NCBI GenBank assembly: GCA_026390115.1
Contig: JAPLGO010000016.1
Span: 62,001-126,000 of the forward strand
Origin: Campylobacterales bacterium
GTDB taxonomy: Bacteria; Campylobacterota; Campylobacteria; Campylobacterales; Sulfurimonadaceae
Length of the DNA: 64,000 nt
Reading direction: 5' to 3'
Position 1 is the stretch's first letter; every line of letters begins with the position of its first letter. This document shows, one piece after another, positions 1-64,000 of the stretch. A model generated the notes under the pieces. That model searched no databases. It saw only the letters and a list, made by a program, of their open reading frames with translations, and had not been told where the DNA came from. The translations under genes were made by a program, and so were the position numbers.

Positions 1-137
1 TTATCTTTTGTTTGGTAGTTTGAAACAGTTTTGTCGCTTACGCCCAGAGTCTCTGCTATCTGTTTTATATTTTTATCTGCATCTACATAGAGACTTCTTG
101 CCAGAATTCTATTGCGGTCTGCATTACTGAGTATCAT
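1..137 (-). CDS. Phage HTH protein, possible small terminase (partial)
   Basis: The reading frame runs off the left edge, so only about 45 N-terminal residues are visible. They hold a helix-turn-helix: KQIAETLGVSDKTVSNY. Its ATG (135-137) overlaps the TGA of the upstream gp36-like gene (134-136), so the two are probably translationally coupled. Proteins of this shape beside Mu-type head genes are often the DNA-recognition (small) terminase subunit, which is inference here. It could also be a late regulator. Confidence 0.5.
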   Translation of the reverse strand, partial: MILSNADRNRILARSLYVDADKNIKQIAETLGVSDKTVSNYQTKD

Positions 138-544
138 CGAAAACCTCTCATACTAACTCTTTTTCTCTTTCCATGGGCAAAAGCAAACGGTTTTGTAGTT
201 ACATCGACTGAAGCTGTAGAACTGCTCGTTACCTCTGTTCTTAATCTTCCGTTGCTCATCTTTGAGAGATACGCTTCGTTCTCTTTTTTGAGTTCTTTGT
301 CACTTTCGCTTACAAGTCCATTCTTGCGGCGAAGCTCATAGATAGTTAGGTCAACTGTTATTTTCTTTAGAAGCGGAGTAGGATTCTCAGGAAGGATGAT
401 AAAAGATTCGATAAAAGAGATGGCATCATTGAGCGCATCATCAATTACACTTTGGTCTGTTGCACCTGTTGCATTTATATCGCTGAGTTGTGTGAGTTCA
501 CGCTCACTTATCTCTTTTAGTAAATCTTCATTTGTAATCATCAT
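134..544 (-). CDS. Mu gp36-like head-tail protein
   Basis: This 136-residue protein fits the Mu gp36 / DUF1320 family of head completion or head-tail joining proteins. The start MITNEDLLKEISERELTQL and the 'DDALNDAISFIESFI' segment followed by 'TVDLTIYELRRKNG' are typical of that family. The ATG at 544 is preferred over one four codons upstream because GAGG lies six bases before it. It sits between the capsid gene and an HTH gene in a leftward head operon. Function is by family and position only. Confidence 0.65.
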   Translation of the reverse strand: MMITNEDLLKEISERELTQLSDINATGATDQSVIDDALNDAISFIESFIILPENPTPLLKKITVDLTIYELRRKNGLVSESDKELKKENEAYLSKMSNGRLRTEVTSSSTASVDVTTKPFAFAHGKRKRVSMRGFR

Positions 545-624
545 GTTATACCTCAAAATTACCGTTTAAAACCCGTTTAAAAATCAAAAACTCTTTTAAC
601 TCGATACATTTATCGAATTAGTCA

Positions 625-648
625 ATAAAGAGCGTTAAAGCTCTTTAT
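625..648 (-). terminator. Hairpin after the capsid gene
   Basis: A perfect 9-bp stem (ATAAAGAGC / GCTCTTTAT) with a 6-nt loop lies just beyond the capsid stop codon. A second small hairpin (TCGATA / TATCGA, 601-616) lies next to it. There is no clear U-tract on the minus strand, so it may be an RNA-stability element or partial terminator that keeps capsid mRNA above gp36 mRNA. Confidence 0.45.
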
Positions 649-650
649 AT

Positions 651-1640
651 TTACGCACTAAATTTTAGTTTAATCAGTGCACCCGGTCTGACACAATATG
701 GAATTGCTTTCATCTCTGTCTCAAATCCCCACCCTTTACCTTTATTAAGTGGTTCCGGAGTTGATGCAAAGAACAACTGAGGAGCAACTTTGAGGGCTTC
801 TGTATGATCCGCTCTTCCGTACACATGTCTAAATACATCAGAACTTAAAGGTATAACAACTGCTTCAGCCTCTGCTATGAATGGTTGTGTAACACCATTT
901 GCATCTTTCCATGTTGCACGAAACGGGATATATCTTTTTGAGTTATAAACAAGTACTCTCACCCCATTTTCATCAGCCCAAGAAGCTTGACCTCCAATTC
1001 CAAACTCACCTTCAGCTTTTGCAGCAGCAGCGAGTCTTGTGATAAATAGCGGATGCGCAAGAATCTCATAAGGCGTAACTATCCCTATCTCTTCAGAAAT
1101 AGCATTATCTATCTCATCAAGTAGCTCTATATGCTCTTTTGCTTTATAGTCAATTGGATCTGTATCTGTTGTAAATTCAAAGAGTACTGTTCCCTCTCCA
1201 TCCACTACTTTGCCAAACAATGCACCTGTAGACATAAACTCCAAAGTTGTAGCATACTCATCTGTATGCTCTTGCATAAGTGTTGCAATTTTCTGAGATA
1301 CTGCCTGAACTTGTGCCTCACCTTCAAGTGTTTCAAACTGATTCATCTCATGGGCTAAAATCTGGGCACTGAGACCAAATCTTGGGATTTCGATAGTAAT
1401 CTCATATATATCACCATTATCTTTTACAAGACGGTCTGCACCTGGAGCCAGTGCTTTTAAAACTATTGAAGCACCTTTTCTGATACGAAGTTTTGCAGTA
1501 TTTCCAAGCACTGGTTCACCCTTGCTTTTAAAATATTTGTCAAATACATAAGTACCACTTGTTTTGATTTGGTTGATTGCCGTCATCATCTTCACTAAAG
1601 TCCATAGCGTCATTACATACGCAAAAGTTATCGTAGCCAT
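651..1640 (-). CDS. Phage major capsid protein, lambda gpE family
   Basis: At 329 residues it matches the usual length of the lambda gpE / 'phage capsid E' family. Diagnostic parts are the N-terminal TLWTLVKMMTAINQIKTSG, the 'IEIPRFGLSAQILAHEMNQF' segment and the conserved end CVRPGALIKLKFSA. AGAGAGG seven bases before the ATG supports the start. The upstream gene encodes a gpD-like decoration protein, as in lambda. It would form the icosahedral shell. A Mu-type protease and gp36 around a lambda-type capsid make this head module mosaic. Confidence 0.85.
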   Translation of the reverse strand: MATITFAYVMTLWTLVKMMTAINQIKTSGTYVFDKYFKSKGEPVLGNTAKLRIRKGASIVLKALAPGADRLVKDNGDIYEITIEIPRFGLSAQILAHEMNQFETLEGEAQVQAVSQKIATLMQEHTDEYATTLEFMSTGALFGKVVDGEGTVLFEFTTDTDPIDYKAKEHIELLDEIDNAISEEIGIVTPYEILAHPLFITRLAAAAKAEGEFGIGGQASWADENGVRVLVYNSKRYIPFRATWKDANGVTQPFIAEAEAVVIPLSSDVFRHVYGRADHTEALKVAPQLFFASTPEPLNKGKGWGFETEMKAIPYCVRPGALIKLKFSA

Positions 1641-1654
1641 TTATATACCTCTCT

Positions 1655-2125
1655 TTATTTTGTAATAATTTTATTTTTAAATAAAATGACATTTAAAAAG
1701 TCATCTAAGCCTATGATATGTTTTGAAATAACATCGCCTGTAACAACAACAGTAGTTTTTTTGCTCTCAAATATATCATTGTAAAGAACACCGTTTGCGT
1801 TCCATTCGCCGAGATTTTCCCAGCTGTCTGTATCTGTCAAAGCTGCACTATTGGATGCACCTAAACTTTTAAAAGTACTGCCTTGGTAATATACCTCTGC
1901 ATCTGCAGCGAATGGAGCATCTGCTACATCATAAGCTTGAGTCTCAAGTGATTTCCAAGTCTTACCGCCATCTGAACTCGTCAACAATGTTCCCATTCTT
2001 AGAGCTTCACCAACTGCAAGGTTTGCAGGAATAGACACTGTACCAACTACCGTCTGTTCAACATCACTAAAAATCTCTGCTTGTGTTCTTTTTGTAATGT
2101 TACTAACACTTTTACCTGTAAACAT
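1655..2125 (-). CDS. Head decoration protein, lambda gpD-like
   Basis: This 156-residue protein lies immediately before the major capsid gene. The C-terminal half (GVLYNDIFESKKTTVVVTGDV, then a residue run ending LDDFLNVILFKNKIITK) has the pattern of lambda gpD-type stabilising proteins that trimerise on the capsid. The N-terminal half (about 50-110, with TLLTSSDGGKTWKSL) resembles a carbohydrate-binding or beta-sandwich insertion often displayed on capsids. Its ATG overlaps the TAA of the protease gene by one base, indicating coupling. GGAGGG precedes the start. Confidence 0.65.
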   Translation of the reverse strand: MFTGKSVSNITKRTQAEIFSDVEQTVVGTVSIPANLAVGEALRMGTLLTSSDGGKTWKSLETQAYDVADAPFAADAEVYYQGSTFKSLGASNSAALTDTDSWENLGEWNANGVLYNDIFESKKTTVVVTGDVISKHIIGLDDFLNVILFKNKIITK

Positions 2126-2976
2126 TATTCAAACCCTCCTAATTTTAATACATCATATTGAGGTGAATCACCACCTTGACTTTGTGACCCTGCAAACATG
2201 TTGTTAGATCCAGGTATAAGTGTCATAGGTTTTGCAGCTGCCAAGAACTTTTCAAACTCTTCCGGATTATTTATACTGAAAGCCTTTAGTGACTCTTTTT
2301 GCTCCGGATGGATTTTCTTAGCAGCAATAGCCTCATCAATCTTTGCCTCTGCCTTTGCCTCCAACAACTCTTTTTTTTCATCTTTGAGAGTTTGATTTTC
2401 TGCTTTCATCTTTTCATACTCTGCTTTTTCTACTTCATTCAAAATTTTGTCCTCCTTATCTTGAATTAGACTGCCTTTATTTACACGCACTTCATCTAAA
2501 CTCTCAAAAAAAGGCTTGTTCGTAAGAGCAACTGAGTGAAGTGACCATCCTGTGTCATCCCCAGTGACTTGATCCACCGTATGCGGAACCAAGACCGGGG
2601 ATAAATATTTATACTTTTGTTCTTTTATGAGCACAACTGTGTCTGGAAGCCACTCTATCCGCGCCAATAAAGCATCGTTTTCTACTTTGAGCTCTTTTAC
2701 CCATCCGGCTGCTTCTGCTTTATCTCCAGAGAGTGTTTGGTGCTCAAAATCTGCGACTACCTCGCCTAAGCCTGAACTATTAAAGTTGACGACCATCTGT
2801 TCTAAATCTTTAAGAACTAGCTCAAATGGTCCGGCCATATGCCCTTTCCATTTACCTACAATTGCCACCTTTTGCCAGACATCTGCACTTGCTAATGCTT
2901 CTGCATTATTGATGCTGCAAGCAATTATCTGTTTTACAGCGACAGCAGAACAAACAACCATTATTTTTCTTTTCAT
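2125..2976 (-). CDS. Mu gpI-like head maturation protease/scaffold
   Basis: This 283-residue protein matches the Mu protein I family. The N-terminal two thirds carry the protease pattern (GPFELVLKDLEQMVVNFN, then DFEHQTLSGDKAEAAGWVKEL, then ALTNKPFFESLDEV). Residues about 175-245 are a charged coiled coil expected of the internal scaffold made from the same gene. In this family the C-terminal part can also be produced alone from an internal start, which was not resolved here. It overlaps the decoration gene and follows the gp37-like gene by five bases. Confidence 0.8.
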   Translation of the reverse strand: MKRKIMVVCSAVAVKQIIACSINNAEALASADVWQKVAIVGKWKGHMAGPFELVLKDLEQMVVNFNSSGLGEVVADFEHQTLSGDKAEAAGWVKELKVENDALLARIEWLPDTVVLIKEQKYKYLSPVLVPHTVDQVTGDDTGWSLHSVALTNKPFFESLDEVRVNKGSLIQDKEDKILNEVEKAEYEKMKAENQTLKDEKKELLEAKAEAKIDEAIAAKKIHPEQKESLKAFSINNPEEFEKFLAAAKPMTLIPGSNNMFAGSQSQGGDSPQYDVLKLGGFE

Positions 2977-2981
2977 TTTTT

Positions 2982-3422
2982 TTAAATCCCTCCTGATAGT
3001 ATTGGATTTGGTATAGTCATAGATATCTCTTTTTGATAGACAGTTAAATATCCGCCTGCTGCATTCGCATCAAAAATCTTTCTCAATTTTTTTAATTCAA
3101 GCGGCTGTGAATCTTCTATGGATTTAAAAGCTAACTGTTTATAAATCTCTTTTAAAACATCATGGATTTCAGCTTGAGTATTTGTTCTTATGGTTTTATT
3201 TTTTGAATAAGACATGTGGACTATATAGAGTGAAAAATCAATATCTATAGTTCTTGGTTTAGAAGTGTCATCTTGTATGAAATCTATATATACGATAGGA
3301 AGAGACGCTTTTAAAAAGTTTCCTTCTTCCGGTTTTTCCAGCTCACCAAAATATTTTTCAGCGTTTATAGTTGTATTGGCAGTAATTGCAGTTATTAACC
3401 TATCGTGATATTTTTGATACAT
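2982..3422 (-). CDS. Mu gp37-like (DUF1834) protein
   Basis: This is a 146-residue protein. N-terminal YQKYHDRLITAITANTTI, the central beta-strand-rich segment and the end 'VYQKEISMTIPNPIL' fit the gp37/DUF1834 family, which has head-tail or tail terminator-like roles in Mu-type phages. It is the first gene of the leftward head operon. AGAGG lies six bases before the ATG. The assignment rests on general pattern plus its neighbours. Confidence 0.55.
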   Translation of the reverse strand: MYQKYHDRLITAITANTTINAEKYFGELEKPEEGNFLKASLPIVYIDFIQDDTSKPRTIDIDFSLYIVHMSYSKNKTIRTNTQAEIHDVLKEIYKQLAFKSIEDSQPLELKKLRKIFDANAAGGYLTVYQKEISMTIPNPILSGGI

Positions 3423-3580
3423 CTTGCCTCTTTACTAAAATTATGACCGAAGCTTAGAGCAAAGCGACTCTGGTTTCTACTCTTGTTTTTTAGAAAAATC
3501 CCTTTAAAAAAAGCCTTATTAGATTGCTTGTGTGCTTATCTCTTAAAATGCCGGAGTCGAGTTAGAAAAAAGGAAAAGAA
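3423..3580. promoter_or_regulatory. Divergent promoter region between head and tail operons
   Basis: This 158-bp gap separates the leftward head genes from the rightward tail genes and must hold promoters for both. No textbook -35/-10 pair stands out. AT-rich runs near 3495-3545 are candidates. The rightward gene is preceded by AAGGA. Confidence 0.4.
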
Positions 3581-3823
3581 ATGTCAACTATCTTAGAGCT
3601 ACTCCCTCTCTTAAACTTTGTTTTTGTCATGGTTCTCATTCCCATATGGAAGTTAGCAAAGTCTTTGAGTGTCTCTAAAGATGAAGTTGAAGAGTTGAAA
3701 AAGCTAAACAAAAGCATTACTCAAGAGATCAAGATTTTAAAGCTTGTTCTCTTCCAGTATCTGCCTGATGAAGCGATTAAAACATACCTGAATGAGCAGA
3801 TGAAAATAGAAGAAAAAAACTAA
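3581..3823 (+). CDS. Small membrane protein with coiled coil, phage
   Basis: This 80-residue protein was not recognised. Residues 5-28 form one hydrophobic helix (LELLPLLNFVFVMVLIPIWKL). The rest is charged and heptad-like (EVEELKKLNKSITQEIKILK). It is the first gene of the rightward tail operon, with AAGGA upstream. It could be an accessory holin or a small virion protein. The neighbours give no firm role. Confidence 0.55.
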   Translation: MSTILELLPLLNFVFVMVLIPIWKLAKSLSVSKDEVEELKKLNKSITQEIKILKLVLFQYLPDEAIKTYLNEQMKIEEKN

Positions 3824-3835
3824 AGGAGCGTAAAG

Positions 3836-4009
3836 ATGGCAGAAAAAAAAGTAACAGTGAGAGCACTTAAAGAGCTGAGAGCTGAAAACGGTAAGAAAGT
3901 TCCTATTGGCGGAACGACTGAGGTGCTAGAGAGTACATCAAAAATTCTCATAGCAAACAAAAGTGCAGAGCTTGTAGTTACAGCTGCTGTAACGCAAGCT
4001 AAGGAGTAG
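3836..4009 (+). CDS. Small phage protein, 57 aa
   Basis: Short ORF starting MAEKKVTVRALKELRAENGK with AAGGAG at the usual distance. It lies 12 bases after the previous stop and 3 bases before the tail tube gene, whose SD overlaps its end. The composition (basic, then 'VPIGGTTEVLESTSKILIANKSAELV') resembles the small head-tail-region proteins that sit just before tail tube genes in Mu-like phages. Function unknown. Confidence 0.6.
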   Translation: MAEKKVTVRALKELRAENGKKVPIGGTTEVLESTSKILIANKSAELVVTAAVTQAKE

Positions 4010-4012
4010 AGT

Positions 4013-4579
4013 ATGAATCCAATTGAAAGATATATCGGTGGTGGGAAGATTTTTCTAGCCAAATGGAACGGTACGCTTTACGAGACAGAGGTTGAAGTAG
4101 GAGAAATTCAAAGTGCAACTTTAAAGATAAACCCAACATACACTGATGCAATCGCTAAAGACAGCGGTATTGCTAAAAAGGTTGATAAAGTCGTTAAATC
4201 TGTAGATGCAACTATTTCTTTTACAACTCAAAATGTAAATAAAGTCAATATGGCAATGGCAATGCTCGGTTCAGATACTCAAACAGAAACATTCGCAATC
4301 GGTGATACTTTGCCTGACAATACAGTGGCAACAGTTGAGACGGTTATTCCGGTCATAGACGGTGTAACTATCTCAAAAATTGAGGCTAGGGTTAGAATTG
4401 TCGGCGTAAATATTTCAGGCAGTTTTAATCCTGTGCTATTGGTTCATCATGCGGTCATAACACCTACTAGTGATCTACGAGATTTCTTTGCAGACAAACA
4501 TGCAACGCTTGGCTTTAATGGCGAGGTTTTAGAAGTGGCTGCTGGGTATTTTAAAGAATACCATATGCCTAAAGCGTAG
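4013..4579 (+). CDS. Major tail tube protein
   Basis: This is a 188-residue beta-rich protein. Segments such as VGEIQSATLKINPTYTDAI, then 'KVVKSVDATISFTTQNVN', and the C-terminal LGFNGEVLEVAAGYFKEY are typical of siphovirus tail tube subunits. It lies just upstream of a frameshifted chaperone pair and the tape measure gene, which is the canonical position of the tube gene in long non-contractile tails. AAGGAG precedes the ATG. No sheath gene is seen, so the tail should be flexible. Confidence 0.7.
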   Translation: MNPIERYIGGGKIFLAKWNGTLYETEVEVGEIQSATLKINPTYTDAIAKDSGIAKKVDKVVKSVDATISFTTQNVNKVNMAMAMLGSDTQTETFAIGDTLPDNTVATVETVIPVIDGVTISKIEARVRIVGVNISGSFNPVLLVHHAVITPTSDLRDFFADKHATLGFNGEVLEVAAGYFKEYHMPKA

Positions 4580-4589
4580 GTGGTAGAAG

Positions 4590-5072
4590 ATGGCAATAAG
4601 TACTAAATATCCAGTAGAGATTGAGATAGATGAAACTAAATATAGTGTAACTGTTAGCGAAGCTACAAAAGCTCAAACTAATGAGATTGATGTTGTTAGT
4701 CAAGGCTATAAAGAAGAGCTGAACAAAAGAGCTCCTATTCAAGAACAACTTAATGAGGCGAGAGAAGATTTTGCAATAAATAAAGAGATTCTTGCGCATG
4801 GTAGTGTTGTTGAAAAAGTAAAAGTTATGTTTGAACAAAAGGCACTTAACAAAGAGATATTCAGACTCGAAAGAGAGTTAGAAGTGATAGATAAAAGCTC
4901 TACAAACTTTGGCGAAATGCTTGAAGACATCTTCTCTAAAAGATTTGATTTACAAGTAAGCGGTGCAGACAAAGCCTCTCTTAAAAAAGAGATAGAAAAT
5001 AAAAGCATAGGCTATAAAAATATTTTTAATGAGATTGGCGAGTTGGTGACAAAGAGCAAAGAAAAAAAGTAA
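4590..5072 (+). CDS. Tail assembly chaperone, short (gpG-like) form
   Basis: This is a 160-residue, charged, helical protein located between the tail tube and tape measure genes, where lambda carries G. It should coat the tape measure during tail assembly and is not expected in the virion. It ends KSKEKK at a stop codon that directly follows a slippery A AAA AAG heptamer, so it is the zero-frame product of a programmed frameshift. Sequence similarity to known chaperones is not obvious, and the call rests on position and the frameshift. Confidence 0.7.
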   Translation: MAISTKYPVEIEIDETKYSVTVSEATKAQTNEIDVVSQGYKEELNKRAPIQEQLNEAREDFAINKEILAHGSVVEKVKVMFEQKALNKEIFRLERELEVIDKSSTNFGEMLEDIFSKRFDLQVSGADKASLKKEIENKSIGYKNIFNEIGELVTKSKEKK

Positions 5073-5314
5073 ATAACATTATCACTTACCTCAAGAGCAG
5101 CGGTAAGGATAATGGGATTTTTCAAGTAGAACTTGCATGTGACTGGGAGCGAGCAATGACAAATCTCTTCTCACTTAGTTCAAAGAGTGGCATATCAAGT
5201 GTAGAAGTTGAGTATGTGGTCGTAAAAGACTTTTGCGAAAAGTATGAGTTAGACACAATAGATACATTTTCTGTCATTAAGAGAATTGTATCTGAAGTTT
5301 ACAGTAAAAAATAG
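4590..5314 (+). CDS. Tail assembly chaperone, -1 frameshift (gpGT-like) form
   Basis: A -1 shift on A AAA AAG (5063-5069) lets ribosomes skip the TAA at 5070-5072 and read VNNIITYLKSSGKDNGIFQV onward to the TAG at 5312-5314. This adds 81 residues for a 241-residue fusion. The -1 frame is open throughout, has no plausible start codon with an SD near its beginning, and encodes a compact domain (CDWERAMTNLFSLSS). In lambda the T domain recruits tail tube subunits to the tape measure complex. The tape measure starts 9 bases later. Confidence 0.8.
5063..5113 (+). promoter_or_regulatory. Programmed -1 ribosomal frameshift signal
   Basis: The slippery heptamer A AAA AAG (5063-5069) is in the correct phase (GAA AAA AAG TAA). 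After an 8-nt spacer there is a hairpin: ATTATC (5078-5083), one bulged A, CTTACC (5085-5090), an 11-nt loop, then GGTAAG-GATAAT (5102-5113). All 12 base pairs are Watson-Crick. Heptamer, spacer and stem-loop are the three expected parts of a stimulated -1 shift. Confidence 0.85.
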
Positions 5315-5323
5315 GAGGGCACC

Positions 5324-8300
5324 GTGGCAGACAAAGAGTTAAAAATCAAAATAACTGTTGACAAAAATACCGGTGCCGTTTCTATTGTGGATGGAGAGTT
5401 TAACAAGCTCTCAGACACAGTATCTAGCACAGAAAAAAGCATAAAGGATTTAAACGCACAGCAAGATATTTTAAGAAACTCAAATATTGCTTTACAAAAA
5501 ACAATAAATAATTTAAACAAAGAAGAGTCCGACTATAAAGAAACAAAAGACTATTTCACAAAAAAGATTAAAGACAATACTATTGCTTCAAAAGAAAATG
5601 CTGCTCAACTTAAAGAGCATAAAGACGCACTCAAAGAGTTAAAAAACAACACCGATAACACATCTATGTCTCTTGGCGAAATGGCTTCTAAAATAGGTCT
5701 TTTTTATATTGCGTATGAAACTTTTAAAGATACAATAGGCAAAGTTTTAACTGATGGTTTTTCGTATAATAAACAATTAGAAGATTCAAGCGCAGGTTTA
5801 ACTGCTCTCACGGTCGCTACGAGTTCAAATATTTCTGCAATGGGTAATCATTTATCTATTACAGAGAAATATTACTTGGCACAAAAAGAAGCCATAAGCA
5901 CAACAGCGGAATTGAATAAAATCAATACTGAAACAACTCGTTCTCTTGCCGAAAATGCTCAGATATATAAATCATTATATGCAACTATGAAAGACCACGG
6001 TGCGAGTAACGCTCAAATGGTTACGATGACAAAAGAGCTTTCTATTGCTTCAAGCAGTGCTGGAATACAAATGCATGCACTCCTCGCAGGTGTTGATGGA
6101 TTAGCGACCGGAACTGTTTTAGCAAATAGTGATTTAGGTCGCTTTTTAGGCTCAATTGGGCTAACAAATGATAAGTTAAAAGAAAGCAAAGATGTAGCAG
6201 GGCTAGTAATTGATAAGTTAAAAGATTTCAAAGTGCTTGACACCATGACTGTTGCTACAAGTCAACTTAGTAATGCATGGAATCAGTTTACTGGAGAACT
6301 TACTAAAGATTATTTTGAACACTCAAAAGATAGCATCAAAGAGTTAACTTCACTACTAAATGGAACAACAACCGCATTAAAAAACTTAAAAATTGAGTGG
6401 ACGGCTGAAATAAATATCAAGGGAGTAGATGATTATAAAATAAAACTATCTCAACTTGAAGCGGATTTAAAAGAAGCCAAAAAGAATGCTGCTGGTGCTG
6501 GCTGGTTTCCAAAAGATGCTTATATTCAAGAGTCAAAACTGATAGAAGGTCAAATCAGCTTATTAAAAGAGAGATTTGAATTCGCATCAAAATCAACTGT
6601 GCAAAAAGATACTTTAGTTAAAAAAGAAAAAGACCCACAACAGACTTATGAGCAATGGAAGGCTTTAGAATTAAAGAAAAAAGATGTAACCACTGCAACG
6701 GACGAAGAGTTAAAAAAGATTTATGAAGCAAGATATAAAGATGAAGAAGCCAAAGCTAAAAAAGCTATAACAGAGATGGCTACACGCACAAAAGAGTGGG
6801 CAACCGAGAGCATAAAAATATCTGCTAATTTAGCTGCCGCTCAAATGGATGCACAAAATAAACCATATATCGACTTGCTTGCCAAGTATGATGAAGAGGT
6901 ACTAAAATTTGGAAAAGTACAAGGTGCAAAAGAAAAATTGGCAGAAGCATATAATGCAGAACTTGAAAAACTAAATAAAGCCTCACTTCAAAAATCTTTA
7001 GAAAATGAAGATACTTTGGCAGCTATGGGTTTTAAGATATTTGAAGAGAATGAAGCAAAAAAACTAGCTCTCACAAATGAGTCAATCGACACCTCTATGA
7101 ACCACATGCAATCAATGCTCGACATGCAAATCTCTCTGGCAGAGAGCGCAAAAGATTGGACAAACAATCTAAGCGGTCAAGCCGGAAACATCGCGGACAT
7201 CAGCAAGGCGATGGATGCTATGCGTGTACTCGACATGAAAAGCACAAAAACAAATCTGCAACTTCAAGAAGATTACGCAAAAGCTTTTTTGAGTGCGAAC
7301 GGCGATATTGTAAAAGAGAAAGAGGCAAGTGTAAGATTTGATGAGGGGAACGCCCAGCTCAAAGATGAACTAAACCGTCAAGAGATAAATGGCTACGCAA
7401 CTTTAGCCGGCGCGATGAGTCAATCTTTCTCAAAAGGCTCTGATGCTGCTATGGCATTTATGGCAATTCAGCAATCACTATCTCTCTACAACGGTGTCAC
7501 AGCGGTTTTAGGTGCGTGGGCATCTGCTCCATTCCCTGCTAATTTACCTGCAGTTGCAAGTACAACAGTTGCGGTCGCTGCTTTACTTGCTCAGGTTGGG
7601 CAAAGCTTTAGCGGAAGCGGTGGCGGTAGTTCTGCTCCAACCGAAGATTTTGCGGCAAACAAAGCACTTATCGAAGCAAACTACAACCCGATTACAGACC
7701 GTCTTGACCGTCAAATATCACTTTTAGAATCCATCGACAGAAAAGGATCATCATCTTCTCTTGGTATCAGTAAATCATCTAGTGACTTTGAGAAAAACTA
7801 TAAACTATGGGTTGAAGATACTTTGCAAAAAGCTAGAATTGGCTCTGTAAATTCAAAAATGAGTGTTGCAGAACTCAACCAAGTTGTAGATGCAATCGAA
7901 GTAAAATCGGGTGTTAACACATTTACTACAACACAAAGTAATGGATTAAATGCCAACAATATCGGGTATATCTCTCTAAACACAGATATTTTAAGAGAGG
8001 GTTATAACCTCATATCAGCTCTTCAAACTGCTCAAGGCGGATACACCGGAACACTCGGTCAAGCTGGCATGCACGGTACACAAGCAGAGATGAATGCACA
8101 AGTGCAAGCATCCATTGCAGATAGTCTTAACAAAGCACAAGGTCTGGTTAATGACTGGGCGATGGGTATTATCGGCTCTATGGACGATTTGGAATCCGCT
8201 GCAAAAGATTTTAAAAATTACTATGACGATGTAACAGGCTCGATGTTTTATCAAACAGATACCCTCAAAAAAGCTTTTGATGATGTCGATAAACTAAGAG

Positions 8301-10198
8301 GCGCATCCTCTTTTGCAGACTATCTGAAAACTCAAATTACAGATATCACTTCGCTTCAAACTTTCTTTACAAACGAGACTTTTACGCTTCTAAGCAGTAC
8401 AAATGCAAACGACATTCAAGCTCAAATCAACAAAGTTGCAGAGTTGGGTGTAAAAACAGGGCAAACATTTACAGGCGGAGCAGAGGAGGCACTAAACTAT
8501 TTAGAGTCAATCGGTTTGGTTGCAAAAGCGATGGCAGATTCTCGCCAAAATATAAAATCGTGGGAAGACAGCTTCAAAACTCCAACGCAATTAGCACAAG
8601 ACATGGCAAGCACTTTAGGAGTAGCTCTCGCAACTTCTCTTGATGATCTAAACACTATGTTCTCAAAACTCTCCACCGATACAGACGGCTTAACAAATGC
8701 AGATTTAGCACTTTTAAATGCGAATAAAGATTTACTCACATCAACAGGTCAAATCACTCAAGCAGTAGCATCGGTCGGTAAGACGATGGCAGAGTCAACT
8801 TCTCTTATCGAAGCAGACATCCTAAACCAATACCAAAATCAAATCACACTCTCAGAGGCTTTTAAAACAGCTTCAAACTCTATTCAATCTTTTAGAGATG
8901 ATTTGCTAAAAATACCTTTATCTTTTGAGAGCGTTATGAGCGGTATCTCAAGCATCACTTCCGCAGAGGATGCAAGTAAAATATTGTCCGGCATTCAAGG
9001 ATATTACAATCAAGAAACATCAGCTCTCAGCACAAGTTATGCTGCAAGAATTGAATTATTAAACACGCAATCTGCTTTAGAAAAAGAGTCTCTAAACTCT
9101 AAAATCAGCTTACTCGAAAATGAAAAAGATATATTAAGAGGCTTTAAAGATTATGCAGACGGTATAAAAATATCTCAACTTCAAGACTCTTATTCAACAG
9201 CTGCGTTGCTCTCAAAGTTTAATGCGACTTGGAGCGATATGTCTCTGGCTGTGGCGCATGGTGATAAGAATGCTGCAGACCTTGGTTCAAGAACTCAAAC
9301 ATACGCAACAAACTATTTAGACTCACTCAAAAATACTGCATCAAAATCTGACTACACATTTGAGCAGAATAAAATAGCAAGCCTCTTTAGCAGTTTTGAG
9401 GGTACTGGCAATGTTGCTACGCTCGACACAATCAAACTATCATTAGAAAGTTTAGATAGCAATCTAGGCGATTCTATCAACAAACTAAAAGAGGATGAGA
9501 AAACAGCATTAGAGAGTTTAAAAAGCAAAACACTAAGTGCACTTAACACTTTAGAGTATGCAACAAGAGCGATAGCACCGGATTTGAGCGCATCGTTTAG
9601 CATGTTAAATGCAACGGCAATTGGCTATTTAAACATAGACTCTCCAATTGTCGGCTGGTTAAAAACATTAGATGCAAGCGTGAATAACATTAGTTTTGAC
9701 GGGTATAAAACTGCTACAAATACCACTGCAGCCTATGCAACTGCTAACAACTCTCTTATTTCTTCAGCATACAGCGATGTTTTAGGCAGAACTGCGGATG
9801 CAGCAGGTGCGGCATATTGGAATGCTCAATTGAGCAGCGGTGCAGTTTCAATAAGTAATTTAAAAACAGCCATCGCCATGGGTGCTCAAGCTAATGATTT
9901 GTCAGCTGCCAAAAATTGGCTAGTTAACGGCTCACATGCAAATGGACTTTCTCGTGTACCTTTCGACGGCTACATAGCAGAACTGCACAAAGATGAAAGA
10001 GTACTTACAGCGGATGAGACAAAAAGCTATGAGCGACCTATATTTGTAAACACTCAAGAGAACATACTCATTAAAGTGCTGAATGAAATCAAAGAGTTAA
10101 AAAATACAATTGCATCTCTTCAAGCAAAGAATAATAACAGCACCGAGCAAATAGTAAAAAATACTAAAAAACCTCTGTTGGAGTATAAAAATGCTTAA
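5324..10198 (+). CDS. Tail tape measure protein
   Basis: At 1624 residues it is by far the longest phage gene, as expected for the tape measure that sets tail length. The start is GTG after AGGAGGG. Residues 1-130 are coiled coil. About 690-770 is a hydrophobic, small-residue region ending in a glycine-serine linker (SGSGGGSSAP). The rest is mostly alpha-helical. Near 1480-1525 there is a DUF4214-like motif (DVLGRTADAAGAAYWNAQL). The C-terminus carries the tape-measure signature FDGYIAELHKDERVLTADET. Its end overlaps the next gene by 8 bases. Confidence 0.9.
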   Translation: MADKELKIKITVDKNTGAVSIVDGEFNKLSDTVSSTEKSIKDLNAQQDILRNSNIALQKTINNLNKEESDYKETKDYFTKKIKDNTIASKENAAQLKEHKDALKELKNNTDNTSMSLGEMASKIGLFYIAYETFKDTIGKVLTDGFSYNKQLEDSSAGLTALTVATSSNISAMGNHLSITEKYYLAQKEAISTTAELNKINTETTRSLAENAQIYKSLYATMKDHGASNAQMVTMTKELSIASSSAGIQMHALLAGVDGLATGTVLANSDLGRFLGSIGLTNDKLKESKDVAGLVIDKLKDFKVLDTMTVATSQLSNAWNQFTGELTKDYFEHSKDSIKELTSLLNGTTTALKNLKIEWTAEINIKGVDDYKIKLSQLEADLKEAKKNAAGAGWFPKDAYIQESKLIEGQISLLKERFEFASKSTVQKDTLVKKEKDPQQTYEQWKALELKKKDVTTATDEELKKIYEARYKDEEAKAKKAITEMATRTKEWATESIKISANLAAAQMDAQNKPYIDLLAKYDEEVLKFGKVQGAKEKLAEAYNAELEKLNKASLQKSLENEDTLAAMGFKIFEENEAKKLALTNESIDTSMNHMQSMLDMQISLAESAKDWTNNLSGQAGNIADISKAMDAMRVLDMKSTKTNLQLQEDYAKAFLSANGDIVKEKEASVRFDEGNAQLKDELNRQEINGYATLAGAMSQSFSKGSDAAMAFMAIQQSLSLYNGVTAVLGAWASAPFPANLPAVASTTVAVAALLAQVGQSFSGSGGGSSAPTEDFAANKALIEANYNPITDRLDRQISLLESIDRKGSSSSLGISKSSSDFEKNYKLWVEDTLQKARIGSVNSKMSVAELNQVVDAIEVKSGVNTFTTTQSNGLNANNIGYISLNTDILREGYNLISALQTAQGGYTGTLGQAGMHGTQAEMNAQVQASIADSLNKAQGLVNDWAMGIIGSMDDLESAAKDFKNYYDDVTGSMFYQTDTLKKAFDDVDKLRGASSFADYLKTQITDITSLQTFFTNETFTLLSSTNANDIQAQINKVAELGVKTGQTFTGGAEEALNYLESIGLVAKAMADSRQNIKSWEDSFKTPTQLAQDMASTLGVALATSLDDLNTMFSKLSTDTDGLTNADLALLNANKDLLTSTGQITQAVASVGKTMAESTSLIEADILNQYQNQITLSEAFKTASNSIQSFRDDLLKIPLSFESVMSGISSITSAEDASKILSGIQGYYNQETSALSTSYAARIELLNTQSALEKESLNSKISLLENEKDILRGFKDYADGIKISQLQDSYSTAALLSKFNATWSDMSLAVAHGDKNAADLGSRTQTYATNYLDSLKNTASKSDYTFEQNKIASLFSSFEGTGNVATLDTIKLSLESLDSNLGDSINKLKEDEKTALESLKSKTLSALNTLEYATRAIAPDLSASFSMLNATAIGYLNIDSPIVGWLKTLDASVNNISFDGYKTATNTTAAYATANNSLISSAYSDVLGRTADAAGAAYWNAQLSSGAVSISNLKTAIAMGAQANDLSAAKNWLVNGSHANGLSRVPFDGYIAELHKDERVLTADETKSYERPIFVNTQENILIKVLNEIKELKNTIASLQAKNNNSTEQIVKNTKKPLLEYKNA

Positions 10199-11147
10199 CG
10201 GAAAACTAACAAAAAACAGTCTTTCACTCACGCTCAATGGCAAAACTTATACCAGGGAATATTACTGCTCTGTAAGAAGCACGAGCGGTTTTGCAGATGC
10301 AGCAATCCCAGAATGGATAGCAGGCAATTATGCAGTAAATGCCGAGGTTAAGATAGATGCACTCAAGAGAATATTTAAGCTTCATGCATTAGCTGCCACA
10401 GTTGAGCATCCGCTAGAACACCCAGAATTATGGACAGACATGGGAGGTATTAACAGCTACAAAGCATTCGACAACATTTTAAACTCGCAGGCTGTAGCTA
10501 CGCAAAGCGTCACAATCGAAATTAACTTTAACCGCTCAAATGCACTTGCACTCTTAAACATAGAGGGCATGGCATCCATCACGGTTGAGCAAAAGTCCAA
10601 CATTGATAATTCAGTTGTAGTAGCAGCGACAACATACACAACAAGAAAATTTGCAGGCAAAACACCCTATTCAATTTTCTTTAAACCTATCCGCACAAAA
10701 AGAGTATTGCTTATAAAAGGGCTTAAATGGCATCCAAACTCTCGCCTTATCGTAACGATTCCATACGCAGGCAAAACTCTTAAAATCGGAACTATTGCAA
10801 ACACCATGCTGTTAGATTTAGGAGCAACACTCTATAAAACATCCATTGGCTTTGACAACGATTCAACGCGTATAGTGGATGATTTCGGCGGTGTGACTTT
10901 TACAGAGAGGGAGGTCACGGATATTTTAAAAGCAAGCGTAATTATAGATACCGACGACACGGACGAAATTTTTTACACGCTCAAATCCCGCGCAAAAGAG
11001 ATGAGCCTCTGGGTGGGAGATAACCGAGACAAAGGCTTTGAGAGCCTCACGATGATAGGCTATCCACAAGGTACGGAGTTTAGCATAGAAAAATACAATA
11101 AAGCCGAATACCCAATCACAATCATAGGAGACAGCAATGCCAATTAG
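10191..11147 (+). CDS. Tail tip or distal tail protein, unassigned
   Basis: This 318-residue beta-rich protein lies directly after the tape measure, where distal-tail or tail-hub proteins are encoded in siphoviruses. Residues 1-60 (KNSLSLTLNGKTYTREYYCS) and the segment about 200-250 look like small beta-sandwich units. No family was recognised with confidence. The start overlaps the tape measure stop (ATGCTTAA), implying coupling. A role in the tail tip is inferred from position. Confidence 0.55.
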   Translation: MLNGKLTKNSLSLTLNGKTYTREYYCSVRSTSGFADAAIPEWIAGNYAVNAEVKIDALKRIFKLHALAATVEHPLEHPELWTDMGGINSYKAFDNILNSQAVATQSVTIEINFNRSNALALLNIEGMASITVEQKSNIDNSVVVAATTYTTRKFAGKTPYSIFFKPIRTKRVLLIKGLKWHPNSRLIVTIPYAGKTLKIGTIANTMLLDLGATLYKTSIGFDNDSTRIVDDFGGVTFTEREVTDILKASVIIDTDDTDEIFYTLKSRAKEMSLWVGDNRDKGFESLTMIGYPQGTEFSIEKYNKAEYPITIIGDSNAN

Positions 11148-11541
11148 TAACTTACCCGTTTATACAGGTATATGGCCAAACGCCAGCACACAGACGGATG
11201 AAGATTATGCGAACAACACCTTTTTCGCGCATGCGTGGATAGGCACGACTTTAATGCCGGCAGTTAATATATTTATTCCGGCATTTAACAATATGGCTGC
11301 AGCTGTAGTTACAGATAGAGATGCAGTTTTGGAAGCGAAAAATATCACTTTAGCAGCGCGAGATGTAGTAGTAAACACAGCGTCTTCCTTACCGACAGGA
11401 GTAATAAACGACAGCACGCAAACTCTTCTTGATACATGGTCGAGTACGAAGATAAACACACGCTTGGTACTAAAACAAGACGCAGCAACAGCCATAACCC
11501 TCGCCCAAGTCCAAGCAATAGCTTTAAGCATTAAATTTTAA
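11137..11541 (+). CDS. Putative tail fibre-associated protein
   Basis: This 134-residue protein overlaps the preceding gene by 11 bases. Residues 70-95 (VLEAKNITLAARDVVVNTAS) are a helical stalk. They are followed by STQTLLDTWSSTKINTRLVL, a pattern common at the ends of phage tail fibre proteins. It may be a short fibre or fibre-anchor subunit. Assigned by composition and place. Confidence 0.45.
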   Translation: MPISNLPVYTGIWPNASTQTDEDYANNTFFAHAWIGTTLMPAVNIFIPAFNNMAAAVVTDRDAVLEAKNITLAARDVVVNTASSLPTGVINDSTQTLLDTWSSTKINTRLVLKQDAATAITLAQVQAIALSIKF

Positions 11542-11561
11542 ATTAAAATAAGGAAAACAAC

Positions 11562-11972
11562 ATGACAAACTTAGCGACATTCGCTCAAAGCACAAAGACA
11601 TTATCTGCGGTAAGCACATTAGCGTGTGTGATGGGATCACCAAACACTGCAAGCAATACTTCACTCATCTGTACGGCAGGGGTAAACGGAGCATTAGTAT
11701 CAAAAATATCGGTAGTTCCTAGGGGAACAATAGGAGCAACAGCGATGTACTTATTTATAAGTAAAGACAATGGAGTAACTAATTATTTAATAGGTGGCGA
11801 GCTAATAACAGCATGTACAATATCAGCAACAACAGATATCCCAGAGACACTATTCACAAATTGTAGCGACATTAGCCCACTACGATTAGAACCAGGAGAT
11901 AAGTTATACATAGGTGCAGCAGTTGCTTTAGCTGCCGGAATAGTTACGCATTGCCAGTGGACGGACTTCTAA
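11562..11972 (+). CDS. Putative virion structural protein
   Basis: This 136-residue beta-rich, alanine/threonine-rich protein starts MTNLATFAQSTKTLSAVSTL and ends LYIGAAVALAAGIVTHCQW. Small proteins of this shape occur among tail fibre genes of Mu-like prophages. AAGGAAA precedes the ATG. No enzymatic motif is visible. It may be a fibre-tip or baseplate decoration. Confidence 0.5.
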   Translation: MTNLATFAQSTKTLSAVSTLACVMGSPNTASNTSLICTAGVNGALVSKISVVPRGTIGATAMYLFISKDNGVTNYLIGGELITACTISATTDIPETLFTNCSDISPLRLEPGDKLYIGAAVALAAGIVTHCQWTDF

Positions 11973-11973
11973 A

Positions 11974-13155
11974 ATGCCACACTGGCAACTTCCAAGACTT
12001 CGCCCTGATATTGGCGGTGGTTTAAGTATGTTATCGGCTAAAGCAACAAGCGGTTCATGCAAAAACTTAGATATACCGCTCGGTTCAGCTGCAACTACTG
12101 CTGCCTTATTGCCAAATTTTACGGTTGCTAATACATGGTTGTCCGTAAAAGATGTTGACCCTAGTTTGATAAGCAAATTTCCTGTGCAACTTAGCTCTTC
12201 ATTTGCAACTTTAGCACTTCCAAGCATCCAATATTCCGAAACTGTAGTAACAAATGCAGGGGTAATGGTTCAAGCCAGAGGAACAGGGGTATATACCTCT
12301 TTGGACGGTATTACATGGGCAAATACGGCAACTCTCGCTTATTCAAATGCTGGGCTTCCTATTGTTACAGATGGTACATCTGTAGTAATTTTCTGTAGTA
12401 GTGGAGCAACAAGTACATATTCTTATCGCTCAACAGATTTTATAAACTGGACACAGAATGCTAGTTTTAATGGGGAATCACTTGTTTCATCTGCTTGTTA
12501 TGGCAACGGTAAAATACTTTGTACTGTTGGGTCGTATGGAACAGCTTCTCAGACTGCATTAATATCTACAAATCTTGGCGTGTCATGGTCTTGGAATACT
12601 CTTCCGGTTTCAGATTGGTGGACTGGATGTGCATTTGCAAATAATATGTTTATGGCGGCAGTTACAACTGGAACTCACGGTAAGACAGCTTGTGCTACAT
12701 CGCCCGACGGTGTTACATGGACCACTAGGACTTTACCGTCTCCGGGTGCATTTAGAACTTTAAAAGCGTTGAACGGTAAATTTACAATTTGTGGTGGTGA
12801 CAGTGATGCTTTTTCTACATCGTTGGACGGTACTACATGGTCAGCAAATGTCATTCTTCCAAACCCAACAACTAGGGAGTGGGGAGCTATAGCGTATGGT
12901 AACGGAGCTTATGTAGTAATACTAAACTATACAGCAGGAACATCTTATTGTATTTCTAATAATGGAATAGATTGGTTTGAATTCACAGTAGCGAGTTTTT
13001 ATGCTGGAAATATTAGTCATATTGGAAATGGAGTATTCTTTATAGGTGCAGGAGCTGGTGCGAATGTACCTAGTAAGCTTATAGTAGCTTCGGTAGAGCA
13101 GGGGTTAATTCAAATAACCGGAGCAGCAAACACATATATCAGGATTAGGAAATAA
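11974..13155 (+). CDS. Beta-propeller tail spike/receptor-binding protein
   Basis: This is a 393-residue protein. From about residue 105 it contains a series of BNR/Asp-box-like repeats: VYTSLDGITWANT, YRSTDFINWTQN, LISTNLGVSWSWN, CATSPDGVTWTTR, FSTSLDGTTWSAN and CISNNGIDWFEF. About six blades suggest a sialidase-type propeller that binds sugars on the host surface. No catalytic sialidase triad was checked. It starts one base after the preceding stop. The likely role is host recognition. Confidence 0.6.
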   Translation: MPHWQLPRLRPDIGGGLSMLSAKATSGSCKNLDIPLGSAATTAALLPNFTVANTWLSVKDVDPSLISKFPVQLSSSFATLALPSIQYSETVVTNAGVMVQARGTGVYTSLDGITWANTATLAYSNAGLPIVTDGTSVVIFCSSGATSTYSYRSTDFINWTQNASFNGESLVSSACYGNGKILCTVGSYGTASQTALISTNLGVSWSWNTLPVSDWWTGCAFANNMFMAAVTTGTHGKTACATSPDGVTWTTRTLPSPGAFRTLKALNGKFTICGGDSDAFSTSLDGTTWSANVILPNPTTREWGAIAYGNGAYVVILNYTAGTSYCISNNGIDWFEFTVASFYAGNISHIGNGVFFIGAGAGANVPSKLIVASVEQGLIQITGAANTYIRIRK

Positions 13156-13157
13156 AA

Positions 13158-13688
13158 ATGAAAAAAGTACATTTAAAAACACTCGCAGCAACAACAGAAC
13201 CTCTGCCTTTATTCCTTATAGGACTAGAGCAAGAGTCTCTGAATGATTTAAGCTGGACTGACGAAACTCTTGGAGTATCAGAATACGGATTTTGGCAAGA
13301 AGTGGACGCTACTCCACCGTTTGACAATCTAAGCACTTATGATGGCACAGAGGTTTTAACAGCGGATGCAGTTACTATAACTGTAAATGTTGTAAGAGGT
13401 GTGAGGTTGAAAACCGATGCTGAGTTATTGACTGAGTTTAAGTCGACTGTACCCACTCAAATTACAAAACTTCAAGCAATGCGAGCAATGAAAACGGTTG
13501 CAACTCCTAACGGTACTCTTTGGGTAGATTTTAACAATGCTTTAGCAACAAATACAGATGCAATGGATGAATGGAATTTAAGCCCTGTATTACTGAGAAG
13601 TAATGTATATGTTGCACAGTTGGCTCTATATCTTGGAATTACAGAGAGACAACTTGATGAGTTATTTATTTTAGGAGCGAGTTTATAA
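13158..13688 (+). CDS. Tail fibre accessory protein, unassigned
   Basis: This 176-residue protein starts two bases after the propeller gene and overlaps the next gene by one base. Its N-terminal half is beta-rich. The C-terminal half (LLTEFKSTVPTQITKLQAMR, then a segment ending LGITERQLDELFILGASL) is helical and resembles the C-terminal part of small virion proteins following fibre genes. It could act as a fibre assembly chaperone, but this is guesswork from order. Confidence 0.45.
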   Translation: MKKVHLKTLAATTEPLPLFLIGLEQESLNDLSWTDETLGVSEYGFWQEVDATPPFDNLSTYDGTEVLTADAVTITVNVVRGVRLKTDAELLTEFKSTVPTQITKLQAMRAMKTVATPNGTLWVDFNNALATNTDAMDEWNLSPVLLRSNVYVAQLALYLGITERQLDELFILGASL

Positions 13689-13975
13689 TGATTCAAAGAG
13701 CAAAGAAAAAGTTTAAAGCATTCTGCAGCACAAAAGCTTGCACTTGTTTTATTGACAGTTGGTTTGGTACAAATATCGGAGAGTGCTGTAAGGCACACGA
13801 TTATGAATATGAGATACAAGTACACTCCAAAGAGGTTGCAGATTTGAGGCTTTTTAAGTGTATTAGAGCAAAAACAAATGTTGTACTTGCCGGTGTGATG
13901 TGGTCAGGTGTAAGAGCCGGCGGATATATAACTTCGTGGAATCGAATAAAAAAGGAGCGTGAAAATGTTAAATGA
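13688..13975 (+). CDS. Phospholipase A2-like protein (CCxxHD motif)
   Basis: This 95-residue protein has the string GECCKAHDYEYE, which matches the CCxxHDxxY active-site pattern of secreted phospholipase A2, where His is catalytic and Asp orients it. Further cysteines (CSTKACTC, residues 13-20, and one at about 56) could form disulfides. A hydrophobic helix follows (VVLAGVMWSGVRAGGYI). It begins the lysis cassette, one base into the preceding stop and overlapping the holin gene. A role in membrane damage or virion entry is inferred. Confidence 0.5.
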   Translation: MIQRAKKKFKAFCSTKACTCFIDSWFGTNIGECCKAHDYEYEIQVHSKEVADLRLFKCIRAKTNVVLAGVMWSGVRAGGYITSWNRIKKERENVK

Positions 13976-14240
13976 GATTAAAAGAGTCGGTGTTTTACTA
14001 ATAGTTTTTGCAGTTGTTTTATTTGCATTTTTGAGCGGAGAGTATGAGCTGCTAACAAGCCCGTTGCAGTTGGTTTTATTAAAAACACAATTAGTTCTTG
14101 CAGGGTTACTCTTGGCACATGTGGCTAGAAAACAGCTCTTTCCAAAGATGGACTTAACGAATGATAATAATTGGCAGCACTTCTTAATTGTGCTAAGTTT
14201 TTATCTTGTAATTCCTTATTGCTTTAGTATGGGCGGATGA
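13965..14240 (+). CDS. Putative holin
   Basis: This 91-residue protein has three hydrophobic stretches (about 8-26, 40-54 and 73-89) and a charged N-terminus (MLNEIKR). The ATG at 13965 is chosen because AAGGAG lies seven bases upstream; a GTG two codons earlier is too close to it. It lies directly before the lytic transglycosylase and overlaps its start (ATGATGA), the usual holin-endolysin order. No sequence family was recognised. Confidence 0.55.
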   Translation: MLNEIKRVGVLLIVFAVVLFAFLSGEYELLTSPLQLVLLKTQLVLAGLLLAHVARKQLFPKMDLTNDNNWQHFLIVLSFYLVIPYCFSMGG

Positions 14241-14809
14241 TGAAAGCTCTTCTGTTGCTGCTTCTATCGATTGCGCTTTATGCCGGAACCTGCGCTAACT
14301 ATGTACAAGAGGTAAGAAGATACCATTATGCAGAGTTTGGTGTTGATTTTCCGTATCAGTACGCAATAGGACAACTACAACAAGAGAGTGGATGCAGAAA
14401 TGTAATCTCTATTGACGGAGTAGGCTCGGAGGGAGTATCACAAATAACTTTCAAAGTTTGGAAAATAATGCTTATTGCTGCAGGAATCAATGATATTAAA
14501 GCTGTTGGAAACCAACTTAGAGCGCAAGCAATCATCATGCACTCGCTGCACAATCCAAAGCAAGGGTTGTGGGTCACTTACCAAAAATACAATGGCGGTG
14601 GTTTGGTTCTTAAAGAGATAAACCGTGCCGGCATTGAAGATTGGCAAAAGGCAAAAGATGAGTGCAAAAGAGGGCAGTCTTGTTTTACCTACAAAGGCAA
14701 AACGACATGTAGAAGCAATTGCGAAATCAACTACGACTATTCTCAAAAAATCTATAAATACGGAGGGGAATATGGGAGCGTTCAATCCACTCAGTTTCGT
14801 TACTGGTAA
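14237..14809 (+). CDS. Lytic transglycosylase-type endolysin
   Basis: This is a 190-residue protein. Residues 1-17 are a signal peptide (MMKALLLLLLSIALYAGTCA), so export may be Sec-dependent. The SLT-like core starts at YAIGQLQQESGCRNVIS, where the Glu of QQES is the likely catalytic acid, followed by GVGSEGVSQITFKVW. It would cut the glycan strands of peptidoglycan at lysis. Six cysteines in the last third suggest periplasmic disulfides. It overlaps the holin gene, and its end contains the start of the spanin gene. Confidence 0.75.
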   Translation: MMKALLLLLLSIALYAGTCANYVQEVRRYHYAEFGVDFPYQYAIGQLQQESGCRNVISIDGVGSEGVSQITFKVWKIMLIAAGINDIKAVGNQLRAQAIIMHSLHNPKQGLWVTYQKYNGGGLVLKEINRAGIEDWQKAKDECKRGQSCFTYKGKTTCRSNCEINYDYSQKIYKYGGEYGSVQSTQFRYW

Positions 14810-15119
14810 GTTTTCTATATGGATTATCGGCGTTTTGGTAGCGACATCGATGTCGTTAGCTGGATGGATATATCTACTCAAAGCAGACATAAAAGTCGAG
14901 CAGGCAGAACGAAGAGAAATAGAAAACGCTTTGGCACTTCAATCGTCTCTCATAGAGGCTAACCGTGCGAGTTACGAGACAAACCTAGAAACCGCCAAAG
15001 AGCAACAACAGAGAGTAAAAATTGAGTACAAAACAAAAGTAAAAATAATAGAAAAATGGAGGGATTCAAATGCGACATGCAGTGGCAGTATTGCTTATCT
15101 TAACAGTTACAATTTTTAG
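14772..15119 (+). CDS. Inner-membrane spanin (Rz-like)
   Basis: This is a 115-residue protein. Residues 12-32 form one N-terminal transmembrane helix (FSIWIIGVLVATSMSLAGWI), followed by a long charged coiled coil (about 35-95). The topology is that of Rz, which spans the periplasm to fuse inner and outer membranes. GGAGGGGA lies just before its ATG at 14772. It starts inside the transglycosylase gene and ends inside the lipoprotein gene in another frame. Confidence 0.65.
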   Translation: MGAFNPLSFVTGKFSIWIIGVLVATSMSLAGWIYLLKADIKVEQAERREIENALALQSSLIEANRASYETNLETAKEQQQRVKIEYKTKVKIIEKWRDSNATCSGSIAYLNSYNF

Positions 15120-15312
15120 CGGATGTGCTCAAAAAGAGTGTGTAGCTATTCCGCAAAAATGTGTAGTGCCTCAGACTCCAGAACCGACAATCGATTACGA
15201 ACCGTGTGCAGACAATGACTACGGATGTATCGTCTCAAAGAGTTTGAAAAATTATGAGGCTCAAAAGAATTATGCGAGAGAGTTGAAGATAAATAGTGAG
15301 GTGTGTAGATAG
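15070..15312 (+). CDS. Outer-membrane lipoprotein spanin (Rz1-like)
   Basis: This 80-residue protein has a lipoprotein signal (MRHAVAVLLILTVTIFSGC), with the lipobox Cys at residue 19. A short proline- and cysteine-bearing mature part follows (VVPQTPEPTIDYEP). It overlaps the Rz-like gene by 50 bases in a different frame, the hallmark of Rz/Rz1 pairs. GGAGG precedes the start. Together the two should disrupt the outer membrane in the last lysis step. Confidence 0.7.
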   Translation: MRHAVAVLLILTVTIFSGCAQKECVAIPQKCVVPQTPEPTIDYEPCADNDYGCIVSKSLKNYEAQKNYARELKINSEVCR

Positions 15313-15429
15313 TTTCAATTTTTCAATAAAGCCACAGCCAACCCATCCCTAAGCTGACTGATACAAAAATTTTAACCAAGAAGATACACTAACTTAAGAA
15401 AAAGTGACTTTTTGGTACAAGGACAAGCA

Positions 15430-16212
15430 ATGCAGTCAACAAAGTTAAAAGCACCCTTTGGATGGGTAGGTGGCAAGTCAAAACTTGCTTATGATATAGT
15501 GAGTTTAATTCCTCAAGAGCATACAACATATGTAGAAGTATTTGGCGGAGCACTTAGTGTATTTTATGCCAAAGATAAATCGAAATTAGAAGTTGTAAAT
15601 GACATAAATTCTGATTTAGTGAATCTACATAGATCAATAAGAACCAACCCCCAAACCTTGTCATATTATCTCAACAATATGCTCATATCCAGAGAGCTGT
15701 TTGATGATATACGACACAAAAAATTAAAGCCAAAAAACAAGATTGAAGCAGCTGCTTTTTATCTCTACCAGCTGACGCAAAGTTTTGGTTCTAAGGGCGA
15801 TAATTTTGCGATGAGTGCAAAGTCCGGACGCAAACCAAAAGACATATATAAGTCTTATAAAAAGTGGTCGGATAGACTCAAAGGTGTGACTATTGAAAAC
15901 AAATCTTTTCAAGAACTCATACCACTCTACGATAAAAAAGAAGCATTTTTCTATGTTGACCCTCCCTATGTTTCAACTGAGAGTTATTACAAAAATACAG
16001 GTGGATTTGGAGTAGCGGAACACAAACAGTTGGCAGTGCTTTTGTCAAATATGAAAGGCAAGTTTTTACTCTCATATAATGATTGTGAGCTGGTCAGAGA
16101 GCTGTATAAAGAGTTTAATATAAGAGCTACAAAAGAGATTGAATACACGCTTGGAAAAAATGTGCATGGGAAGAATAAGAGTGTGCGGGAGGTAATTATT
16201 ACTAATTACTAG
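15430..16212 (+). CDS. DNA adenine methylase, Dam/D12 class
   Basis: This is a 260-residue protein. The N-terminal motif X/I region is APFGWVGGKSKL then VEVFGGALSVFY. Catalytic motif IV is DPPY (in FFYVDPPYVS). These place it in the D12 class of N6-adenine methyltransferases. The ATG at 15430 has AAGGA six bases upstream. Prophage methylases of this type protect phage DNA from host restriction or alter repressor control. The target sequence cannot be read from the protein. No restriction partner is adjacent, so it looks solitary. Confidence 0.85.
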   Translation: MQSTKLKAPFGWVGGKSKLAYDIVSLIPQEHTTYVEVFGGALSVFYAKDKSKLEVVNDINSDLVNLHRSIRTNPQTLSYYLNNMLISRELFDDIRHKKLKPKNKIEAAAFYLYQLTQSFGSKGDNFAMSAKSGRKPKDIYKSYKKWSDRLKGVTIENKSFQELIPLYDKKEAFFYVDPPYVSTESYYKNTGGFGVAEHKQLAVLLSNMKGKFLLSYNDCELVRELYKEFNIRATKEIEYTLGKNVHGKNKSVREVIITNY

Positions 16213-16252
16213 GTTTAGTTATAATACTTCTAAATGAATTTTAGGGGTTATT

Positions 16253-16837
16253 ATGAATTTTACAAATATACCAGCTTTTGAAAATAGAATGACTCAACAA
16301 GGTGTAGAAATTTCATTTTTCACAATCATATATGGTGCAAATAGATGTGAGATTGAATGTGCTTATTCTATCTCACAAAAAAAGTTTATATTTGGATTTG
16401 TTAATGCAAATATAGGCTTTACCATTACACTAGATGGAATCAATGCCACAACTAATCTCGAGGGAAGAATTTCAACTAAATTAGCAGAGTGCAGAGATGG
16501 TTCAAGCGATTGGAAACCTAGTCATTTTTTTGATATTTTAAATAATCATTTGCCAAATGTTACATTTGCTCAAATCACAAGAGGACAATATATAGGTATT
16601 TATACAGCTGCATCAGCTTTCGAAGATAGAATCTTCTTTAATCATTGGAGGCGTTCTGGCATGTCTCCTGAGCAAGCTGAAAAGACACAAAGTTTACTTG
16701 GAAGACAAGTTTTAGATTTTTGTAGAGCCAATAGGATAATACCGGTGTTTTATCCAAATCCAACAGACCGTACATTTAATGTTGCAAAAGATTATCTATT
16801 AGATCATCAAACTCATGGATTTAATCAAAACCCATAA
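16253..16837 (+). CDS. Unknown protein encoded with the repressor
   Basis: This 194-residue protein was not recognised. Visible features are IIYGANRCEIECAYS near residue 27, then KFIFGFVNANIGFTITLDG. The C-terminal third is helical (SPEQAEKTQSLLGRQVLDFC). No signal peptide or membrane helix is seen. A likely -10 (TATAAT, about 16220) precedes it. Its stop overlaps the repressor ATG by one base (TAATG), so the two are made together. It may modulate the repressor or act as an immunity function. Confidence 0.5.
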   Translation: MNFTNIPAFENRMTQQGVEISFFTIIYGANRCEIECAYSISQKKFIFGFVNANIGFTITLDGINATTNLEGRISTKLAECRDGSSDWKPSHFFDILNNHLPNVTFAQITRGQYIGIYTAASAFEDRIFFNHWRRSGMSPEQAEKTQSLLGRQVLDFCRANRIIPVFYPNPTDRTFNVAKDYLLDHQTHGFNQNP

Positions 16838-17481
16838 TGCTAAGCTACAGCAGCATAATTGAAAAACTAAAAGATATACTATCCCAAGAACTCGGCAATA
16901 AAAAGGTATTAGATAAAGATATTGCCAAAGCTCTAGAAATAGATTACGATAGATTTAGAAAGCAAAAGAGCCGCAATGGCTTGGTTCCATATCCAGAGAT
17001 AATGATATTTTTAGCAAAAAGAAAAATATCTATCAACTGGTTTTTCTTTAATCAGCTCCCAGAAACTCTCATTGAAGCTACATCAGATTACATCATACTA
17101 AAGTATCAAAAATCAATCATCGCTTCAGCCGGAGGCGGTGCGATAAACTATGAAATAGATTTAACTTCATTGGTCGTAGATAAGCAGCTGCTTGATTACA
17201 TAAATAGTAGCTACAAATATACCGAAGTCTTACAGGTGTTTGGAGACTCCATGGAGCCTGATATCAAAGACGGAAGTTTAGTGTTTGTGGATAAAAGTCA
17301 AGTAGATATAAATAGACCAGGTGTTTATCTACTTCATACTCCAGACGGCTTACATGTAAAGAGAATAAAAGCTCAGGACACGCATTACTACATGTCAAGC
17401 TTGAACGAGCTGTATGCTGATGTGAAGTTGGATGAATTTCAAGTGATAGGAGAGGTAAAAGGGTTGTTTCAAAAGTTTTAG
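16837..17481 (+). CDS. Prophage repressor, CI/LexA-like (S24 peptidase)
   Basis: This is a 214-residue protein. The N-terminal CI-type HTH spans about 20-75 (KDIAKALEIDYDRFRKQKS, then LAKRKISINWFFF). The C-terminal S24 peptidase has Ser138 in FGDSMEPDI and Lys175 in LHVKRIKA. Ala98-Gly99 (ASAGGG) is the probable self-cleavage site. RecA-stimulated autocleavage should release the prophage after DNA damage. It lies at the right end of the prophage, next to a set of repeats that may be its operators. Confidence 0.85.
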   Translation: MLSYSSIIEKLKDILSQELGNKKVLDKDIAKALEIDYDRFRKQKSRNGLVPYPEIMIFLAKRKISINWFFFNQLPETLIEATSDYIILKYQKSIIASAGGGAINYEIDLTSLVVDKQLLDYINSSYKYTEVLQVFGDSMEPDIKDGSLVFVDKSQVDINRPGVYLLHTPDGLHVKRIKAQDTHYYMSSLNELYADVKLDEFQVIGEVKGLFQKF

Positions 17482-17482
17482 T

Positions 17483-17555
17483 TTTGCTTATGAAATGTGA
17501 GTGAAATCGTGTGAAAAGAGCTTATTTCTTTGCGTACTAACATTTCATAAGCAAA
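17483..17555. repeat. 16-bp inverted repeat beside the repressor gene
   Basis: TTTGCTTATGAAATGT (17483-17498) is repeated exactly in inverse at 17540-17555 (ACATTTCATAAGCAAA), with 41 bp between. This could be a pair of repressor operators or recombinase binding sites. The inner TTATGAAA resembles half-sites used by XerH-type recombinases in this phylum, but the spacing is far too wide for a dif site. Confidence 0.6.
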
Positions 17556-17563
17556 TAAATAAC

Positions 17564-17632
17564 ATTTTAAAAGCGTTTGTACAATTTTAAAAGCGTTTGT
17601 ACAGAAGTATCGCGATTATTTAAAGAAGTATC
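17564..17632. repeat. 20-bp perfect tandem repeat plus 8-bp direct repeats
   Basis: The 20-bp unit ATTTTAAAAGCGTTTGTACA occurs twice with no gap (17564-17583 and 17584-17603). GAAGTATC follows twice, 21 bp apart (17604-17611 and 17625-17632). Spacing near two helical turns suggests protein binding, such as repressor operators or end sites of a transposable phage. It lies in the non-coding strip between the repressor and tRNA-Asn. Confidence 0.65.
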
Positions 17633-17706
17633 ATTGTTTTGATTTTTAGGTGTATTTGGGGCTAAAAAGTCGTTTGAAGTCCACATTTTAGGGGTTTTAC
17701 CTAAGG

Positions 17707-17781
17707 TGGCTCCGAATACTGGATTCGAACCAGTGACCAAGTGATTAACAGTCACCTACTCTACCGCTGAGCTAATTCGGA
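17707..17781 (-). tRNA. tRNA-Asn (GTT), copy 1
   Basis: The minus strand folds as a full cloverleaf. The acceptor is TCCGAAT/ATTCGGA, the D-loop contains AGCGGTAGA, the anticodon arm is GACTGTTAATC with anticodon GTT, and the T-arm holds GGTTCGAATCC. A discriminator G and an encoded CCA (17707-17709) complete it. The 3' end faces the prophage. Confidence 0.95.
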
Positions 17782-17813
17782 ATATAATAAAAATTGTCGT
17801 ACGTTTCAAAAAA

Positions 17814-17888
17814 TGGCTCCGAATACTGGATTCGAACCAGTGACCAAGTGATTAACAGTCACCTACTCTACCGCTGAGCTAATTCGGA
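17814..17888 (-). tRNA. tRNA-Asn (GTT), copy 2
   Basis: This copy is identical over all 75 bases, CCA included, to the copy 107 bp to the left. The two are separated by a 32-bp spacer, pointing to a recent tandem duplication or gene conversion. It is transcribed first on the minus strand. Confidence 0.95.
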
Positions 17889-18301
17889 ATATTTATTGAG
17901 CCGCAATTATACTTTATGAAGATAAAAAAGTCAAGTAAATTGGGTTGTTTCATACTAATATTCCATAAAGTCGTTTAATATTAAAAGCTAGAAGGTGAAT
18001 AATTATTTATATTGATAAAGCAATGTTGTTTGAAAAGGGTTAATACAATAGTACGAATTATTAAAAAAATAAACGGGGAAATTTTAGTTTTGAGAGTTGC
18101 TATTTTAAATGATAGAGTATTTTTGCATTTAAATACTTCACAAAATGGAATCAAGGATAGGCTAAAAAAAGGAAAATAAAATTGATAGACGATTTCTTAA
18201 GAGTTTGAAAAAATGTTAAATTGAGAAGTTGAACAATAAGCCGTGAAGCCATATGTTAGTACAAATATACTATAATTGCGCCATAAAACGAAGGAGTATT
18301 T
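17889..18301. promoter_or_regulatory. groES upstream region with promoter
   Basis: This is a 413-bp gap with no convincing gene. A TTG-started 28-codon ORF at about 18091-18180 is too short to call. A TATAAT at 18271-18276 is the likely -10 for groES, and AAGGAG (18291-18296) is its SD. No CIRCE inverted repeat (TTAGCACTC/GAGTGCTAA) is seen, so HrcA control is not evident. The left end holds the tRNA promoter on the minus strand. Confidence 0.5.
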
Positions 18302-18562
18302 ATGAATTTTCAACCATTAGGCAAGAGGGTTTTAGTTAAAAGATTGGAAGAAGCAAACACTACAAGCTCAGGGATTATTATTCCAGACAGCGCACAAGAG
18401 AAACCGTCTCGCGGTGAAGTTGTGGCAGTGAGTAAAGAAGTGACTGAGTTGGCATGTGGAAATGTTGTGTTGTTTGGAAAATACTCAGGCAATGAAGTTT
18501 CACTTGGTGCGGATAAATTTTTGGTTTTAGAGACTGATGATATTTTTGGGATAATAGGATAA
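18302..18562 (+). CDS. groES: Co-chaperonin GroES
   Basis: This is an 86-residue GroES, slightly shorter than the common ~95. It starts [20 protein letters not shown], with a mobile loop ([21 protein letters not shown], about 21-41) and the conserved GEVVAVSKE. It caps GroEL to enclose folding substrates in the cytosol. It is followed after 5 bases by groEL and shares its promoter. AAGGAG precedes the ATG. Confidence 0.97.
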
Positions 18563-18567
18563 TTCAC

Positions 18568-20196
18568 ATGGCAAAAGAGATAATTTTTTCAGATAACGCA
18601 AGAAATGCGTTGGCTCGCGGTGTTGCAAAACTAACGGATGCAGTGAAGGTAACAATGGGTCCTCGAGGACGCAATGTTTTGATTCAAAAAAGTTACGGCT
18701 CTCCGATTATCACAAAAGACGGTGTGACAGTTGCAAGAGAGATTGAGCTCAAAGATACACTTGAAAACATGGGTGCGCAACTTGTAAAACAGGTTGCTTC
18801 AAACACCGCGGATGAAGCGGGTGACGGCACGACCACAGCTACTGTTTTGGCAAATGCAATATTTTCTGAGGGACTCAGAAATATCACTGCGGGAGCAAAT
18901 CCTGTTGAAGTAAAACGCGGCATGGACAAAGCGTGTGAAGCGATTTTAGCAAACCTAAAAGCGGCTAGCAAAACGATTAACGGCAAAAAAGATATAGCGC
19001 AAGTTGCAACTATCTCTGCAAATTCAGACACTGCTATAGGCGATATGATTGCAGAAGCTATGGAAAAAGTTGGACAAGACGGTGTTATTACTGTTGAAGA
19101 GGCTAAAGGTATTTCGGATGAACTAACAGTTGTTGAGGGCATGCAGTTTGACCGTGGTTATTTAAGCCCTTATTTTATTACAAACCCGGAAAAGATGATT
19201 GCTGAGATAGAAAATCCTTGGATTCTCCTCGTTGACACTAAAATTTCATCACTTAAAGATTTACTTCCGGTGTTAGAGCAAGTTCAAAAAACATCTCGTC
19301 CACTTTTGATTATCGCTGAAGATGTTGAGGGTGAAGCGCTTTCAACTTTGGTCGTAAATAAACTTCGCGGTGTTTTAAATATCTCTGCTGTTAAGGCTCC
19401 AGGTTTTGGGGACAGAAGAAAAGCGATGCTTCAGGATATCGCAACTCTCACAAAAGCAACTGTTATTTCCGAAGAGACAGGACATACTTTAGAAGGTGCA
19501 AATCTTCAGATGCTAGGACAAGCATCTCGTATAATAATCGATAAAGATACAACCGTAATTGTGAATGGTGCGGGAGATGAAGCGGCAGTTAAAGCAAGAA
19601 TCTCCGAAATTAAAGTTCAAATCGACGCTACAACTTCAGAATATGATAAAGAGAAACTTCAAGAGCGTTTAGCAAAACTCAGCGGTGGTGTAGCCGTTAT
19701 CAAAGTGGGTGCTGCAACTGAAACAGAGATGAAAGAGAGAAAAGACCGTGTGGATGATGCTCTGAGTGCGACAAAAGCAGCGGTAGAAGAGGGTATTATT
19801 ATTGGTGGCGGAGCTGCTTTGGTTCGTGCTGCTGCAAAAGTGAACCTTGATTTAACGGGTGATCAGAAAATTGGCTGTGAGATAATTCTTCGCGCAGTCA
19901 AAGCACCGATGAAACAAATCGCTCAAAATGCCGGTTACGATACAGGCGTTGTTGTAAATGCAGTTGAGAGTGCGACAAATGAAAACATCGGTTTCAACGC
20001 GGCAACCGGCGAATATGTTGACATGTTCGAAGCCGGAATCATCGACCCTCTGAAAGTTGCAAGAGTAGCCCTTATAAACGCTACTTCAGTTTCTAGTCTT
20101 CTTTTAACAACTGAAGCAGCAATTTTTGAAATCCCTGAAGAAAAGCCTTCCCATGACATGGGTGGCGGAATGGGTGGAATGCCGGGGATGATGTAA
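18568..20196 (+). CDS. groEL: Chaperonin GroEL
   Basis: This is a full-length 542-residue GroEL. The ATP site is [10 protein letters not shown], preceded by [10 protein letters not shown]. The apical domain motif is [17 protein letters not shown]. The C-terminal tail ends in the usual GGM repeats ([11 protein letters not shown]). With GroES it folds cytosolic proteins. A strong terminator follows at once, so the operon is bicistronic. Codon use and GC are clearly those of the core genome, in contrast to the island that begins after the terminator. Confidence 0.99.
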
Positions 20197-20203
20197 CATC
20201 CTC

Positions 20204-20250
20204 TGAAACCCCTTAATATAGGGGGTTTCAACCATTCCAATTATTTTTTT
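20204..20250 (+). terminator. groESL terminator
   Basis: A 9-bp stem TGAAACCCC / GGGGTTTCA (20204-20212 and 20222-20230) with a 9-nt loop is followed by a T-run (20243-20250). It ends the groES-groEL operon and marks the left edge of the AT-rich island. Confidence 0.8.
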
Positions 20251-20301
20251 GTATCCTATTTGTATCATTACCCCAAAATAACCCCTCTTTTTTACCCCTT
20301 T

Positions 20302-20466
20302 TGTTACTAAAAATGTTACTAAATTTTGTTGTATCATTTATTCAATAAAACACCTTTAAAATATAGTGTTTTAGGGGGTTTTATAGATGTGGTAGTATGT
20401 AAACATATCAGTAAAATTGGTGTAAAAATAGGTAAAAAATTCTATGGTAACACTTTTAGTAACATT
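20302..20466. repeat. TGTTACTAAA repeats at the island's left end
   Basis: TGTTACTAAA occurs at 20302-20311 and 20314-20323, 12 bp apart. AATGTTACTAAA (20312-20323) recurs inverted as TTTAGTAACATT at 20455-20466. The rest of 20251-20603 contains no convincing gene. Clustered short repeats near one end of an integrated element are what integrase arm-binding sites look like, but this is inference. Confidence 0.45.
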
Positions 20467-20603
20467 CTTTTCAATAATGTCTATTTCTGTGTATTTTCTA
20501 TAAAGGTTGTCTATAACTCTTCATATCAATTAAATTATTTTTTAAATTTCAGAATTCACTTTAAAAAATGTAAAATAGATAGTATCACACACAAAGGATA
20601 CTG

Positions 20604-20843
20604 ATGAAAAAAAAGATAGAAGTGAATGAATATAGTGTAAAAATTGACTACATTGAAAAAGGTGAAATTACCTACTCAGAAATATATTATGATGGTGGTG
20701 ATTATGAATTTATCAACTGTAATGAAGGAGTTAGAAACTTTAGTTTTTACTACCCATCTCATAAAAGAGTTGTATATGGTTATGAGTATGATGATGGTGT
20801 GAGATACCCACTATCTGATATGGAATTGGAGAGGTATATCTAA
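20604..20843 (+). CDS. Hypothetical protein, 79 aa
   Basis: A small acidic, tyrosine-rich protein was not recognised. It is predicted soluble with alternating beta-strands (EVNEYSVKIDYIEKGEITYS, then GVRNFSFYYPSHKRVVYGYE). AAAGGA lies five bases before the ATG. It converges with the DUF6933-like gene, the two overlapping by 4 bases at their ends. It is the first gene inside the island. Confidence 0.5.
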   Translation: MKKKIEVNEYSVKIDYIEKGEITYSEIYYDGGDYEFINCNEGVRNFSFYYPSHKRVVYGYEYDDGVRYPLSDMELERYI

Positions 20844-21319
20844 CCTTTCAACAACTCACTAAATAATTCCACTGAATATCTGTGATTATTCCTCTTATAG
20901 GGAATCTCATTGATTCTCTCATTCACTTCCAATATGGAATCTTCATAATATATTAATCCGACTTCAATATGTCGTTTCATATCATTCATTACAGATATAA
21001 CACTTCTGTCAGAAGTTTTGGAATAGTTGATTGTTTCCATACTCTCTAAAACTTTTTCAAATTGGTTTTGTGGAAAACCCATACTCAACAATATTTTAAA
21101 TACTGATTGTTGAATCGTTTCAATGAAATTCTCAAAATCAACATCATAGATAAAAAATGAAAACAGAGTTTTATCGTTTGTGATGAGAATACAATCAACA
21201 CCCCTCATATCAATAAAATTACAATGGTAGTTATCTATATCACTATACTTTGAGGTATCAATCTCAACTAAAGTAGGTTTGAGTTTATCTGATAGTGATT
21301 TTGTGAGTTGTAGATTCAA
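20840..21319 (-). CDS. DUF6933-like protein
   Basis: This is a 159-residue protein. The pattern is that of the DUF6933 family: N-terminal LTKSLSDKL, a CILITNDKTLFSFFIY strand pair, a helix with the 'GFPQNQFEKVLESME' region, 'YSKTSDRSVISVMNDM', and the C-terminal YSVELFSELLKG. The family has no established function but is common in mobile regions and next to toxin-antitoxin loci. The start is TTG with GAAGG upstream, since no ATG fits. No partner gene is co-oriented with it here. Confidence 0.6.
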   Translation of the reverse strand: MNLQLTKSLSDKLKPTLVEIDTSKYSDIDNYHCNFIDMRGVDCILITNDKTLFSFFIYDVDFENFIETIQQSVFKILLSMGFPQNQFEKVLESMETINYSKTSDRSVISVMNDMKRHIEVGLIYYEDSILEVNERINEIPYKRNNHRYSVELFSELLKG

Positions 21320-21431
21320 ATGAAACCTTCATATTGATTTTCAAAATTATACTAAAATCCAATTAACCCAATTATCCAAAATAACCCAAATCAAACATCT
21401 CCATTTTTTATACCAATATTACTAAGAAACA

Positions 21432-21530
21432 GTGGAACAAACGGAGTTCCACATTCACTCTATAATATTACTGTAACAAAAAGAGGTGTGGGTTTAACTC
21501 ACTTATCTATCCATATTTTTAAGGAGTTTA
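21432..21530 (+). promoter_or_regulatory. Operator-promoter module A (GGAAC-N7-GTTCC)
   Basis: A perfect palindrome GTGGAAC-N7-GTTCCAC (21432-21452) is followed after exactly 8 bases by TATAAT (21461-21466). The leader then has AGAGGTG and a short hairpin (GTGgGTT/AACtCAC). AAGGAG precedes the gene at 21534. The same arrangement recurs at 30375 and 30805, and a variant at 29861. Confidence 0.7.
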
Positions 21531-21533
21531 ATT

Positions 21534-22223
21534 ATGGAAAATTTAGAAAAAGTAATAACAGTTTGTAAAAAACTAAATATAAAGAAAAAAATTGTGATGG
21601 GTTACATTAATGATGATTTAATCACCTATGAAGTTAGAGGTGGAAGTTATTATGTATTTCTATTTGAGATAAAAAAGTTGATGAAACAAAATACAAATCC
21701 AAATACGAAACCTTTACCACCAATCATAAGTAAAATACTTTGTGAAATAAACAAAGATTTTAATTCATATAAGAAGATATTTGATAGTGGTTTAGTATCC
21801 GATTTGGAAAGAATAGTAAATGAAGTTTCAAAAGGGAAAAATACCCTAACAACTGAAGAATCTCAAATTTTGTTAGATTTTTCAAATAAACACTCAAAAG
21901 AATTTTCAACATATATTGAAACGGTTGATTATGATAGGTTAGAGGATGATACAATCAGATATTACAATGAGTTATATAAAAAATATTTTGGTAGATGGAA
22001 GATGTTTAAAGAGTTTGAATCATCAATAAAATGTGAAAAATTCATACTTCAACACTATCTTTTGGATAATTACAATCTTCTATATTTGGAAGATGATACT
22101 ACTTATGATGATTTTGAGATTATAAGAGAAACAAAAAATTATTTTTATGATGATGATGAAACTAATTCTTTAATAGTTGATTCAATGAGTAAGGGAATAG
22201 GTGTTGTTGTATTGGAAATATAA
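21534..22223 (+). CDS. Hypothetical protein, 229 aa
   Basis: This acidic, largely helical protein was not recognised. The N-terminal part has KVITVCKKLNIKKKIVMGYI. The middle is a long helix. The end is very acidic (FYDDDETNSLIVD). No signal peptide, membrane helix or catalytic motif is visible. It is transcribed from module A and ends in a hairpin, so it is a single-gene unit in the palindrome regulon. Confidence 0.55.
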   Translation: MENLEKVITVCKKLNIKKKIVMGYINDDLITYEVRGGSYYVFLFEIKKLMKQNTNPNTKPLPPIISKILCEINKDFNSYKKIFDSGLVSDLERIVNEVSKGKNTLTTEESQILLDFSNKHSKEFSTYIETVDYDRLEDDTIRYYNELYKKYFGRWKMFKEFESSIKCEKFILQHYLLDNYNLLYLEDDTTYDDFEIIRETKNYFYDDDETNSLIVDSMSKGIGVVVLEI

Positions 22224-22230
22224 CAACACC
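22200..22230 (+). terminator. Hairpin at the end of the 229-aa gene
   Basis: A 9-bp perfect stem GGTGTTGTT / AACAACACC overlaps the last codons of the gene. There is no long U-tract after it, so it may act as a weak terminator or as mRNA end protection. Confidence 0.5.
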
Positions 22231-22268
22231 TACAATTCCAAAAAGTGGGTATTCCCCACACATTAGTT

Positions 22269-22655
22269 TTAGATTTCAGACGAATCCATCAACTCTTCAA
22301 TCTCATCTTCCAACTGTTGATTTATTTTATCTATGAGTTTGTAGTAAATTGAAATAAAAACCAAATGTGATTTTTTCCACTTAAACAATTTGGAGTAATA
22401 ATCCAACTTCTCAACAACATCGGATGCTAGAGTAACGGTCAGAGGGATGGTTTTTCTAAATTTCTTACTCTTATGATTGATAACATCCTCATCATTTTTT
22501 TCCTCTTCCATCAACTCAAATCCACTTTCCATACAAAGTGAAACCAACTTTGATTTTGATAAATTCCATAATACACTATAGTGATTTATTAAATCTATTG
22601 AATTTCTTTTAAGGGTAAATGTAACTCTGATACTTTTTTGTTTTTTTGTTTTCAT
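22269..22655 (-). CDS. Tandem ribbon-helix-helix DNA-binding protein
   Basis: This is a 128-residue protein with two similar halves. The first is IRVTFTLKRNSIDLINHYSVL then NLSKSKLVSLCMESGF (about 9-48). The second is IPLTVTLASDVVEKLDYYS then KWKKSHLVFISIYYKLI (about 72-110). Each has the strand-helix-helix layout of the MetJ/Arc fold, so one chain could form the dimer-like unit. The ATG at 22655 has GGAG six bases upstream. An inverted repeat covers the start region. It is a good candidate for the island's own regulator, which is inference. Confidence 0.55.
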   Translation of the reverse strand: MKTKKQKSIRVTFTLKRNSIDLINHYSVLWNLSKSKLVSLCMESGFELMEEEKNDEDVINHKSKKFRKTIPLTVTLASDVVEKLDYYSKLFKWKKSHLVFISIYYKLIDKINQQLEDEIEELMDSSEI

Positions 22656-22690
22656 AAATAACTCCATCTATTCTATGAATTTATTTATGA
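22652..22690. promoter_or_regulatory. Inverted repeat over the RHH gene start
   Basis: TCATAAATAA (22652-22661) is repeated inversely as TTATTTATGA (22681-22690). The site overlaps the start codon and SD of the tandem RHH gene, consistent with autoregulation. Further palindromes lie upstream: CCTTAT-TT-ATAAGG (22746-22759) and CTGATGA-A-TCATCAG (22769-22783). Confidence 0.5.
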
Positions 22691-22902
22691 TGAAATCATC
22701 TATATAATTGGATATTCATAAATCAGTTTTAATCAACCGAAAACCCCTTATTTATAAGGAGATAAAATCTGATGAATCATCAGTTATAAAACAATATTTT
22801 TCACAAAAGTATCAACCATCCCATATCTATCTCTACCATCTGATAAACTCCGACTTTACTTTATTCTAAAAGTCCATTATAATCTTTGAAAAGTTCAAAA
22901 CA

Positions 22903-23259
22903 ATGATTTTAAGTTATATGGATTCAGATAGAAACACCATTAGATACCAACGATGGGAATCGTACCTATCTGAAATATTTGGAATATTTTTCTGTGAAAT
23001 GGATAGAGATATAAAAATAATCACCGAAAAAAATCCAACTACACTCAGAGATATAATAACCCTCTACAAACCTACATTATTCATCGTAGATTCTCTCAAA
23101 GTCTTTTCTCATTTGTCTCCAACTGTCATATCTGAGTTGATACTATTTCTTATAAAAAATAAGATTCCATTTCAATCGGATGAAGAATCTATTTATTTTA
23201 ATGAAAATAACATCCTTAGTGTATATCCTACAGTTTTTGAGATATTTCGTAAATCATAA
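22903..23259 (+). CDS. Degenerate serine-resolvase-like protein
   Basis: This is a 118-residue protein. The N-terminus MILSYMDSDRNTIRYQRWE has the layout of the resolvase start (MI-x-GYxRVSTxxQ-x-x-QR). Later KPTLFIVDSLKVFSHLS, then LILFLIKNKIPFQS, parallels the resolvase strand, 'xxLxRLxR' loop and following helix. The usual Arg of RVS and the RLGR arginines are missing, and no C-terminal HTH is present, so recombination activity is unlikely. It sits upstream of the Rep gene. The alternative is chance resemblance. Confidence 0.4.
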   Translation: MILSYMDSDRNTIRYQRWESYLSEIFGIFFCEMDRDIKIITEKNPTTLRDIITLYKPTLFIVDSLKVFSHLSPTVISELILFLIKNKIPFQSDEESIYFNENNILSVYPTVFEIFRKS

Positions 23260-23528
23260 ATTGTAAATCTAATCAGATAATCACTTATTTGTAAAATAGA
23301 ATCATAAGGTTTGTAACCTCTCCTCAGAGACGAAGTCTCTGTGAGTAGTCTGAAAGACGAATACTTATAGTTTTATCTTTACTTCTTTTATCTTTAATAT
23401 CTTTATGATGGTTTTTCACCTTATTCTAAAGGTGTTTTATAACTTTTTTACTCAAATCAATAGAATTCAAATATAAATTGTAAAATAATTTATACAAATT
23501 GTAAGAGATTATCAACAAATCGGTTGAT
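23258..23528. other. Iteron-like repeats and hairpins before rep, possible origin
   Basis: AAATTGTAA occurs three times (23258-23266, 23475-23483, 23496-23504). The last two are 21 bp (two helical turns) apart. A hairpin CAGAGAC-GAA-GTCTCTG lies at 23325-23341, and ATCAAC-N6-GTTGAT at 23511-23528. The strip is non-coding and ends just before the replication initiator gene. This is the usual arrangement for an iteron-type origin, though fewer and shorter repeats than typical. Confidence 0.45.
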
Positions 23529-23568
23529 AAATACTACAAATCAAATGAAACTATAGTAGGAGAAAGTT

Positions 23569-24762
23569 ATGGAAAAAATAGAGTTGTTTATACCAACAAT
23601 ATATTCACACAGTTTGTTTAAGGATGAAAAAAATAAAAATATTTTAATTAAAAAAAGAGAGATAGATTACTATTACTCTCTTATATATATTTACAGATTA
23701 AAAATATTAGAAAATAATCCAAATCTACTGATTAAAGTAAAAGATGAGGATAATAAAACTACACACCATTGGAATGATGAAATCACGGATTGGAACTCAG
23801 AAATCATCAGTATAGATATGTATGAAGTGTTATCAACTATTAAAACTAAACATAATTCAAATTTTGAGGATTTGAAAGAATTTGTAGATACTCTAAAATC
23901 ATTAAAAATCAAAACAAATATTTTAAATAAAGATACTACTCATCCATCAATGATAATAAAAATTGTTGATACCGTAGATTGGAATGAATTTAAAATAAAC
24001 ATAAAATTCAATGATGTTTTCATTAAAGATTTTATCCACACAAATTTATTTTACAAAAAAATTATCTTAAATCATTTTTTCAATCTTAGTGGGTACAAAA
24101 ATAAGGTGTTGTATCTATTACTGAAGGATTATGTCGGAGTATCTAAAAAAATTACTTCTAAAGAAATTACAACTATGATTGGTACTGTTTCATCTTCTCT
24201 ATTTGAAGGATTAATTCAAAGTATCAATGATACCACTGATGTTAAAGTAACTACAATTAAACCTAAAAGAGAAGAGAAAAGAAGTAAAACAACTATTCAT
24301 AACTTTACAATTAAAAATCAGAAAAAATTTCTAAATAGAAAAGATGAGATTGAATTTAATACAAAAAATGACTTATGGAAGAAATCAGAAGAAGAAATGA
24401 AAAAACAGATTACAAAAGGTGGAAATATAAAAAATAAAGAAGAGTATACAAAAACAATATATAAATCATTAATGTTAAATTTTGAAAATATAGTTGAGAT
24501 TGAAGAAGTGATTGATGAAGTAAGAAAATCTCTTATAGATAAGAAAAGAAAAAATGAATACCAATATTTAGTGATGGTATCTGAAGTAGATAAAAAACAG
24601 TATATGATAAACGATGAATATTTACTTTATGAATATCCATTCCCAAAACCAATTACATCAAAAATAATAGATACATATAAATTTTTTGATGAAAATAATA
24701 TAGGTTGGAAATTTATTACAAATGATAAACCATTACTAAACTTTACAAAATCACTTCTCTGA
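23569..24762 (+). CDS. Plasmid-type replication initiator, Rep_3-like
   Basis: This is a 397-residue protein. The central part (about 175-260) matches the second winged helix of Rep_3/RepB initiators: SGYKNKVLYLLLKDYVGVSK, then KITSKEITTMIG, then FEGLIQSINDTTDVKVTTIK and IHNFTIKNQKKF. Such proteins bind iterons and open the plasmid origin. The last 140 residues are lysine-rich and helical with no known match. Its presence with two recombinases suggests an element that replicates after excision. A GGAGAAA SD precedes the ATG. Confidence 0.6.
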   Translation: MEKIELFIPTIYSHSLFKDEKNKNILIKKREIDYYYSLIYIYRLKILENNPNLLIKVKDEDNKTTHHWNDEITDWNSEIISIDMYEVLSTIKTKHNSNFEDLKEFVDTLKSLKIKTNILNKDTTHPSMIIKIVDTVDWNEFKINIKFNDVFIKDFIHTNLFYKKIILNHFFNLSGYKNKVLYLLLKDYVGVSKKITSKEITTMIGTVSSSLFEGLIQSINDTTDVKVTTIKPKREEKRSKTTIHNFTIKNQKKFLNRKDEIEFNTKNDLWKKSEEEMKKQITKGGNIKNKEEYTKTIYKSLMLNFENIVEIEEVIDEVRKSLIDKKRKNEYQYLVMVSEVDKKQYMINDEYLLYEYPFPKPITSKIIDTYKFFDENNIGWKFITNDKPLLNFTKSLL

Positions 24763-24826
24763 ACTCACATAAACCCGTCCAAAACCGTCAGATACCTCTT
24801 CACCCAACCCAATACTCTTCCAAAAA

Positions 24827-24862
24827 AAATAACTCCATAGAGACAAACTATGAAGTTATTTT
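24827..24862 (+). terminator. Hairpin downstream of rep
   Basis: AATAACT-C-CATAG pairs with CTATG-A-AGTTATT (stem of 12 bp with one mismatch, 7-nt loop), flanked by A and T runs on either side. It could terminate rep mRNA. Confidence 0.6.
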
Positions 24863-24917
24863 CAAAATAATTCATAGAATCGGTATAAATAAAATATATC
24901 ACAATGGAGAAATGAAA

Positions 24918-25454
24918 ATGGAGACAAATTATAAAAATAATTCAAGAGTTATAGATACTATTTTACTGAGTATATTGGATTCAGATTTGTATTTAGGAGA
25001 TTATGAGAGATTAATGGCGATTCAAACTTTACAATATGTGGTTGATAAATTTGATTTGAATTATTTTTTTGATAGTTATAATGTTGATAAAGATGAATAC
25101 AATAAATATTTTAAAGATGTTGTCAAAACATATTATAAAGAAAAACATAAAGAGTATAAAAAATTACTTAAAAATGAGAAAAATACTTTAGAGATAAATC
25201 ACTTAGATATTGATAGAAAAGTAATCTTTGAAAGTATCTATGAAAATAATTTCTATGATACTGATTACAAAAAAATGAAAGTGATAAACACATTACAATT
25301 TTTCTTTGATAAATTTAAATTGGAAATATTTATCCAAAGTAGTGATTTATCTGAAGATGATTATAAACAATACTTTCAAAAGAATATACAAACTCACAAT
25401 CAATATTTAGATACAAAAATTATAGAAGAAAATTACACAAACAAAGGAGAATAA
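24918..25454 (+). CDS. Internally duplicated hypothetical protein
   Basis: This 178-residue protein carries two copies of a ~60-residue unit. Copy 1 is VIDTILLSILDSDLYLGDYE then AIQTLQYVVDKFDLNYFF then DEYNKYFK. Copy 2 is VIFESIYENNFYDTDYKKMK then VINTLQFFFDKFKLEIFI then DDYKQYFQ. Each is helical and acidic. The ATG at 24918 has GGAG eight bases upstream; an ATG two codons earlier is too near it. It is the first of a four-gene set with tight spacing. Function unknown. Confidence 0.6.
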   Translation: METNYKNNSRVIDTILLSILDSDLYLGDYERLMAIQTLQYVVDKFDLNYFFDSYNVDKDEYNKYFKDVVKTYYKEKHKEYKKLLKNEKNTLEINHLDIDRKVIFESIYENNFYDTDYKKMKVINTLQFFFDKFKLEIFIQSSDLSEDDYKQYFQKNIQTHNQYLDTKIIEENYTNKGE

Positions 25455-25458
25455 GATT

Positions 25459-25674
25459 ATGAAAGTAAGAGAACTACTAAAAGAGAATGAAAATGATGGA
25501 GAAAAACCATTAAAACCGATACCCTCTTTATCCGATGAGATGAAGAAGTTTTACTCTGTTATTGAGAACTGGGAGAGAACTGGAAAAATTCGTAAAGATG
25601 ATAAAACAAAGATTGATACACTTAAAGATTTTATTTCAAATATGGTAAAAACAGAAGAGGATAGGAAATTATGA
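25459..25674 (+). CDS. Hypothetical protein, 71 aa
   Basis: A small charged helical protein (MKVRELLKENENDGEKPLKP, ending VKTEEDRKL) starts 4 bases after the previous stop, with AAAGGAGA upstream. Its stop overlaps the next ATG (ATGA), so it is translated as part of an operon. The first residues MKVRELL and those of the next protein (MKLREIF) are similar, hinting at a shared N-terminal helix. No function recognised. Confidence 0.5.
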   Translation: MKVRELLKENENDGEKPLKPIPSLSDEMKKFYSVIENWERTGKIRKDDKTKIDTLKDFISNMVKTEEDRKL

Positions 25675-25859
25675 AACTAAGAGAAATTTTTGACAAATTA
25701 GAAAAAATTCAAAATTTACTACCTCATTCAAAATCACTCATTACTAAAGTTGAAGAGTTTGAAGTTACTAAGGATATAGATAAGAGTGAGTTTAGTGAAG
25801 TAAATACACTTATTAATAATGTGAAAAATATGGAGAGTGATTTAGATGAAAGAGTATGA
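25671..25859 (+). CDS. Hypothetical protein, 62 aa
   Basis: A small coiled-coil-like protein (MKLREIFDKLEKIQNLLPHS, then VNTLINNVKNMESDLDERV) overlaps the genes on both sides (4 and 14 bases). It was not recognised. Adjacent short helical proteins of this kind could form a complex, which is a guess from gene overlap. Confidence 0.5.
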   Translation: MKLREIFDKLEKIQNLLPHSKSLITKVEEFEVTKDIDKSEFSEVNTLINNVKNMESDLDERV

Positions 25860-26070
25860 AACATTTGACATCTTCTTAAAAAAGTCTAAACAACTTAGAG
25901 AGTTTTGTGACGATAGAGAAAAAATGATGTTTGAAGTGTTACGGATGGATATTTCTGTTGAGGGTAAGATTCATTGGTTAGAGAGTGTCGGTGTTGAGAT
26001 AGATAGAGTTTTATCATTTATTGATAGATTAGAAAGTGAAAGAAAATCTCATTTGAATATGAAAAAATAA
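25846..26070 (+). CDS. Hypothetical protein, 74 aa
   Basis: A helical, charged protein (MKEYETFDIFLKKSKQLREF, then IHWLESVGVEIDRVLSFIDR) overlaps the previous gene by 14 bases and ends the four-gene set. Its N-terminal half resembles that of the 117-aa protein at 26214 (LDKLKELCDYTEKQM against KSKQLREFCDDREKMM), so the two may be paralogues. No function recognised. Confidence 0.5.
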   Translation: MKEYETFDIFLKKSKQLREFCDDREKMMFEVLRMDISVEGKIHWLESVGVEIDRVLSFIDRLESERKSHLNMKK

Positions 26071-26213
26071 TCCGTAATTGTGATGGATGATTGTTTGTGA
26101 ATATCTGAAATGAAATCCAATAGAAAAAACTTTTTGAATACTTCTAATCCATAAAATTTGCTGTTTTGTTTTTTTTGATGTACAATATTTCAATAAAATA
26201 AAAAAGGAATCCA

Positions 26214-26567
26214 ATGAGTGAAGATATCCAATCCAAGTTAGATAGTTTAGATAAATTAAAAGAGTTGTGTGATTACACAGAGAAACAGATGAGTGGTGAA
26301 CAGAATGATGATAATTTAGTTAAATTTTTAGAAACTGAATATCCAAAAATTTCAAAAGCTGTGGTTAAAGTTATCCTTAAATCTGTAAGTGGTAAAAAAG
26401 ATTCATCAAAACTTAGTGCAGATGAAAAGAAAACTTTAGAAAATCAATTGATTGGTAATTGTTATATCAATGATGTTAATCCAATGGATACTAAAACTGG
26501 TAAATTTGTTGGGTTTACAAAATTAAAACATAAAATTGCTCAGAGAAAATTGAGTGTGAAAAAATAG
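26214..26567 (+). CDS. Hypothetical protein, 117 aa
   Basis: A basic, helical protein has N-terminal SKLDSLDKLKELCDYTEKQM, like the 74-aa protein just upstream, and a lysine-rich C-terminus (KLKHKIAQRKLSVKK) suited to binding nucleic acid. AAAGGAA precedes the ATG, and a perfect hairpin terminator follows. Not recognised. Confidence 0.5.
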   Translation: MSEDIQSKLDSLDKLKELCDYTEKQMSGEQNDDNLVKFLETEYPKISKAVVKVILKSVSGKKDSSKLSADEKKTLENQLIGNCYINDVNPMDTKTGKFVGFTKLKHKIAQRKLSVKK

Positions 26568-26584
26568 GAGAGTTTTACTCTCCT
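26566..26584. terminator. Bidirectional terminator between convergent genes
   Basis: A 7-bp perfect stem AGGAGAG / CTCTCCT with loop TTTTA has A-rich sequence on the left and T's on the right. It lies exactly between the rightward 117-aa gene and the leftward 142-aa gene. Confidence 0.7.
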
Positions 26585-27013
26585 TTAGAAACAAAAAATT
26601 GGACTATATAAACTTATTGGTAGATATTCTCCATCGTCGCTTTTAGTTTCAATGAAGTAAGATTCACAGTTTAAAAGAAGTTGATTTAAAATTTTAAATT
26701 TTTCATATCCAAATTTATATCTGTGAGAAATATCCCATTCATATTTTATTGATTTTTTAACAGTTTCATAAAATTGTAATTTATTTCCAATTTCTGATTC
26801 TGATTTATCTAAAAAATGAAAAAAATAAAATTCTTTCTCAGGAACACAAAGTAAGAAATCATTGAGAAAAATAGAATTCTTATTTGATGAAATCACATCT
26901 GAATGATTATATGTAAAAAATTTATTTAATATATCAATTCCATCTTTAACAGAAAAATTATCATTCAAAATAAATTCCATTCTTATAGGTAAAGATTTCA
27001 TAATTGATTCCAT
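26585..27013 (-). CDS. Hypothetical protein, 142 aa
   Basis: A soluble, aromatic-rich protein (PIRMEFILNDNFSVKDGIDI, then LCVPEKEFYFFHFLDKSESE) ends LPISLYSPIFCF. No motif was recognised. Its ATG lies one base past the stop of the hsdS remnant, so it probably took over the transcript of the old restriction operon. The SD GAGAG is that remnant's last codons. An internal ATG (MKSLPIRM) is an alternative start. Confidence 0.5.
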   Translation of the reverse strand: MESIMKSLPIRMEFILNDNFSVKDGIDILNKFFTYNHSDVISSNKNSIFLNDFLLCVPEKEFYFFHFLDKSESEIGNKLQFYETVKKSIKYEWDISHRYKFGYEKFKILNQLLLNCESYFIETKSDDGEYLPISLYSPIFCF

Positions 27014-27014
27014 T

Positions 27015-27140
27015 TTACAACTCTCCCCTAAATGCTCTATCCAAAATAGAAGCCTTTAATGCTTTAAGACTATCCATTTTAACTTTTTGAACTGATTTAA
27101 CTTTTTCTATTTTTTGAGAAATCTCATCCAAATATTTTGA
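27015..27140 (-). pseudogene. hsdS: hsdS 3' remnant (type I restriction specificity subunit)
   Basis: Translation of the minus strand gives SKYLDEISQKIEKVKSVQKV, then KMDSLKALKASILDRAFRGEL and a stop. This is the highly characteristic C-terminal helix and ending of HsdS proteins. Only about 42 codons remain, against roughly 400 in a complete gene. Similarity ends abruptly at 27140, at a 10-bp sequence (ATATGCTGAC) that recurs inverted at 28620-28629. It is the relic of a lost type I restriction-modification operon. Confidence 0.75.
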
Positions 27141-27191
27141 TATGCTGACAAGAATAGCATGTGGTTATTATAGAAAATACCAATACTATTT

Positions 27192-28511
27192 TTAATCCCA
27201 AATATCACCAAAAAGTACACCATTTTTATTTCCATATACAGAATCATTGTCAGGATCAAATCTTTTAAAATAATCTTTACTTTCTTTTGAATTATTTTCA
27301 TTCTGAACGATTGGTTTTATGAAAGAATTTCCATCAATATCTTTTCCATTCAAGTCATAATATAATTTTGTAATATAGTTAATACACTTTATATCAAATA
27401 GATTTTTATCATAATAGTTATTTGTATCTTTATGGATACCATTTTTTAAAAATCCATGCTGATTATATTTTTTAGTTGTATAAACATGTATTCCAAATTT
27501 ATTAAATCCATATCTGTCATTACCATTAATATCACACCCATCAATATCATATTTACTGAATGTAATTTTATGAATTTTATCTATATCAAATCCAAATATA
27601 TTAAACTGAGTACTTGTTATTTTATTAATATAATCAATATTAAAGAAATAACTGTCATAGATGTACCCAATATCTCTGTGAATACATTCAATATTGAATC
27701 CATGTTTATCATATATTTCTTTTGTCTCTTTATGAATTTTATTTATATCAAATCCATATTCATTCCAATTAAATTTTGTCTCTTTATGAATTTTATCTAT
27801 ATCAAATCTATATGTATTCCAATAATCTTTCGTCTCTTTATGAATTTTATCTATATCAAATCCATATTCATTCCAATAACTTTTTGTCTCTTTATGAATT
27901 TTATCTATATCAAATCCATATTCATTCCAATTAAATTTTGTCTCTTTATGAATTTTATCTATATCAAATCCATATTCATTCCAATAACTTTTTGTCTCTT
28001 TATGAATTTTATCTATATCAAATCCATATTCATTCCAATAACTTTTTGTCTCTTTATGAATTTTATCTATATCAAATCCATATTCATTCCAATTAAATTT
28101 TGTCTCTTTATTATGAATTTTATCTATATCAAATCCATATGTATTCCAATAATATTTTGTCTCTTTATGAATTTTATCTATATCAAATCCATATTCATTC
28201 CAATAATTTTTTGTCTCTTTATGAATTTTATCTATATCAAATCCATATTCATTCCAATAATTTTTTGTCTCTTTATGAATTCTATCTATATCAAATCTGT
28301 ATTTATTCCAATTAAATTTGGTCTCTTTATGAATTTTATCTATATCAAATCCATATTCATTCCAACAATCTTTTGTCTCTTTATGAATTTTATTTATATC
28401 AAATCCATATTCATTATATAGTGTATATGTTATTGAATGGATACCATCATCATAAAAACCATAACAATTTTTTGTAGAAAATAAATATTTAACTTTCTTA
28501 AATAAACTCAT
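27192..28511 (-). CDS. Tandem-repeat protein, 18-residue WNEYGFDIDKIHKETK units
   Basis: About 439 residues. After a ~30-residue N-terminus come thirteen nearly identical 18-residue units with consensus WNEYGFDIDKIHKETK plus two variable residues. About six diverged units follow (YDKHGFNIECIHRDIG, FNIFGFDIDKIHKITF and similar). Variation is concentrated at the last two positions of each unit. There is no signal peptide or membrane helix. The start (28511) has GGAG six bases upstream. It may be a solenoid binding protein of the broad 'YDxxGxDxxGxNKxGxH' repeat class. It sits exactly inside a deleted type I restriction operon. Confidence 0.6.
   Translation of the reverse strand: MSLFKKVKYLFSTKNCYGFYDDGIHSITYTLYNEYGFDINKIHKETKDCWNEYGFDIDKIHKETKFNWNKYRFDIDRIHKETKNYWNEYGFDIDKIHKETKNYWNEYGFDIDKIHKETKYYWNTYGFDIDKIHNKETKFNWNEYGFDIDKIHKETKSYWNEYGFDIDKIHKETKSYWNEYGFDIDKIHKETKFNWNEYGFDIDKIHKETKSYWNEYGFDIDKIHKETKDYWNTYRFDIDKIHKETKFNWNEYGFDINKIHKETKEIYDKHGFNIECIHRDIGYIYDSYFFNIDYINKITSTQFNIFGFDIDKIHKITFSKYDIDGCDINGNDRYGFNKFGIHVYTTKKYNQHGFLKNGIHKDTNNYYDKNLFDIKCINYITKLYYDLNGKDIDGNSFIKPIVQNENNSKESKDYFKRFDPDNDSVYGNKNGVLFGDIWD
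27714..28421 (-). repeat. 54-bp tandem repeats, 13 units
   Basis: These are coding minisatellite-like repeats within the gene at 27192-28511. Units are 54 bp and almost identical at DNA level. One unit carries an extra codon (HNKETK instead of HKETK). The near-identity, including silent sites, indicates recent expansion by slippage or recombination, so copy number may vary between cells. Confidence 0.9.
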
Positions 28512-28726
28512 CAATTTCTCCATTTATATGCTTAAATTATATTTTCAACTTAAATATTACATTTTTAAAATTTTTGTTTTTTATTTTATTAAAAAAAACT
28601 CTTAAATATACTGTAAATAGTCAGCATATATTCTCAACTAAAATTGCACATTTAATAAATATCATTGAAATATATTCAGATTTTATGGTTCATACCAATT
28701 ACTGACACTTCTTATTTACTAATGAG

Positions 28727-28840
28727 TTATCTACCATCTGTAAAGTAATATTCTCTGGTTATAAATCTATTCTCCCAACCATTTCTATAAAGGTTAGGGT
28801 CTATAAGGTTGATTCTAGTATCTGTTTCTGAGTATCCCAT
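28727..28840 (-). pseudogene. hsdR: hsdR 5' remnant (type I restriction endonuclease)
   Basis: The 37-codon minus-strand frame reads MGYSETDTRINLIDPNLYRN, then GWENRFITREYYFTDGR and a TAA. This is the typical HsdR N-terminus (SExxTRxxLIDPxLxxxGW...REYYxTDGR). A complete HsdR has about 800-1000 residues, so the rest is gone. It starts 12 bases after the stop of the 310-aa gene, and so probably formed an operon with it. Between here and the repeat gene (28512-28726) no other gene is seen. Confidence 0.75.
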
Positions 28841-28852
28841 ATTTTACAACCT

Positions 28853-29785
28853 TTACTGAAAAAAGATATTTTTAATATCTATTAATCCATCTATTAAATC
28901 TGTGAGAGGTTTAGTTACTTCATTTGAATATTCACTGAGAATTGTTTTTAACTTCTCTATATCTTTTTCTAAATCACTCTCTTCAAAACTTTGGATTGAT
29001 TTTATTTCACTTATATCTTTAAGTGTTACAGTAGTGTTTTTAAATTTTAAATCAAAAGATTTCTTACCAAATATAATTGATTCTATTTTTACTCCACTTA
29101 AATCCATTTTGGAAGTATCTGTTTGTATTGATACATTGAGGTTTGATTTCAGTTGAATAAGTGATAGGAGTAAATTTAATGGGTATGGTTTATCACCTTT
29201 TATGTGATTTATAAAAGTTATACCTACTTTACTTACAGTATTTTTAATGAAGTTAGTTTGTAAAGCAAATTTATCACTAATGTAATCGTTTAAATATATA
29301 AGTGATTCACTATAATCTATATAGTCATCTTTATCAGTCAACATCTTACCTATCATTAATGATATTGGTTTAATGTCGTCTTCACTATATTCTTTTTTGT
29401 CTTTTAATTTTATTGATTTAGATAATACATACTTATTAGTGTTTGGTTTTCTTATATCTTTTTTTTCAACTTTTCTTTCATTTTCAAAAACCTTATCTCC
29501 AACAATTACTTCATATGATTCCCAACTCTTATATTTAAATTTTTTATAGTCTTTTTTCAGAGAAGTAGATTTAACGATTCCACCTTTTTCTAATTTCTCA
29601 AAAGTTCTTTGTATCTTCATTCTTTCTGATTTTGTTTTTATATTAGGAAAATATATATCAATCACATCTTTGGGTGTAACCCCATCATACCTACATAGAA
29701 TCATATGTCTAATAACTTTGTTTTTTATTTCCGAATCACTATATCCATCTATATCAACATAATTTCTTTTTATAACATCACCCAT
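28853..29785 (-). CDS. Hypothetical protein with N-terminal winged helix
   Basis: This is a 310-residue protein. Residues about 18-70 (IKNKVIRHMILCRYDGVTPKDVI, then KSERMKIQRTFEKLEKGGIVKS) look like a winged helix. The last third (GVKIESIIFGKKSFDLKF, then VTLKDISEIKSI) is reminiscent of WYL-type ligand domains, though the WYL residues themselves are absent. It precedes the hsdR remnant and may have regulated the lost restriction operon. Module B lies in the divergent gap upstream. The functional call is tentative. Confidence 0.45.
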   Translation of the reverse strand: MGDVIKRNYVDIDGYSDSEIKNKVIRHMILCRYDGVTPKDVIDIYFPNIKTKSERMKIQRTFEKLEKGGIVKSTSLKKDYKKFKYKSWESYEVIVGDKVFENERKVEKKDIRKPNTNKYVLSKSIKLKDKKEYSEDDIKPISLMIGKMLTDKDDYIDYSESLIYLNDYISDKFALQTNFIKNTVSKVGITFINHIKGDKPYPLNLLLSLIQLKSNLNVSIQTDTSKMDLSGVKIESIIFGKKSFDLKFKNTTVTLKDISEIKSIQSFEESDLEKDIEKLKTILSEYSNEVTKPLTDLIDGLIDIKNIFFQ

Positions 29786-29860
29786 ATAGTTTCTCCAATT
29801 AAATAAACGTAAATTGTACTCTTTATCACCTGAATGGGTACATAATCAAAATAATATTTT

Positions 29861-29877
29861 GGAACAGAATCAGTTCC
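29861..29877. promoter_or_regulatory. Operator module B (GGAAC-N7-GTTCC)
   Basis: The palindrome GGAAC-agaatca-GTTCC lies between the divergent 310-aa and 144-aa genes. Unlike modules A, C and D there is no TATAAT eight bases downstream, and the conserved leader hairpin is absent. It could serve either gene. Confidence 0.5.
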
Positions 29878-29920
29878 ACCATAATGTAAAAATACATAAT
29901 CTAAACATTAGGAGTATGGG

Positions 29921-30355
29921 ATGACGAAGAGAAGTAACCAAAATACCGTTATCAACGGTATTAAAGAGTATTGGAATTTTAGTTTATGTTTATCAGAATC
30001 ATTAGATGTTTACAGTAATGATGAGTGGAATACACAGTTTATATCAAAACAGTTTAATGAGTATGAAGTTGTAGTTGTTAAGAATGTCAATGGGATAAAA
30101 GATGGTTTCTATGTTGTTAAGAGTAAACCCTATGTGGTATTTATAAACTCAAATTCCATTAGAAGAAAGATAGAAAAGATTTCTTTAAATGAAACAAAGA
30201 GAAACCTAAAAACATCACAGTTTATTAGTTTATACAACAACACCATAAACACAACCATCAACAGTAAAAAAGTTGATAAGTATTTCATTCAATACATCAA
30301 ACAAAACACATTGATATATTTTAATTATAAAAATTATATCAAAGAGTTTTTGTAA
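29921..30355 (+). CDS. Hypothetical protein, 144 aa
   Basis: This asparagine-, lysine- and serine-rich soluble protein was not recognised. The middle is beta-rich (NEYEVVVVKNVNGIKDGFYV, then KPYVVFINSN) and may be a small barrel. The C-terminus is basic and helical. AGGAG lies six bases before the ATG. Module B lies 44 bp upstream and module C starts 19 bp downstream. Confidence 0.5.
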   Translation: MTKRSNQNTVINGIKEYWNFSLCLSESLDVYSNDEWNTQFISKQFNEYEVVVVKNVNGIKDGFYVVKSKPYVVFINSNSIRRKIEKISLNETKRNLKTSQFISLYNNTINTTINSKKVDKYFIQYIKQNTLIYFNYKNYIKEFL

Positions 30356-30374
30356 CAAAGGATGAGGAGTATTT

Positions 30375-30463
30375 GGAACGAAATCAGTTCCACGTATTCC
30401 GTATAATATAGGCGAGTTAGAAGGAAAGAGGGGAGTATTTATCACTCCAACACTGAAACATAA
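30375..30463 (+). promoter_or_regulatory. Operator-promoter module C with leader hairpin
   Basis: GGAAC-gaaatca-GTTCC (30375-30391) is followed by AC, 8 bases, and TATAAT (30402-30407). The leader GGCGAGTTAGAAGGAAAGAG and hairpin GGAGT-ATTTATC-ACTCC are nearly identical to module D. A shared regulator and possibly shared leader control are implied. Confidence 0.75.
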
Positions 30464-30501
30464 AAGAAGAGATATTTTTCTTCTATTGAAAAGGATAACT
30501 T

Positions 30502-30789
30502 ATGAGAACAATTCATAAAGTAACACCACCAACATCACAGAAAGAGTATAGTAAATTATTGATGAAAATATTACTTATTGATATTCATACAAAATGGAAA
30601 TCAAACATAAAAGATACAGATATTGTAACAGTTTATAAAAGAACATTAAAGAGAAATCTATCACTTCTTAATGGTGAGATGAAACAATTTTGTAAGATGT
30701 CTCAGAGAATGAATAATACACAAATATTGATTTTAGCGATAGAAACATCAAATGAAATTGGTATTGATATAACACCGAATAAAATGTAG
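30502..30789 (+). CDS. Hypothetical protein, 95 aa
   Basis: A small basic helical protein (MRTIHKVTPPTSQKEYSKLL, then VTVYKRTLKRNLSLLNGEMK) is served by module C. Basic surface and size would fit a nucleic-acid binder, but no family was recognised. AAAGGA precedes the ATG. Confidence 0.5.
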   Translation: MRTIHKVTPPTSQKEYSKLLMKILLIDIHTKWKSNIKDTDIVTVYKRTLKRNLSLLNGEMKQFCKMSQRMNNTQILILAIETSNEIGIDITPNKM

Positions 30790-30804
30790 ATTAAGATAAG
30801 AAAT

Positions 30805-30876
30805 GTGGAACCAAATTGGTTCCACGCATTTCATATAATATAGGCGAGTTAGAGGGAAAGAGGTGAGTGTTTATCA
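30805..30876 (+). promoter_or_regulatory. Operator-promoter module D with leader hairpin
   Basis: A perfect GTGGAAC-N7-GTTCCAC (30805-30825), an 8-base gap, and TATAAT (30834-30839) are followed by the leader GGCGAGTTAGAGGGAAAGAG and hairpin GAGTG-TTTAT-CACTC. This copy matches module C over about 37 bases beyond the -10. Confidence 0.75.
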
Positions 30877-30908
30877 CTCTGATAGGTAACAACAAAAAAG
30901 GATTCCAA

Positions 30909-31463
30909 ATGTCAAACATCAACAACACTAACACAATGGTATCAGTAAAAGTTGCTTCAAAAGAGTTAGGTGAAGCTAAAGGTAAGATAAAAGATATGAT
31001 TAAAGATGGTGAAATATCTTTTGAGTTGGTAAATGGTATCTATATGGTAAATATTGAAGAAATAAAAAAGGTTATTGAAGAAAAATCTTTTTGTAGTAAT
31101 TCAATTGGTAAATTTAAATGTAGTGATACATTTATAAGAATTGCGAAAATAACATTGAATGATTTCAAAGTTATACCATACAACCATAATACGGATGGAA
31201 TAATAAGTGATATGAGTAATATTATAAAAACTAAACATATTACAATGTTTAATATTCAAAATATTATCCCTTATATATTTAGTTGTGGTAGATATAAAAA
31301 AGTAGAATTAATGGTATTAAAAAATCCTTCTATGGTATTAACAATTGACAATTCTAAAGAAGATAGTATCGGAATTGAGCATTTTTATATGTTGAATGAG
31401 ATAAGAAATAATTTTACTATTACTAATCCTATCAATGGTGTGTTTATTATAGATAAAAAATAA
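30909..31463 (+). CDS. Putative DNA-binding protein, 184 aa
   Basis: The start is the ATG at 30909 with AAAGGA upstream. Residues about 10-50 (VSVKVASKELGEAKGKIKDM, then GEISFELVNGIYMVNIEEIKKVI) have the helix-wing layout of MerR/excisionase-like winged helices. The remainder is mixed alpha/beta without a known match. It is driven by module D, so it could be a regulator within that set. Function beyond this is unknown. Confidence 0.45.
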   Translation: MSNINNTNTMVSVKVASKELGEAKGKIKDMIKDGEISFELVNGIYMVNIEEIKKVIEEKSFCSNSIGKFKCSDTFIRIAKITLNDFKVIPYNHNTDGIISDMSNIIKTKHITMFNIQNIIPYIFSCGRYKKVELMVLKNPSMVLTIDNSKEDSIGIEHFYMLNEIRNNFTITNPINGVFIIDKK

Positions 31464-31554
31464 TACACATTAAAATCAAAAAAAATGTAAGTGGATTTGA
31501 AAATATTTTCATCCACTTTCTTCATACACTAAAGGTATGGAAGGAAAATGAGAT

Positions 31555-31695
31555 ATGAAATCAAATGATGGATTAAATTACCTCAAAGAGGTTGGTAAAA
31601 AGTTAAGTGGTGTTGAATTGTTATTTCATAAATTTCTTATTGAAGAGATGGAAAAACAATTCAAACAAAAAAATAAATCAAAAAAGAAGGATTAA
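31555..31695 (+). CDS. Small hypothetical protein, 46 aa
   Basis: A short ORF (MKSNDGLNYLKEVGKKLSGV, ending in a lysine-rich tail) with AAGGA 9-13 bases before the ATG. It ends 2 bases before the 205-aa gene, whose SD (AGAAGGA) lies in its last codons, so coupling is likely. It is too short for a family call. Confidence 0.4.
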   Translation: MKSNDGLNYLKEVGKKLSGVELLFHKFLIEEMEKQFKQKNKSKKKD

Positions 31696-31697
31696 AA

Positions 31698-32315
31698 ATG
31701 GGTAGTTATTACAAAAATAGAATTATGATTTCTAAAAGAGAGAATAAAGAAGGTGTATGTGAAGATTTCACTAATAATGATTTTGAAAATATAAAAGATG
31801 TATTTGTTGAAGTTTCAAAAAGTAGAGATGTATTTGAAGAAGATATTCAAATAATTGAGGAGTTATTGAATTTTGATGAAATGAATAAGTATGATTTTGA
31901 AAAATCTAAATATAGTAATAGTGTTGTGATTAACTATGAATGTTATAGTGAAGTATTTCAATCTTCAAAGTTATATTTAGAGTTAACATTTAAATATATG
32001 AATTATTCAGATGTGTATAGTGAATTGAATAATAAACTAAAAAGAAATTATCAACTTCAAATTCTTTCAAACGAAACATATTCTTCTACTCCAAAATCTA
32101 TGTTGAAAACTAAAAGTATTCAATTTGATTTAGAAAAGAAATTAGAAACTTTAAAAAATATTCTAATTGATATTGGAAAAGATGATTGTTTAAATGATGA
32201 TGTGATTAAAAAAATAGTATCTTCTAATGATAAGGATATTATCAAATCATCTGTTAGGAATAAAAATATTTCTGATGAAACATTGGATTTAATTCTAAAT
32301 TGGAAAGTTTCATAA
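31698..32315 (+). CDS. Hypothetical protein, 205 aa
   Basis: This acidic protein was not recognised. The first 130 residues are mixed alpha/beta. The last 45 (NDDVIKKIVSSNDKDIIKSS, then VRNKNISDETLDLIL) look like short helical leucine-variant repeats. It lies between 17-bp direct repeats together with the 46-aa ORF. Confidence 0.5.
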   Translation: MGSYYKNRIMISKRENKEGVCEDFTNNDFENIKDVFVEVSKSRDVFEEDIQIIEELLNFDEMNKYDFEKSKYSNSVVINYECYSEVFQSSKLYLELTFKYMNYSDVYSELNNKLKRNYQLQILSNETYSSTPKSMLKTKSIQFDLEKKLETLKNILIDIGKDDCLNDDVIKKIVSSNDKDIIKSSVRNKNISDETLDLILNWKVS

Positions 32316-32344
32316 TACACATTAAAATAGGTATTTTAATAAGT

Positions 32345-32362
32345 TTCCCTATTTTTAGGGAA
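32345..32362. terminator. Hairpin before the first recombinase gene
   Basis: A 7-bp perfect stem TTCCCTA / TAGGGAA with loop TTTT lies 30 bases after the 205-aa gene. It has no strong U-tract on the plus strand. Confidence 0.5.
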
Positions 32363-32449
32363 GCATCTACAAAGTGCCTAAACACGGGCTTTACAAACAC
32401 ATTAAATGACGATAAGATAGTCATAATTAATACTTTTAAAGGATTTATT

Positions 32450-33034
32450 ATGAGTCGTCCAAAAAATACAAACCGAAATTCAAAACCAATCTTAGATAGA
32501 GAATATTCAATTCTAAAATCATATGTGAATGGATTGGAAACTTTTGAAACTACAAAAGTGAAATGGTTGAGAAGTGTTGAGTTACTTTTTATAAGTGGAT
32601 TGAGAGTATCTGAAATATTGGATATAAAAATCAATGATATTGTTGAGGGTATAAAAAAATCTGAGTTAAGTGTATTTGTGAAAAAACAAAAAATAATTCG
32701 TCACATTCCACTCTCAGATAAATCTGTATCTATTCTAAAAAAACTTATCAAAGATGAAACTGATATGGATGGATATTTTATCCATAAGAGAAATTCAAAA
32801 CGAAACAATCTTAATTCAATTGGATTTACAAAAGATTTCAATTTCATTATTCAAAACATTTTGGGAAAAGAGTTTTCATCACATAGTTTTAGAAAGGGAA
32901 TTATAACTCATATGAGTATGAAGGGAATCAACCCTAAAATCACTCAGAGTTACATCGGTCACAGAAATGTAACTACTACCCTCAACTATTACAAACCAAC
33001 TTCTGAGGATGTTAGAGAGTGTTTAGTGAGATAA
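32450..33034 (+). CDS. Short tyrosine recombinase
   Basis: This is a 194-residue protein containing essentially only the catalytic domain. Arg is in SGLRVSEIL, His-x-x-Arg in HSFRKGIITH, His in GHRN and the nucleophile Tyr in LNYYKP. The N-terminal core-binding domain of Xer/integrases is missing, as in FimB-type or some plasmid recombinases. The ATG at 32450 has AAAGGA upstream. It may resolve dimers, invert DNA or help the second recombinase. Confidence 0.8.
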   Translation: MSRPKNTNRNSKPILDREYSILKSYVNGLETFETTKVKWLRSVELLFISGLRVSEILDIKINDIVEGIKKSELSVFVKKQKIIRHIPLSDKSVSILKKLIKDETDMDGYFIHKRNSKRNNLNSIGFTKDFNFIIQNILGKEFSSHSFRKGIITHMSMKGINPKITQSYIGHRNVTTTLNYYKPTSEDVRECLVR

Positions 33035-33158
33035 ATGAAAAATTTTCTAATTCTATTCAAATATCTTCAAAATCTGATTTTAAAATGTAAAATAAATACA
33101 GATACAACAATAATGTATCACTAATTAATGGAGAAAAATTTCAAAAAAAAGGTATCAA

Positions 33159-33383
33159 ATGAGTGATATTGAAAAAATGTATTTCCAAATGTTATTTGAT
33201 AAATACAAAACAATGAGATTGAATAAATCTCAAATGTGTGAAGTTTGTAATCAAAGTGATTCTACATTAGATAGAATTAGAAGAGAAGGTATGGGATGTG
33301 AATATTCCAAAGATAGTGGAATGATTTATTATCCTTTGGATAAAGTTGTTAAACACCTTACCAAAACTATGAAAACATTATAG
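33159..33383 (+). CDS. Excisionase/AlpA-like DNA-binding protein
   Basis: This is a 74-residue protein. The central helix-turn-helix with wing reads LNKSQMCEVCNQSDSTLDRI, then RREGMGCEYS and MIYYPLDKVVKHL. This pattern is common in small MerR/Xis-type proteins next to integrases. It lies 13 bases before the integrase gene, so the pair probably controls integration and excision. Confidence 0.65.
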   Translation: MSDIEKMYFQMLFDKYKTMRLNKSQMCEVCNQSDSTLDRIRREGMGCEYSKDSGMIYYPLDKVVKHLTKTMKTL

Positions 33384-33396
33384 TGGAAGGTGTTAT

Positions 33397-34503
33397 ATGA
33401 ATTTAGTTAAATCAAAAAAATTTATCGGTGTTTACTCATATGAAAGAAAAGATAAGGATATTTCCTACTACATAACATATAGAGATACAAATGGAAAACA
33501 GTTTAAACAAAAAATTGGTGAAAAATCCAAAGGTATTAATGAAAACTATTGTAATCAATTAAGAAATCAAACAATCAATCAACTTAAATTAGGTGAATTA
33601 CCACCTAATGTAATTTTGAGGATGAAACATAAAGTAGTTACATTGAATAGTATTTCTGATTATTACTTTAAACATCACATATCAAAATCAAAACATAAGT
33701 GGGAAAACAAATACAATTTACATATTAGAGATTTGATTGGAAAAAAAGATGTTGAGTTATTAGATATAACAGATATGGAATTATTACAACAATCTATGAT
33801 TGATAAAAATTTATCTAATTCAACTATCAACAATTACTTTGATATAGTATCATCAATATGTAATTTTGGATTATCCAAAGATATTTATAAAGGTAAAAAT
33901 CCAACTAAACTAATAAAAAAACAAAAGGTAGATAATATCAGAGAGAGGTTTCTATCAAAATCTGAAGTATCCGATTTAATAGAATGTGTAAAATCTAATT
34001 TTACTCTTCATTTGTTTACAAAACTATCACTCTCAACTGGTGGTAGATTTTCAACTATTTTAAATATAAAAAAGAGAGATATAGATTTAGAAAATGGAAT
34101 TATTACACTTAAAGATTTCAAAAATGAAACTACATACAGTGGTTACATATCTGATAATGATTTAGTAGAATTATTACAGATTAGAATGAATACTATTGGT
34201 AATAATGATTATCTAATAAGAGAAGATGGTATCAAAGATATCGGTAGATATATAAGTAGAAAAATGAGTGGAATATTTTATGATTTATTCAACAGTGATA
34301 TAGATGAAGAAGATAAAGATTATAGAAAATATAAGGTTGTAATTCATACCCTTAGACATACAGTATTATCTCATTTAGGGATTAATGGTGTTTCACCTTT
34401 TGAGATTAAAAAAATATCTAATCATAAATCACTATTGATGGTTGAAAGATATGTAAAACTAAACCCTAATAGTGGTAAAGACAAAATTCAAAATTTATTC
34501 TAA
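33397..34503 (+). CDS. Integrase, tyrosine recombinase family
   Basis: At 368 residues it has the full integrase layout. There is an N-terminal arm-binding strand region (YSYERKDKDISYYITYRDTN), a core-binding SAM-like domain at about 75-165, and the catalytic domain with Arg in STGGRFSTIL, HxxR in HTLRHTVLSH, His in SNHKSL and Tyr in VERYVKL. It ends the island on the right, as usual for integrases near att. GGAAGG precedes the ATG. Confidence 0.9.
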   Translation: MNLVKSKKFIGVYSYERKDKDISYYITYRDTNGKQFKQKIGEKSKGINENYCNQLRNQTINQLKLGELPPNVILRMKHKVVTLNSISDYYFKHHISKSKHKWENKYNLHIRDLIGKKDVELLDITDMELLQQSMIDKNLSNSTINNYFDIVSSICNFGLSKDIYKGKNPTKLIKKQKVDNIRERFLSKSEVSDLIECVKSNFTLHLFTKLSLSTGGRFSTILNIKKRDIDLENGIITLKDFKNETTYSGYISDNDLVELLQIRMNTIGNNDYLIREDGIKDIGRYISRKMSGIFYDLFNSDIDEEDKDYRKYKVVIHTLRHTVLSHLGINGVSPFEIKKISNHKSLLMVERYVKLNPNSGKDKIQNLF

Positions 34504-35045
34504 TTTTCAATATGGGATTGAGAGTAAAACTTCAATCCTATCCTCTTAAAAAAACTTCATTTTCAACTTCTAATTCCACAAAAAATAATTTGACAAATCA
34601 ACTAATAAAATGGTATTATACACCCTATAATGGGGTCTTTTATTGTGGTAACAAAATTAGTAATACCCTCTAAATAGGTATGAATAGATATAGTCAAAGA
34701 TGACTAATTTGAAGTGAAGATTTTTGGTTTATTTTGACTCAAAGTAGGGTTAAACAACCTTACATAAATTGATATAAATAGTCGTTTATCTGATAAGATG
34801 TAATCGTTCTCTCTATCCAATGAACTACCTATTTTAGGTGGTTCAAACCATTTCAAATCAATTTTAGTGATCAAAACTCATTTCACGCCAACTACAAATC
34901 TACTCTCAAAATTTACCAATCTACATATCAGAATTCATAGAAAAGTATGTTTTAAACCCATGTTTTCTTGCTAAATAGAGAAGAGTTATATTATAATACA
35001 AAATTATTTATCACAAAGTAGTTACTTTTTAGAATAGGGCTTTAG
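34504..35045. other. 542-bp non-coding strip with a consensus promoter
   Basis: No convincing protein gene is present. A consensus promoter TTGACA (34590-34595), 18-bp spacer, TATTAT (34614-34619) reads rightward. A second TATAAT lies at 34626-34631. No ORF follows closely. A hairpin with stem GAACTACCT / AGGTGGTTC occurs near 34827-34849. The strip might hold a small RNA, the right att site, or both. Another TATAAT near 34997 may serve the response regulator gene. Confidence 0.4.
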
Positions 35046-35795
35046 ATGGAAAATGTAAATGTACTAATAGTTGAAGATGATGAGATTACAGCCACCAATC
35101 TAAGCTTATCTCTTGGGCGGCATGGATACAATGTAGTTGCAATATGTGAAAGTGCTATTGAAACCAAAAATAAGATTAAAACCTGTTCTGTGGACATTAT
35201 ACTTGTTGATATATCACTCCAAGACGGTAACGATGGGATTGAACTCGCAAAAGAGATAAAAACAAAATATAATATTCCTTTTATATATCTAACTTCGTAT
35301 AGCAGTGATGAGATAATATCTCAGGCTAAGGAAACTGAACCTTATGGTTATATCGTTAAACCTTTTGATCCAAACTCTCTCCATGCAACCATACAAATGG
35401 CCCTCTTTAAATATAAGATAGAGGGTGAAAGAAAAAATGATATTAACTCTCTGCAAGTGGATAAATTAAACCTAGAGAAGCTTCTTTATTCAAAAAAATT
35501 ATCTGATAAACCTATTGTGCCTTTTGGTGAAGATTATTATTTTGATATTGGATTGAGTGAAACATTTTACAAAGGCAAAAAAATTAAGCTGACAAAAAAA
35601 GAGAATGCTTTTTTAAGACTTCTTGTTGCTCAAATGGGTGTTGCTGTGAGCTTTGAGCAGGCTATTAGCTATGTGTGGGATGGAAGTGGCGCTACTGAAA
35701 ACAGTGTCAGAACCTTAGTCTGGAGACTCAGAAGTAAACTCAAAGATGATATTATTAAAAATGCCTCCGGAATAGGATATTTTATAGATGATTAG
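35046..35795 (+). CDS. Two-component response regulator, OmpR-like
   Basis: This is a 249-residue protein. The receiver (about 1-120) has acidic pair D11/D12, phospho-acceptor D55 (IILVDISL) and K105 (GYIVKPF). After a linker, the C-terminal winged helix (about 165-248) has LTKKENAFLRLLVAQMGVAV and ENSVRTLVWRLRSKLKDD, ending GIGYFID. It should bind DNA when phosphorylated. The hybrid kinase gene converges on it with a 4-base overlap, so they probably form one system, although transcribed separately. Confidence 0.9.
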   Translation: MENVNVLIVEDDEITATNLSLSLGRHGYNVVAICESAIETKNKIKTCSVDIILVDISLQDGNDGIELAKEIKTKYNIPFIYLTSYSSDEIISQAKETEPYGYIVKPFDPNSLHATIQMALFKYKIEGERKNDINSLQVDKLNLEKLLYSKKLSDKPIVPFGEDYYFDIGLSETFYKGKKIKLTKKENAFLRLLVAQMGVAVSFEQAISYVWDGSGATENSVRTLVWRLRSKLKDDIIKNASGIGYFIDD

Positions 35796-38077
35796 GAAAT
35801 TTTTATCGCTTGAACAATTTGATTTATAATTTCAAAAACAGTTTCATAGTGATATTCACTACTCTTATCTCGTGCCATTTTTTCCATCTCTGCCGCACTG
35901 TTTTGTAACTCTTCTAATCTAAAGTTTGCGCTGGAGCCTTTGATACTATGTGCGATAAGAGCTATTTTTTTGTAATCTCTCTGCTGAATGGCATCTTCTA
36001 AGTCAGGCAGGGATTTTTTCATCTTTTTAATAAACATTTCAATCAATAATCTAAGTTCATCATCATTAAGCAAGAGCGTATCTTTAAGCTTTTTTACATC
36101 TAATCCCATAATTGTTTCATTTAATCTGCTTTCTTGCTTGTGTTCTATTTTATTGCTCTTATTCACTGTTAAATAGGTTAAAAAAACTCTTTCCAGCTCT
36201 TTGAGAATGATAGGTTTTCCCAAAAATGCGTCGAAACCGCTCAGAAGCCCTCTCTCTCTGGCACCCTTAATAACATTAGCGGTAAGTGCTGAAATAGGGG
36301 TGTGTCTTATTCTAATCTTATTTTCATATCTGATTATTTCTTTTAGGGCTTCTATACCGTTCATGAGGGGCATTTGTTCATCCATCAGTATCAAATCATA
36401 TCTGTTTTGCTTATATAAGTTCAGTGCTTCTAAACCGTTATTTGCTATGTCAAAACTGAGTCCGTACTTTGTGAGTATAATTTTCATCAGTTCCTGATTT
36501 GCTTCATTATCCTCTGCAATAAGTATATGTCCGTCAAAAAGATGAGATGACTGGGCATAGACAGTTTTATCTGCGCTTTTATGCAAAAGTTCATTTATAG
36601 TGGAGTATATTTTTGAACAATAAAGAGGAAAGCACATGGACGCTATATGCTCATTTATCTCATAATCATCGTAGTGTTTACTCATGAGAGCAATATACTT
36701 TTTGTCGGAATTTATAACAGTGTTTTTTAACTTGAAATTAATCTCTTCATGAACAAAAACAAATATATCGAAATCGCCCTCAAGAGTATCCACTATTTCC
36801 ATATCCATGCCAAACGCATTCGCATATTTTAGCAGTGACTCATATTGAAAAATAGATTCTCTGTTTTTAGAGTAAAGTCCTATTTTAAGATTTAAAAACT
36901 CTTTTAAATTTTCAAATATATGACACTCATTCGAGTGAATTTCTATGGGAATCTCCATCCAAAAGAGGCTTCCTTTTCCTAGGGTAGATTCAACATTTAC
37001 TCTGCCTCCCATGTGAAGTGCCAACTGATTGCAGATTGATAGACCAAGCCCTGTTCCCGAACAGTTGCTCTGTTCGCAATGTTGCGCCTGAACGAAAGCC
37101 GTAAATATTTTTTTAATATCTTGTTTTTCTATTCCGATGCCATTATCTTCAACGCTAATTTTTAGAAGTTTATTTTCACAACTTGCATCTACGGAGATAA
37201 CTCCGCCGCTCTTTGTAAACTTTATGGCATTACTTAAAAAATTGGATAAAATCTGTTTTATTCTTAGTGAATCCCCGTAGAGCTCTTTTGGAATTTCTGG
37301 GTCAATAAATGAGGCTATTGTTATATCTTTGCTTGTAGCACTCGCAATAAAAAGCTCCATTGTGTGGCTTATTTCATCATGAAGAGAGAATATTTTAGGT
37401 TCTATTGTGAACTCACCGCTGCGAAGTTTTGAAAAATCTAAAATGTCGTTAATAATACTCAGAAGATTTTCACCGCTATTTTGAATAATATCAAGATATT
37501 TTCTATGCTTTTTAGAAATATCATCATCTATTAACAGATTGACAAAACCCAAAATTGCATTCAGCGGAGTTCTGATTTCGTGCGACATATTGGATAAAAA
37601 GTACTCTTTTGCCCGCGAGGCGTTTAAAGCCTCCAGCTTTGCATCGATGAGTTTCTGAAAAATAGTATCCGTATAAAATTTCAAAATCCCTCTAAAATTT
37701 TTATCAAAAACATATGAAATTTCATCAGAAATATTTCTGCTGTTTAAACCTGCGTCGTAGGAGAAGTTAATCATCGCACGGCGAAAATGGCTACATATCT
37801 CAAACAACTCATCTGCACTTATATCTTTATCTTTTAAATAAGTCAAAAAACTCTGCATAACGGGGCAATCCCCAATCTCTACTTCACCGGCAATCACTCC
37901 CATGAAGTATTCAAAAACTCCCTCGGCATATTTAGTAATGAACTCCTCCGGCTCAATTTCATGTTGGAGCAAGATCTGTTTTGGAGAGTCGTACGCAATC
38001 CAATCCCAAAGGATTTTGTCTTTTGCCAAAATAAAAGCTGACTGCACATCGATGAGAGAGTTGATTTTATTACCCAT
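35792..38077 (-). CDS. Hybrid sensor histidine kinase with receiver and HPt
   Basis: This is a 761-residue protein without clear membrane helices, so it is probably cytosolic. An unassigned N-terminal sensor (1-150) is followed by HisKA with H166 in MSHEIRTPLN, and HATPase (about 265-385) with NAIKFTKSGG, DNGIGI and GTGLGLSI. A degenerate receiver-like stretch follows (about 395-500), then a true receiver (about 515-640, LILMDEQMPLMNG) and an HPt domain (about 670-760, IALIAHSIKGSSANF). This permits a multistep phosphorelay, likely to the neighbouring regulator. It lies 15 bases downstream of the deformylase-like gene. Confidence 0.93.
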   Translation of the reverse strand: MGNKINSLIDVQSAFILAKDKILWDWIAYDSPKQILLQHEIEPEEFITKYAEGVFEYFMGVIAGEVEIGDCPVMQSFLTYLKDKDISADELFEICSHFRRAMINFSYDAGLNSRNISDEISYVFDKNFRGILKFYTDTIFQKLIDAKLEALNASRAKEYFLSNMSHEIRTPLNAILGFVNLLIDDDISKKHRKYLDIIQNSGENLLSIINDILDFSKLRSGEFTIEPKIFSLHDEISHTMELFIASATSKDITIASFIDPEIPKELYGDSLRIKQILSNFLSNAIKFTKSGGVISVDASCENKLLKISVEDNGIGIEKQDIKKIFTAFVQAQHCEQSNCSGTGLGLSICNQLALHMGGRVNVESTLGKGSLFWMEIPIEIHSNECHIFENLKEFLNLKIGLYSKNRESIFQYESLLKYANAFGMDMEIVDTLEGDFDIFVFVHEEINFKLKNTVINSDKKYIALMSKHYDDYEINEHIASMCFPLYCSKIYSTINELLHKSADKTVYAQSSHLFDGHILIAEDNEANQELMKIILTKYGLSFDIANNGLEALNLYKQNRYDLILMDEQMPLMNGIEALKEIIRYENKIRIRHTPISALTANVIKGARERGLLSGFDAFLGKPIILKELERVFLTYLTVNKSNKIEHKQESRLNETIMGLDVKKLKDTLLLNDDELRLLIEMFIKKMKKSLPDLEDAIQQRDYKKIALIAHSIKGSSANFRLEELQNSAAEMEKMARDKSSEYHYETVFEIINQIVQAIKIS

Positions 38078-38092
38078 TTAATAGATACCTCT

Positions 38093-38902
38093 TTACATTA
38101 TAAAATAGGAAGCAACCGTAAGCACTGCTATTTTAATCAGTGCAACAAGTGTGGTGCCGATAATATTTCCGCTCTGGCAACTCACACATGAAGTGTACTG
38201 CTTTGCCTCATAATGAGCGTAAAAAAAGTATGCAATATTAGTTAGCAAAGTAGTGACAGAGATAAATAGTTGAGTCTTCCACATGCTAGAATGCATCTCT
38301 TGATTGCTGATAAAGAAAGACACCACTATAAGTAATACCATAGAAACAAGTAAAATATTTGATAGTTTTACCAAATAGTCTCTTTTAAAAGTTGTTGGAC
38401 AACTCTCAGAGATTGCAAAATCCGAGCCGAATTCAAGTTTTTTCTCAAACTTTGCTTTCTCTTTTTTGGACAATTTACTTAAAAATGTTGCTCCAAAATT
38501 GTAGTCTAGTTTTCTTTGGAGTAAAACGCTTTTATCTCCGCTAGCCATTAAAGAGTGCATTGAGCCAGCTCTATCTTGATAAATTATACTTATAGAATCA
38601 TGTCTTTGTATCTCAGCACTCAGATTAGGAAAATATGCTGTTGTTTCCGTAGTTGTTATTTTATCTTTAGCACTTATCAGTCTAGGATTTATTAGTTCTA
38701 AAAAAGTTCCGTCCTTCTCTTTAATTACAACAATATTGTAATAATTTCCAATTTGAAATGCTGCCAAAGCTTCTAAATTATTTTCTATTATAGTATCTTT
38801 TAAATCATCAAGAAGAGTGAATATTTCTTCATTAAAAATTCTAACATCCGTTCCATATTCAATGCTTGGGGGTGTTGGGTATTTGATTATCTCTTGAATC
38901 AT
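38093..38902 (-). CDS. Membrane-anchored degenerate peptide deformylase-like protein
   Basis: This is a 269-residue protein. Residues 1-150 follow the deformylase fold order, but the three metal/active-site motifs are altered. GxGLAAxQ is NNLEALAAFQIG, EGCLS is TAYFPNLS (no Cys), and HExxH is replaced by LQRKLDYNFGA. Metal-dependent deformylation is therefore unlikely. Two or three hydrophobic helices follow (about 180-198, 207-225, 245-268) with a CVSCQSG motif between. It probably shares a transcript with the kinase gene. It may act as a binding or sensory module. Confidence 0.65.
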   Translation of the reverse strand: MIQEIIKYPTPPSIEYGTDVRIFNEEIFTLLDDLKDTIIENNLEALAAFQIGNYYNIVVIKEKDGTFLELINPRLISAKDKITTTETTAYFPNLSAEIQRHDSISIIYQDRAGSMHSLMASGDKSVLLQRKLDYNFGATFLSKLSKKEKAKFEKKLEFGSDFAISESCPTTFKRDYLVKLSNILLVSMVLLIVVSFFISNQEMHSSMWKTQLFISVTTLLTNIAYFFYAHYEAKQYTSCVSCQSGNIIGTTLVALIKIAVLTVASYFIM

Positions 38903-38967
38903 AAATTATTGCCTTGTCAAAAAAGTAGGATTTATCCTCTTTGGTTGAGGGTGCTTATTGATTGGGG

Positions 38968-38995
38968 AAGAACCTTGGAAAAATCCAAGATTCTT
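38968..38995 (-). terminator. Hairpin after the sqr-linked small gene
   Basis: AAGAA-x-CTTGGA pairs with TCCAAG-x-TTCTT around an AAAA loop (11 bp with one mismatch). It lies just beyond the 54-aa gene on the minus strand and separates it from the deformylase-like gene. There is no strong U-tract. Confidence 0.5.
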
Positions 38996-39001
38996 GTAGT
39001 T

Positions 39002-39166
39002 TTAGTGGCTTTTACTTACCACTACTAGCATTTTTATGTTAATGATAACAAATCTTATCGCTTGAAAGATAAGACATGTTCTCATCCATTTTGCAACTGG
39101 ACCAGGTGTCATAGTTGTAAAGTTGTTACCATACGCTCTGATATTTTTTTCGCCATATTTTGACAT
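39002..39166 (-). CDS. Small membrane protein downstream of sqr, 54 aa
   Basis: The reading frame MSKYGEKNIRAYGNNFTTMT, then PGPVAKWMRTCLIFQAIR, and a C-terminal hydrophobic helix (FVIINIKMLVVV) is too short for usual gene callers. Its ATG lies 55 bases after the sqr stop, with AAAGGAATT upstream. A single membrane helix and a cytosolic N-terminus are predicted. It is probably cotranscribed with sqr and may help membrane attachment or quinone access of the enzyme, which is inference. Confidence 0.6.
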   Translation of the reverse strand: MSKYGEKNIRAYGNNFTTMTPGPVAKWMRTCLIFQAIRFVIINIKMLVVVSKSH

Positions 39167-39221
39167 AATAATTCCTTTTTTCTTTATTAAATTACTTTAG
39201 ATAGACAACACAACCAGAATT

Positions 39222-40691
39222 TTATTCTGGAATAAGTGTCCAGCCCGGCTTAAGTTTTGCTTTCCAAATAAACAAGTGATGTAAAATATGTTTAATCCAA
39301 TGACCGGCAAGACCGATTTCACCGAATGTATATTCTGTATCACGACCCGTTCCAGGGTACTTCTCAAAGTCTGGAACAACAGGATAAATTGTCATCGCAG
39401 CAGCAGTACCGGTAAAAAGACCTTTCCCTGCAGAAGCAACACAAGCAGCACCCATATGAGCCATAGAAGCTTCATGTAATGGAGCATCCGGACCTTTTAA
39501 AATTCTGTCACAAACACTGTGAGCAACAGCTTTCCCCATAATACCTGAAGGCATACCGGTTCTTGGAGGAGTCGGGTTAATTGGAGTTCCGTTTGGTGAA
39601 CTCATAGGTTTTGAAATTGGATGTGGCGGTGCAAAAGCGATTCCACATGCAAACAGATTTCCATAAGTTGGATTTTGGTAAGTTGAAGGCCAGTCACTTG
39701 CTTTCCAGTTTTCATACGCACCGGCAGCATAGTTAGCATCTACTTTCATAAACCCGTTTGGAGCAAAAATGGTAGCTGTAATATCTTCACCCGCTTTGTT
39801 GATAGCTTTTAAGCCAACACCTGCAAAAGGAGGAATTAACATTGAAAAATCAAACTCTTCCTCACCCATGCTTCCATCAAGAAGTTCATAAAAAACTCTA
39901 CCTTTTTCAACTTTGTTAACATGCGCACCGATAATCCAATCGACATCTCTTTCTGCAAATAGAGACTCAGCAAAAATTTTTGAACTTACTGCAAAACCCA
40001 TAGCTTTCATGTGAAGTCCGCCAACGCCGAAGTCACCTAAAAATGATTCGTTTGAAATCCATTTAATGTCAGCCATTTCACGAACACCAGCTTTCTTTAA
40101 CTCATGCTCAATATTGAAAATATATTCAAATGCAGCACCTTGGCAAGTACACATACCATGTCCAGTACCGATTAAAAATTTCTGACGCTCACCTTTTTTC
40201 ATTTTTTCTATGCATTTGTGCAGCTCTTCATTTGCATGCACTGCGTGATCTGCGGTACAAACTGAAACAGTAAACTCACCTAACCCATTTGCGTCACCAA
40301 GACCAGGAGTTGCAGCAAAGTTAAGCTTTGGTCCAGTAGCATTGATCAGATAATCATACTCTATATTTTCAATTTTACCTTCAAAACCTGCTTCAGTAGA
40401 TTCAACAACAACATAAGGCTTGTTACTGGTCTCATTCCCCTCTGGGTGAATACCAAGTGCTTTTGCTTGATGATATTTAATCCCGGCTTTAGCATATACC
40501 GGAGCCAAATCAAAAGTAACTTCTTCTTTAGTCATTTGACCAACACCAACCCAAATATTTGATGGAATCCAATTCCACTTTGAATTTGGAGTTACAACTA
40601 CAACTTCATGAGCTGAACCTAACCACTCTGCTGCGAAAGTCGCAGCTGTGTGTCCTGAGACACCGCCCCCTAAAACAACTAATCTTGCCAT
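39222..40691 (-). CDS. sqr: Sulfide:quinone oxidoreductase-type flavoprotein
   Basis: This is a 489-residue flavoprotein. FAD binds through LVVLGGGVSGHTAATFA at the N-terminus and the 'INATGPKLNF' and 'LFACGIAF' segments. Candidate redox cysteines are in VSVCTADH, GHGMCTCQG and GAACVAS. The C-terminus is amphipathic with histidines (LAGHWIKHILHHLFIWKAK), suiting monotopic attachment to the inner membrane. It should oxidise sulfide to sulfur or polysulfide and reduce quinone. The SQR type (I-VI) was not settled. AGGA before ATG 40691 sets the start. Confidence 0.85.
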   Translation of the reverse strand: MARLVVLGGGVSGHTAATFAAEWLGSAHEVVVVTPNSKWNWIPSNIWVGVGQMTKEEVTFDLAPVYAKAGIKYHQAKALGIHPEGNETSNKPYVVVESTEAGFEGKIENIEYDYLINATGPKLNFAATPGLGDANGLGEFTVSVCTADHAVHANEELHKCIEKMKKGERQKFLIGTGHGMCTCQGAAFEYIFNIEHELKKAGVREMADIKWISNESFLGDFGVGGLHMKAMGFAVSSKIFAESLFAERDVDWIIGAHVNKVEKGRVFYELLDGSMGEEEFDFSMLIPPFAGVGLKAINKAGEDITATIFAPNGFMKVDANYAAGAYENWKASDWPSTYQNPTYGNLFACGIAFAPPHPISKPMSSPNGTPINPTPPRTGMPSGIMGKAVAHSVCDRILKGPDAPLHEASMAHMGAACVASAGKGLFTGTAAAMTIYPVVPDFEKYPGTGRDTEYTFGEIGLAGHWIKHILHHLFIWKAKLKPGWTLIPE

Positions 40692-40860
40692 ATACAATTC
40701 CTCTTTTATAAAAAGTTCTTGGAAATTGTATCGTAACTATCTCAAAATGTTGCTATTGCTATATTTTCAGTTTATAAATAATAATTATATTCTAGAATTA
40801 TGTAATTATGTGCATCTTCCTATCCTATGGGACTTAAAGGGTTTTAAAAAATTATAATAA

Positions 40861-43422
40861 TTAAATTTTTAAAATTTTACTCATAATTTCATAAGAATTT
40901 TTTGAGAGAGAGTGTGTAGAAATGATACGCTCCATCTCTTTTTTCATAAGATTTTTGTTGATTTTATTCAATCTTTCATATATTTTAAACCCCGAACAGA
41001 GTCCAGAAGCCATTTGCGGATTAATTTTATCTATCTCAATTATCTTATCTGCCAAAAACGAGTATCCATATCCATTTTTTGCATGAAAATGTTTATAGTT
41101 TCGAGCAAAAACACCTATGAGTGAACGAACGAGGTTTGGCACTTTTTCATCATAAACTTCATCGTTTTGCAAAGCCATAACTCTGTCAAGCGTTCCATCC
41201 CTATGTGAGGCTGCTAAAATTGAGAAGTATTTATTCATAACCAAAGTATCATTTTTATATTTTGCATAAAAATCTGCTTGTGCAACAGTGGCATCAAGGG
41301 CTGAAGTATTCTCTAAAATATCAAGAGCTACAACTCTGTCGGTCATAGTCAAAGACTCCTCATACTGTTTTTTCACGATATTGATTATTTCCTCACTCTC
41401 AAGCGATGATAGGACTCTTAAAACTCGGTTTTTAATCGCTCTTTTGCCAATATTAAGAGTATTTATCTCGCTGTTGTGGGACATATGGAATGTTCTATAA
41501 AGTTCCAATAATTTTTCTTTATATGTAGTTGCTAAATGTTTTGAAAGTTTCTCTTTGGCTTTATATATAGGTTCAAAGTCAACTACTTTTTGTCTTTGCA
41601 TCAGAGTTGATATAGATGGGAGTTCAAGCAAAAGTGCTTTATAGGAGAGGTCAGTATCCAGCTCTAAAACAGAACCGTAAGCACTTACAAACTCCTTATC
41701 TATATCTTCTCCCTTCATCATCGCTTCAAGCGTTTTTACCCCAAAAGATTGAGCCGACTCATATCGAACAAAGCTGTTTTTGTCATATTTCATTAAAAAT
41801 GGATAGTCTGTTTTTTTCTGCTCAATTATTATAGGAGCAGAGAAATCGCGGTTCATAGAAAGAACAGGTTTTGATTTTAATCCATTGAATACAAACTCTT
41901 CCACCTCATTTTTTACTATTAAAATTTGATTTACAATCTCTTCTCCGTTCTCATCTAAAAGTGCCATCTTGAGGGGATAGAAGTATGGTTTTTGAGCTTT
42001 CCCATCCACGGCATGTGGAACCTTTTGCGTCAGACGAAGTTTGAACACACCATTTTCATAACTCTCTTTTACAACTAATTTTGGTGTTCCCGATTGATGA
42101 TACCAAATTTCAAATGCACTTAAATTCACCCCGCCGGCACTGCTCATCGCCCACAAAAAGTCATCCGTTCGTACAGCCTTACCATCAAAAGTCTCAAAGT
42201 ATAAATCGGTCGCCTTGCGGTAACTCTCTTCACCCAAAAGCGTGTGAATCATTCTTATAACCTCTGCACCCTTCTCATATACTGTGGCTGTGTAGAAATT
42301 GTTTATCGCCATGTAGGAGTCGGGCTGAATCGGGTGTGCAGTCGGCGAAGCATCCTCCACAAACTGTCTGTCTCGAAGTGCAATCACACTTTCAATTCTT
42401 TGCACCTCTTTGGAGTTCAAGTCAGCAGAGAAGCACTGATCACGAAAAACTGTCAGGCCTTCTTTGAGTGTGAGCTGAAACCAGTCGCGGCATGTGATGC
42501 GGTTTCCCGTCCAGTTGTGAAAATACTCATGAGCGATAACGCTCTGAATCCCCATAAAGTTTGCATCCGTTGCAGTATCTTCATCTGCCAAAACATAAGC
42601 GGAGTTGAAGATATTGAGACCCTTGTTCTCCATGGCACCCATGTTGAAACTATCCACTGCCACGATATTGTAAATCTCTAAATCATACTCTCGCCCGTAT
42701 TTCTCTTCATCCCAAAGCATAGACTCTTTGAGCGACTTCATGGCATGTGTACATTTGGATTCATTCCCTAAATCACAGTAAATGTTGAGCTCTACTTGCT
42801 GTTTGTTCATGGTCATAAAACTATCAGTTACAACTCCCAAATCACCGGCTACAAGTGCAAAAAGATAGGATGGTTTTGGATGTGGGTCATGCCATGTTAC
42901 ACTGTGTTTTGCATTCTCTAAATCTTTTGTCTCTCTCTTATTCCCGTTGCTAAGAAGAATCGGGTAGTTTTTTTTGTCCGCAATAACTGTAGTAGTAAAA
43001 ACAGACATAACATCAGGGCGGTCTAAATAAGGGGTGATTTTTCTAAACCCCTCAGGCTCATTTTGAGTACAAAAAATAGTTCCGGATTTGTAGAGACCTT
43101 CGAGCTCGGTGTTGGCATGTGGGAATATTTTATTTTTTATTTTCAGAGTAAATTCATTCGGAACATTAAAAATACTCAGATTCTCTTTCTCAACTTTATA
43201 GCGAGGCTCATAAATTTGCAAATCATTGAGCCACACCTCCAAAAGTTCCAAATCGACACTGTCCAAAACAATATCTTTTGTACTCTTATCCACTTTTTTT
43301 ATCTTTATATTATTTGTAACAATTGTCTCATCTTCAAAGAGTTCAAATGTTAAGTCACACTGAATGATTTCAAACAGTGGTGCTTTATAATCTTTTAAAT
43401 ATATTGTTTTAACTTCATTCAT
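40861..43422 (-). CDS. pepN: Aminopeptidase N (M1 metallopeptidase)
   Basis: This is an 853-residue M1 enzyme of the gamma/epsilon PepN type. The exopeptidase motif GAMEN is at 262-266. Zinc ligands are HEYFH (298-302) and Glu321 in LKEGLTVF. The C-terminal two domains are helical. It removes N-terminal residues from peptides in the cytosol. It stands alone, with the divergent pilus operon starting 108 bp away. A long 170-bp gap separates it from the sqr start. Confidence 0.97.
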   Translation of the reverse strand: MNEVKTIYLKDYKAPLFEIIQCDLTFELFEDETIVTNNIKIKKVDKSTKDIVLDSVDLELLEVWLNDLQIYEPRYKVEKENLSIFNVPNEFTLKIKNKIFPHANTELEGLYKSGTIFCTQNEPEGFRKITPYLDRPDVMSVFTTTVIADKKNYPILLSNGNKRETKDLENAKHSVTWHDPHPKPSYLFALVAGDLGVVTDSFMTMNKQQVELNIYCDLGNESKCTHAMKSLKESMLWDEEKYGREYDLEIYNIVAVDSFNMGAMENKGLNIFNSAYVLADEDTATDANFMGIQSVIAHEYFHNWTGNRITCRDWFQLTLKEGLTVFRDQCFSADLNSKEVQRIESVIALRDRQFVEDASPTAHPIQPDSYMAINNFYTATVYEKGAEVIRMIHTLLGEESYRKATDLYFETFDGKAVRTDDFLWAMSSAGGVNLSAFEIWYHQSGTPKLVVKESYENGVFKLRLTQKVPHAVDGKAQKPYFYPLKMALLDENGEEIVNQILIVKNEVEEFVFNGLKSKPVLSMNRDFSAPIIIEQKKTDYPFLMKYDKNSFVRYESAQSFGVKTLEAMMKGEDIDKEFVSAYGSVLELDTDLSYKALLLELPSISTLMQRQKVVDFEPIYKAKEKLSKHLATTYKEKLLELYRTFHMSHNSEINTLNIGKRAIKNRVLRVLSSLESEEIINIVKKQYEESLTMTDRVVALDILENTSALDATVAQADFYAKYKNDTLVMNKYFSILAASHRDGTLDRVMALQNDEVYDEKVPNLVRSLIGVFARNYKHFHAKNGYGYSFLADKIIEIDKINPQMASGLCSGFKIYERLNKINKNLMKKEMERIISTHSLSKNSYEIMSKILKI

Positions 43423-43530
43423 CCATTATCTCATTTTTATTTTTTGTAATGATAACAAAACATCAGTTATTTACTCTACGATAAAATGTGATAAAATGTA
43501 AAAAAGATTTATATACTGAAGGTAAGTAGG

Positions 43531-44925
43531 ATGGGGGAGTTGTATTCTTTACATGTTCAAGATAGCAGTGTCTCTGTACTTTATATAAAAAGAAGTCGTA
43601 AACTGTTTAATATTACCGGCTACAAATCTGTTGCTGTTGCTCAGTTAAGAGAGTTTTTAAAAGATAAAAATACTCTCTATCTGAGTATTGAAACAGATGA
43701 AGTTGTTGACGAGAATGTAGATATCGCATCGGATATACAGAATGATGAAATCATTAGAAAATCTATCTTAAAAAAACTAGGCAAATCTATATCCGAAAAT
43801 AATATACTCTCAAACTACTATAAAATATTTCAGAATCTGCATGAGAAAAAAACAACTTACCATATCGATGGAGTTATAGAAAAAAACTATTTAAATACAT
43901 TAAATATTGTTGATGATTTAAGCAAAATTAAAAGCGCTACTCTGAGTAAATTTGCTTTGCTCGGTCTTTCTAAGGAGTGTATAAAAGAAGAGAGCTACTT
44001 CTCTATACATGCACAGGAAAACAAAGTTACTGTATTGGCGGTTCACAAAAATGTACTTATTTTTACCCGTAGCAGTAGTGCTTCAGCGAATAACATAGAG
44101 AATCGTGAAGTTGACATGGCAGAAGAGATGAGTCAAACCATCTTCTATGTGCAACAGCAATTCCGCGATATAAAGTTTTCTACAATTGCACTGAGCGGCT
44201 CTTTGGCTGTAGATGAGGTGATTGCTAGAAATATATACATGGCAACGGAACTCCCTGTAATAATACTTTATCCGAACACATTTTTGAAGGGAATGAAAAA
44301 TGCACAGCCTCAAGAATACATAATCCCTATAGGCAATCTATTCGTGCCCAAGAGTATGCAGTTCCTACCAGATGAACTTTTGTCTCTTCGTCAGTTCGAA
44401 GCTGTGAAGCAGCTTCTTTTGGCTGTATCAGTTATCGCTTTTTTTGTGACCTCTTTTTTAGCGTATGATAGTTTTTCTATTTACTATGATTCACTCAAAA
44501 AATATGAAACAATCAAAAGTCATCTTGCCTCCATGATGCTTGATGTAAATACATACTCGCTTAGTGTACTGGGTACAAGCTTGAAAAATCTTGATATAAC
44601 CGAAAAATATCTGCAAAGACATCCGGCAGATATTATTTTGGCACTGAAGCCGCTTATTGAATTGCAAAAGCCCGAAGTGTTCAACTGGAAAGATAAAGAG
44701 AATGGTCAAGAGTTGGAGGTTAGATTTATTAAATCCTTTGATTCTCTTGCGGATCTTTATCAATTTGAAAAGAAATTTATGAATGAGTTTGAAAATATTA
44801 ATTCGGCTTTTGGGCTTACATACTCATCGCACACGGATTATACAAAAATGATTTTTAGTACCGTTGTAGGTTCGCAAAAAGAGAGAGCAGAGTCTCATGA
44901 GCAGCCGAGAAAGAGGAGAAAATGA
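43531..44925 (+). CDS. Pilus assembly protein, PilM/GspL-like with membrane helix
   Basis: This is a 464-residue protein. The N-terminal ~300 residues have the actin-like layout of PilM/GspL/MshI (YFSIHAQENKVTVLAV, then FSTIALSGSLAVDEV). One membrane helix (about 294-314, LLLAVSVIAFFVTSFLAYDS) and a periplasmic ~140-residue PilN-like domain follow. It is the first gene of the operon. It links the cytosolic ATPase platform with periplasmic alignment proteins. Sequence identity to known families looks low, so the call leans on layout and context. Confidence 0.65.
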   Translation: MGELYSLHVQDSSVSVLYIKRSRKLFNITGYKSVAVAQLREFLKDKNTLYLSIETDEVVDENVDIASDIQNDEIIRKSILKKLGKSISENNILSNYYKIFQNLHEKKTTYHIDGVIEKNYLNTLNIVDDLSKIKSATLSKFALLGLSKECIKEESYFSIHAQENKVTVLAVHKNVLIFTRSSSASANNIENREVDMAEEMSQTIFYVQQQFRDIKFSTIALSGSLAVDEVIARNIYMATELPVIILYPNTFLKGMKNAQPQEYIIPIGNLFVPKSMQFLPDELLSLRQFEAVKQLLLAVSVIAFFVTSFLAYDSFSIYYDSLKKYETIKSHLASMMLDVNTYSLSVLGTSLKNLDITEKYLQRHPADIILALKPLIELQKPEVFNWKDKENGQELEVRFIKSFDSLADLYQFEKKFMNEFENINSAFGLTYSSHTDYTKMIFSTVVGSQKERAESHEQPRKRRK

Positions 44926-45413
44926 TTAAAATTGTAATAATCTCGATAAATTTTGCACTAGCTATATTGCTCATTGCTTCAATCTCTTGGTTTGAGAAGG
45001 AGCATTTGAATATAGAAAAGATTAACAAAAAGCGGTTAGAGGACATAGAAAAACTGACAAAAATTAGTCAAATAAATCTGTGGATAGAGAGTATTAATAA
45101 GTCTATGTATTATAAAATGATAGAAAAAGATTCAGATAAGGCGGATGATAATTTAATAAAATTTTATGATGAACATGTAGAAAACTATCATCTACTTATA
45201 AAAAAATTTATTCATGAAGATGAGAGTTCAAAAAATATGAATATGTTGTACAGTGTGAATAGAAATAACTTCAAAGATGTGGCTGGATTAATTGGATTGG
45301 AATGTGATGATGGGTTTTTACATTTTTGTGAACTTAAGATGGACAAAACAACTATAAAAGGGGAGATACAGATGATTCATCTCTATCATGGAGAGGGTAA
45401 TGCATCTAAATAG
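44922..45413 (+). CDS. Pilus assembly protein, PilN/PilO-like
   Basis: This is a 163-residue bitopic protein with an N-terminal membrane helix (IVIISINFALAILLIASISW) followed by a periplasmic coiled coil and a small domain. It overlaps the previous gene by 4 bases and the next by 14-26. Size, topology and position match the alignment-subcomplex proteins of MSHA/type IV pili. No specific motif confirms which one. Confidence 0.55.
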   Translation: MIKIVIISINFALAILLIASISWFEKEHLNIEKINKKRLEDIEKLTKISQINLWIESINKSMYYKMIEKDSDKADDNLIKFYDEHVENYHLLIKKFIHEDESSKNMNMLYSVNRNNFKDVAGLIGLECDDGFLHFCELKMDKTTIKGEIQMIHLYHGEGNASK

Positions 45414-45903
45414 CAAGCAGTTTTTTGCTCTTCTTTTTCCTTTTATTGTGGCTGTTATTATCTTTGTTTTTAGCAATGAAATAGTTCAAAATATGAGATA
45501 TTTTTTTGCGTCCTATGAAGATTATTCAAACAATACTCTAAACTCCAAAGCGGATATATATTTGAAGATTGAAGAAAAATCGAAAAAATATTTAGAAATA
45601 CAAAATAAATTGGAACTTCGAAAATCAAATAGAGAGTGGATTGTCAAAAATATGTTGTACAATAAAGAAAACGGTACTCAACTTAATTTGCAAAAAGAGA
45701 TAATTCAAACGGATAAAGTGGCAGAGAAGAGCTTTGTTTATAAGTTAGAGATGATTTATCCAAAGGCAAAAGTTGCTTTAATCAATGAAAAAATTATACA
45801 TGAGAGTGAAACAATAGATGGTGCAAAAGTGATTAAAATTAGTAATGACGGTGTTTTAATAGAGTATCAAAAGGGGTTGAAGTGGCTTACATTATTTCGA
45901 TAA
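45400..45903 (+). CDS. Pilus assembly protein, MshK/PilP-like
   Basis: This is a 167-residue protein with an N-terminal membrane helix (FFALLFPFIVAVIIFVFS), a coiled-coil stalk, and a C-terminal beta segment ending VIKISNDGVLIEYQKGLKWL. That ending resembles the homology-region/PilP-type ending that contacts the secretin. GGAG six bases before the ATG at 45400 sets the start. It overlaps the secretin gene by 22 bases. Confidence 0.55.
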   Translation: MHLNSKQFFALLFPFIVAVIIFVFSNEIVQNMRYFFASYEDYSNNTLNSKADIYLKIEEKSKKYLEIQNKLELRKSNREWIVKNMLYNKENGTQLNLQKEIIQTDKVAEKSFVYKLEMIYPKAKVALINEKIIHESETIDGAKVIKISNDGVLIEYQKGLKWLTLFR

Positions 45904-47372
45904 TATTGGGGTTGGTACTATTTACAGGTTGTTCGAATCACAATGATTCGCTCGGTTTGAATTCAGAAAAACAATCAAACATAAAAAGTGCAAAGACAGA
46001 GATAGATGCGTTTAAAAAATCATCTGCAAATGGTTCTGTTCCTGACATGGTTCTTCCTCCTGTTTATCAAAATGTTTCTGTTTTTGATGATAAAAAAATT
46101 ACTTTTTCAGCAGAAAATGCACCCTTTTCCAAGGTGATGTACTCAATTTCAGAACTTTCGGGATTGAATCTCATAATAGATCAAGATATTGACAAAAATA
46201 TCACCATTACCATGTCGGTAAATGAAGCTGGGCTACGAGAAGCACTAGATGTAATTATGAATCTCTCAGGGTGCTATTATAATTTAAACGGGAATATACT
46301 CCATGTAAAACAGTTTGAAAGAAAAACATTTCTTATCCCTTATGTGCATTCAAATACCTCTTTTACGACAGAACTCGGCGGCGATACGCTCAACTCGGCA
46401 AATAGTGGAAAAGGCGGCTCACAGGGGATAAAAGGCGATTTCAAACTAAAATTCGATAATCCTAAAGAGATAAATAGTTTTTACGAACAGCTTGAAAAAA
46501 ATATAGCATCCCTTGTTAGTTCTGAAGGAAAATATACGCTTAACAGATTTAGCGGCACACTCAGTGTTTATGATAAAAAAGTGAATGTGAATGCAGTTGA
46601 AACTATGATAAATAGAGTAAAAAAGCAGTGCAATCAACAGGTTCTCATAGAAGCAAAAATTTTAGAGGTGGTTTTGAATAATAATCATTCTCTTGGAATT
46701 AGTTGGGACGCGGTTGCAAATAGTGTGCTAAGTAGCGGAGACAAACTTCAATTGCAACAGCCATTGGGTCTAAGCGGTGCTGTTTCTGGAACTATGACCT
46801 ACAGTGCAAAGAATTTTTCTTCTGTTGTAAGTGCGCTGAATGAGTATGGAGATGTAGATACCCTCTCAAACCCGAGTATTAGCGTCTTAAGCGGGCAGTC
46901 GGCAATTATCTCTTCCGGTAAACTTCTTCCTTTTTGGGAAAAGGAGGTACAGATAACTCAGGGAACAGGGGGCTCTGCAAGTACTAGTGAAGTGACCTAT
47001 ACGCGCAGAGATGTTTTAAACGGCTTAACTATGGGTGTTACGCCCACTGTTTTGGATGATGCAAATATCATGTTAAATGTTATTCCTATTACATCCAGTA
47101 TCGAAGATGTTGTCGAGTATACTGATGAAAATGGAAAAACGGTTGCATCAGCACCGGTTTTAAATGTTAAAGAGGCGGGAACGATAATCTATGCTAAAAA
47201 TAATGATCTGGTTCTGATAGGCGGTCTGATTAATAATGCAATCTCAAAAAAAGAGCAGAGAGTTCCGTTGCTCGGAGATATTCCATGGCTAGGGTCATTC
47301 TTTACCCGTACAGTCAAAACAGATGAAAAAAGAGAGTTGGTTATTTTGATTAGAATTAAGGTTGCAGAGTGA
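45882..47372 (+). CDS. mshL: Secretin, MshL/PilQ family
   Basis: This is a 496-residue lipoprotein. The GTG start gives VAYIISIILGLVLFTGC, with the lipobox Cys at residue 17. N-domains with a STN-like part (about 70-150, FSKVMYSISELSGLNLIIDQ) precede the secretin core. VLIEAKILEVVLNNNHSLGI, then VLSGQSAIISSGK and LVLIGGLINNAISKKEQRVP, then LLGDIPWLGSFF are classic. It forms the outer-membrane channel through which the pilus passes. The gene symbol is given by analogy with the MSHA operon. Confidence 0.88.
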   Translation: MAYIISIILGLVLFTGCSNHNDSLGLNSEKQSNIKSAKTEIDAFKKSSANGSVPDMVLPPVYQNVSVFDDKKITFSAENAPFSKVMYSISELSGLNLIIDQDIDKNITITMSVNEAGLREALDVIMNLSGCYYNLNGNILHVKQFERKTFLIPYVHSNTSFTTELGGDTLNSANSGKGGSQGIKGDFKLKFDNPKEINSFYEQLEKNIASLVSSEGKYTLNRFSGTLSVYDKKVNVNAVETMINRVKKQCNQQVLIEAKILEVVLNNNHSLGISWDAVANSVLSSGDKLQLQQPLGLSGAVSGTMTYSAKNFSSVVSALNEYGDVDTLSNPSISVLSGQSAIISSGKLLPFWEKEVQITQGTGGSASTSEVTYTRRDVLNGLTMGVTPTVLDDANIMLNVIPITSSIEDVVEYTDENGKTVASAPVLNVKEAGTIIYAKNNDLVLIGGLINNAISKKEQRVPLLGDIPWLGSFFTRTVKTDEKRELVILIRIKVAE

Positions 47373-48436
47373 TAAAACAGTTTGCAATACTCTCTTTTTC
47401 TTTGCTTTTGTTTGCTTCAGATGTGTATGGAACAGAAGCAGAAAAAGAGAAGGTGAGTGTTGATGTCTATGCGATAGAATTGTTTTTAGCAAAGAGTATA
47501 GATGAGGCTAAAAAATTACTGAAAAAAGTGCCGGCAAATTTATTGGAAGAGACGCATATCTATAAGATGAATAATTTGATTGAAGCGCGCTACTCTCAAG
47601 CGCCTTCTTACTCTGAACTGAAGCCGTATATTGCAAAGTTTCGTGAGGCGGGATTTAAAGACGCTTATATTATAAAGTCAACGCAGTTAAGTATGAGAGA
47701 AGGACGGATAGATGTTTCCGTTGAAAAAACAGCACCGATAGATTACACTCCTGCATCAGAAAAAGTATCAACAGCAAATTACCCTCCTATGTCAAATGAA
47801 AAAGGAGCATCGGCAGATAACGTCCCCAAATCAGATGAAAAAGCACTGCGGATAGAGTACTCTTCTTCGTCGGAAAAAGCATCAATGTTTTCAAATTCGG
47901 ATATGGTAATAAAGGCTCAGAACGCTTATGAAGAGGGTGATGCCTCCAGTGCAATTATCTATTTTGAGATGCTTCTTGCCTCGGGAGATGCAAATCAAAA
48001 AATAAAAAACAATCTCTGCTATCTCTATGGGAAACAGGGTGCTTGGCTGGAAGCAAAAGTGATTATAGAGAAGGAAAAGTACAATGGAACGCTTATTTAT
48101 GCCTACGCCTATGGGGCGGTAGAGAGCAATAAAGAGAGTTTTTACGGTGATCTCTTGCCTTATATAGAGCTAGACAAAAGCGGTCATCTGATGCTTCTTT
48201 GCGGCTACTATTTTGAGAAGAGAGAGGATGAAGTAAAATCTCTCTCTTTTTATAAAATGGCATATGAAAAGAATCAATCAGACTCTTACAACACATTTGC
48301 TTATGCCCGTGCTTTAGACATGCGCCAAGAGAGTAAAAAAGCACTCTCTCTCTATAAGAGTATTCTGCAAAAAGCGGGTAAAAGTCATCCTCTCTATCAA
48401 GCTGTGCAAAAAAGAGCATTGCAGTTAGGGGAATAG
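47369..48436 (+). CDS. TPR protein, MshN-like
   Basis: This is a 355-residue exported protein. The signal peptide is about 1-20 (MIKQFAILSFSLLLFASDVY). A SPOR-like segment follows (30-110), then a low-complexity linker with repeated 'SEKxS' (about 125-180), and TPR helices (about 190-350, AYEEGDASSAIIYFEMLLAS). The stop overlaps two bases before the pilin gene. MSHA operons have a TPR protein (MshN) at this point, thought to help pilus assembly in the periplasm. Confidence 0.65.
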   Translation: MIKQFAILSFSLLLFASDVYGTEAEKEKVSVDVYAIELFLAKSIDEAKKLLKKVPANLLEETHIYKMNNLIEARYSQAPSYSELKPYIAKFREAGFKDAYIIKSTQLSMREGRIDVSVEKTAPIDYTPASEKVSTANYPPMSNEKGASADNVPKSDEKALRIEYSSSSEKASMFSNSDMVIKAQNAYEEGDASSAIIYFEMLLASGDANQKIKNNLCYLYGKQGAWLEAKVIIEKEKYNGTLIYAYAYGAVESNKESFYGDLLPYIELDKSGHLMLLCGYYFEKREDEVKSLSFYKMAYEKNQSDSYNTFAYARALDMRQESKKALSLYKSILQKAGKSHPLYQAVQKRALQLGE

Positions 48437-48437
48437 G

Positions 48438-49469
48438 ATGCAAAAAAGAGCATTTACACTCATTGAGTTGGCGATTGTGCTGAGTATTATCGGATTAATA
48501 ATAGGCGGTTCGTTTCAAAGTATAAGGTCTATGCGAGAGAGAAATAAAATTGCAGAAGCCAAAGAGCAGATAGAAACAACAAAAAATGCTATTATCGGAT
48601 ATGCTTTGATGTGGCCAAACCTTCCATCCAACGCAGAGTTTGAGGCAAATATCAGCATTACGACCAGCAGTCAGACACCGATTTTTTATGCTGTTGATTC
48701 CAATTTGTCAAATATAAACAATGATATATGCGCCTTTGATACAACGAATTTAGCTTTGGTGGACAACAGCATCTCTCCTGTGCGTGTAATTCCAAATATT
48801 GCATTTGTTCTGGCACATGCCTCAGCTAACAACAACATGCAGACCGCACTCAACACATCAATCTCGCCGCACAGGGTCAATATCTATTCCCCTTCAACAA
48901 AAGTGGATGATAATGCTACTCCGGTAAACATAGCAGAGGCGTATGACGATATTGTTACATGGATGACACTCACAGAACTGCAAAATCTAGTGGAGTGCTC
49001 TAAAAACAGCTTAAAGATTATTAGTGATTATGCTTTGCCGCGGGACATAAACGGTACAAATTATACGGGAGCATATGTATTTGCAGATGGGGGATTTCCC
49101 TTTGCCGATGGAGGAGATGCAGACAGTGAAAAAGATTATGAGTGGTGCTTAGAAAATGCCCCTGCATGGCTCAATGCAAACATCTGTAACGGAGCGTTTG
49201 TCTCTCAGACTGACTGTTCAACGGCAACCTATAGCAGATGCACTTCACCTTACCTCTACGGTGCTAAAACAGAGGCCGGGACTTTTGGATTAAAGGTGTA
49301 TGTGAGAGATTCTGCCGCAAGAGAGAGTAAAAAAAGCTTTACCATTGCGATTGATTTGAGCCTGACAGGTGACGGTAGCGGCGGTAGCACTCTTCTTCCA
49401 AAAGGTGCTCCATGTACGGTTGGCAGCGAGTGTCAAAGCGGCATTTGTACTAAAAATAAGTGTAAATAA
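48438..49469 (+). CDS. Type IV pilin-like protein with Cys-rich tail
   Basis: This is a 343-residue protein, large for a pilin. The prepilin site is KRA|FTLIELAIVLSIIGLI, though Ala instead of the usual Gly precedes the cut, and Glu5 is present. Residues about 200-310 look like an Ig-type fold with cysteines. The last 25 (PKGAPCTVGSECQSGICTKN, then KCK) form a small disulfide-rich knot. This suggests a tip or minor pilin that makes contacts outside the cell. It lies between the TPR and ATPase genes. Confidence 0.7.
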   Translation: MQKRAFTLIELAIVLSIIGLIIGGSFQSIRSMRERNKIAEAKEQIETTKNAIIGYALMWPNLPSNAEFEANISITTSSQTPIFYAVDSNLSNINNDICAFDTTNLALVDNSISPVRVIPNIAFVLAHASANNNMQTALNTSISPHRVNIYSPSTKVDDNATPVNIAEAYDDIVTWMTLTELQNLVECSKNSLKIISDYALPRDINGTNYTGAYVFADGGFPFADGGDADSEKDYEWCLENAPAWLNANICNGAFVSQTDCSTATYSRCTSPYLYGAKTEAGTFGLKVYVRDSAARESKKSFTIAIDLSLTGDGSGGSTLLPKGAPCTVGSECQSGICTKNKCK

Positions 49470-49473
49470 TAAG

Positions 49474-51129
49474 ATGGCACAGATGAAACAGATAGGACAA
49501 CTTCTTGAAGAATTGGGTTTTATAAGCGCTGAGCAGGTTAAAGTAGCTTTGGATGTGCAGCAGGCAAATCCAAGGTTTTTTGGAGAAACGCTTCAAGAGT
49601 TAGACTTTGTAACTTCAGCCGAGATTGCCGAAGCGATAGCGATACAAAACAGTTTAGAGTACATTGACCTAGAACATGTGGTGCCATCCGCTGAGGCACT
49701 GAAACTTATTCCTCAAAATATAGCAACGACAAGAAATGTTCTTCCTATTAGCGTGAATGGGGAATATCTTGTAGTTGCAATTCAGGATGTAAACGACCTT
49801 GTAACGCTTGATTATCTGCGAAAAATTTCAAAAAAAAAGATAAAGCTTGTCGTAGGTGATAAGCACTCCATAGCCAGACAGAGTGAAATTTTCTACTATC
49901 AACTTAACAATCCAATCGAGTTGGAAATCAGAGAGATAGTAAAGGACGCACTCAGTGAAATAGAGATAGACACTCCGCACCTTATTGATTTGATGCTAAA
50001 CAATGCTATAAAAGACCGTGCAACAGATATTCATATCACTCCAGGGCACTCAGTAATCGATATATTTTACAGAATTGACGGAGTTTTAGAACACTTCTAC
50101 TCCTTGCCGCTCAAACTGCATCCACAGATTGTATCTCGTATAAAAATTATCAGCAATCTCGATATTTCAGAGCAAAGAGTACCTCAGGATGGCTCTTTTA
50201 GTTACACTTTTTTAAACGAAACGATTGACCTGAGAGTCTCATCGCTTCTCACCAGCCATGGTGAAAATATTGTTATGAGACTTTTGCGAAAAAATGCATC
50301 GCTCTTTAGCCTTAAACACCTCGGACTCAGCGAAGAGAACAGTGCTAAGATAGAGAGATATTTTGCTAAATCGTACGGGATTGTTCTTATTGTTGGTCCC
50401 ACAGGAAGCGGTAAAACTACCACTCTCTACTCCGCTCTTCGCAAAATTGATTCACTCAAAAAAAATGTTCTCACTATTGAAGACCCTATTGAGTACCAGT
50501 TTTCGTTTATCAGACAAACTCAGCTCAATGAAAAAGCAGGCTATAGCTTTAATAGGGCAATTCGTGCCTTTTTGCGTCAAGATCCGGATGTTATACTGAT
50601 AGGTGAAATAAGAGATGTAGAAACTGCAGAGTTGGCGGTTCGAGCTTCAATTACGGGACACTTGGTTTTATCGACGCTTCACACAAATGATGCGATAGGA
50701 GCTATTACCAGACTCAGTGATCTTAAAGTTCCTTCCTATCTTATCGGCTCAGGGTTGCTCGCTGTTATTGCACAGAGGCTTATCAGAAAACTGTGTACGA
50801 ATTGCAAAGTAAATGTTCAAAAAAGTGTAGAGCAGTTGCTCCTTGAGGGTGTTCCTCGGAGAATTTTGGATTTGTATCCACACTACACGCTTTTTGATGC
50901 GGTTGGATGTGAACAGTGCAGAAACAGTGGCTATAGGGGAAGAGAAGCTATTGTTGAGATACTGGAAATTGATGCGCAAACAGAGTCCATGATTACCACT
51001 GATGCAAATAGTATAGATATTTTAAAAGCAGCACGAGAGAAAGGAATGAACAGCATAAAAGAAGATGGTTACATAAAGGCACTTTTAGGAGTTACATCTC
51101 TGCAAGAGATTCATAGAGTAGTGAACTGA
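49474..51129 (+). CDS. mshE: Pilus assembly ATPase, MshE/GspE family
   Basis: This is a 551-residue protein. The N-terminal GspE domain (MshEN-like, about 1-150) starts MAQMKQIGQLLEELGFISAE. Walker A is GPTGSGKTTTLYSAL, the Asp box is LTIEDPIEY, and Walker B is DPDVILIGEIRD. The His box contains LVLSTLHTNDAI. The zinc tetracysteine is CTNCK and CEQCRNSGYRGR. It powers pilus extension from the cytosol. MshEN domains can bind c-di-GMP, but whether this one keeps the two nonapeptide motifs was not proven. Its stop overlaps the next ATG. Confidence 0.92.
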   Translation: MAQMKQIGQLLEELGFISAEQVKVALDVQQANPRFFGETLQELDFVTSAEIAEAIAIQNSLEYIDLEHVVPSAEALKLIPQNIATTRNVLPISVNGEYLVVAIQDVNDLVTLDYLRKISKKKIKLVVGDKHSIARQSEIFYYQLNNPIELEIREIVKDALSEIEIDTPHLIDLMLNNAIKDRATDIHITPGHSVIDIFYRIDGVLEHFYSLPLKLHPQIVSRIKIISNLDISEQRVPQDGSFSYTFLNETIDLRVSSLLTSHGENIVMRLLRKNASLFSLKHLGLSEENSAKIERYFAKSYGIVLIVGPTGSGKTTTLYSALRKIDSLKKNVLTIEDPIEYQFSFIRQTQLNEKAGYSFNRAIRAFLRQDPDVILIGEIRDVETAELAVRASITGHLVLSTLHTNDAIGAITRLSDLKVPSYLIGSGLLAVIAQRLIRKLCTNCKVNVQKSVEQLLLEGVPRRILDLYPHYTLFDAVGCEQCRNSGYRGREAIVEILEIDAQTESMITTDANSIDILKAAREKGMNSIKEDGYIKALLGVTSLQEIHRVVN

Positions 51130-52337
51130 TGTATTTTATAGTGAGCAGTCAAAGTAACCAAGGAGTAAAAAATTCGGATTTACTTTATGCACAAAGTTAT
51201 GATGATTTACTTCAAGAGCTGGAACGGGAAAATACAACTCCTCTTAGAATTGTTCAGATACCAACATTTCTCTCACCCATTCTTTCCCTCAAAGTGGGCA
51301 GAATATCGCAGGATGAGGTTATTGAGATGATTGAAGATTTGCATCTCATCTTTAAATCCGGCTTGCCTCTGCATCAGGGTATTGTTGATTTGGCAAATGA
51401 CAGTGACAATAAAGAGTTTAAAAATATGCTCTTTCACATCGCCTCTGATATTCAAATGGGGAAGTCTCTCTCCAACGCACTTGAGGTATATAAAGATGTA
51501 GTTGGGGATATAGTTTTAAATCTTATCAAAATTGGCGAAGAGAGCGGACAGCTTGAAGTGACGCTCAAAAGAGGGGCAACTTTTTTGCGTCGCGTTATGA
51601 CACTCAAAAAAAAGGTAAAAACAGCCCTAATCTACCCGCTATTCGCTTTTTCTGCCGTAATGGGCGCAATGCTTGTCTGGATGATTTACGTTCTGCCTCA
51701 AATGACAGAACTCTTTAAAGAGATGAATATAGAGCTGCCGACTCTTACTGTTGTTATGATAAATATCTCCCAGTTTATCTCCAGTTATATTGCATATATG
51801 TTGTTGACTCTTGTTTTGCTTGTAATAGCATTTAAACTGGCACATAGGCGTTATCAGAGTGTTCGTTGGTTTACAGATAAATATATGCTGAAAATTCCGG
51901 TGATAAAGCAGATAATTTCAAGTTTTAACATGGCGTTTATTTCAGAGTATCTTCGGCTTGCACTTATATCCGGAATACCGCTCTCCGGTGCCATGGACAC
52001 TTTAAAGAAGAATGTCGGAAATGAACTCTATAAAAATGCACTCCAAGATGTCGCAGAGGATGTCACAAAAGGAAGCCCGTTATCTTTTGCCTTTGTTAAC
52101 ACCAAACTTTTTGCCCCATTTATGACACGAATGATGAGTGTTGGTGAGTCGTCCGGCACATTAGAGCCGCAACTGGAGCTTATCTCCGAGCATTACTATG
52201 AAAAGGTAGATTATTATGCAGAAAATATTGGCAAAATAATTGAGCCGATAGTTTTAATAATAGTCGGCGGCTTTATGGCGCTCATAATGCTCGGATTAAT
52301 GGGACCTATCTATGACCTTGCATCAAATATAAAGTAA
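51129..52337 (+). CDS. mshG: Inner-membrane platform protein, MshG/GspF family
   Basis: This is a 402-residue protein with two GspF domains (about 70-190 and 265-390). Typical signatures are FKSGLPLHQGIVDLANDSDN and GEESGQLEVTLKRGATFLRR in the first, and LRLALISGIPLSGAMDTLKK and MSVGESSGTLEPQLELISEH in the second. Membrane helices are near 166-190, 215-235 and 372-395. It anchors the ATPase and pilin assembly in the inner membrane. It begins one base into the ATPase stop codon. Confidence 0.92.
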   Translation: MYFIVSSQSNQGVKNSDLLYAQSYDDLLQELERENTTPLRIVQIPTFLSPILSLKVGRISQDEVIEMIEDLHLIFKSGLPLHQGIVDLANDSDNKEFKNMLFHIASDIQMGKSLSNALEVYKDVVGDIVLNLIKIGEESGQLEVTLKRGATFLRRVMTLKKKVKTALIYPLFAFSAVMGAMLVWMIYVLPQMTELFKEMNIELPTLTVVMINISQFISSYIAYMLLTLVLLVIAFKLAHRRYQSVRWFTDKYMLKIPVIKQIISSFNMAFISEYLRLALISGIPLSGAMDTLKKNVGNELYKNALQDVAEDVTKGSPLSFAFVNTKLFAPFMTRMMSVGESSGTLEPQLELISEHYYEKVDYYAENIGKIIEPIVLIIVGGFMALIMLGLMGPIYDLASNIK

Positions 52338-52400
52338 CGCGAATACTTTAATTAAATTTTGATATACTTATTTCATGTAAATTTATTTTTGGAGAATAAA

Positions 52401-52976
52401 ATGAGAAGAAAAGGTTTTACTCTAATTGAGTTGTCGATTGTGTTGGTGATTATCGGTCTATTGGTTGGTGGGGTTTTAAAAGGCAAAGGCATGATAGATA
52501 ATGCTAAGATGAAGCGCGTAAAAGGTGACATAGACGGGATAATGGCGGCGGTTTACAGCTATCAGGATAAGTTCGGATATTTGCCTGGAGATGACCCGAC
52601 AAATAGGGTGACAGATCTTGGGGCTGCTAGTTGTGATGGTAATAGTAGTAAATCTAATGCGAATGGTCTATTTGATTTAGATAGTGAGAAATTGTGCGCA
52701 TGGCAGGAGATGATTGGGGCGGGGTTTATCGCTGGAAATCCGGGTGACCATAGCGCAACTGTTGCAAAGAAGAGTCCATATGGCGGAAGCTATGGTTTTG
52801 ACAATAATACTACTACAAAGAAAAATTATATATCCATATCAACAATGCCGGCAGATGCTGCACAAGCGCTTGATACAAAGTATGATGATGGTGCTTACGA
52901 TACCGGTGATATCCAAGCAGATTCAGCTTATACTACTCTTACAACAGCTAAAACACTCTCTTGGTACGCTTTTTAA
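52401..52976 (+). CDS. Type IV pilin-like major subunit candidate
   Basis: This is a 191-residue prepilin: MRRKG|FTLIELSIVLVIIGLLVG, with Gly at -1 and Glu5. The globular part begins GDIDGIMAAVYSYQDKFGYL then PGDDPTNR, a pattern found in MSHA- and GspH/G-like pilins of this phylum, and has paired cysteines. GGAG six bases before the ATG and a separate gap after the GspF gene suggest its own promoter and high expression. No prepilin peptidase gene is in the window. Confidence 0.8.
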   Translation: MRRKGFTLIELSIVLVIIGLLVGGVLKGKGMIDNAKMKRVKGDIDGIMAAVYSYQDKFGYLPGDDPTNRVTDLGAASCDGNSSKSNANGLFDLDSEKLCAWQEMIGAGFIAGNPGDHSATVAKKSPYGGSYGFDNNTTTKKNYISISTMPADAAQALDTKYDDGAYDTGDIQADSAYTTLTTAKTLSWYAF

Positions 52977-53087
52977 TCTCAAGTTCTATGCGTTTTGCAG
53001 AAGCTTTAATATAATATTCTAAATTTTTAAAACAGGGAAACCGCTTTTTGTCAAGCAAAAGTTTCTCTGTACATGCCAAGGTAAGCG

Positions 53088-53507
53088 ATGCAAATAAGAG
53101 AATTAACCTTAAAAGAGCTGTTGAGTGCCTATGAAGTTGTGCCACAGCTTCGGGTTGAACTCTCCTATAAAGAGTTTGAAGATCTGATATATGAGATGCG
53201 GCACATGGATTACAAGATGTTTGGAATTATGGAGGGTGAAAAACTTATCACATACGCCGGAGCGAGCGTACAAACGAACCTCTATCACAAAAGACACCTT
53301 TATATTTTTGACTTAGTAACGGATGAGAAACACAGAGGCAAAAAATATGGCGAGATGATGTTGGAGTATCTGAGTGACTATGCAAAAACCAATATGTGCA
53401 AAAATATAGTTCTCTCTTCGGGCTTTGCCAGAGAAAGTGCCCATAGATTTTATGAAAAGAATCAGTTTGAAAAGGTAAGTTATATTTTTTTGAAGTCTCT
53501 CAAGTAA
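53088..53507 (+). CDS. GNAT-family N-acetyltransferase
   Basis: This is a 139-residue protein with the GNAT core. Strands 'MFGIMEGEKLITYAGASV', then LYIFDLVTDEKHRGKKYGEM, hold the acetyl-CoA loop (R/Q-x-x-G-x-G/A as HRGKKYGE). The final SSGFARESAHRFYEKNQFEK is the usual end. The substrate is unknown; it could be a protein N-terminus or a small amine. It lies between the pilus operon and pta, with no shared operon evident. Confidence 0.85.
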   Translation: MQIRELTLKELLSAYEVVPQLRVELSYKEFEDLIYEMRHMDYKMFGIMEGEKLITYAGASVQTNLYHKRHLYIFDLVTDEKHRGKKYGEMMLEYLSDYAKTNMCKNIVLSSGFARESAHRFYEKNQFEKVSYIFLKSLK

Positions 53508-53583
53508 TCAATCAGATACAATAGGTCTCTCTTTAACAAAATAGCTCTATAATTCAAAATAATAAATATATTTAGGAGTGCCT

Positions 53584-55668
53584 GTGAAAATTAAATCACT
53601 ATTTGTTTCTGCCCAAGAGAAGAGTGCAGGGACACTTTTTGTTTCTATGGGAATGATGGAGATTCTAAAAAGAAATCTTCACAGGGTTGCTTTTTTTCGC
53701 CCCATAATTGCCTCTCGCAGTATCAAAGACGGTGACATCTCCTTTATGTTAGAGCGGTATAAACTCGATATGAAATATGAAGAAGCGTATGGCTTTGATG
53801 TTGAGTATGTTGAGAGTATGATAGCTCAAAATGAAATTAATGAGCTGATAAATGAGCTGATTATAAAATTTAAAAAGCTTGAAAGTGAATATGATTTTGT
53901 TCTTTGTGAGGGGATTCATAAATCCTTTTTGACCTCTACAATCAACTATGATTTAAACATAAAAATTGCTCAAAATTTTGCTTCTCCCTACATAAATATC
54001 ATTAATGCTCAAAATCTAACAGCCAAAGAGGCATACGAAAATATTCTTATAGAGAATGAAAATTTTACAAGTGAGGGCTGCACACATTTTGCAACCTTTG
54101 TAAATAGACTCGATAGTGAAAAATATAATTCTTTGCAACAAGAGTTAAAAGATTACGAGTTAAACAGCTATCTTTTAAAAGAGGTTCCAGAGCTAGACAT
54201 GCCTACAATAGGTGATGTAATCGATGGACTTGAGGCAAAAGCTATTGTATTAAAAGCTCAAGATGTCACAAGGGTTATTAGAGGAGTAAAAGTTGCGGCT
54301 CTTACTTTGGATAACTTTTTGGACCATGTGCAGGAGGATGATTTGGTTATAGTGGCAGCCGACCGTTCGGAGATAATACTGGGACTTCTTGGGGCTTTGT
54401 ATTCTAATAATTATCCGAATATTACGGGGATTATTTTTCCTTTTAACATGCGGTCACATCCAAATATACAGAAACTAATTAATGGGCTGGATAATTTTAG
54501 TATACCTATTTTATCGGTAGAAACGGATACTTACGAGACGGCAAAAAATATTTCAAATATAAAACCAAAGTTGAGAGTCACAAGTCAGAGAAAAATCGCA
54601 CTGGCTCTTGGACTTTTTAACTCAAGTGTTGATATTAAAGCCGTTGAGGCAAAAATTGCAACGGCAGAGAGTACCGTTTTAACTCCTATGATGTTTGAAT
54701 ATAAACTCTTTGAGAGAGCGAGGCTTAACAAAAAAAGAATTATTTTGCCAGAGAGCAGCGATGAGAGGATTTTAAGAGCTGCCGAGATTATTTTGCGTCG
54801 TGAAGTGGCGGATATTATTCTTATAGGAAAAGCAAAAGAGATAAGAGACAACTACATGAAATTGGGGCTTGACCTCGGTAATGCAATTATAATAGACCAT
54901 CTGAATTCTGAGCACATGAAAGAGTTTGTTGATGCATTTTTTGAGATGAGAAAAGCCAAAGGTTTGACTTTGCAGGCGGCGGAAGATGCAATGCAACATG
55001 CGAACTATTTCTCGACCATGATGGTGCATCTGGGCTATGCCGATGGCATGGTTAGCGGTGCAACGCATTCTACTGCGGACACCATAAGACCGGCTCTTCA
55101 AATCATAAAAACGACTCCCGGTATCTCTATTGTCTCGAGTGTTTTTTTTATGTGTTTAAGTACAAAAGTTTTGGTGTATGGGGATTGTGCAGTGAATCAA
55201 GACCCTGATGCGGATGAGTTGGCGCAAATTGCACTTTCATCGGCTAAAACTGCTTTGGCATTTGGAATTGAACCGCGCGTTGCGATGCTCTCCTACTCAA
55301 CAGGAGAGAGCGGAAGCGGGGCGGACGTAGAAAAGGTGCGGGAAGCTACAAATAGAGTAAAATCAGAAAATCCGGAGCTGCTCATAGAAGGTCCGATTCA
55401 GTATGATGCCGCCATAGACAAAGAGGTGGCTTTGGCAAAACTTCCAAATTCAGAAGTTGCAGGAAATGCTACGGTATTTATATTCCCAGACCTTAATACT
55501 GGAAACAACACCTATAAAGCGGTGCAGCGCTCAAGCGATGCAGTAGCTATTGGACCGATACTTCAAGGACTTAATAAACCGATAAACGATTTAAGTCGCG
55601 GATGTTTGGTAGAGGACATAGTAAATACAGTCGCTATAACGGCAATACAAGCAGGGCAAAACAGATGA
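53584..55668 (+). CDS. pta: Phosphate acetyltransferase, long form
   Basis: This is a 694-residue enzyme. The N-terminal P-loop-like domain (1-200) begins MKIKSLFVSAQEKSAGTLFV. A DRTGG domain spans about 205-320. The catalytic PTA domain (about 365-690) has YADGMVSGATHSTADTIRPA, SYSTGESGSGADVEKV and VFIFPDLNTGNNTYKAVQRS. It interconverts acetyl-CoA and acetyl phosphate. The GTG at 53584 is chosen since AGGAG lies five bases before it. It overlaps ackA by 4 bases, forming the usual acetate pathway operon. Confidence 0.95.
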   Translation: MKIKSLFVSAQEKSAGTLFVSMGMMEILKRNLHRVAFFRPIIASRSIKDGDISFMLERYKLDMKYEEAYGFDVEYVESMIAQNEINELINELIIKFKKLESEYDFVLCEGIHKSFLTSTINYDLNIKIAQNFASPYINIINAQNLTAKEAYENILIENENFTSEGCTHFATFVNRLDSEKYNSLQQELKDYELNSYLLKEVPELDMPTIGDVIDGLEAKAIVLKAQDVTRVIRGVKVAALTLDNFLDHVQEDDLVIVAADRSEIILGLLGALYSNNYPNITGIIFPFNMRSHPNIQKLINGLDNFSIPILSVETDTYETAKNISNIKPKLRVTSQRKIALALGLFNSSVDIKAVEAKIATAESTVLTPMMFEYKLFERARLNKKRIILPESSDERILRAAEIILRREVADIILIGKAKEIRDNYMKLGLDLGNAIIIDHLNSEHMKEFVDAFFEMRKAKGLTLQAAEDAMQHANYFSTMMVHLGYADGMVSGATHSTADTIRPALQIIKTTPGISIVSSVFFMCLSTKVLVYGDCAVNQDPDADELAQIALSSAKTALAFGIEPRVAMLSYSTGESGSGADVEKVREATNRVKSENPELLIEGPIQYDAAIDKEVALAKLPNSEVAGNATVFIFPDLNTGNNTYKAVQRSSDAVAIGPILQGLNKPINDLSRGCLVEDIVNTVAITAIQAGQNR

Positions 55669-56846
55669 ATATAGCAGTTATTAATTCTGGAAGCTCTTCG
55701 ATAAAATTCCAACTTTTTTGTATGGAAAAAAAAGAGGTGTTGGCACATATTTTGGTTGAAAAAATCGGGGAGTCCATTTCGGATATGATTCTTGAGTATA
55801 AGGACAAAAAATTAGAGATTCTATCAGTTATAAAAAATCATCATGATGGTTTAGAAAAGATTATCTCGCTTTTGTCTAAACATAAGTTATTAAAAAATTT
55901 TACATCACTGAGTGCAATCGGTCATAGGGTGGTTCACGGCGGTGAAGAGTTTAAAAGTGCGACTGTCATCGATGAAAACGTTATAAAAAAGATAGAGGCA
56001 CTCATTCCACTAGCTCCGCTTCACAATCCTGCAAATTTAGAGGGTATTTTAGTGGCAATAAAAAAAGCTCCAAATGTCCCTCAAATAGCAGTATTTGATA
56101 CATCTTTTCATTCTCACATGCCAGAGGAGGCATATATTTACGCTCTCCCTTATGAGATGTATGAGAAGCATAAAATTAGAAGATACGGTTTTCATGGAAC
56201 TTCGCACTCTTATGTTTTAAAGCAAACAGCAAAACTATTGCAAAAAAATGTGAATGAATTAAATATTATTACACTCCATCTTGGTAACGGCTCAAGTGCA
56301 TGTGCAATTGAAAATGGGAAAAGTATAGATATTTCTATGGGTTTTACACCGCTTGAAGGTCTTGTTATGGGAAGCAGATGCGGAGATATTGATCCGGCAA
56401 TAGTGGTTCACATGCAAAGAGAGCTTGGAATGAGCGTGGATGAGGTCGATAAACTTTTAAATAAAAAATCTGGTTTAATCGGAATCTGTGCAAATAATGA
56501 TGTACGAACAATAATTGAGCAAAATGATGAAAAGTCACAATTGGCAATTAAAGTGATGGTTAGAAGAATAAAAAAATATATAGGTGCATATATGGCACTG
56601 TTAGGCAAAGTGGATGCCGTAGTCTTTACAGGTGGAATAGGTGAGAACTCTGCTTATATTAGAGAGATGGTTTTAAGTTCATTGCCGTATGGAATTGAAT
56701 TGGATTACTCTTTAAACGATGAAAATAGTACACTTATTTCTACGAAAAGAAGCAGCGTTAAATTAATGGTTGTAAAAACAGATGAAGAACAAGAGATTGC
56801 AAATGAGTGTATGAGTTTGTTAAAAGTTAGAGAAAAGGAAGTTTGA
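55665..56846 (+). CDS. ackA: Acetate kinase
   Basis: This 393-residue AckA is of the usual length. It starts MNIAVINSGSSSIKFQLF, with the GFHGTSHSYV and TLHLGNGSSACAI motifs and PLEGLVMGSRCGDIDP. The C-terminal phosphate/adenosine region is VVFTGGIGENSAYIREM. It makes ATP and acetate from acetyl phosphate, or the reverse for acetate assimilation. The start ATGA overlaps the pta stop. A terminator hairpin follows. Confidence 0.97.
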   Translation: MNIAVINSGSSSIKFQLFCMEKKEVLAHILVEKIGESISDMILEYKDKKLEILSVIKNHHDGLEKIISLLSKHKLLKNFTSLSAIGHRVVHGGEEFKSATVIDENVIKKIEALIPLAPLHNPANLEGILVAIKKAPNVPQIAVFDTSFHSHMPEEAYIYALPYEMYEKHKIRRYGFHGTSHSYVLKQTAKLLQKNVNELNIITLHLGNGSSACAIENGKSIDISMGFTPLEGLVMGSRCGDIDPAIVVHMQRELGMSVDEVDKLLNKKSGLIGICANNDVRTIIEQNDEKSQLAIKVMVRRIKKYIGAYMALLGKVDAVVFTGGIGENSAYIREMVLSSLPYGIELDYSLNDENSTLISTKRSSVKLMVVKTDEEQEIANECMSLLKVREKEV

Positions 56847-56857
56847 AGTTGAAGAAA

Positions 56858-56878
56858 TTACAGGCACGAAGCCTGTAA
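56858..56878. terminator. Terminator between ackA and csp
   Basis: An 8-bp perfect stem TTACAGGC / GCCTGTAA with loop ACGAA lies between convergent genes and is flanked by A's and T's. It probably works on both strands. Confidence 0.75.
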
Positions 56879-56888
56879 AAGTTTAAGA

Positions 56889-57107
56889 CTAAAGAGGAGT
56901 TACGTTCTCTGCTTGAGGGCCTTTTTGACCTTCTCCAAGTTCGAAAGTTACTTTTTGACCTTCAGCTAAAGAAACACGACCGTGTCCTGAGTTGTTAACT
57001 TGACGAAAGTGTACGAATACATCTTTTCCGCCGTTATCTTGTTGGATAAATCCAAAACCTTTTTCTTCGTTGAACCATTTAACAGTTCCGTCTAGTAATT
57101 CTGCCAT
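56889..57107 (-). CDS. Cold-shock domain protein, CspA family
   Basis: This 72-residue single cold-shock domain carries RNP1 (KGFGFIQQ) and RNP2 (DVFVHFRQV). It binds single-stranded RNA/DNA and likely acts as an RNA chaperone. AGAGGT seven bases before the ATG at 57107 sets the start. The 270-bp upstream strip (57108-57376) has no gene and could hold a long 5' leader of the kind seen in csp mRNAs, plus the promoter of the rightward 180-aa gene. Confidence 0.95.
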
Positions 57108-57376
57108 TGCAATACCTCTATTGTGTAAAATACGCTTCATTTAAGAAGTGGAGTCAAAAATTGGAGAGTCTTTAGGGTCACAATTGAGCAGTTATACAAA
57201 ATCACACACTAAAGATGAACTCGAGCCTCATCTTTTCATCAGCAGTATTGTATCTAAATAAATCTTTAATACCAAACAACTATTTAAATTTAAATAAAAA
57301 TGAGTTAAAGACGATTTTAAAGTAGATGCTTCTAGTGTGTATTGGCATGTAAAATCTTAAATCAAGGATGTGAATT

Positions 57377-57919
57377 ATGCAAATATCATCAAATATGGGT
57401 GCAGTTGGTTCTGCACAAAGTTCATCGGCTATCAAAACTGTTTTTACAGAAAAGTTGACAAAAGAGGAGGCTCAGGATTTAAAAAAGCAGGTAATGGATA
57501 ATGCAAATGCTTTTGCATTCAATTCTACTCAAGCTCAGATTGGTGTTACAAATTCGCAGGATCAGTCTGCAAAAGATACTAAAGATTTTCAGAATTTTTT
57601 GAAGGATATAGGTTATAGTGGTAAACCGATAGCAGAACTCTCAAAAGACGAAGCGGCGAAGCTTGTGAGCGAAGATGGAATTTTTGGGATTAAACAGACT
57701 TCAGAAAGAATAGCACAATTTGTTATAGCCGGTGCCGGCGGTGATGAGGAAAAATTGCGTGCCGGTCGAGAGGGAATGCTTCAAGGATTTAAAGATGCAG
57801 AGAAAGCATGGGGCAATAAACTCCCGGACATTTCTCAGCAAACTATGCAAAAAGCTACAGAAATGGTGGATAAAGCTATGAGTGATTTAGGCTTTTCTAT
57901 TATAGATAAAGAAGTTTAG
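57377..57919 (+). CDS. Conserved Campylobacterota protein, 180 aa
   Basis: This is a soluble, acidic, helical protein with central GYSGKPIAELSKDEAAKLVS, then EDGIFGIKQTSERIAQFVIA, and EKLRAGREGMLQGFKDAEKA. Proteins of this kind are widespread in Campylobacterota and are often labelled 'hydrogenase-4 component G' without evidence; no hydrogenase gene is nearby. The serine/alanine-rich N-terminus resembles flagellar or secreted proteins. Function unknown. A strong hairpin terminator follows. Confidence 0.7.
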   Translation: MQISSNMGAVGSAQSSSAIKTVFTEKLTKEEAQDLKKQVMDNANAFAFNSTQAQIGVTNSQDQSAKDTKDFQNFLKDIGYSGKPIAELSKDEAAKLVSEDGIFGIKQTSERIAQFVIAGAGGDEEKLRAGREGMLQGFKDAEKAWGNKLPDISQQTMQKATEMVDKAMSDLGFSIIDKEV

Positions 57920-57921
57920 GC

Positions 57922-57937
57922 GGGGATAACTATCCCC
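57922..57937 (+). terminator. Terminator after the 180-aa gene
   Basis: A perfect 7-bp stem GGGGATA / TATCCCC with only two loop bases, extended by GC and GC on each side, is followed by a T-rich tail. It starts three bases past the stop codon. Confidence 0.65.
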
Positions 57938-58149
57938 TCTGCTTCTTTAAAATTTTCATAGAGTAGTTTGAACCGATATTATAAAGTGTATTACCCCTCT
58001 ATTTCACTATAGGATGATGTGTCCGTTCATTTTAAAAATTGCTTGATATGGTATTTTAATAACTTTTTTAGAGATGAAAGGTTAAAAAGTATATTTTATG
58101 AGAAAATTAGAGTACAATAATCCGAAATTCATAATGGAGTTTTTGCTAC

Positions 58150-58395
58150 ATGTCTTATTTTGTCTATATTTTAAAATGTAATGATGATACTTTATACACA
58201 GGCATTGCTAAAGATGTAGATAAGCGAATAAATGAGCACAACACCTCAGAAAAAGGTGCAAAATATACAAAAGCAAGACGACCGGTGCAACTTGTATATA
58301 AAGAAAATTCACTTGATAGAAGTAGTGCAAGCAAAAGAGAATATGAGATAAAAAAACTTTCACGAGATAAAAAATTGGATTTAGTGAATGTTTAA
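58150..58395 (+). CDS. GIY-YIG nuclease-domain protein (UPF0213 type)
   Basis: This is an 81-residue protein. VYILKCNDDTLYTGIAKDVD contains the GIY-YIG-like strands (VYI and YTG), and KRINEHNT holds the catalytic Arg and His. AKYTKARRPVQLVYKENS is typical of the small UPF0213 group. Its cellular role is unknown, but DNA cleavage or repair is plausible. Its last codons overlap the next ATG. Confidence 0.9.
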   Translation: MSYFVYILKCNDDTLYTGIAKDVDKRINEHNTSEKGAKYTKARRPVQLVYKENSLDRSSASKREYEIKKLSRDKKLDLVNV

Positions 58396-60719
58396 CTTGA
58401 ATAAAATTACTCTTAAATCAGTTTTTATGACACTCTCCATAACTTTTGTTTGGATTATAATCGCTTTCGTCACAGTTACGAATCGCGTAAATGATTTAAA
58501 ACATGAAAAATATTTCGAAACATCAAATCAGATGAAAAAAGAAATTAATATTTTGATAGAGGAGAAAGCAGAAGCTGTTCTTATCGTTGCATTTTCTATG
58601 GCACAAAATATGGAAATTAAAGAGACTCTGCTCAATAACAACTCTATCTTCAAATTAGATGAATATTCAAAAGGGCTAGGTGAGTTTACATCTATGAAGA
58701 ATTTATGGTTTCAGATTATAACTTCTGATGGGAAAAGTTTTTACAGAAGTTGGACGGATAAAAAAGGAGATGATTTAAAAGATGTAAGAGTAGATGTAGT
58801 AGAAATGATTCATAATCCTAAAATTATCTCATCCATAAGTGTCGGAAAATTTGATTTTACATTTAAATCTATGGTGCCAATTTATAGCAATGGGAAGTTT
58901 ATAGGGTTTGTTGAGGCAATGGCAAAGTTTAACTCTATTGCTTCGAAAATGGAAAATAAAGGGTACGATACAATCATTTTAGCCGATAAAAAGTATAAAG
59001 ATCAGCTTCAATTTGCCTATACGAAAATATTTGTTGATGATTATTATGTGGCAAACATGAATGCAAAAAAGGAACTGTTGACTTTTATGCATGAAAAAGG
59101 AGTTGAGTTGTTTATCGGTATTGATGGTTATTATATTGATGAAAAAAGTAACCAGTTAGTCACAGTTTATCATTTGCCCGATATTCACAACGAACTTATG
59201 GGACATTTTATTATTTTTCAAAATTTAGAAAAGATAGATTTCAGCAACATCAATCGTATTAGAGACAGGCTTATATCGCTCTTTGCTGTAGCTTACATCT
59301 TTATACTTCTCTTCTTTTACTACATGTACGTGAAAGCAGTATCAAGCTTTGATTGCCAAGCTCCATCGAGAGCTGGAAGTAAAAGTTGAAGATAAAACTA
59401 AAGAGCTAAAAGAGCAGACAAAAAGTTTAGAATATTTGGCACACTACGATTCTCTGACAGGTTTGCCAAATCGCATACTGTTTTTAGACAAGCTTAAACA
59501 GGCTATAAGGAAGGCAAAAAGCGGCAATGAAAATGCAACGATTCTGTTTCTGGATTTAGACCGGTTTAAAGAGATAAATGACACTTTTGGACATGAGGTC
59601 GGAGATAAACTTATAAAAGAGGTGGCAAATAAATTGAGTTTATGTGCTAAAGAAAAGGATACTGTTGCAAGATTAGGCGGCGATGAGTTTACCATTATTC
59701 TTGAAAATAGGACGCATCAAGAGACTGTCGCCATAACAAAGCGGATTATAGAGGTCATGCAAGAGCCGATTGTAATAGCTAAACAGGAAATTTATGCAAC
59801 TTTTAGCATCGGAATAAGCAGCTTTCCGGATGATGGTGAGAGTGCGACTATATTGTTGCGAAATGCTGATACAGCGATGTATAAAGCCAAAGATAACGGC
59901 AAAAACAGCTATCAGTTTTATAACTCTAAAATGACCGAACTTGCTTTTGAGAGAGTGATATTAGAGAGCAGTTTAAGAAAAGCGATAGATGAGAATGAGT
60001 TTGTTACCTACTATCAGCCTAAAATAAATTCCAAAAGCGGTAAGGTTATAGGGAATGAAGCTCTTGTTCGCTGGAACCATCCGGAACTCGGGTTAGTTCC
60101 TCCGATGCAGTTTATAACTTTGGCAGAGGATATCGGACTAATTAAATATATAGACCAGTGGATGATGATGAATGCTATGAAAACCATAAAAAAATTTCAA
60201 GAAGAAGGGATAGAAACTGGGATTCTCTCTCTTAATGTATCGATGAAACAGCTTGAGAATAAAAAATTTATAGAGCATATAAAAATGCTTATAAAAGATT
60301 TAGATTTTGACACCCAATATTTAGAGCTTGAAATTACCGAGAGTCAGATTATGAAGAACCCTGAATCTGCTATTTATACACTCAATAACATTCGTAATCT
60401 GGGTATAAAAATATCCGTGGATGATTTCGGAACAGGATACTCATCACTCTCCTATCTTAAACGACTTCCAATAGATAACCTTAAAATAGACAGAGCTTTT
60501 ATTAAAGATGCTTACAAAGATGAAGACGATGCGGCGATAGTAAGGGTAATTATTGCTTTGGCAAAGAGCTTAAAACTAAACTATATTGCAGAGGGTGTTG
60601 AGACACAAAAACAACTTGATTTTTTACATGAAGAGGGCTGCCACTATATTCAAGGCTATTTTTATTCAAAACCACTGCCTGAAGATGAGTTTAAAGAATA
60701 TTTATTAAAACACGCTTGA
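58388..60719 (+). pseudogene. Cache-GGDEF-EAL c-di-GMP protein split by a frameshift
   Basis: Two frames make one protein. The first (58388-59389, 333 residues) has a membrane helix (about 12-30), a periplasmic Cache-like sensor, a second helix (about 296-316) and then nonsense. The second (from TTG 59349) continues IAKLHRELEVKVEDKTKELK into GGDEF (RLGGDEFTI) and EAL (GNEALVRWNHPELG) domains. Removing one T from the TTT at 59348-59350 restores a single ~775-residue reading frame. Both catalytic signatures look intact, so the lesion is recent or a sequencing error. Confidence 0.8.
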
Positions 60720-60780
60720 TTTTTTTAATTAGTATCTTTCAAGATTTAGAAAATAAAAGTGCAAAAACTTATCGCAATAT

Positions 60781-60820
60781 TTCTACATGCATCTTTTGAA
60801 GTAAAAGTGTGACATGTAGA
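60781..60820. terminator. Hairpin between convergent genes
   Basis: The outer stem TCTACATG / CATGTAGA encloses a second stem CTTTT / AAAAG. It lies between the GGDEF-EAL locus and the convergent methyltransferase gene. Confidence 0.5.
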
Positions 60821-60830
60821 GTTGAAAATC

Positions 60831-61661
60831 TTATTTTGTTGTTTGAAGTTTACATTTGAGTGGAAAACCTTTTAGAGTGTTCCATGCAATAAATGTCCAA
60901 GTAAAAGGTTTTGGCTGATTTTGATTCGTTTCAATAAAGAGGTTATGATACTCTCTTGCTTTGTCTTGTTGTGCCTCATCGAGCGAGCCTAAACTCCAAA
61001 TAAGAGACTCTATAAACTCCTCCGCGTTAGAGCTTTTTATACTTCCTCTTTGGCTTGTGATATAGTCTATTTGTGGAAGGTAGCCATCTTTGTAGAGCAA
61101 AATCGGAATGTACCAAAAGTCAGGTTTTGTGATTATCTTTTTGCCTATGAACTCTAAAATATCCATATCCACAAAACTTCCGCCGGCTTTATAGGTCACA
61201 TAACACGCTTTTTTTGCATGCGAAGAGATTTTTGAGAGTGAAGCTCCGATGTCTTGAACCTCCACGCTGCGGGATGCTACGACTATATCAATCTCAGGCA
61301 ACAAGCTCCAATTATCATCCCATCCAATGTGGTAAGTTTTGATATTTGTAATGCCCTCTTTTTTTGCATATGTTTCAAGTTCTGCGAGCATCTGCGCCGA
61401 AAAATCTATGGCAATTACCTGCTTTGCCAATCTCGCCAAAGGAATTGCTAAAGTTCCAGGGCCACAGCCTATGTCAAGCACAACATCCTCTTTGCAAATA
61501 TCCATGCGTGAGATAAACTCACCCACATACGAAGAATTTTGCATAGTAGGTGCCAACTCTTTTGAGCGATTATCCCAATCCTTGTTATTTTTACCCTTAA
61601 ATACGGTCTGTTTTTTATGCTCTTTATACATTGATGCAAAATCTATCGGTTCTAAAAACAT
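60831..61661 (-). CDS. Class I SAM-dependent methyltransferase
   Basis: This is a 276-residue protein. Motif I is VVLDIGCGPGTLAIPLARLA, the acidic end of strand 2 is VIAIDFSAQML, and motif IV is near DIVVASRSVEVQDIGASL. The N-terminal WDNRSKELAPTMQNSSYVGE and C-terminal FTWTFIAWNTLKGF are typical of a group found beside metal and cofactor loci. The substrate is unknown. It overlaps the end of the broken TonB receptor gene by 10 bases and probably shared its transcript. Confidence 0.85.
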   Translation of the reverse strand: MFLEPIDFASMYKEHKKQTVFKGKNNKDWDNRSKELAPTMQNSSYVGEFISRMDICKEDVVLDIGCGPGTLAIPLARLAKQVIAIDFSAQMLAELETYAKKEGITNIKTYHIGWDDNWSLLPEIDIVVASRSVEVQDIGASLSKISSHAKKACYVTYKAGGSFVDMDILEFIGKKIITKPDFWYIPILLYKDGYLPQIDYITSQRGSIKSSNAEEFIESLIWSLGSLDEAQQDKAREYHNLFIETNQNQPKPFTWTFIAWNTLKGFPLKCKLQTTK

Positions 61662-63304
61662 TCTATCTCCTGTTGTTTTAATTTTTTCATGTGGTTTTCT
61701 ACAACCATGGCAAAAATTTTCAAAGAATCATACGAATTATCCTCTGAAATTTTTTGTAAACTATCTTCTTTATTTTCGACACTAATATTTTTTTGTTTGA
61801 GATAGATGAGTGCTTCATCTATCTCAATAGTTAAAAGCGTACAAACTACTTTTAATCCTTCATGTTTGTAACTCAGCTCAAACTCAATGCCTTTGTGATC
61901 AAAAGTTCCAACATTCTTATTCTGTAAAAGAGAGGCGTTTTGATCCCACGAAACAGCCTGTATTGCATCATCAACTTTTGTATAAAAAAGATTTGTGCGA
62001 CTGACAAATGCATTGATCTTTTTTTGGTAGCTTAATTCATAGTGCGTTAAGAGTTCATTTTTAAGGTCAACATTTGGAACAGAAGTACCAAACTTTCTTG
62101 AGTATCTATCTTTCATGGATGGCATGTATGTTTTTCTTGAAACACTTTCTCTTACTTTAGAACTTTCATCTGGTGAGTAGATAAGTGCTGCTTGTGGGCT
62201 GAGTGAGCTTTGTGTCTCTAAGGCTAACATGTTAAGATTTGCAGTGTTTGTATCAAAGATTTTATCTGCAGTTCTTGTGTCATAACTCACACCGCCCAAA
62301 AGTTCCCATTGTGATGTAATCTTGTAGGAATCCTCTATTCCTAGGGTTGTTGTGTGGTCTTCATAAGTTTCAGTCAATGTTTTTGTATCTGTCACTTTAT
62401 TTAAATCATACCCTTCATGCACATTTTTTTTGTAATTTGCTGCGGCTTTGAGGTAGCTGTTTTCAAAATTTTTTTGTCCAGTTACAGAGAGCGTCTCTTT
62501 ATCCCAAATAGGCCAATCCCAATATTTCAATTGACTGTAATTCAAATCCGTCGCCGGTGGCTGCTGTTTTACAGCTTTTTGGTTTGCATAACTCACTGCA
62601 ATTTCACTATTATCATTTGCAACATATCCAGCGTTTAGGCTGATTTTTTTATCTTGTGCTTCTGAACGAAGTCTATCTCCATCGGGCTGATTCATGTTTG
62701 CATCATAATCATTACTGAGTTTAAAGTGGTCTTGTTTACTATAAACCGCACCGAGTTGCGCATAGAAATTATCCTGTTTTGTACCTACATTGATACTTTC
62801 CACATGCCGAGCCATAGCACCTGAACTGTCTAAAACTATACCGCCTTTAATATTTCCCTCAAGCTCTTTTGTCGGTTTTTTTGAGACAATATTTATGACA
62901 CCGCCCATAGTATTGCCGCCATACATAACGGAAGAGTACCCTTTAGAAACATCTATCTGCCCAATATCTTCGGTTAAGAAACGGGCATAATCAAAATTGC
63001 CGTCATAAGGTACATAAATAGGAATACCATCAATATATACGCCGATTCTTTTTGCATCAAAGCCTCTAATATAAAGTGTTGATTCACCTCGTCCACCTTG
63101 AGTGTCTTGGTTTATGCCGCTTATATTATCCAGTGCATCAGAAACGGTTGCAGAGTTGTTTTATGTGATAACTTCAGAGGTGATACTCTGCTCAATCGGA
63201 TTGAGTTCTTCAACTTTTTCAGAAACACTCACTTGTCCCAGAGTGAAACTCTCCACCAATAGCATCGATGTTGCAATCGATAAACCTATAACGCTTTTTT
63301 TCAT
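61652..63304 (-). pseudogene. TonB-dependent receptor, interrupted and truncated
   Basis: From ATG 63304 (MKKSVIGLSIATSMLLVESF) the frame meets a TAA at codon 48 (63161-63163). It then resumes in the same frame as NNSATVSDALDNISGINQD, a normal TonB plug, with YIRGFDAKRIGVYIDGIP. The barrel follows to DHKGIEFELSYKHEGLK. At about residue 480 receptor similarity stops and an unrelated tail (VVCTLLTIEIDEALIYLKQK onward) runs to the stop. Both ends therefore look damaged, and the last ~200 barrel residues are missing. It lies next to a molbindin gene. Confidence 0.75.
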
Positions 63305-63319
63305 TATTTTTTCCTTTAT

Positions 63320-63733
63320 CTAAGCTATTAAAATGACACTTGAAGCTTTAAAGATAGCATAAACTTCGTTACCTGCATTTATTTGCAAGTCGCTAATAGC
63401 ATCATTTGTAACAATCGCACAAAGTGATTTTTTACCTACAGAGAGTTTTACTTCACTGTTTACAGCGCCTTTGATTACTTCCGTTACTTTCGTTTTTATA
63501 TTGTTTCTAGCCGTTGCTTTTAATTTCTCTTTGCTTAGTAGCACTAATGAAGATTTTATAAGGGCAGATACATTGTCTCCAATTTTAAGCCCTAATGACT
63601 CTTTTGCATCATTTGTAATTGTTGCGGATATGGTAATGTCATCAGATATTTTTACTATAACTTCACTCATAACACCGCCGCTCTTTAGCTCTGTAATTTT
63701 CCCATTTAACTCATTTCTTGCACTTGTTTTCAT
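63320..63733 (-). CDS. Molbindin with two TOBE/Mop domains
   Basis: This is a 137-residue protein consisting of two Mop repeats: SARNELNGKITELKSGGVMS (residues 3-22) and TARNNIKTKVTEVIKGAVNS (about 73-92), each followed by the EVxV/EVKL strand and ITNDAxxxL (ATITNDAKESL, AIVTNDAISDL). Such di-Mop proteins bind and buffer molybdate or tungstate in the cytosol. It lies 15 bases upstream of the receptor gene on the same strand, suggesting that the damaged receptor once served metal-oxyanion or related uptake. Confidence 0.88.
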   Translation of the reverse strand: MKTSARNELNGKITELKSGGVMSEVIVKISDDITISATITNDAKESLGLKIGDNVSALIKSSLVLLSKEKLKATARNNIKTKVTEVIKGAVNSEVKLSVGKKSLCAIVTNDAISDLQINAGNEVYAIFKASSVILIA

Positions 63734-63743
63734 CTTTTATTCC

Positions 63744-64000
63744 TTATATTTTTGGTGTGATTTTTTGGCTAAACTCTTTTAGCATTCCTCGAACGACCTC
63801 CGCATCACTTGGTGCAACTTTTAATATTAAATGCAGATTTTTTATCCTCCCTTTTATAGTTTCAATTTGTTCAATATAATCATCTACGCTACCGATAATA
63901 GAGCTTCCATAAAAGTTTTTGCATCGAAAAAAGCGTATCTTTGAGCGAGAAGCTCTTCATAATTTTCTTCATTGAAATTTGCTTGCACTCCTTTAGCTTT
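63744..64000 (-). pseudogene. Luciferase-like flavin oxidoreductase, C-terminal part, frameshifted
   Basis: The frame entering from the right edge reads NFNEENYEELLAQRYAFFDA and soon stops. The alternate frame continues GSSIIGSVDDYIEQIETIKG then NLHLILKVAPSD and ends at 63744-63746. Joined, they match the end of LLM-class monooxygenases (RYxFxGxxDxxIEQI). The one-base slip lies near 63901-63925, in an AAAAGTTTTT stretch. The gene is incomplete in the window. Confidence 0.55.

Follow-up and report, generated by a model that had tools for sequence, protein, structure and literature searches.

We find that a short segment of the window (the whole 64,000-nucleotide stretch of DNA analyzed here, from a Campylobacterales bacterium) retains the first codons of hsdR and the last codons of hsdS on either side of a repeat-protein gene, and we consider that it probably represents the remnant of a type IB (EcoAI-like) operon in which the repeat gene is a retained passenger of the "R-linked ORF" (rlo) class. 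Nothing at the locus can act as a restriction system: a complete set of HsdR nuclease and motor domains is absent, with a stop at codon 38 and no further hsdR homology detected, and so is an HsdS with two target-recognition domains, of which the last 42 codons alone are recognizable. The segment comprises the following features:

28711..28840, minus strand: 5′ stub of hsdR, EcoAI (type IB) family, with codons 1-37 intact and a stop at codon 38
28524..28710: AT-rich non-coding stretch (18% GC over 28524-28726), with no detectable hsdR, hsdM or hsdS homology beyond the stub
27192..28523, minus strand, shared with the hsd stubs: 18-residue repeat gene of 443 codons, the candidate passenger
27720..28415, minus strand: 54-bp tandem repeat array, 12.8 copies with 91% matches
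27141..27191: 51-bp spacer from the repeat gene stop to the hsdS stub
27015..27140, minus strand: 3′ stub of hsdS, last 42 codons plus stop

The hsdR stub (28840-28730, minus strand) encodes 37 residues followed by a stop at codon 38, where relatives read on; the next two codons still match the relatives, and DNA homology extends past the stop to approximately 28711, at about codon 42-43. The 37-residue peptide matches the NCBIfam model NF046051 (EcoAI/FtnUII HsdR) over positions 2-36 with an E-value of 1.8e-5, far below the whole-protein cut-off and for an N-terminal stub only, and it also matches PADLOC REase_I (E 0.011) and PDB 3h1t (E 0.01). Among 298 genomes of the order, the peptide yields 36 matches in 35 genomes, its own locus counted; the other 35 matches share 47-68% identity with it, and 21 of the 36 begin at its residue 1, the remainder beginning at residues 2-4. 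Assignment to the EcoAI family, based on NF046051 and on the N-termini of full-length members, applies to this N-terminal stub alone.

The hsdS stub (27140-27015, minus strand) encodes 42 residues followed by a stop. It matches the C-terminal part of the PADLOC Specificity_I profile (best E 1.4e-7), the C-termini of PDB 5ybb and 3okg (E 8.3e-4 and 9.2e-4) and the hsdS of a same-genus locus, L094, with 85% identity over 40 residues and 87.8% DNA identity over 123 bp. The stop of the repeat gene lies just 51 bp from this stub. A few more, unrecognizable hsdS codons ahead of the apparent stub start are conceivable, because this start falls at the end of the variable recognition domain in relatives. 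Both fragments are short; Pfam calls neither, and NCBIfam yields no match for the hsdS one. The best relatives of the hsdR stub (L086 and L098) and of the hsdS stub (L094 and L091) are not the same loci, which is unsurprising because HsdS genes recombine.

An earlier note on this DNA had read the two fragments as the start of hsdR and the end of hsdS, surviving on the same strand in the hsdR...hsdS order, and had proposed to compare them with HsdR and HsdS profiles. Both match (NF046051 and REase_I for the former, Specificity_I for the latter) and both align with the corresponding N- and C-termini of relatives, so the reading holds. The extents given there, 37 hsdR codons and about 42 hsdS codons, require only the adjustment that the hsdR stub is slightly longer and already includes a stop. 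The claim that all of hsdRMS in between is gone is likewise borne out, with no hsdR, hsdM or hsdS body detectable between the stubs. The 51 bp and the ~187 bp beside the repeat gene hold no hsdM, hsdR or hsdS remains, HsdM giving no significant match in these gaps, and every ORF of at least 60 aa between the stubs is the repeat gene or overlaps either that gene or the hsdS stub.

Incomplete hsdR genes recur in relatives. Among the 36 hsdR 5′ ends in the 298 genomes, 24 open a frame of 768-806 aa, seven are stubs (the window, G232, G111, G055, G140, G119 and G205) and three stop at contig ends (G109, G294:C145 and G251), the remaining two being a full gene with a frame break (G253) and a 1357-aa frame (G083). 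Within the best 80 of 371 relatives, 51 are full length, 14 extend beyond the stored DNA and 15 are short for other reasons. Ten of these 15 carry deletions (L131, L146, L148, L158, L171, L172, L178, L179, L182 and L188), two are homologous throughout, with stops (L129 and L139), and three lie too close to a contig end to judge (L130, L177 and L181). L148, L178 and L182 seem to be identical loci to L109, L112 and L114, and the breaks in L131 and L148 fall at the same codon.

In four scars (L115, L131, L171 and L188), as in the window, an hsdS 3′ stub comes after an hsdR 5′ stub; several of the genomes with parallel scars are metagenome assemblies, where breaks can be artefacts. In L115 (from G205) the hsdR stub is followed by a full-length IetA-IetS pair, an hsdM stub, a small gene that we take to be transposase-like and the hsdS 3′ stub, and in L131 by methylase pieces, a full-length MNT/HEPN pair and the hsdS 3′ stub. 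L171 pairs an hsdR stub with an hsdS 3′ end (55 bp of DNA, missed by the protein search), after which come an AbiEii toxin gene and its DUF6088 partner. Genes lie between the stubs in L115, L131 and L171, yet their contents differ and the repeat gene of the window is in none of them. In L188, about 70 hsdR codons are fused in frame to the last ~45-50 hsdS codons with no passenger; this HsdR N-terminus/HsdS C-terminus fusion (L188:867-1259) forms a single 130-codon ORF in a Ratteibacteria metagenome-assembled genome. L114, unlike the window, has 39 hsdR codons joined straight at the hsdS stop, and the genes flanking the L111 stub look the same as those around the intact L096 operon. L086 (from G207), where hsdR is whole, no hsdM is seen, hsdS is cut to its last 121 codons, Fic is in two pieces and a presumably KilA-N-like gene is also found, looks like a half-decayed intermediate. 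The 3′ part of hsdR also survives in L113, L115, L112/L178 and L179. Taken as a set, the parallel scars fit stepwise deletion, with passengers sometimes left whole.

Codons 38-43 and 63-71, close to the conserved motifs FTDGRK and IEAK, are frequent end points of the hsdR 5′ stubs (the window, at 28711; L114, L111 and L113/L115; L172, L178, L179, L188 and L109/L131), while other stubs end at ~92, 106 and 120 codons. This clustering may be due to chance or to repeated trimming, and no significance is claimed for it, the two codon ranges having been chosen after seeing the data.

To define what the slot between hsdR and hsdS holds in intact operons, 20 loci with an EcoAI-family hsdR were fetched, of which 12 are complete hsdR-first operons (L088-L092, L094, L096-L098, L100, L102 and L103). 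The decayed L086 was left out, together with loci cut by a contig or stretch end (L087, L093, L095, L099 and L101), L104, where hsdS was not identified, and L105, where hsdS precedes hsdR. In these operons hsdM, hsdS and Fic were identified from how their sequences begin and end, with a partial BLAST check and, for Fic, Pfam on one example. All but one of the 12 have one or more genes besides Fic between hsdR and hsdS, the exception (L089) having Fic alone; these passengers run in the same direction as the operon, and hsdM lies before hsdS in eight operons and after it in L096, L098, L102 and L103. The 11 operons hold 22 passenger genes, 21 of which are lower in GC than the hsd genes of their own operon. 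The eight passengers scanned include HamA of Hachiman (L102), Tmn and a Zeta toxin (L094), a TIR effector (L098), a GajA/PtuA-like AAA protein (L090), a PD-T4-5-like protein (L092, with Pfam Abi_2 below cut-off), a generic AAA/SMC protein (L103, Pfam only) and a 350-aa protein of L092 with no match (Pfam only). The hsdR-hsdS slot as a class is supported as a defence hotspot.

Genes embedded in type I operons are already known. Campylobacter jejuni type I operons hold rlo and mlo genes, the rlo ORFs lying between hsdR and hsdS (PMC5183652, PMC2928727). The repeat gene is likewise an ORF between hsdR and hsdS that runs in the direction of both, and it is likened to rlo genes by this position and strand; it differs in that the C. 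jejuni rlo loci keep hsdR, hsdM and hsdS, whereas the window has stubs alone, and in that the ORF of the window matches no known defence family in the libraries searched. TgvAB, defence genes inside the Vibrio cholerae VPI-2 type I operon (PMC11411939), are GmrSD-like and their operon is active, in contrast to a repeat protein in a dead operon. PrrC, an accessory effector inside the EcoprrI type IC operon (PMC3874165), acts as an anticodon nuclease coupled to a functional enzyme; the repeat protein of the window showed no domain of this kind.

The 18-residue unit has the form W-N-E-Y-G-F-D-I-D-K-I-H-K-E-T-K-x-x, and 13 of its copies are near-identical save at the adjacent positions 17-18, where the residue pairs are, in order, DC, FN, NY, NY, YY, FN, SY, SY, FN, SY, DY, FN and EI. 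Of the 39 nucleotide differences across the 13 units, 24 fall in codons 17-18, all six sites of which are variable; for a six-site stretch fixed in advance, the probability that every site varies would be 2e-4, but this one was chosen post hoc. The changes between copies are 3 synonymous against 36 non-synonymous, where random change would give a synonymous share of 14%, and provide no evidence of purifying selection between the repeat copies.

In a class-wide sample of 347 genomes, the nearest relative of the repeat protein, found in G287 (same family), shares 41% identity over residues 37-280, and G098 gives a weak match (E 4.3e-4). The G287 gene is not in a defence locus, its flanking genes reading, we assume, as tsaD- and tpx-like. 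The repeat alignment, searched against 60 relatives, matched only the window's own gene, and no relative of the protein was found in the 112 fetched stretches surrounding hsd genes (tblastn, E 0.01; duplicates and contig ends counted), nor was the gene found in an intact type I operon among them. Neither the repeat protein nor the G287 relative matched anything in phages, and neither the protein nor the repeat alignment did in viral contigs. Plasmid matches to the repeats come from Fusobacterium, Cetobacterium and Euzebya records, and of these the neighbourhood was inspected for the Fusobacterium match alone. The same kind of repeat occurs in Cetobacterium genes annotated as pelG (hits H4 and H5) and in Fusobacterium; in Fusobacterium vincentii (L017) the repeats lie in the same open frame as a membrane protein read as PelG-like, following a lipobox-like stretch.

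No fitting family was found for the repeat protein in Pfam or PADLOC, and neither library reveals a defence domain in it, the best PADLOC model reaching a non-significant E of 0.097. The Pfam Rsa3 match, above cut-off (E 4.1e-9), was discarded as a repeat artefact, its best stretch being 17 residues long and no stretch being significant alone. The family phrog_20262 was also rejected, despite an E-value of 1.8e-22, because the matches of this model in three other genomes resemble unrelated coiled-coil repeats. Structure prediction gives a pLDDT of 37 for the whole protein and of 57 for a 113-residue piece, with about one helix per repeat; no prediction is confident, and they are too weak for a fold search.

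Variable diresidues occur in modular recognition proteins, which positions 17-18 may resemble in this respect. A recognition code in the repeats is only speculation, because positions 17-18 are not the most variable in the G287 relative. An accessory defence role of the repeat gene, present or past, in which its product would probably bind something by its repeats, is rather unlikely in our estimation, and the narrower proposal of an undescribed defence passenger reading or binding its target via modular 18-residue repeats we regard as improbable. The earlier note had suggested that the gene might be a functional substitute for the lost system in a defence hotspot: the substitute finds no support, the gene having no significant PADLOC match and no relatives in the 112 hsd stretches, and the hotspot holds for the slot as a class rather than for the repeat gene itself.

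The genome of the window (2.64 Mb in 39 contigs) contains type I-like hsdR genes elsewhere, none of which scores above the EcoAI-family cut-off. The segment lies in an AT-rich island spanning ~20.2 to 34.6 kb of the window (GC 0.251, or 25%), which is preceded by groEL and has two integrase genes at its right end:

17707-17781 and 17814-17888: two tRNA-Asn genes
18568-20196: groEL
26585..27013, minus strand: 142-aa ORF, beginning 1 bp past the hsdS stop
28853..29785, minus strand: 310-aa ORF with its stop 12 bp before the hsdR start
32300..33034, plus strand: integrase, matching PHROG integrase families
33397..34503, plus strand: integrase, matching Pfam Phage_integrase

The 310- and 142-aa ORFs lie on the same strand as the stubs, abut them by 12 bp and 1 bp, and may once have belonged to the same transcription unit. 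The 310-aa ORF has no convincing Pfam match and three distant relatives among the 298 genomes, and the 142-aa ORF has none in the other 297; viral contigs gave no match for the former, plasmids none for either, and neither has a relative in the 112 hsd stretches (tblastn, E 0.01). No RNA family reaches its gathering score in 20-36 kb of the window. Attachment repeats bounding the island, sought between 20.2-21.1 and 34.5-35.1 kb, were dropped, as there is no common word of at least 12 and the longest, of 10, is matched by 179 of 200 plain shuffles. A 20-bp unit occurs in two exact copies at 17564-17603, ~100 bp from the tRNA-Asn genes.

The earlier note had called for homologous islands with a complete hsdRMS at this point. 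None was found in 35 stretches behind the groEL of genus-mates, drawn from 52 genus genomes with a groEL match, nine of these stretches being shorter than 8 kb. No HsdR or HsdS was found in them, and HsdM gave one weak match (L084). When 17 window proteins were compared with these stretches, a two-component pair and one integrase matched, the integrase (in L062) being the only island gene so matched. Across the 112 hsd stretches, groEL lies within ~1.2 kb of an hsd operon or scar in six (L088, L089, L114/L182, L132 and L141, with L114 and L182 looking like one locus). In the window, too, groEL precedes the island, at 8.6 kb from the hsdR stub, and its neighbourhood is a possible insertion hotspot.

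In our preferred reading, the ancestral operon would have been of the Campylobacterota kind, with hsdR, then passengers, then hsdM and hsdS in either order; the repeat gene would already have been between hsdR and hsdS before decay; and deletions would have taken nearly all of hsdR, hsdM and hsdS, leaving the hsdR 5′ stub and the hsdS 3′ stub and keeping the repeat gene. The strand, position and low GC of the gene (0.215, against 0.333 and 0.278 in the stubs) fit a surviving passenger, even though low GC does not tell a passenger from an island gene, because the whole island is AT-rich. The proposal that the operon was deleted and replaced is sustained as regards the loss, by both stubs and the parallel scars; replacement is not, given that the slot of intact relatives already carries passengers and that full-length passengers lie between the same kinds of stub in L115 and L131.

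Later insertion of the repeat gene into the scar is possible, and we give it a lesser share of the probability: one big deletion would have fused hsdR to hsdS, and an ordinary island gene, never part of the operon, would have been inserted afterwards. This sequence of events fits as well, because the gaps beside the repeat gene are without operon remains; passenger-free joints exist (the direct fusion of L188, and that of L114 at the hsdS stop), the examined hsd stretches hold no relatives of the gene, and its GC (0.215) is close to that of its neighbour genes (0.214 and 0.245). Conversely, the gene is oriented with the operon, as passengers are, no part of the non-coding stretch 28524-28730 longer than 46 bp recurs in the genome, and no significant ends of an inserted element were found. 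A mobile cassette with terminal inverted repeats was dropped on this last count, the 10-bp pair flanking the gene (ATATGCTGAC) being equalled in 186 of 2000 shuffles.

Cassette exchange, in which the conserved hsdR and hsdS ends would serve as homology arms and the interior would be swapped for a gene substituting for restriction, is very improbable: the same two ends do enclose different contents in the window, L115, L131 and L171, but the surviving 3′ parts of hsdR in relatives fit stepwise deletion instead, the window's hsdR stub contains a stop and the repeat protein has no defence domain. That the two fragments are chance resemblances, or separate arrivals never in one operon, is extremely improbable, since short as they are, uncalled by Pfam and with best relatives in different loci, they match several profiles at the protein ends expected of them, with strand and order in agreement and with the high hsdS DNA identity given above.

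Under the operon-remnant reading, the case is mostly one of ordinary decay, plus a useful signpost. Passengers, of which several belong to known defence families, can persist after the restriction genes have gone. Because the slot usually carries passengers, which can outlive the hsd genes, paired hsdR and hsdS stubs provide a cheap marker for candidate defence genes without a known domain, the repeat gene included.
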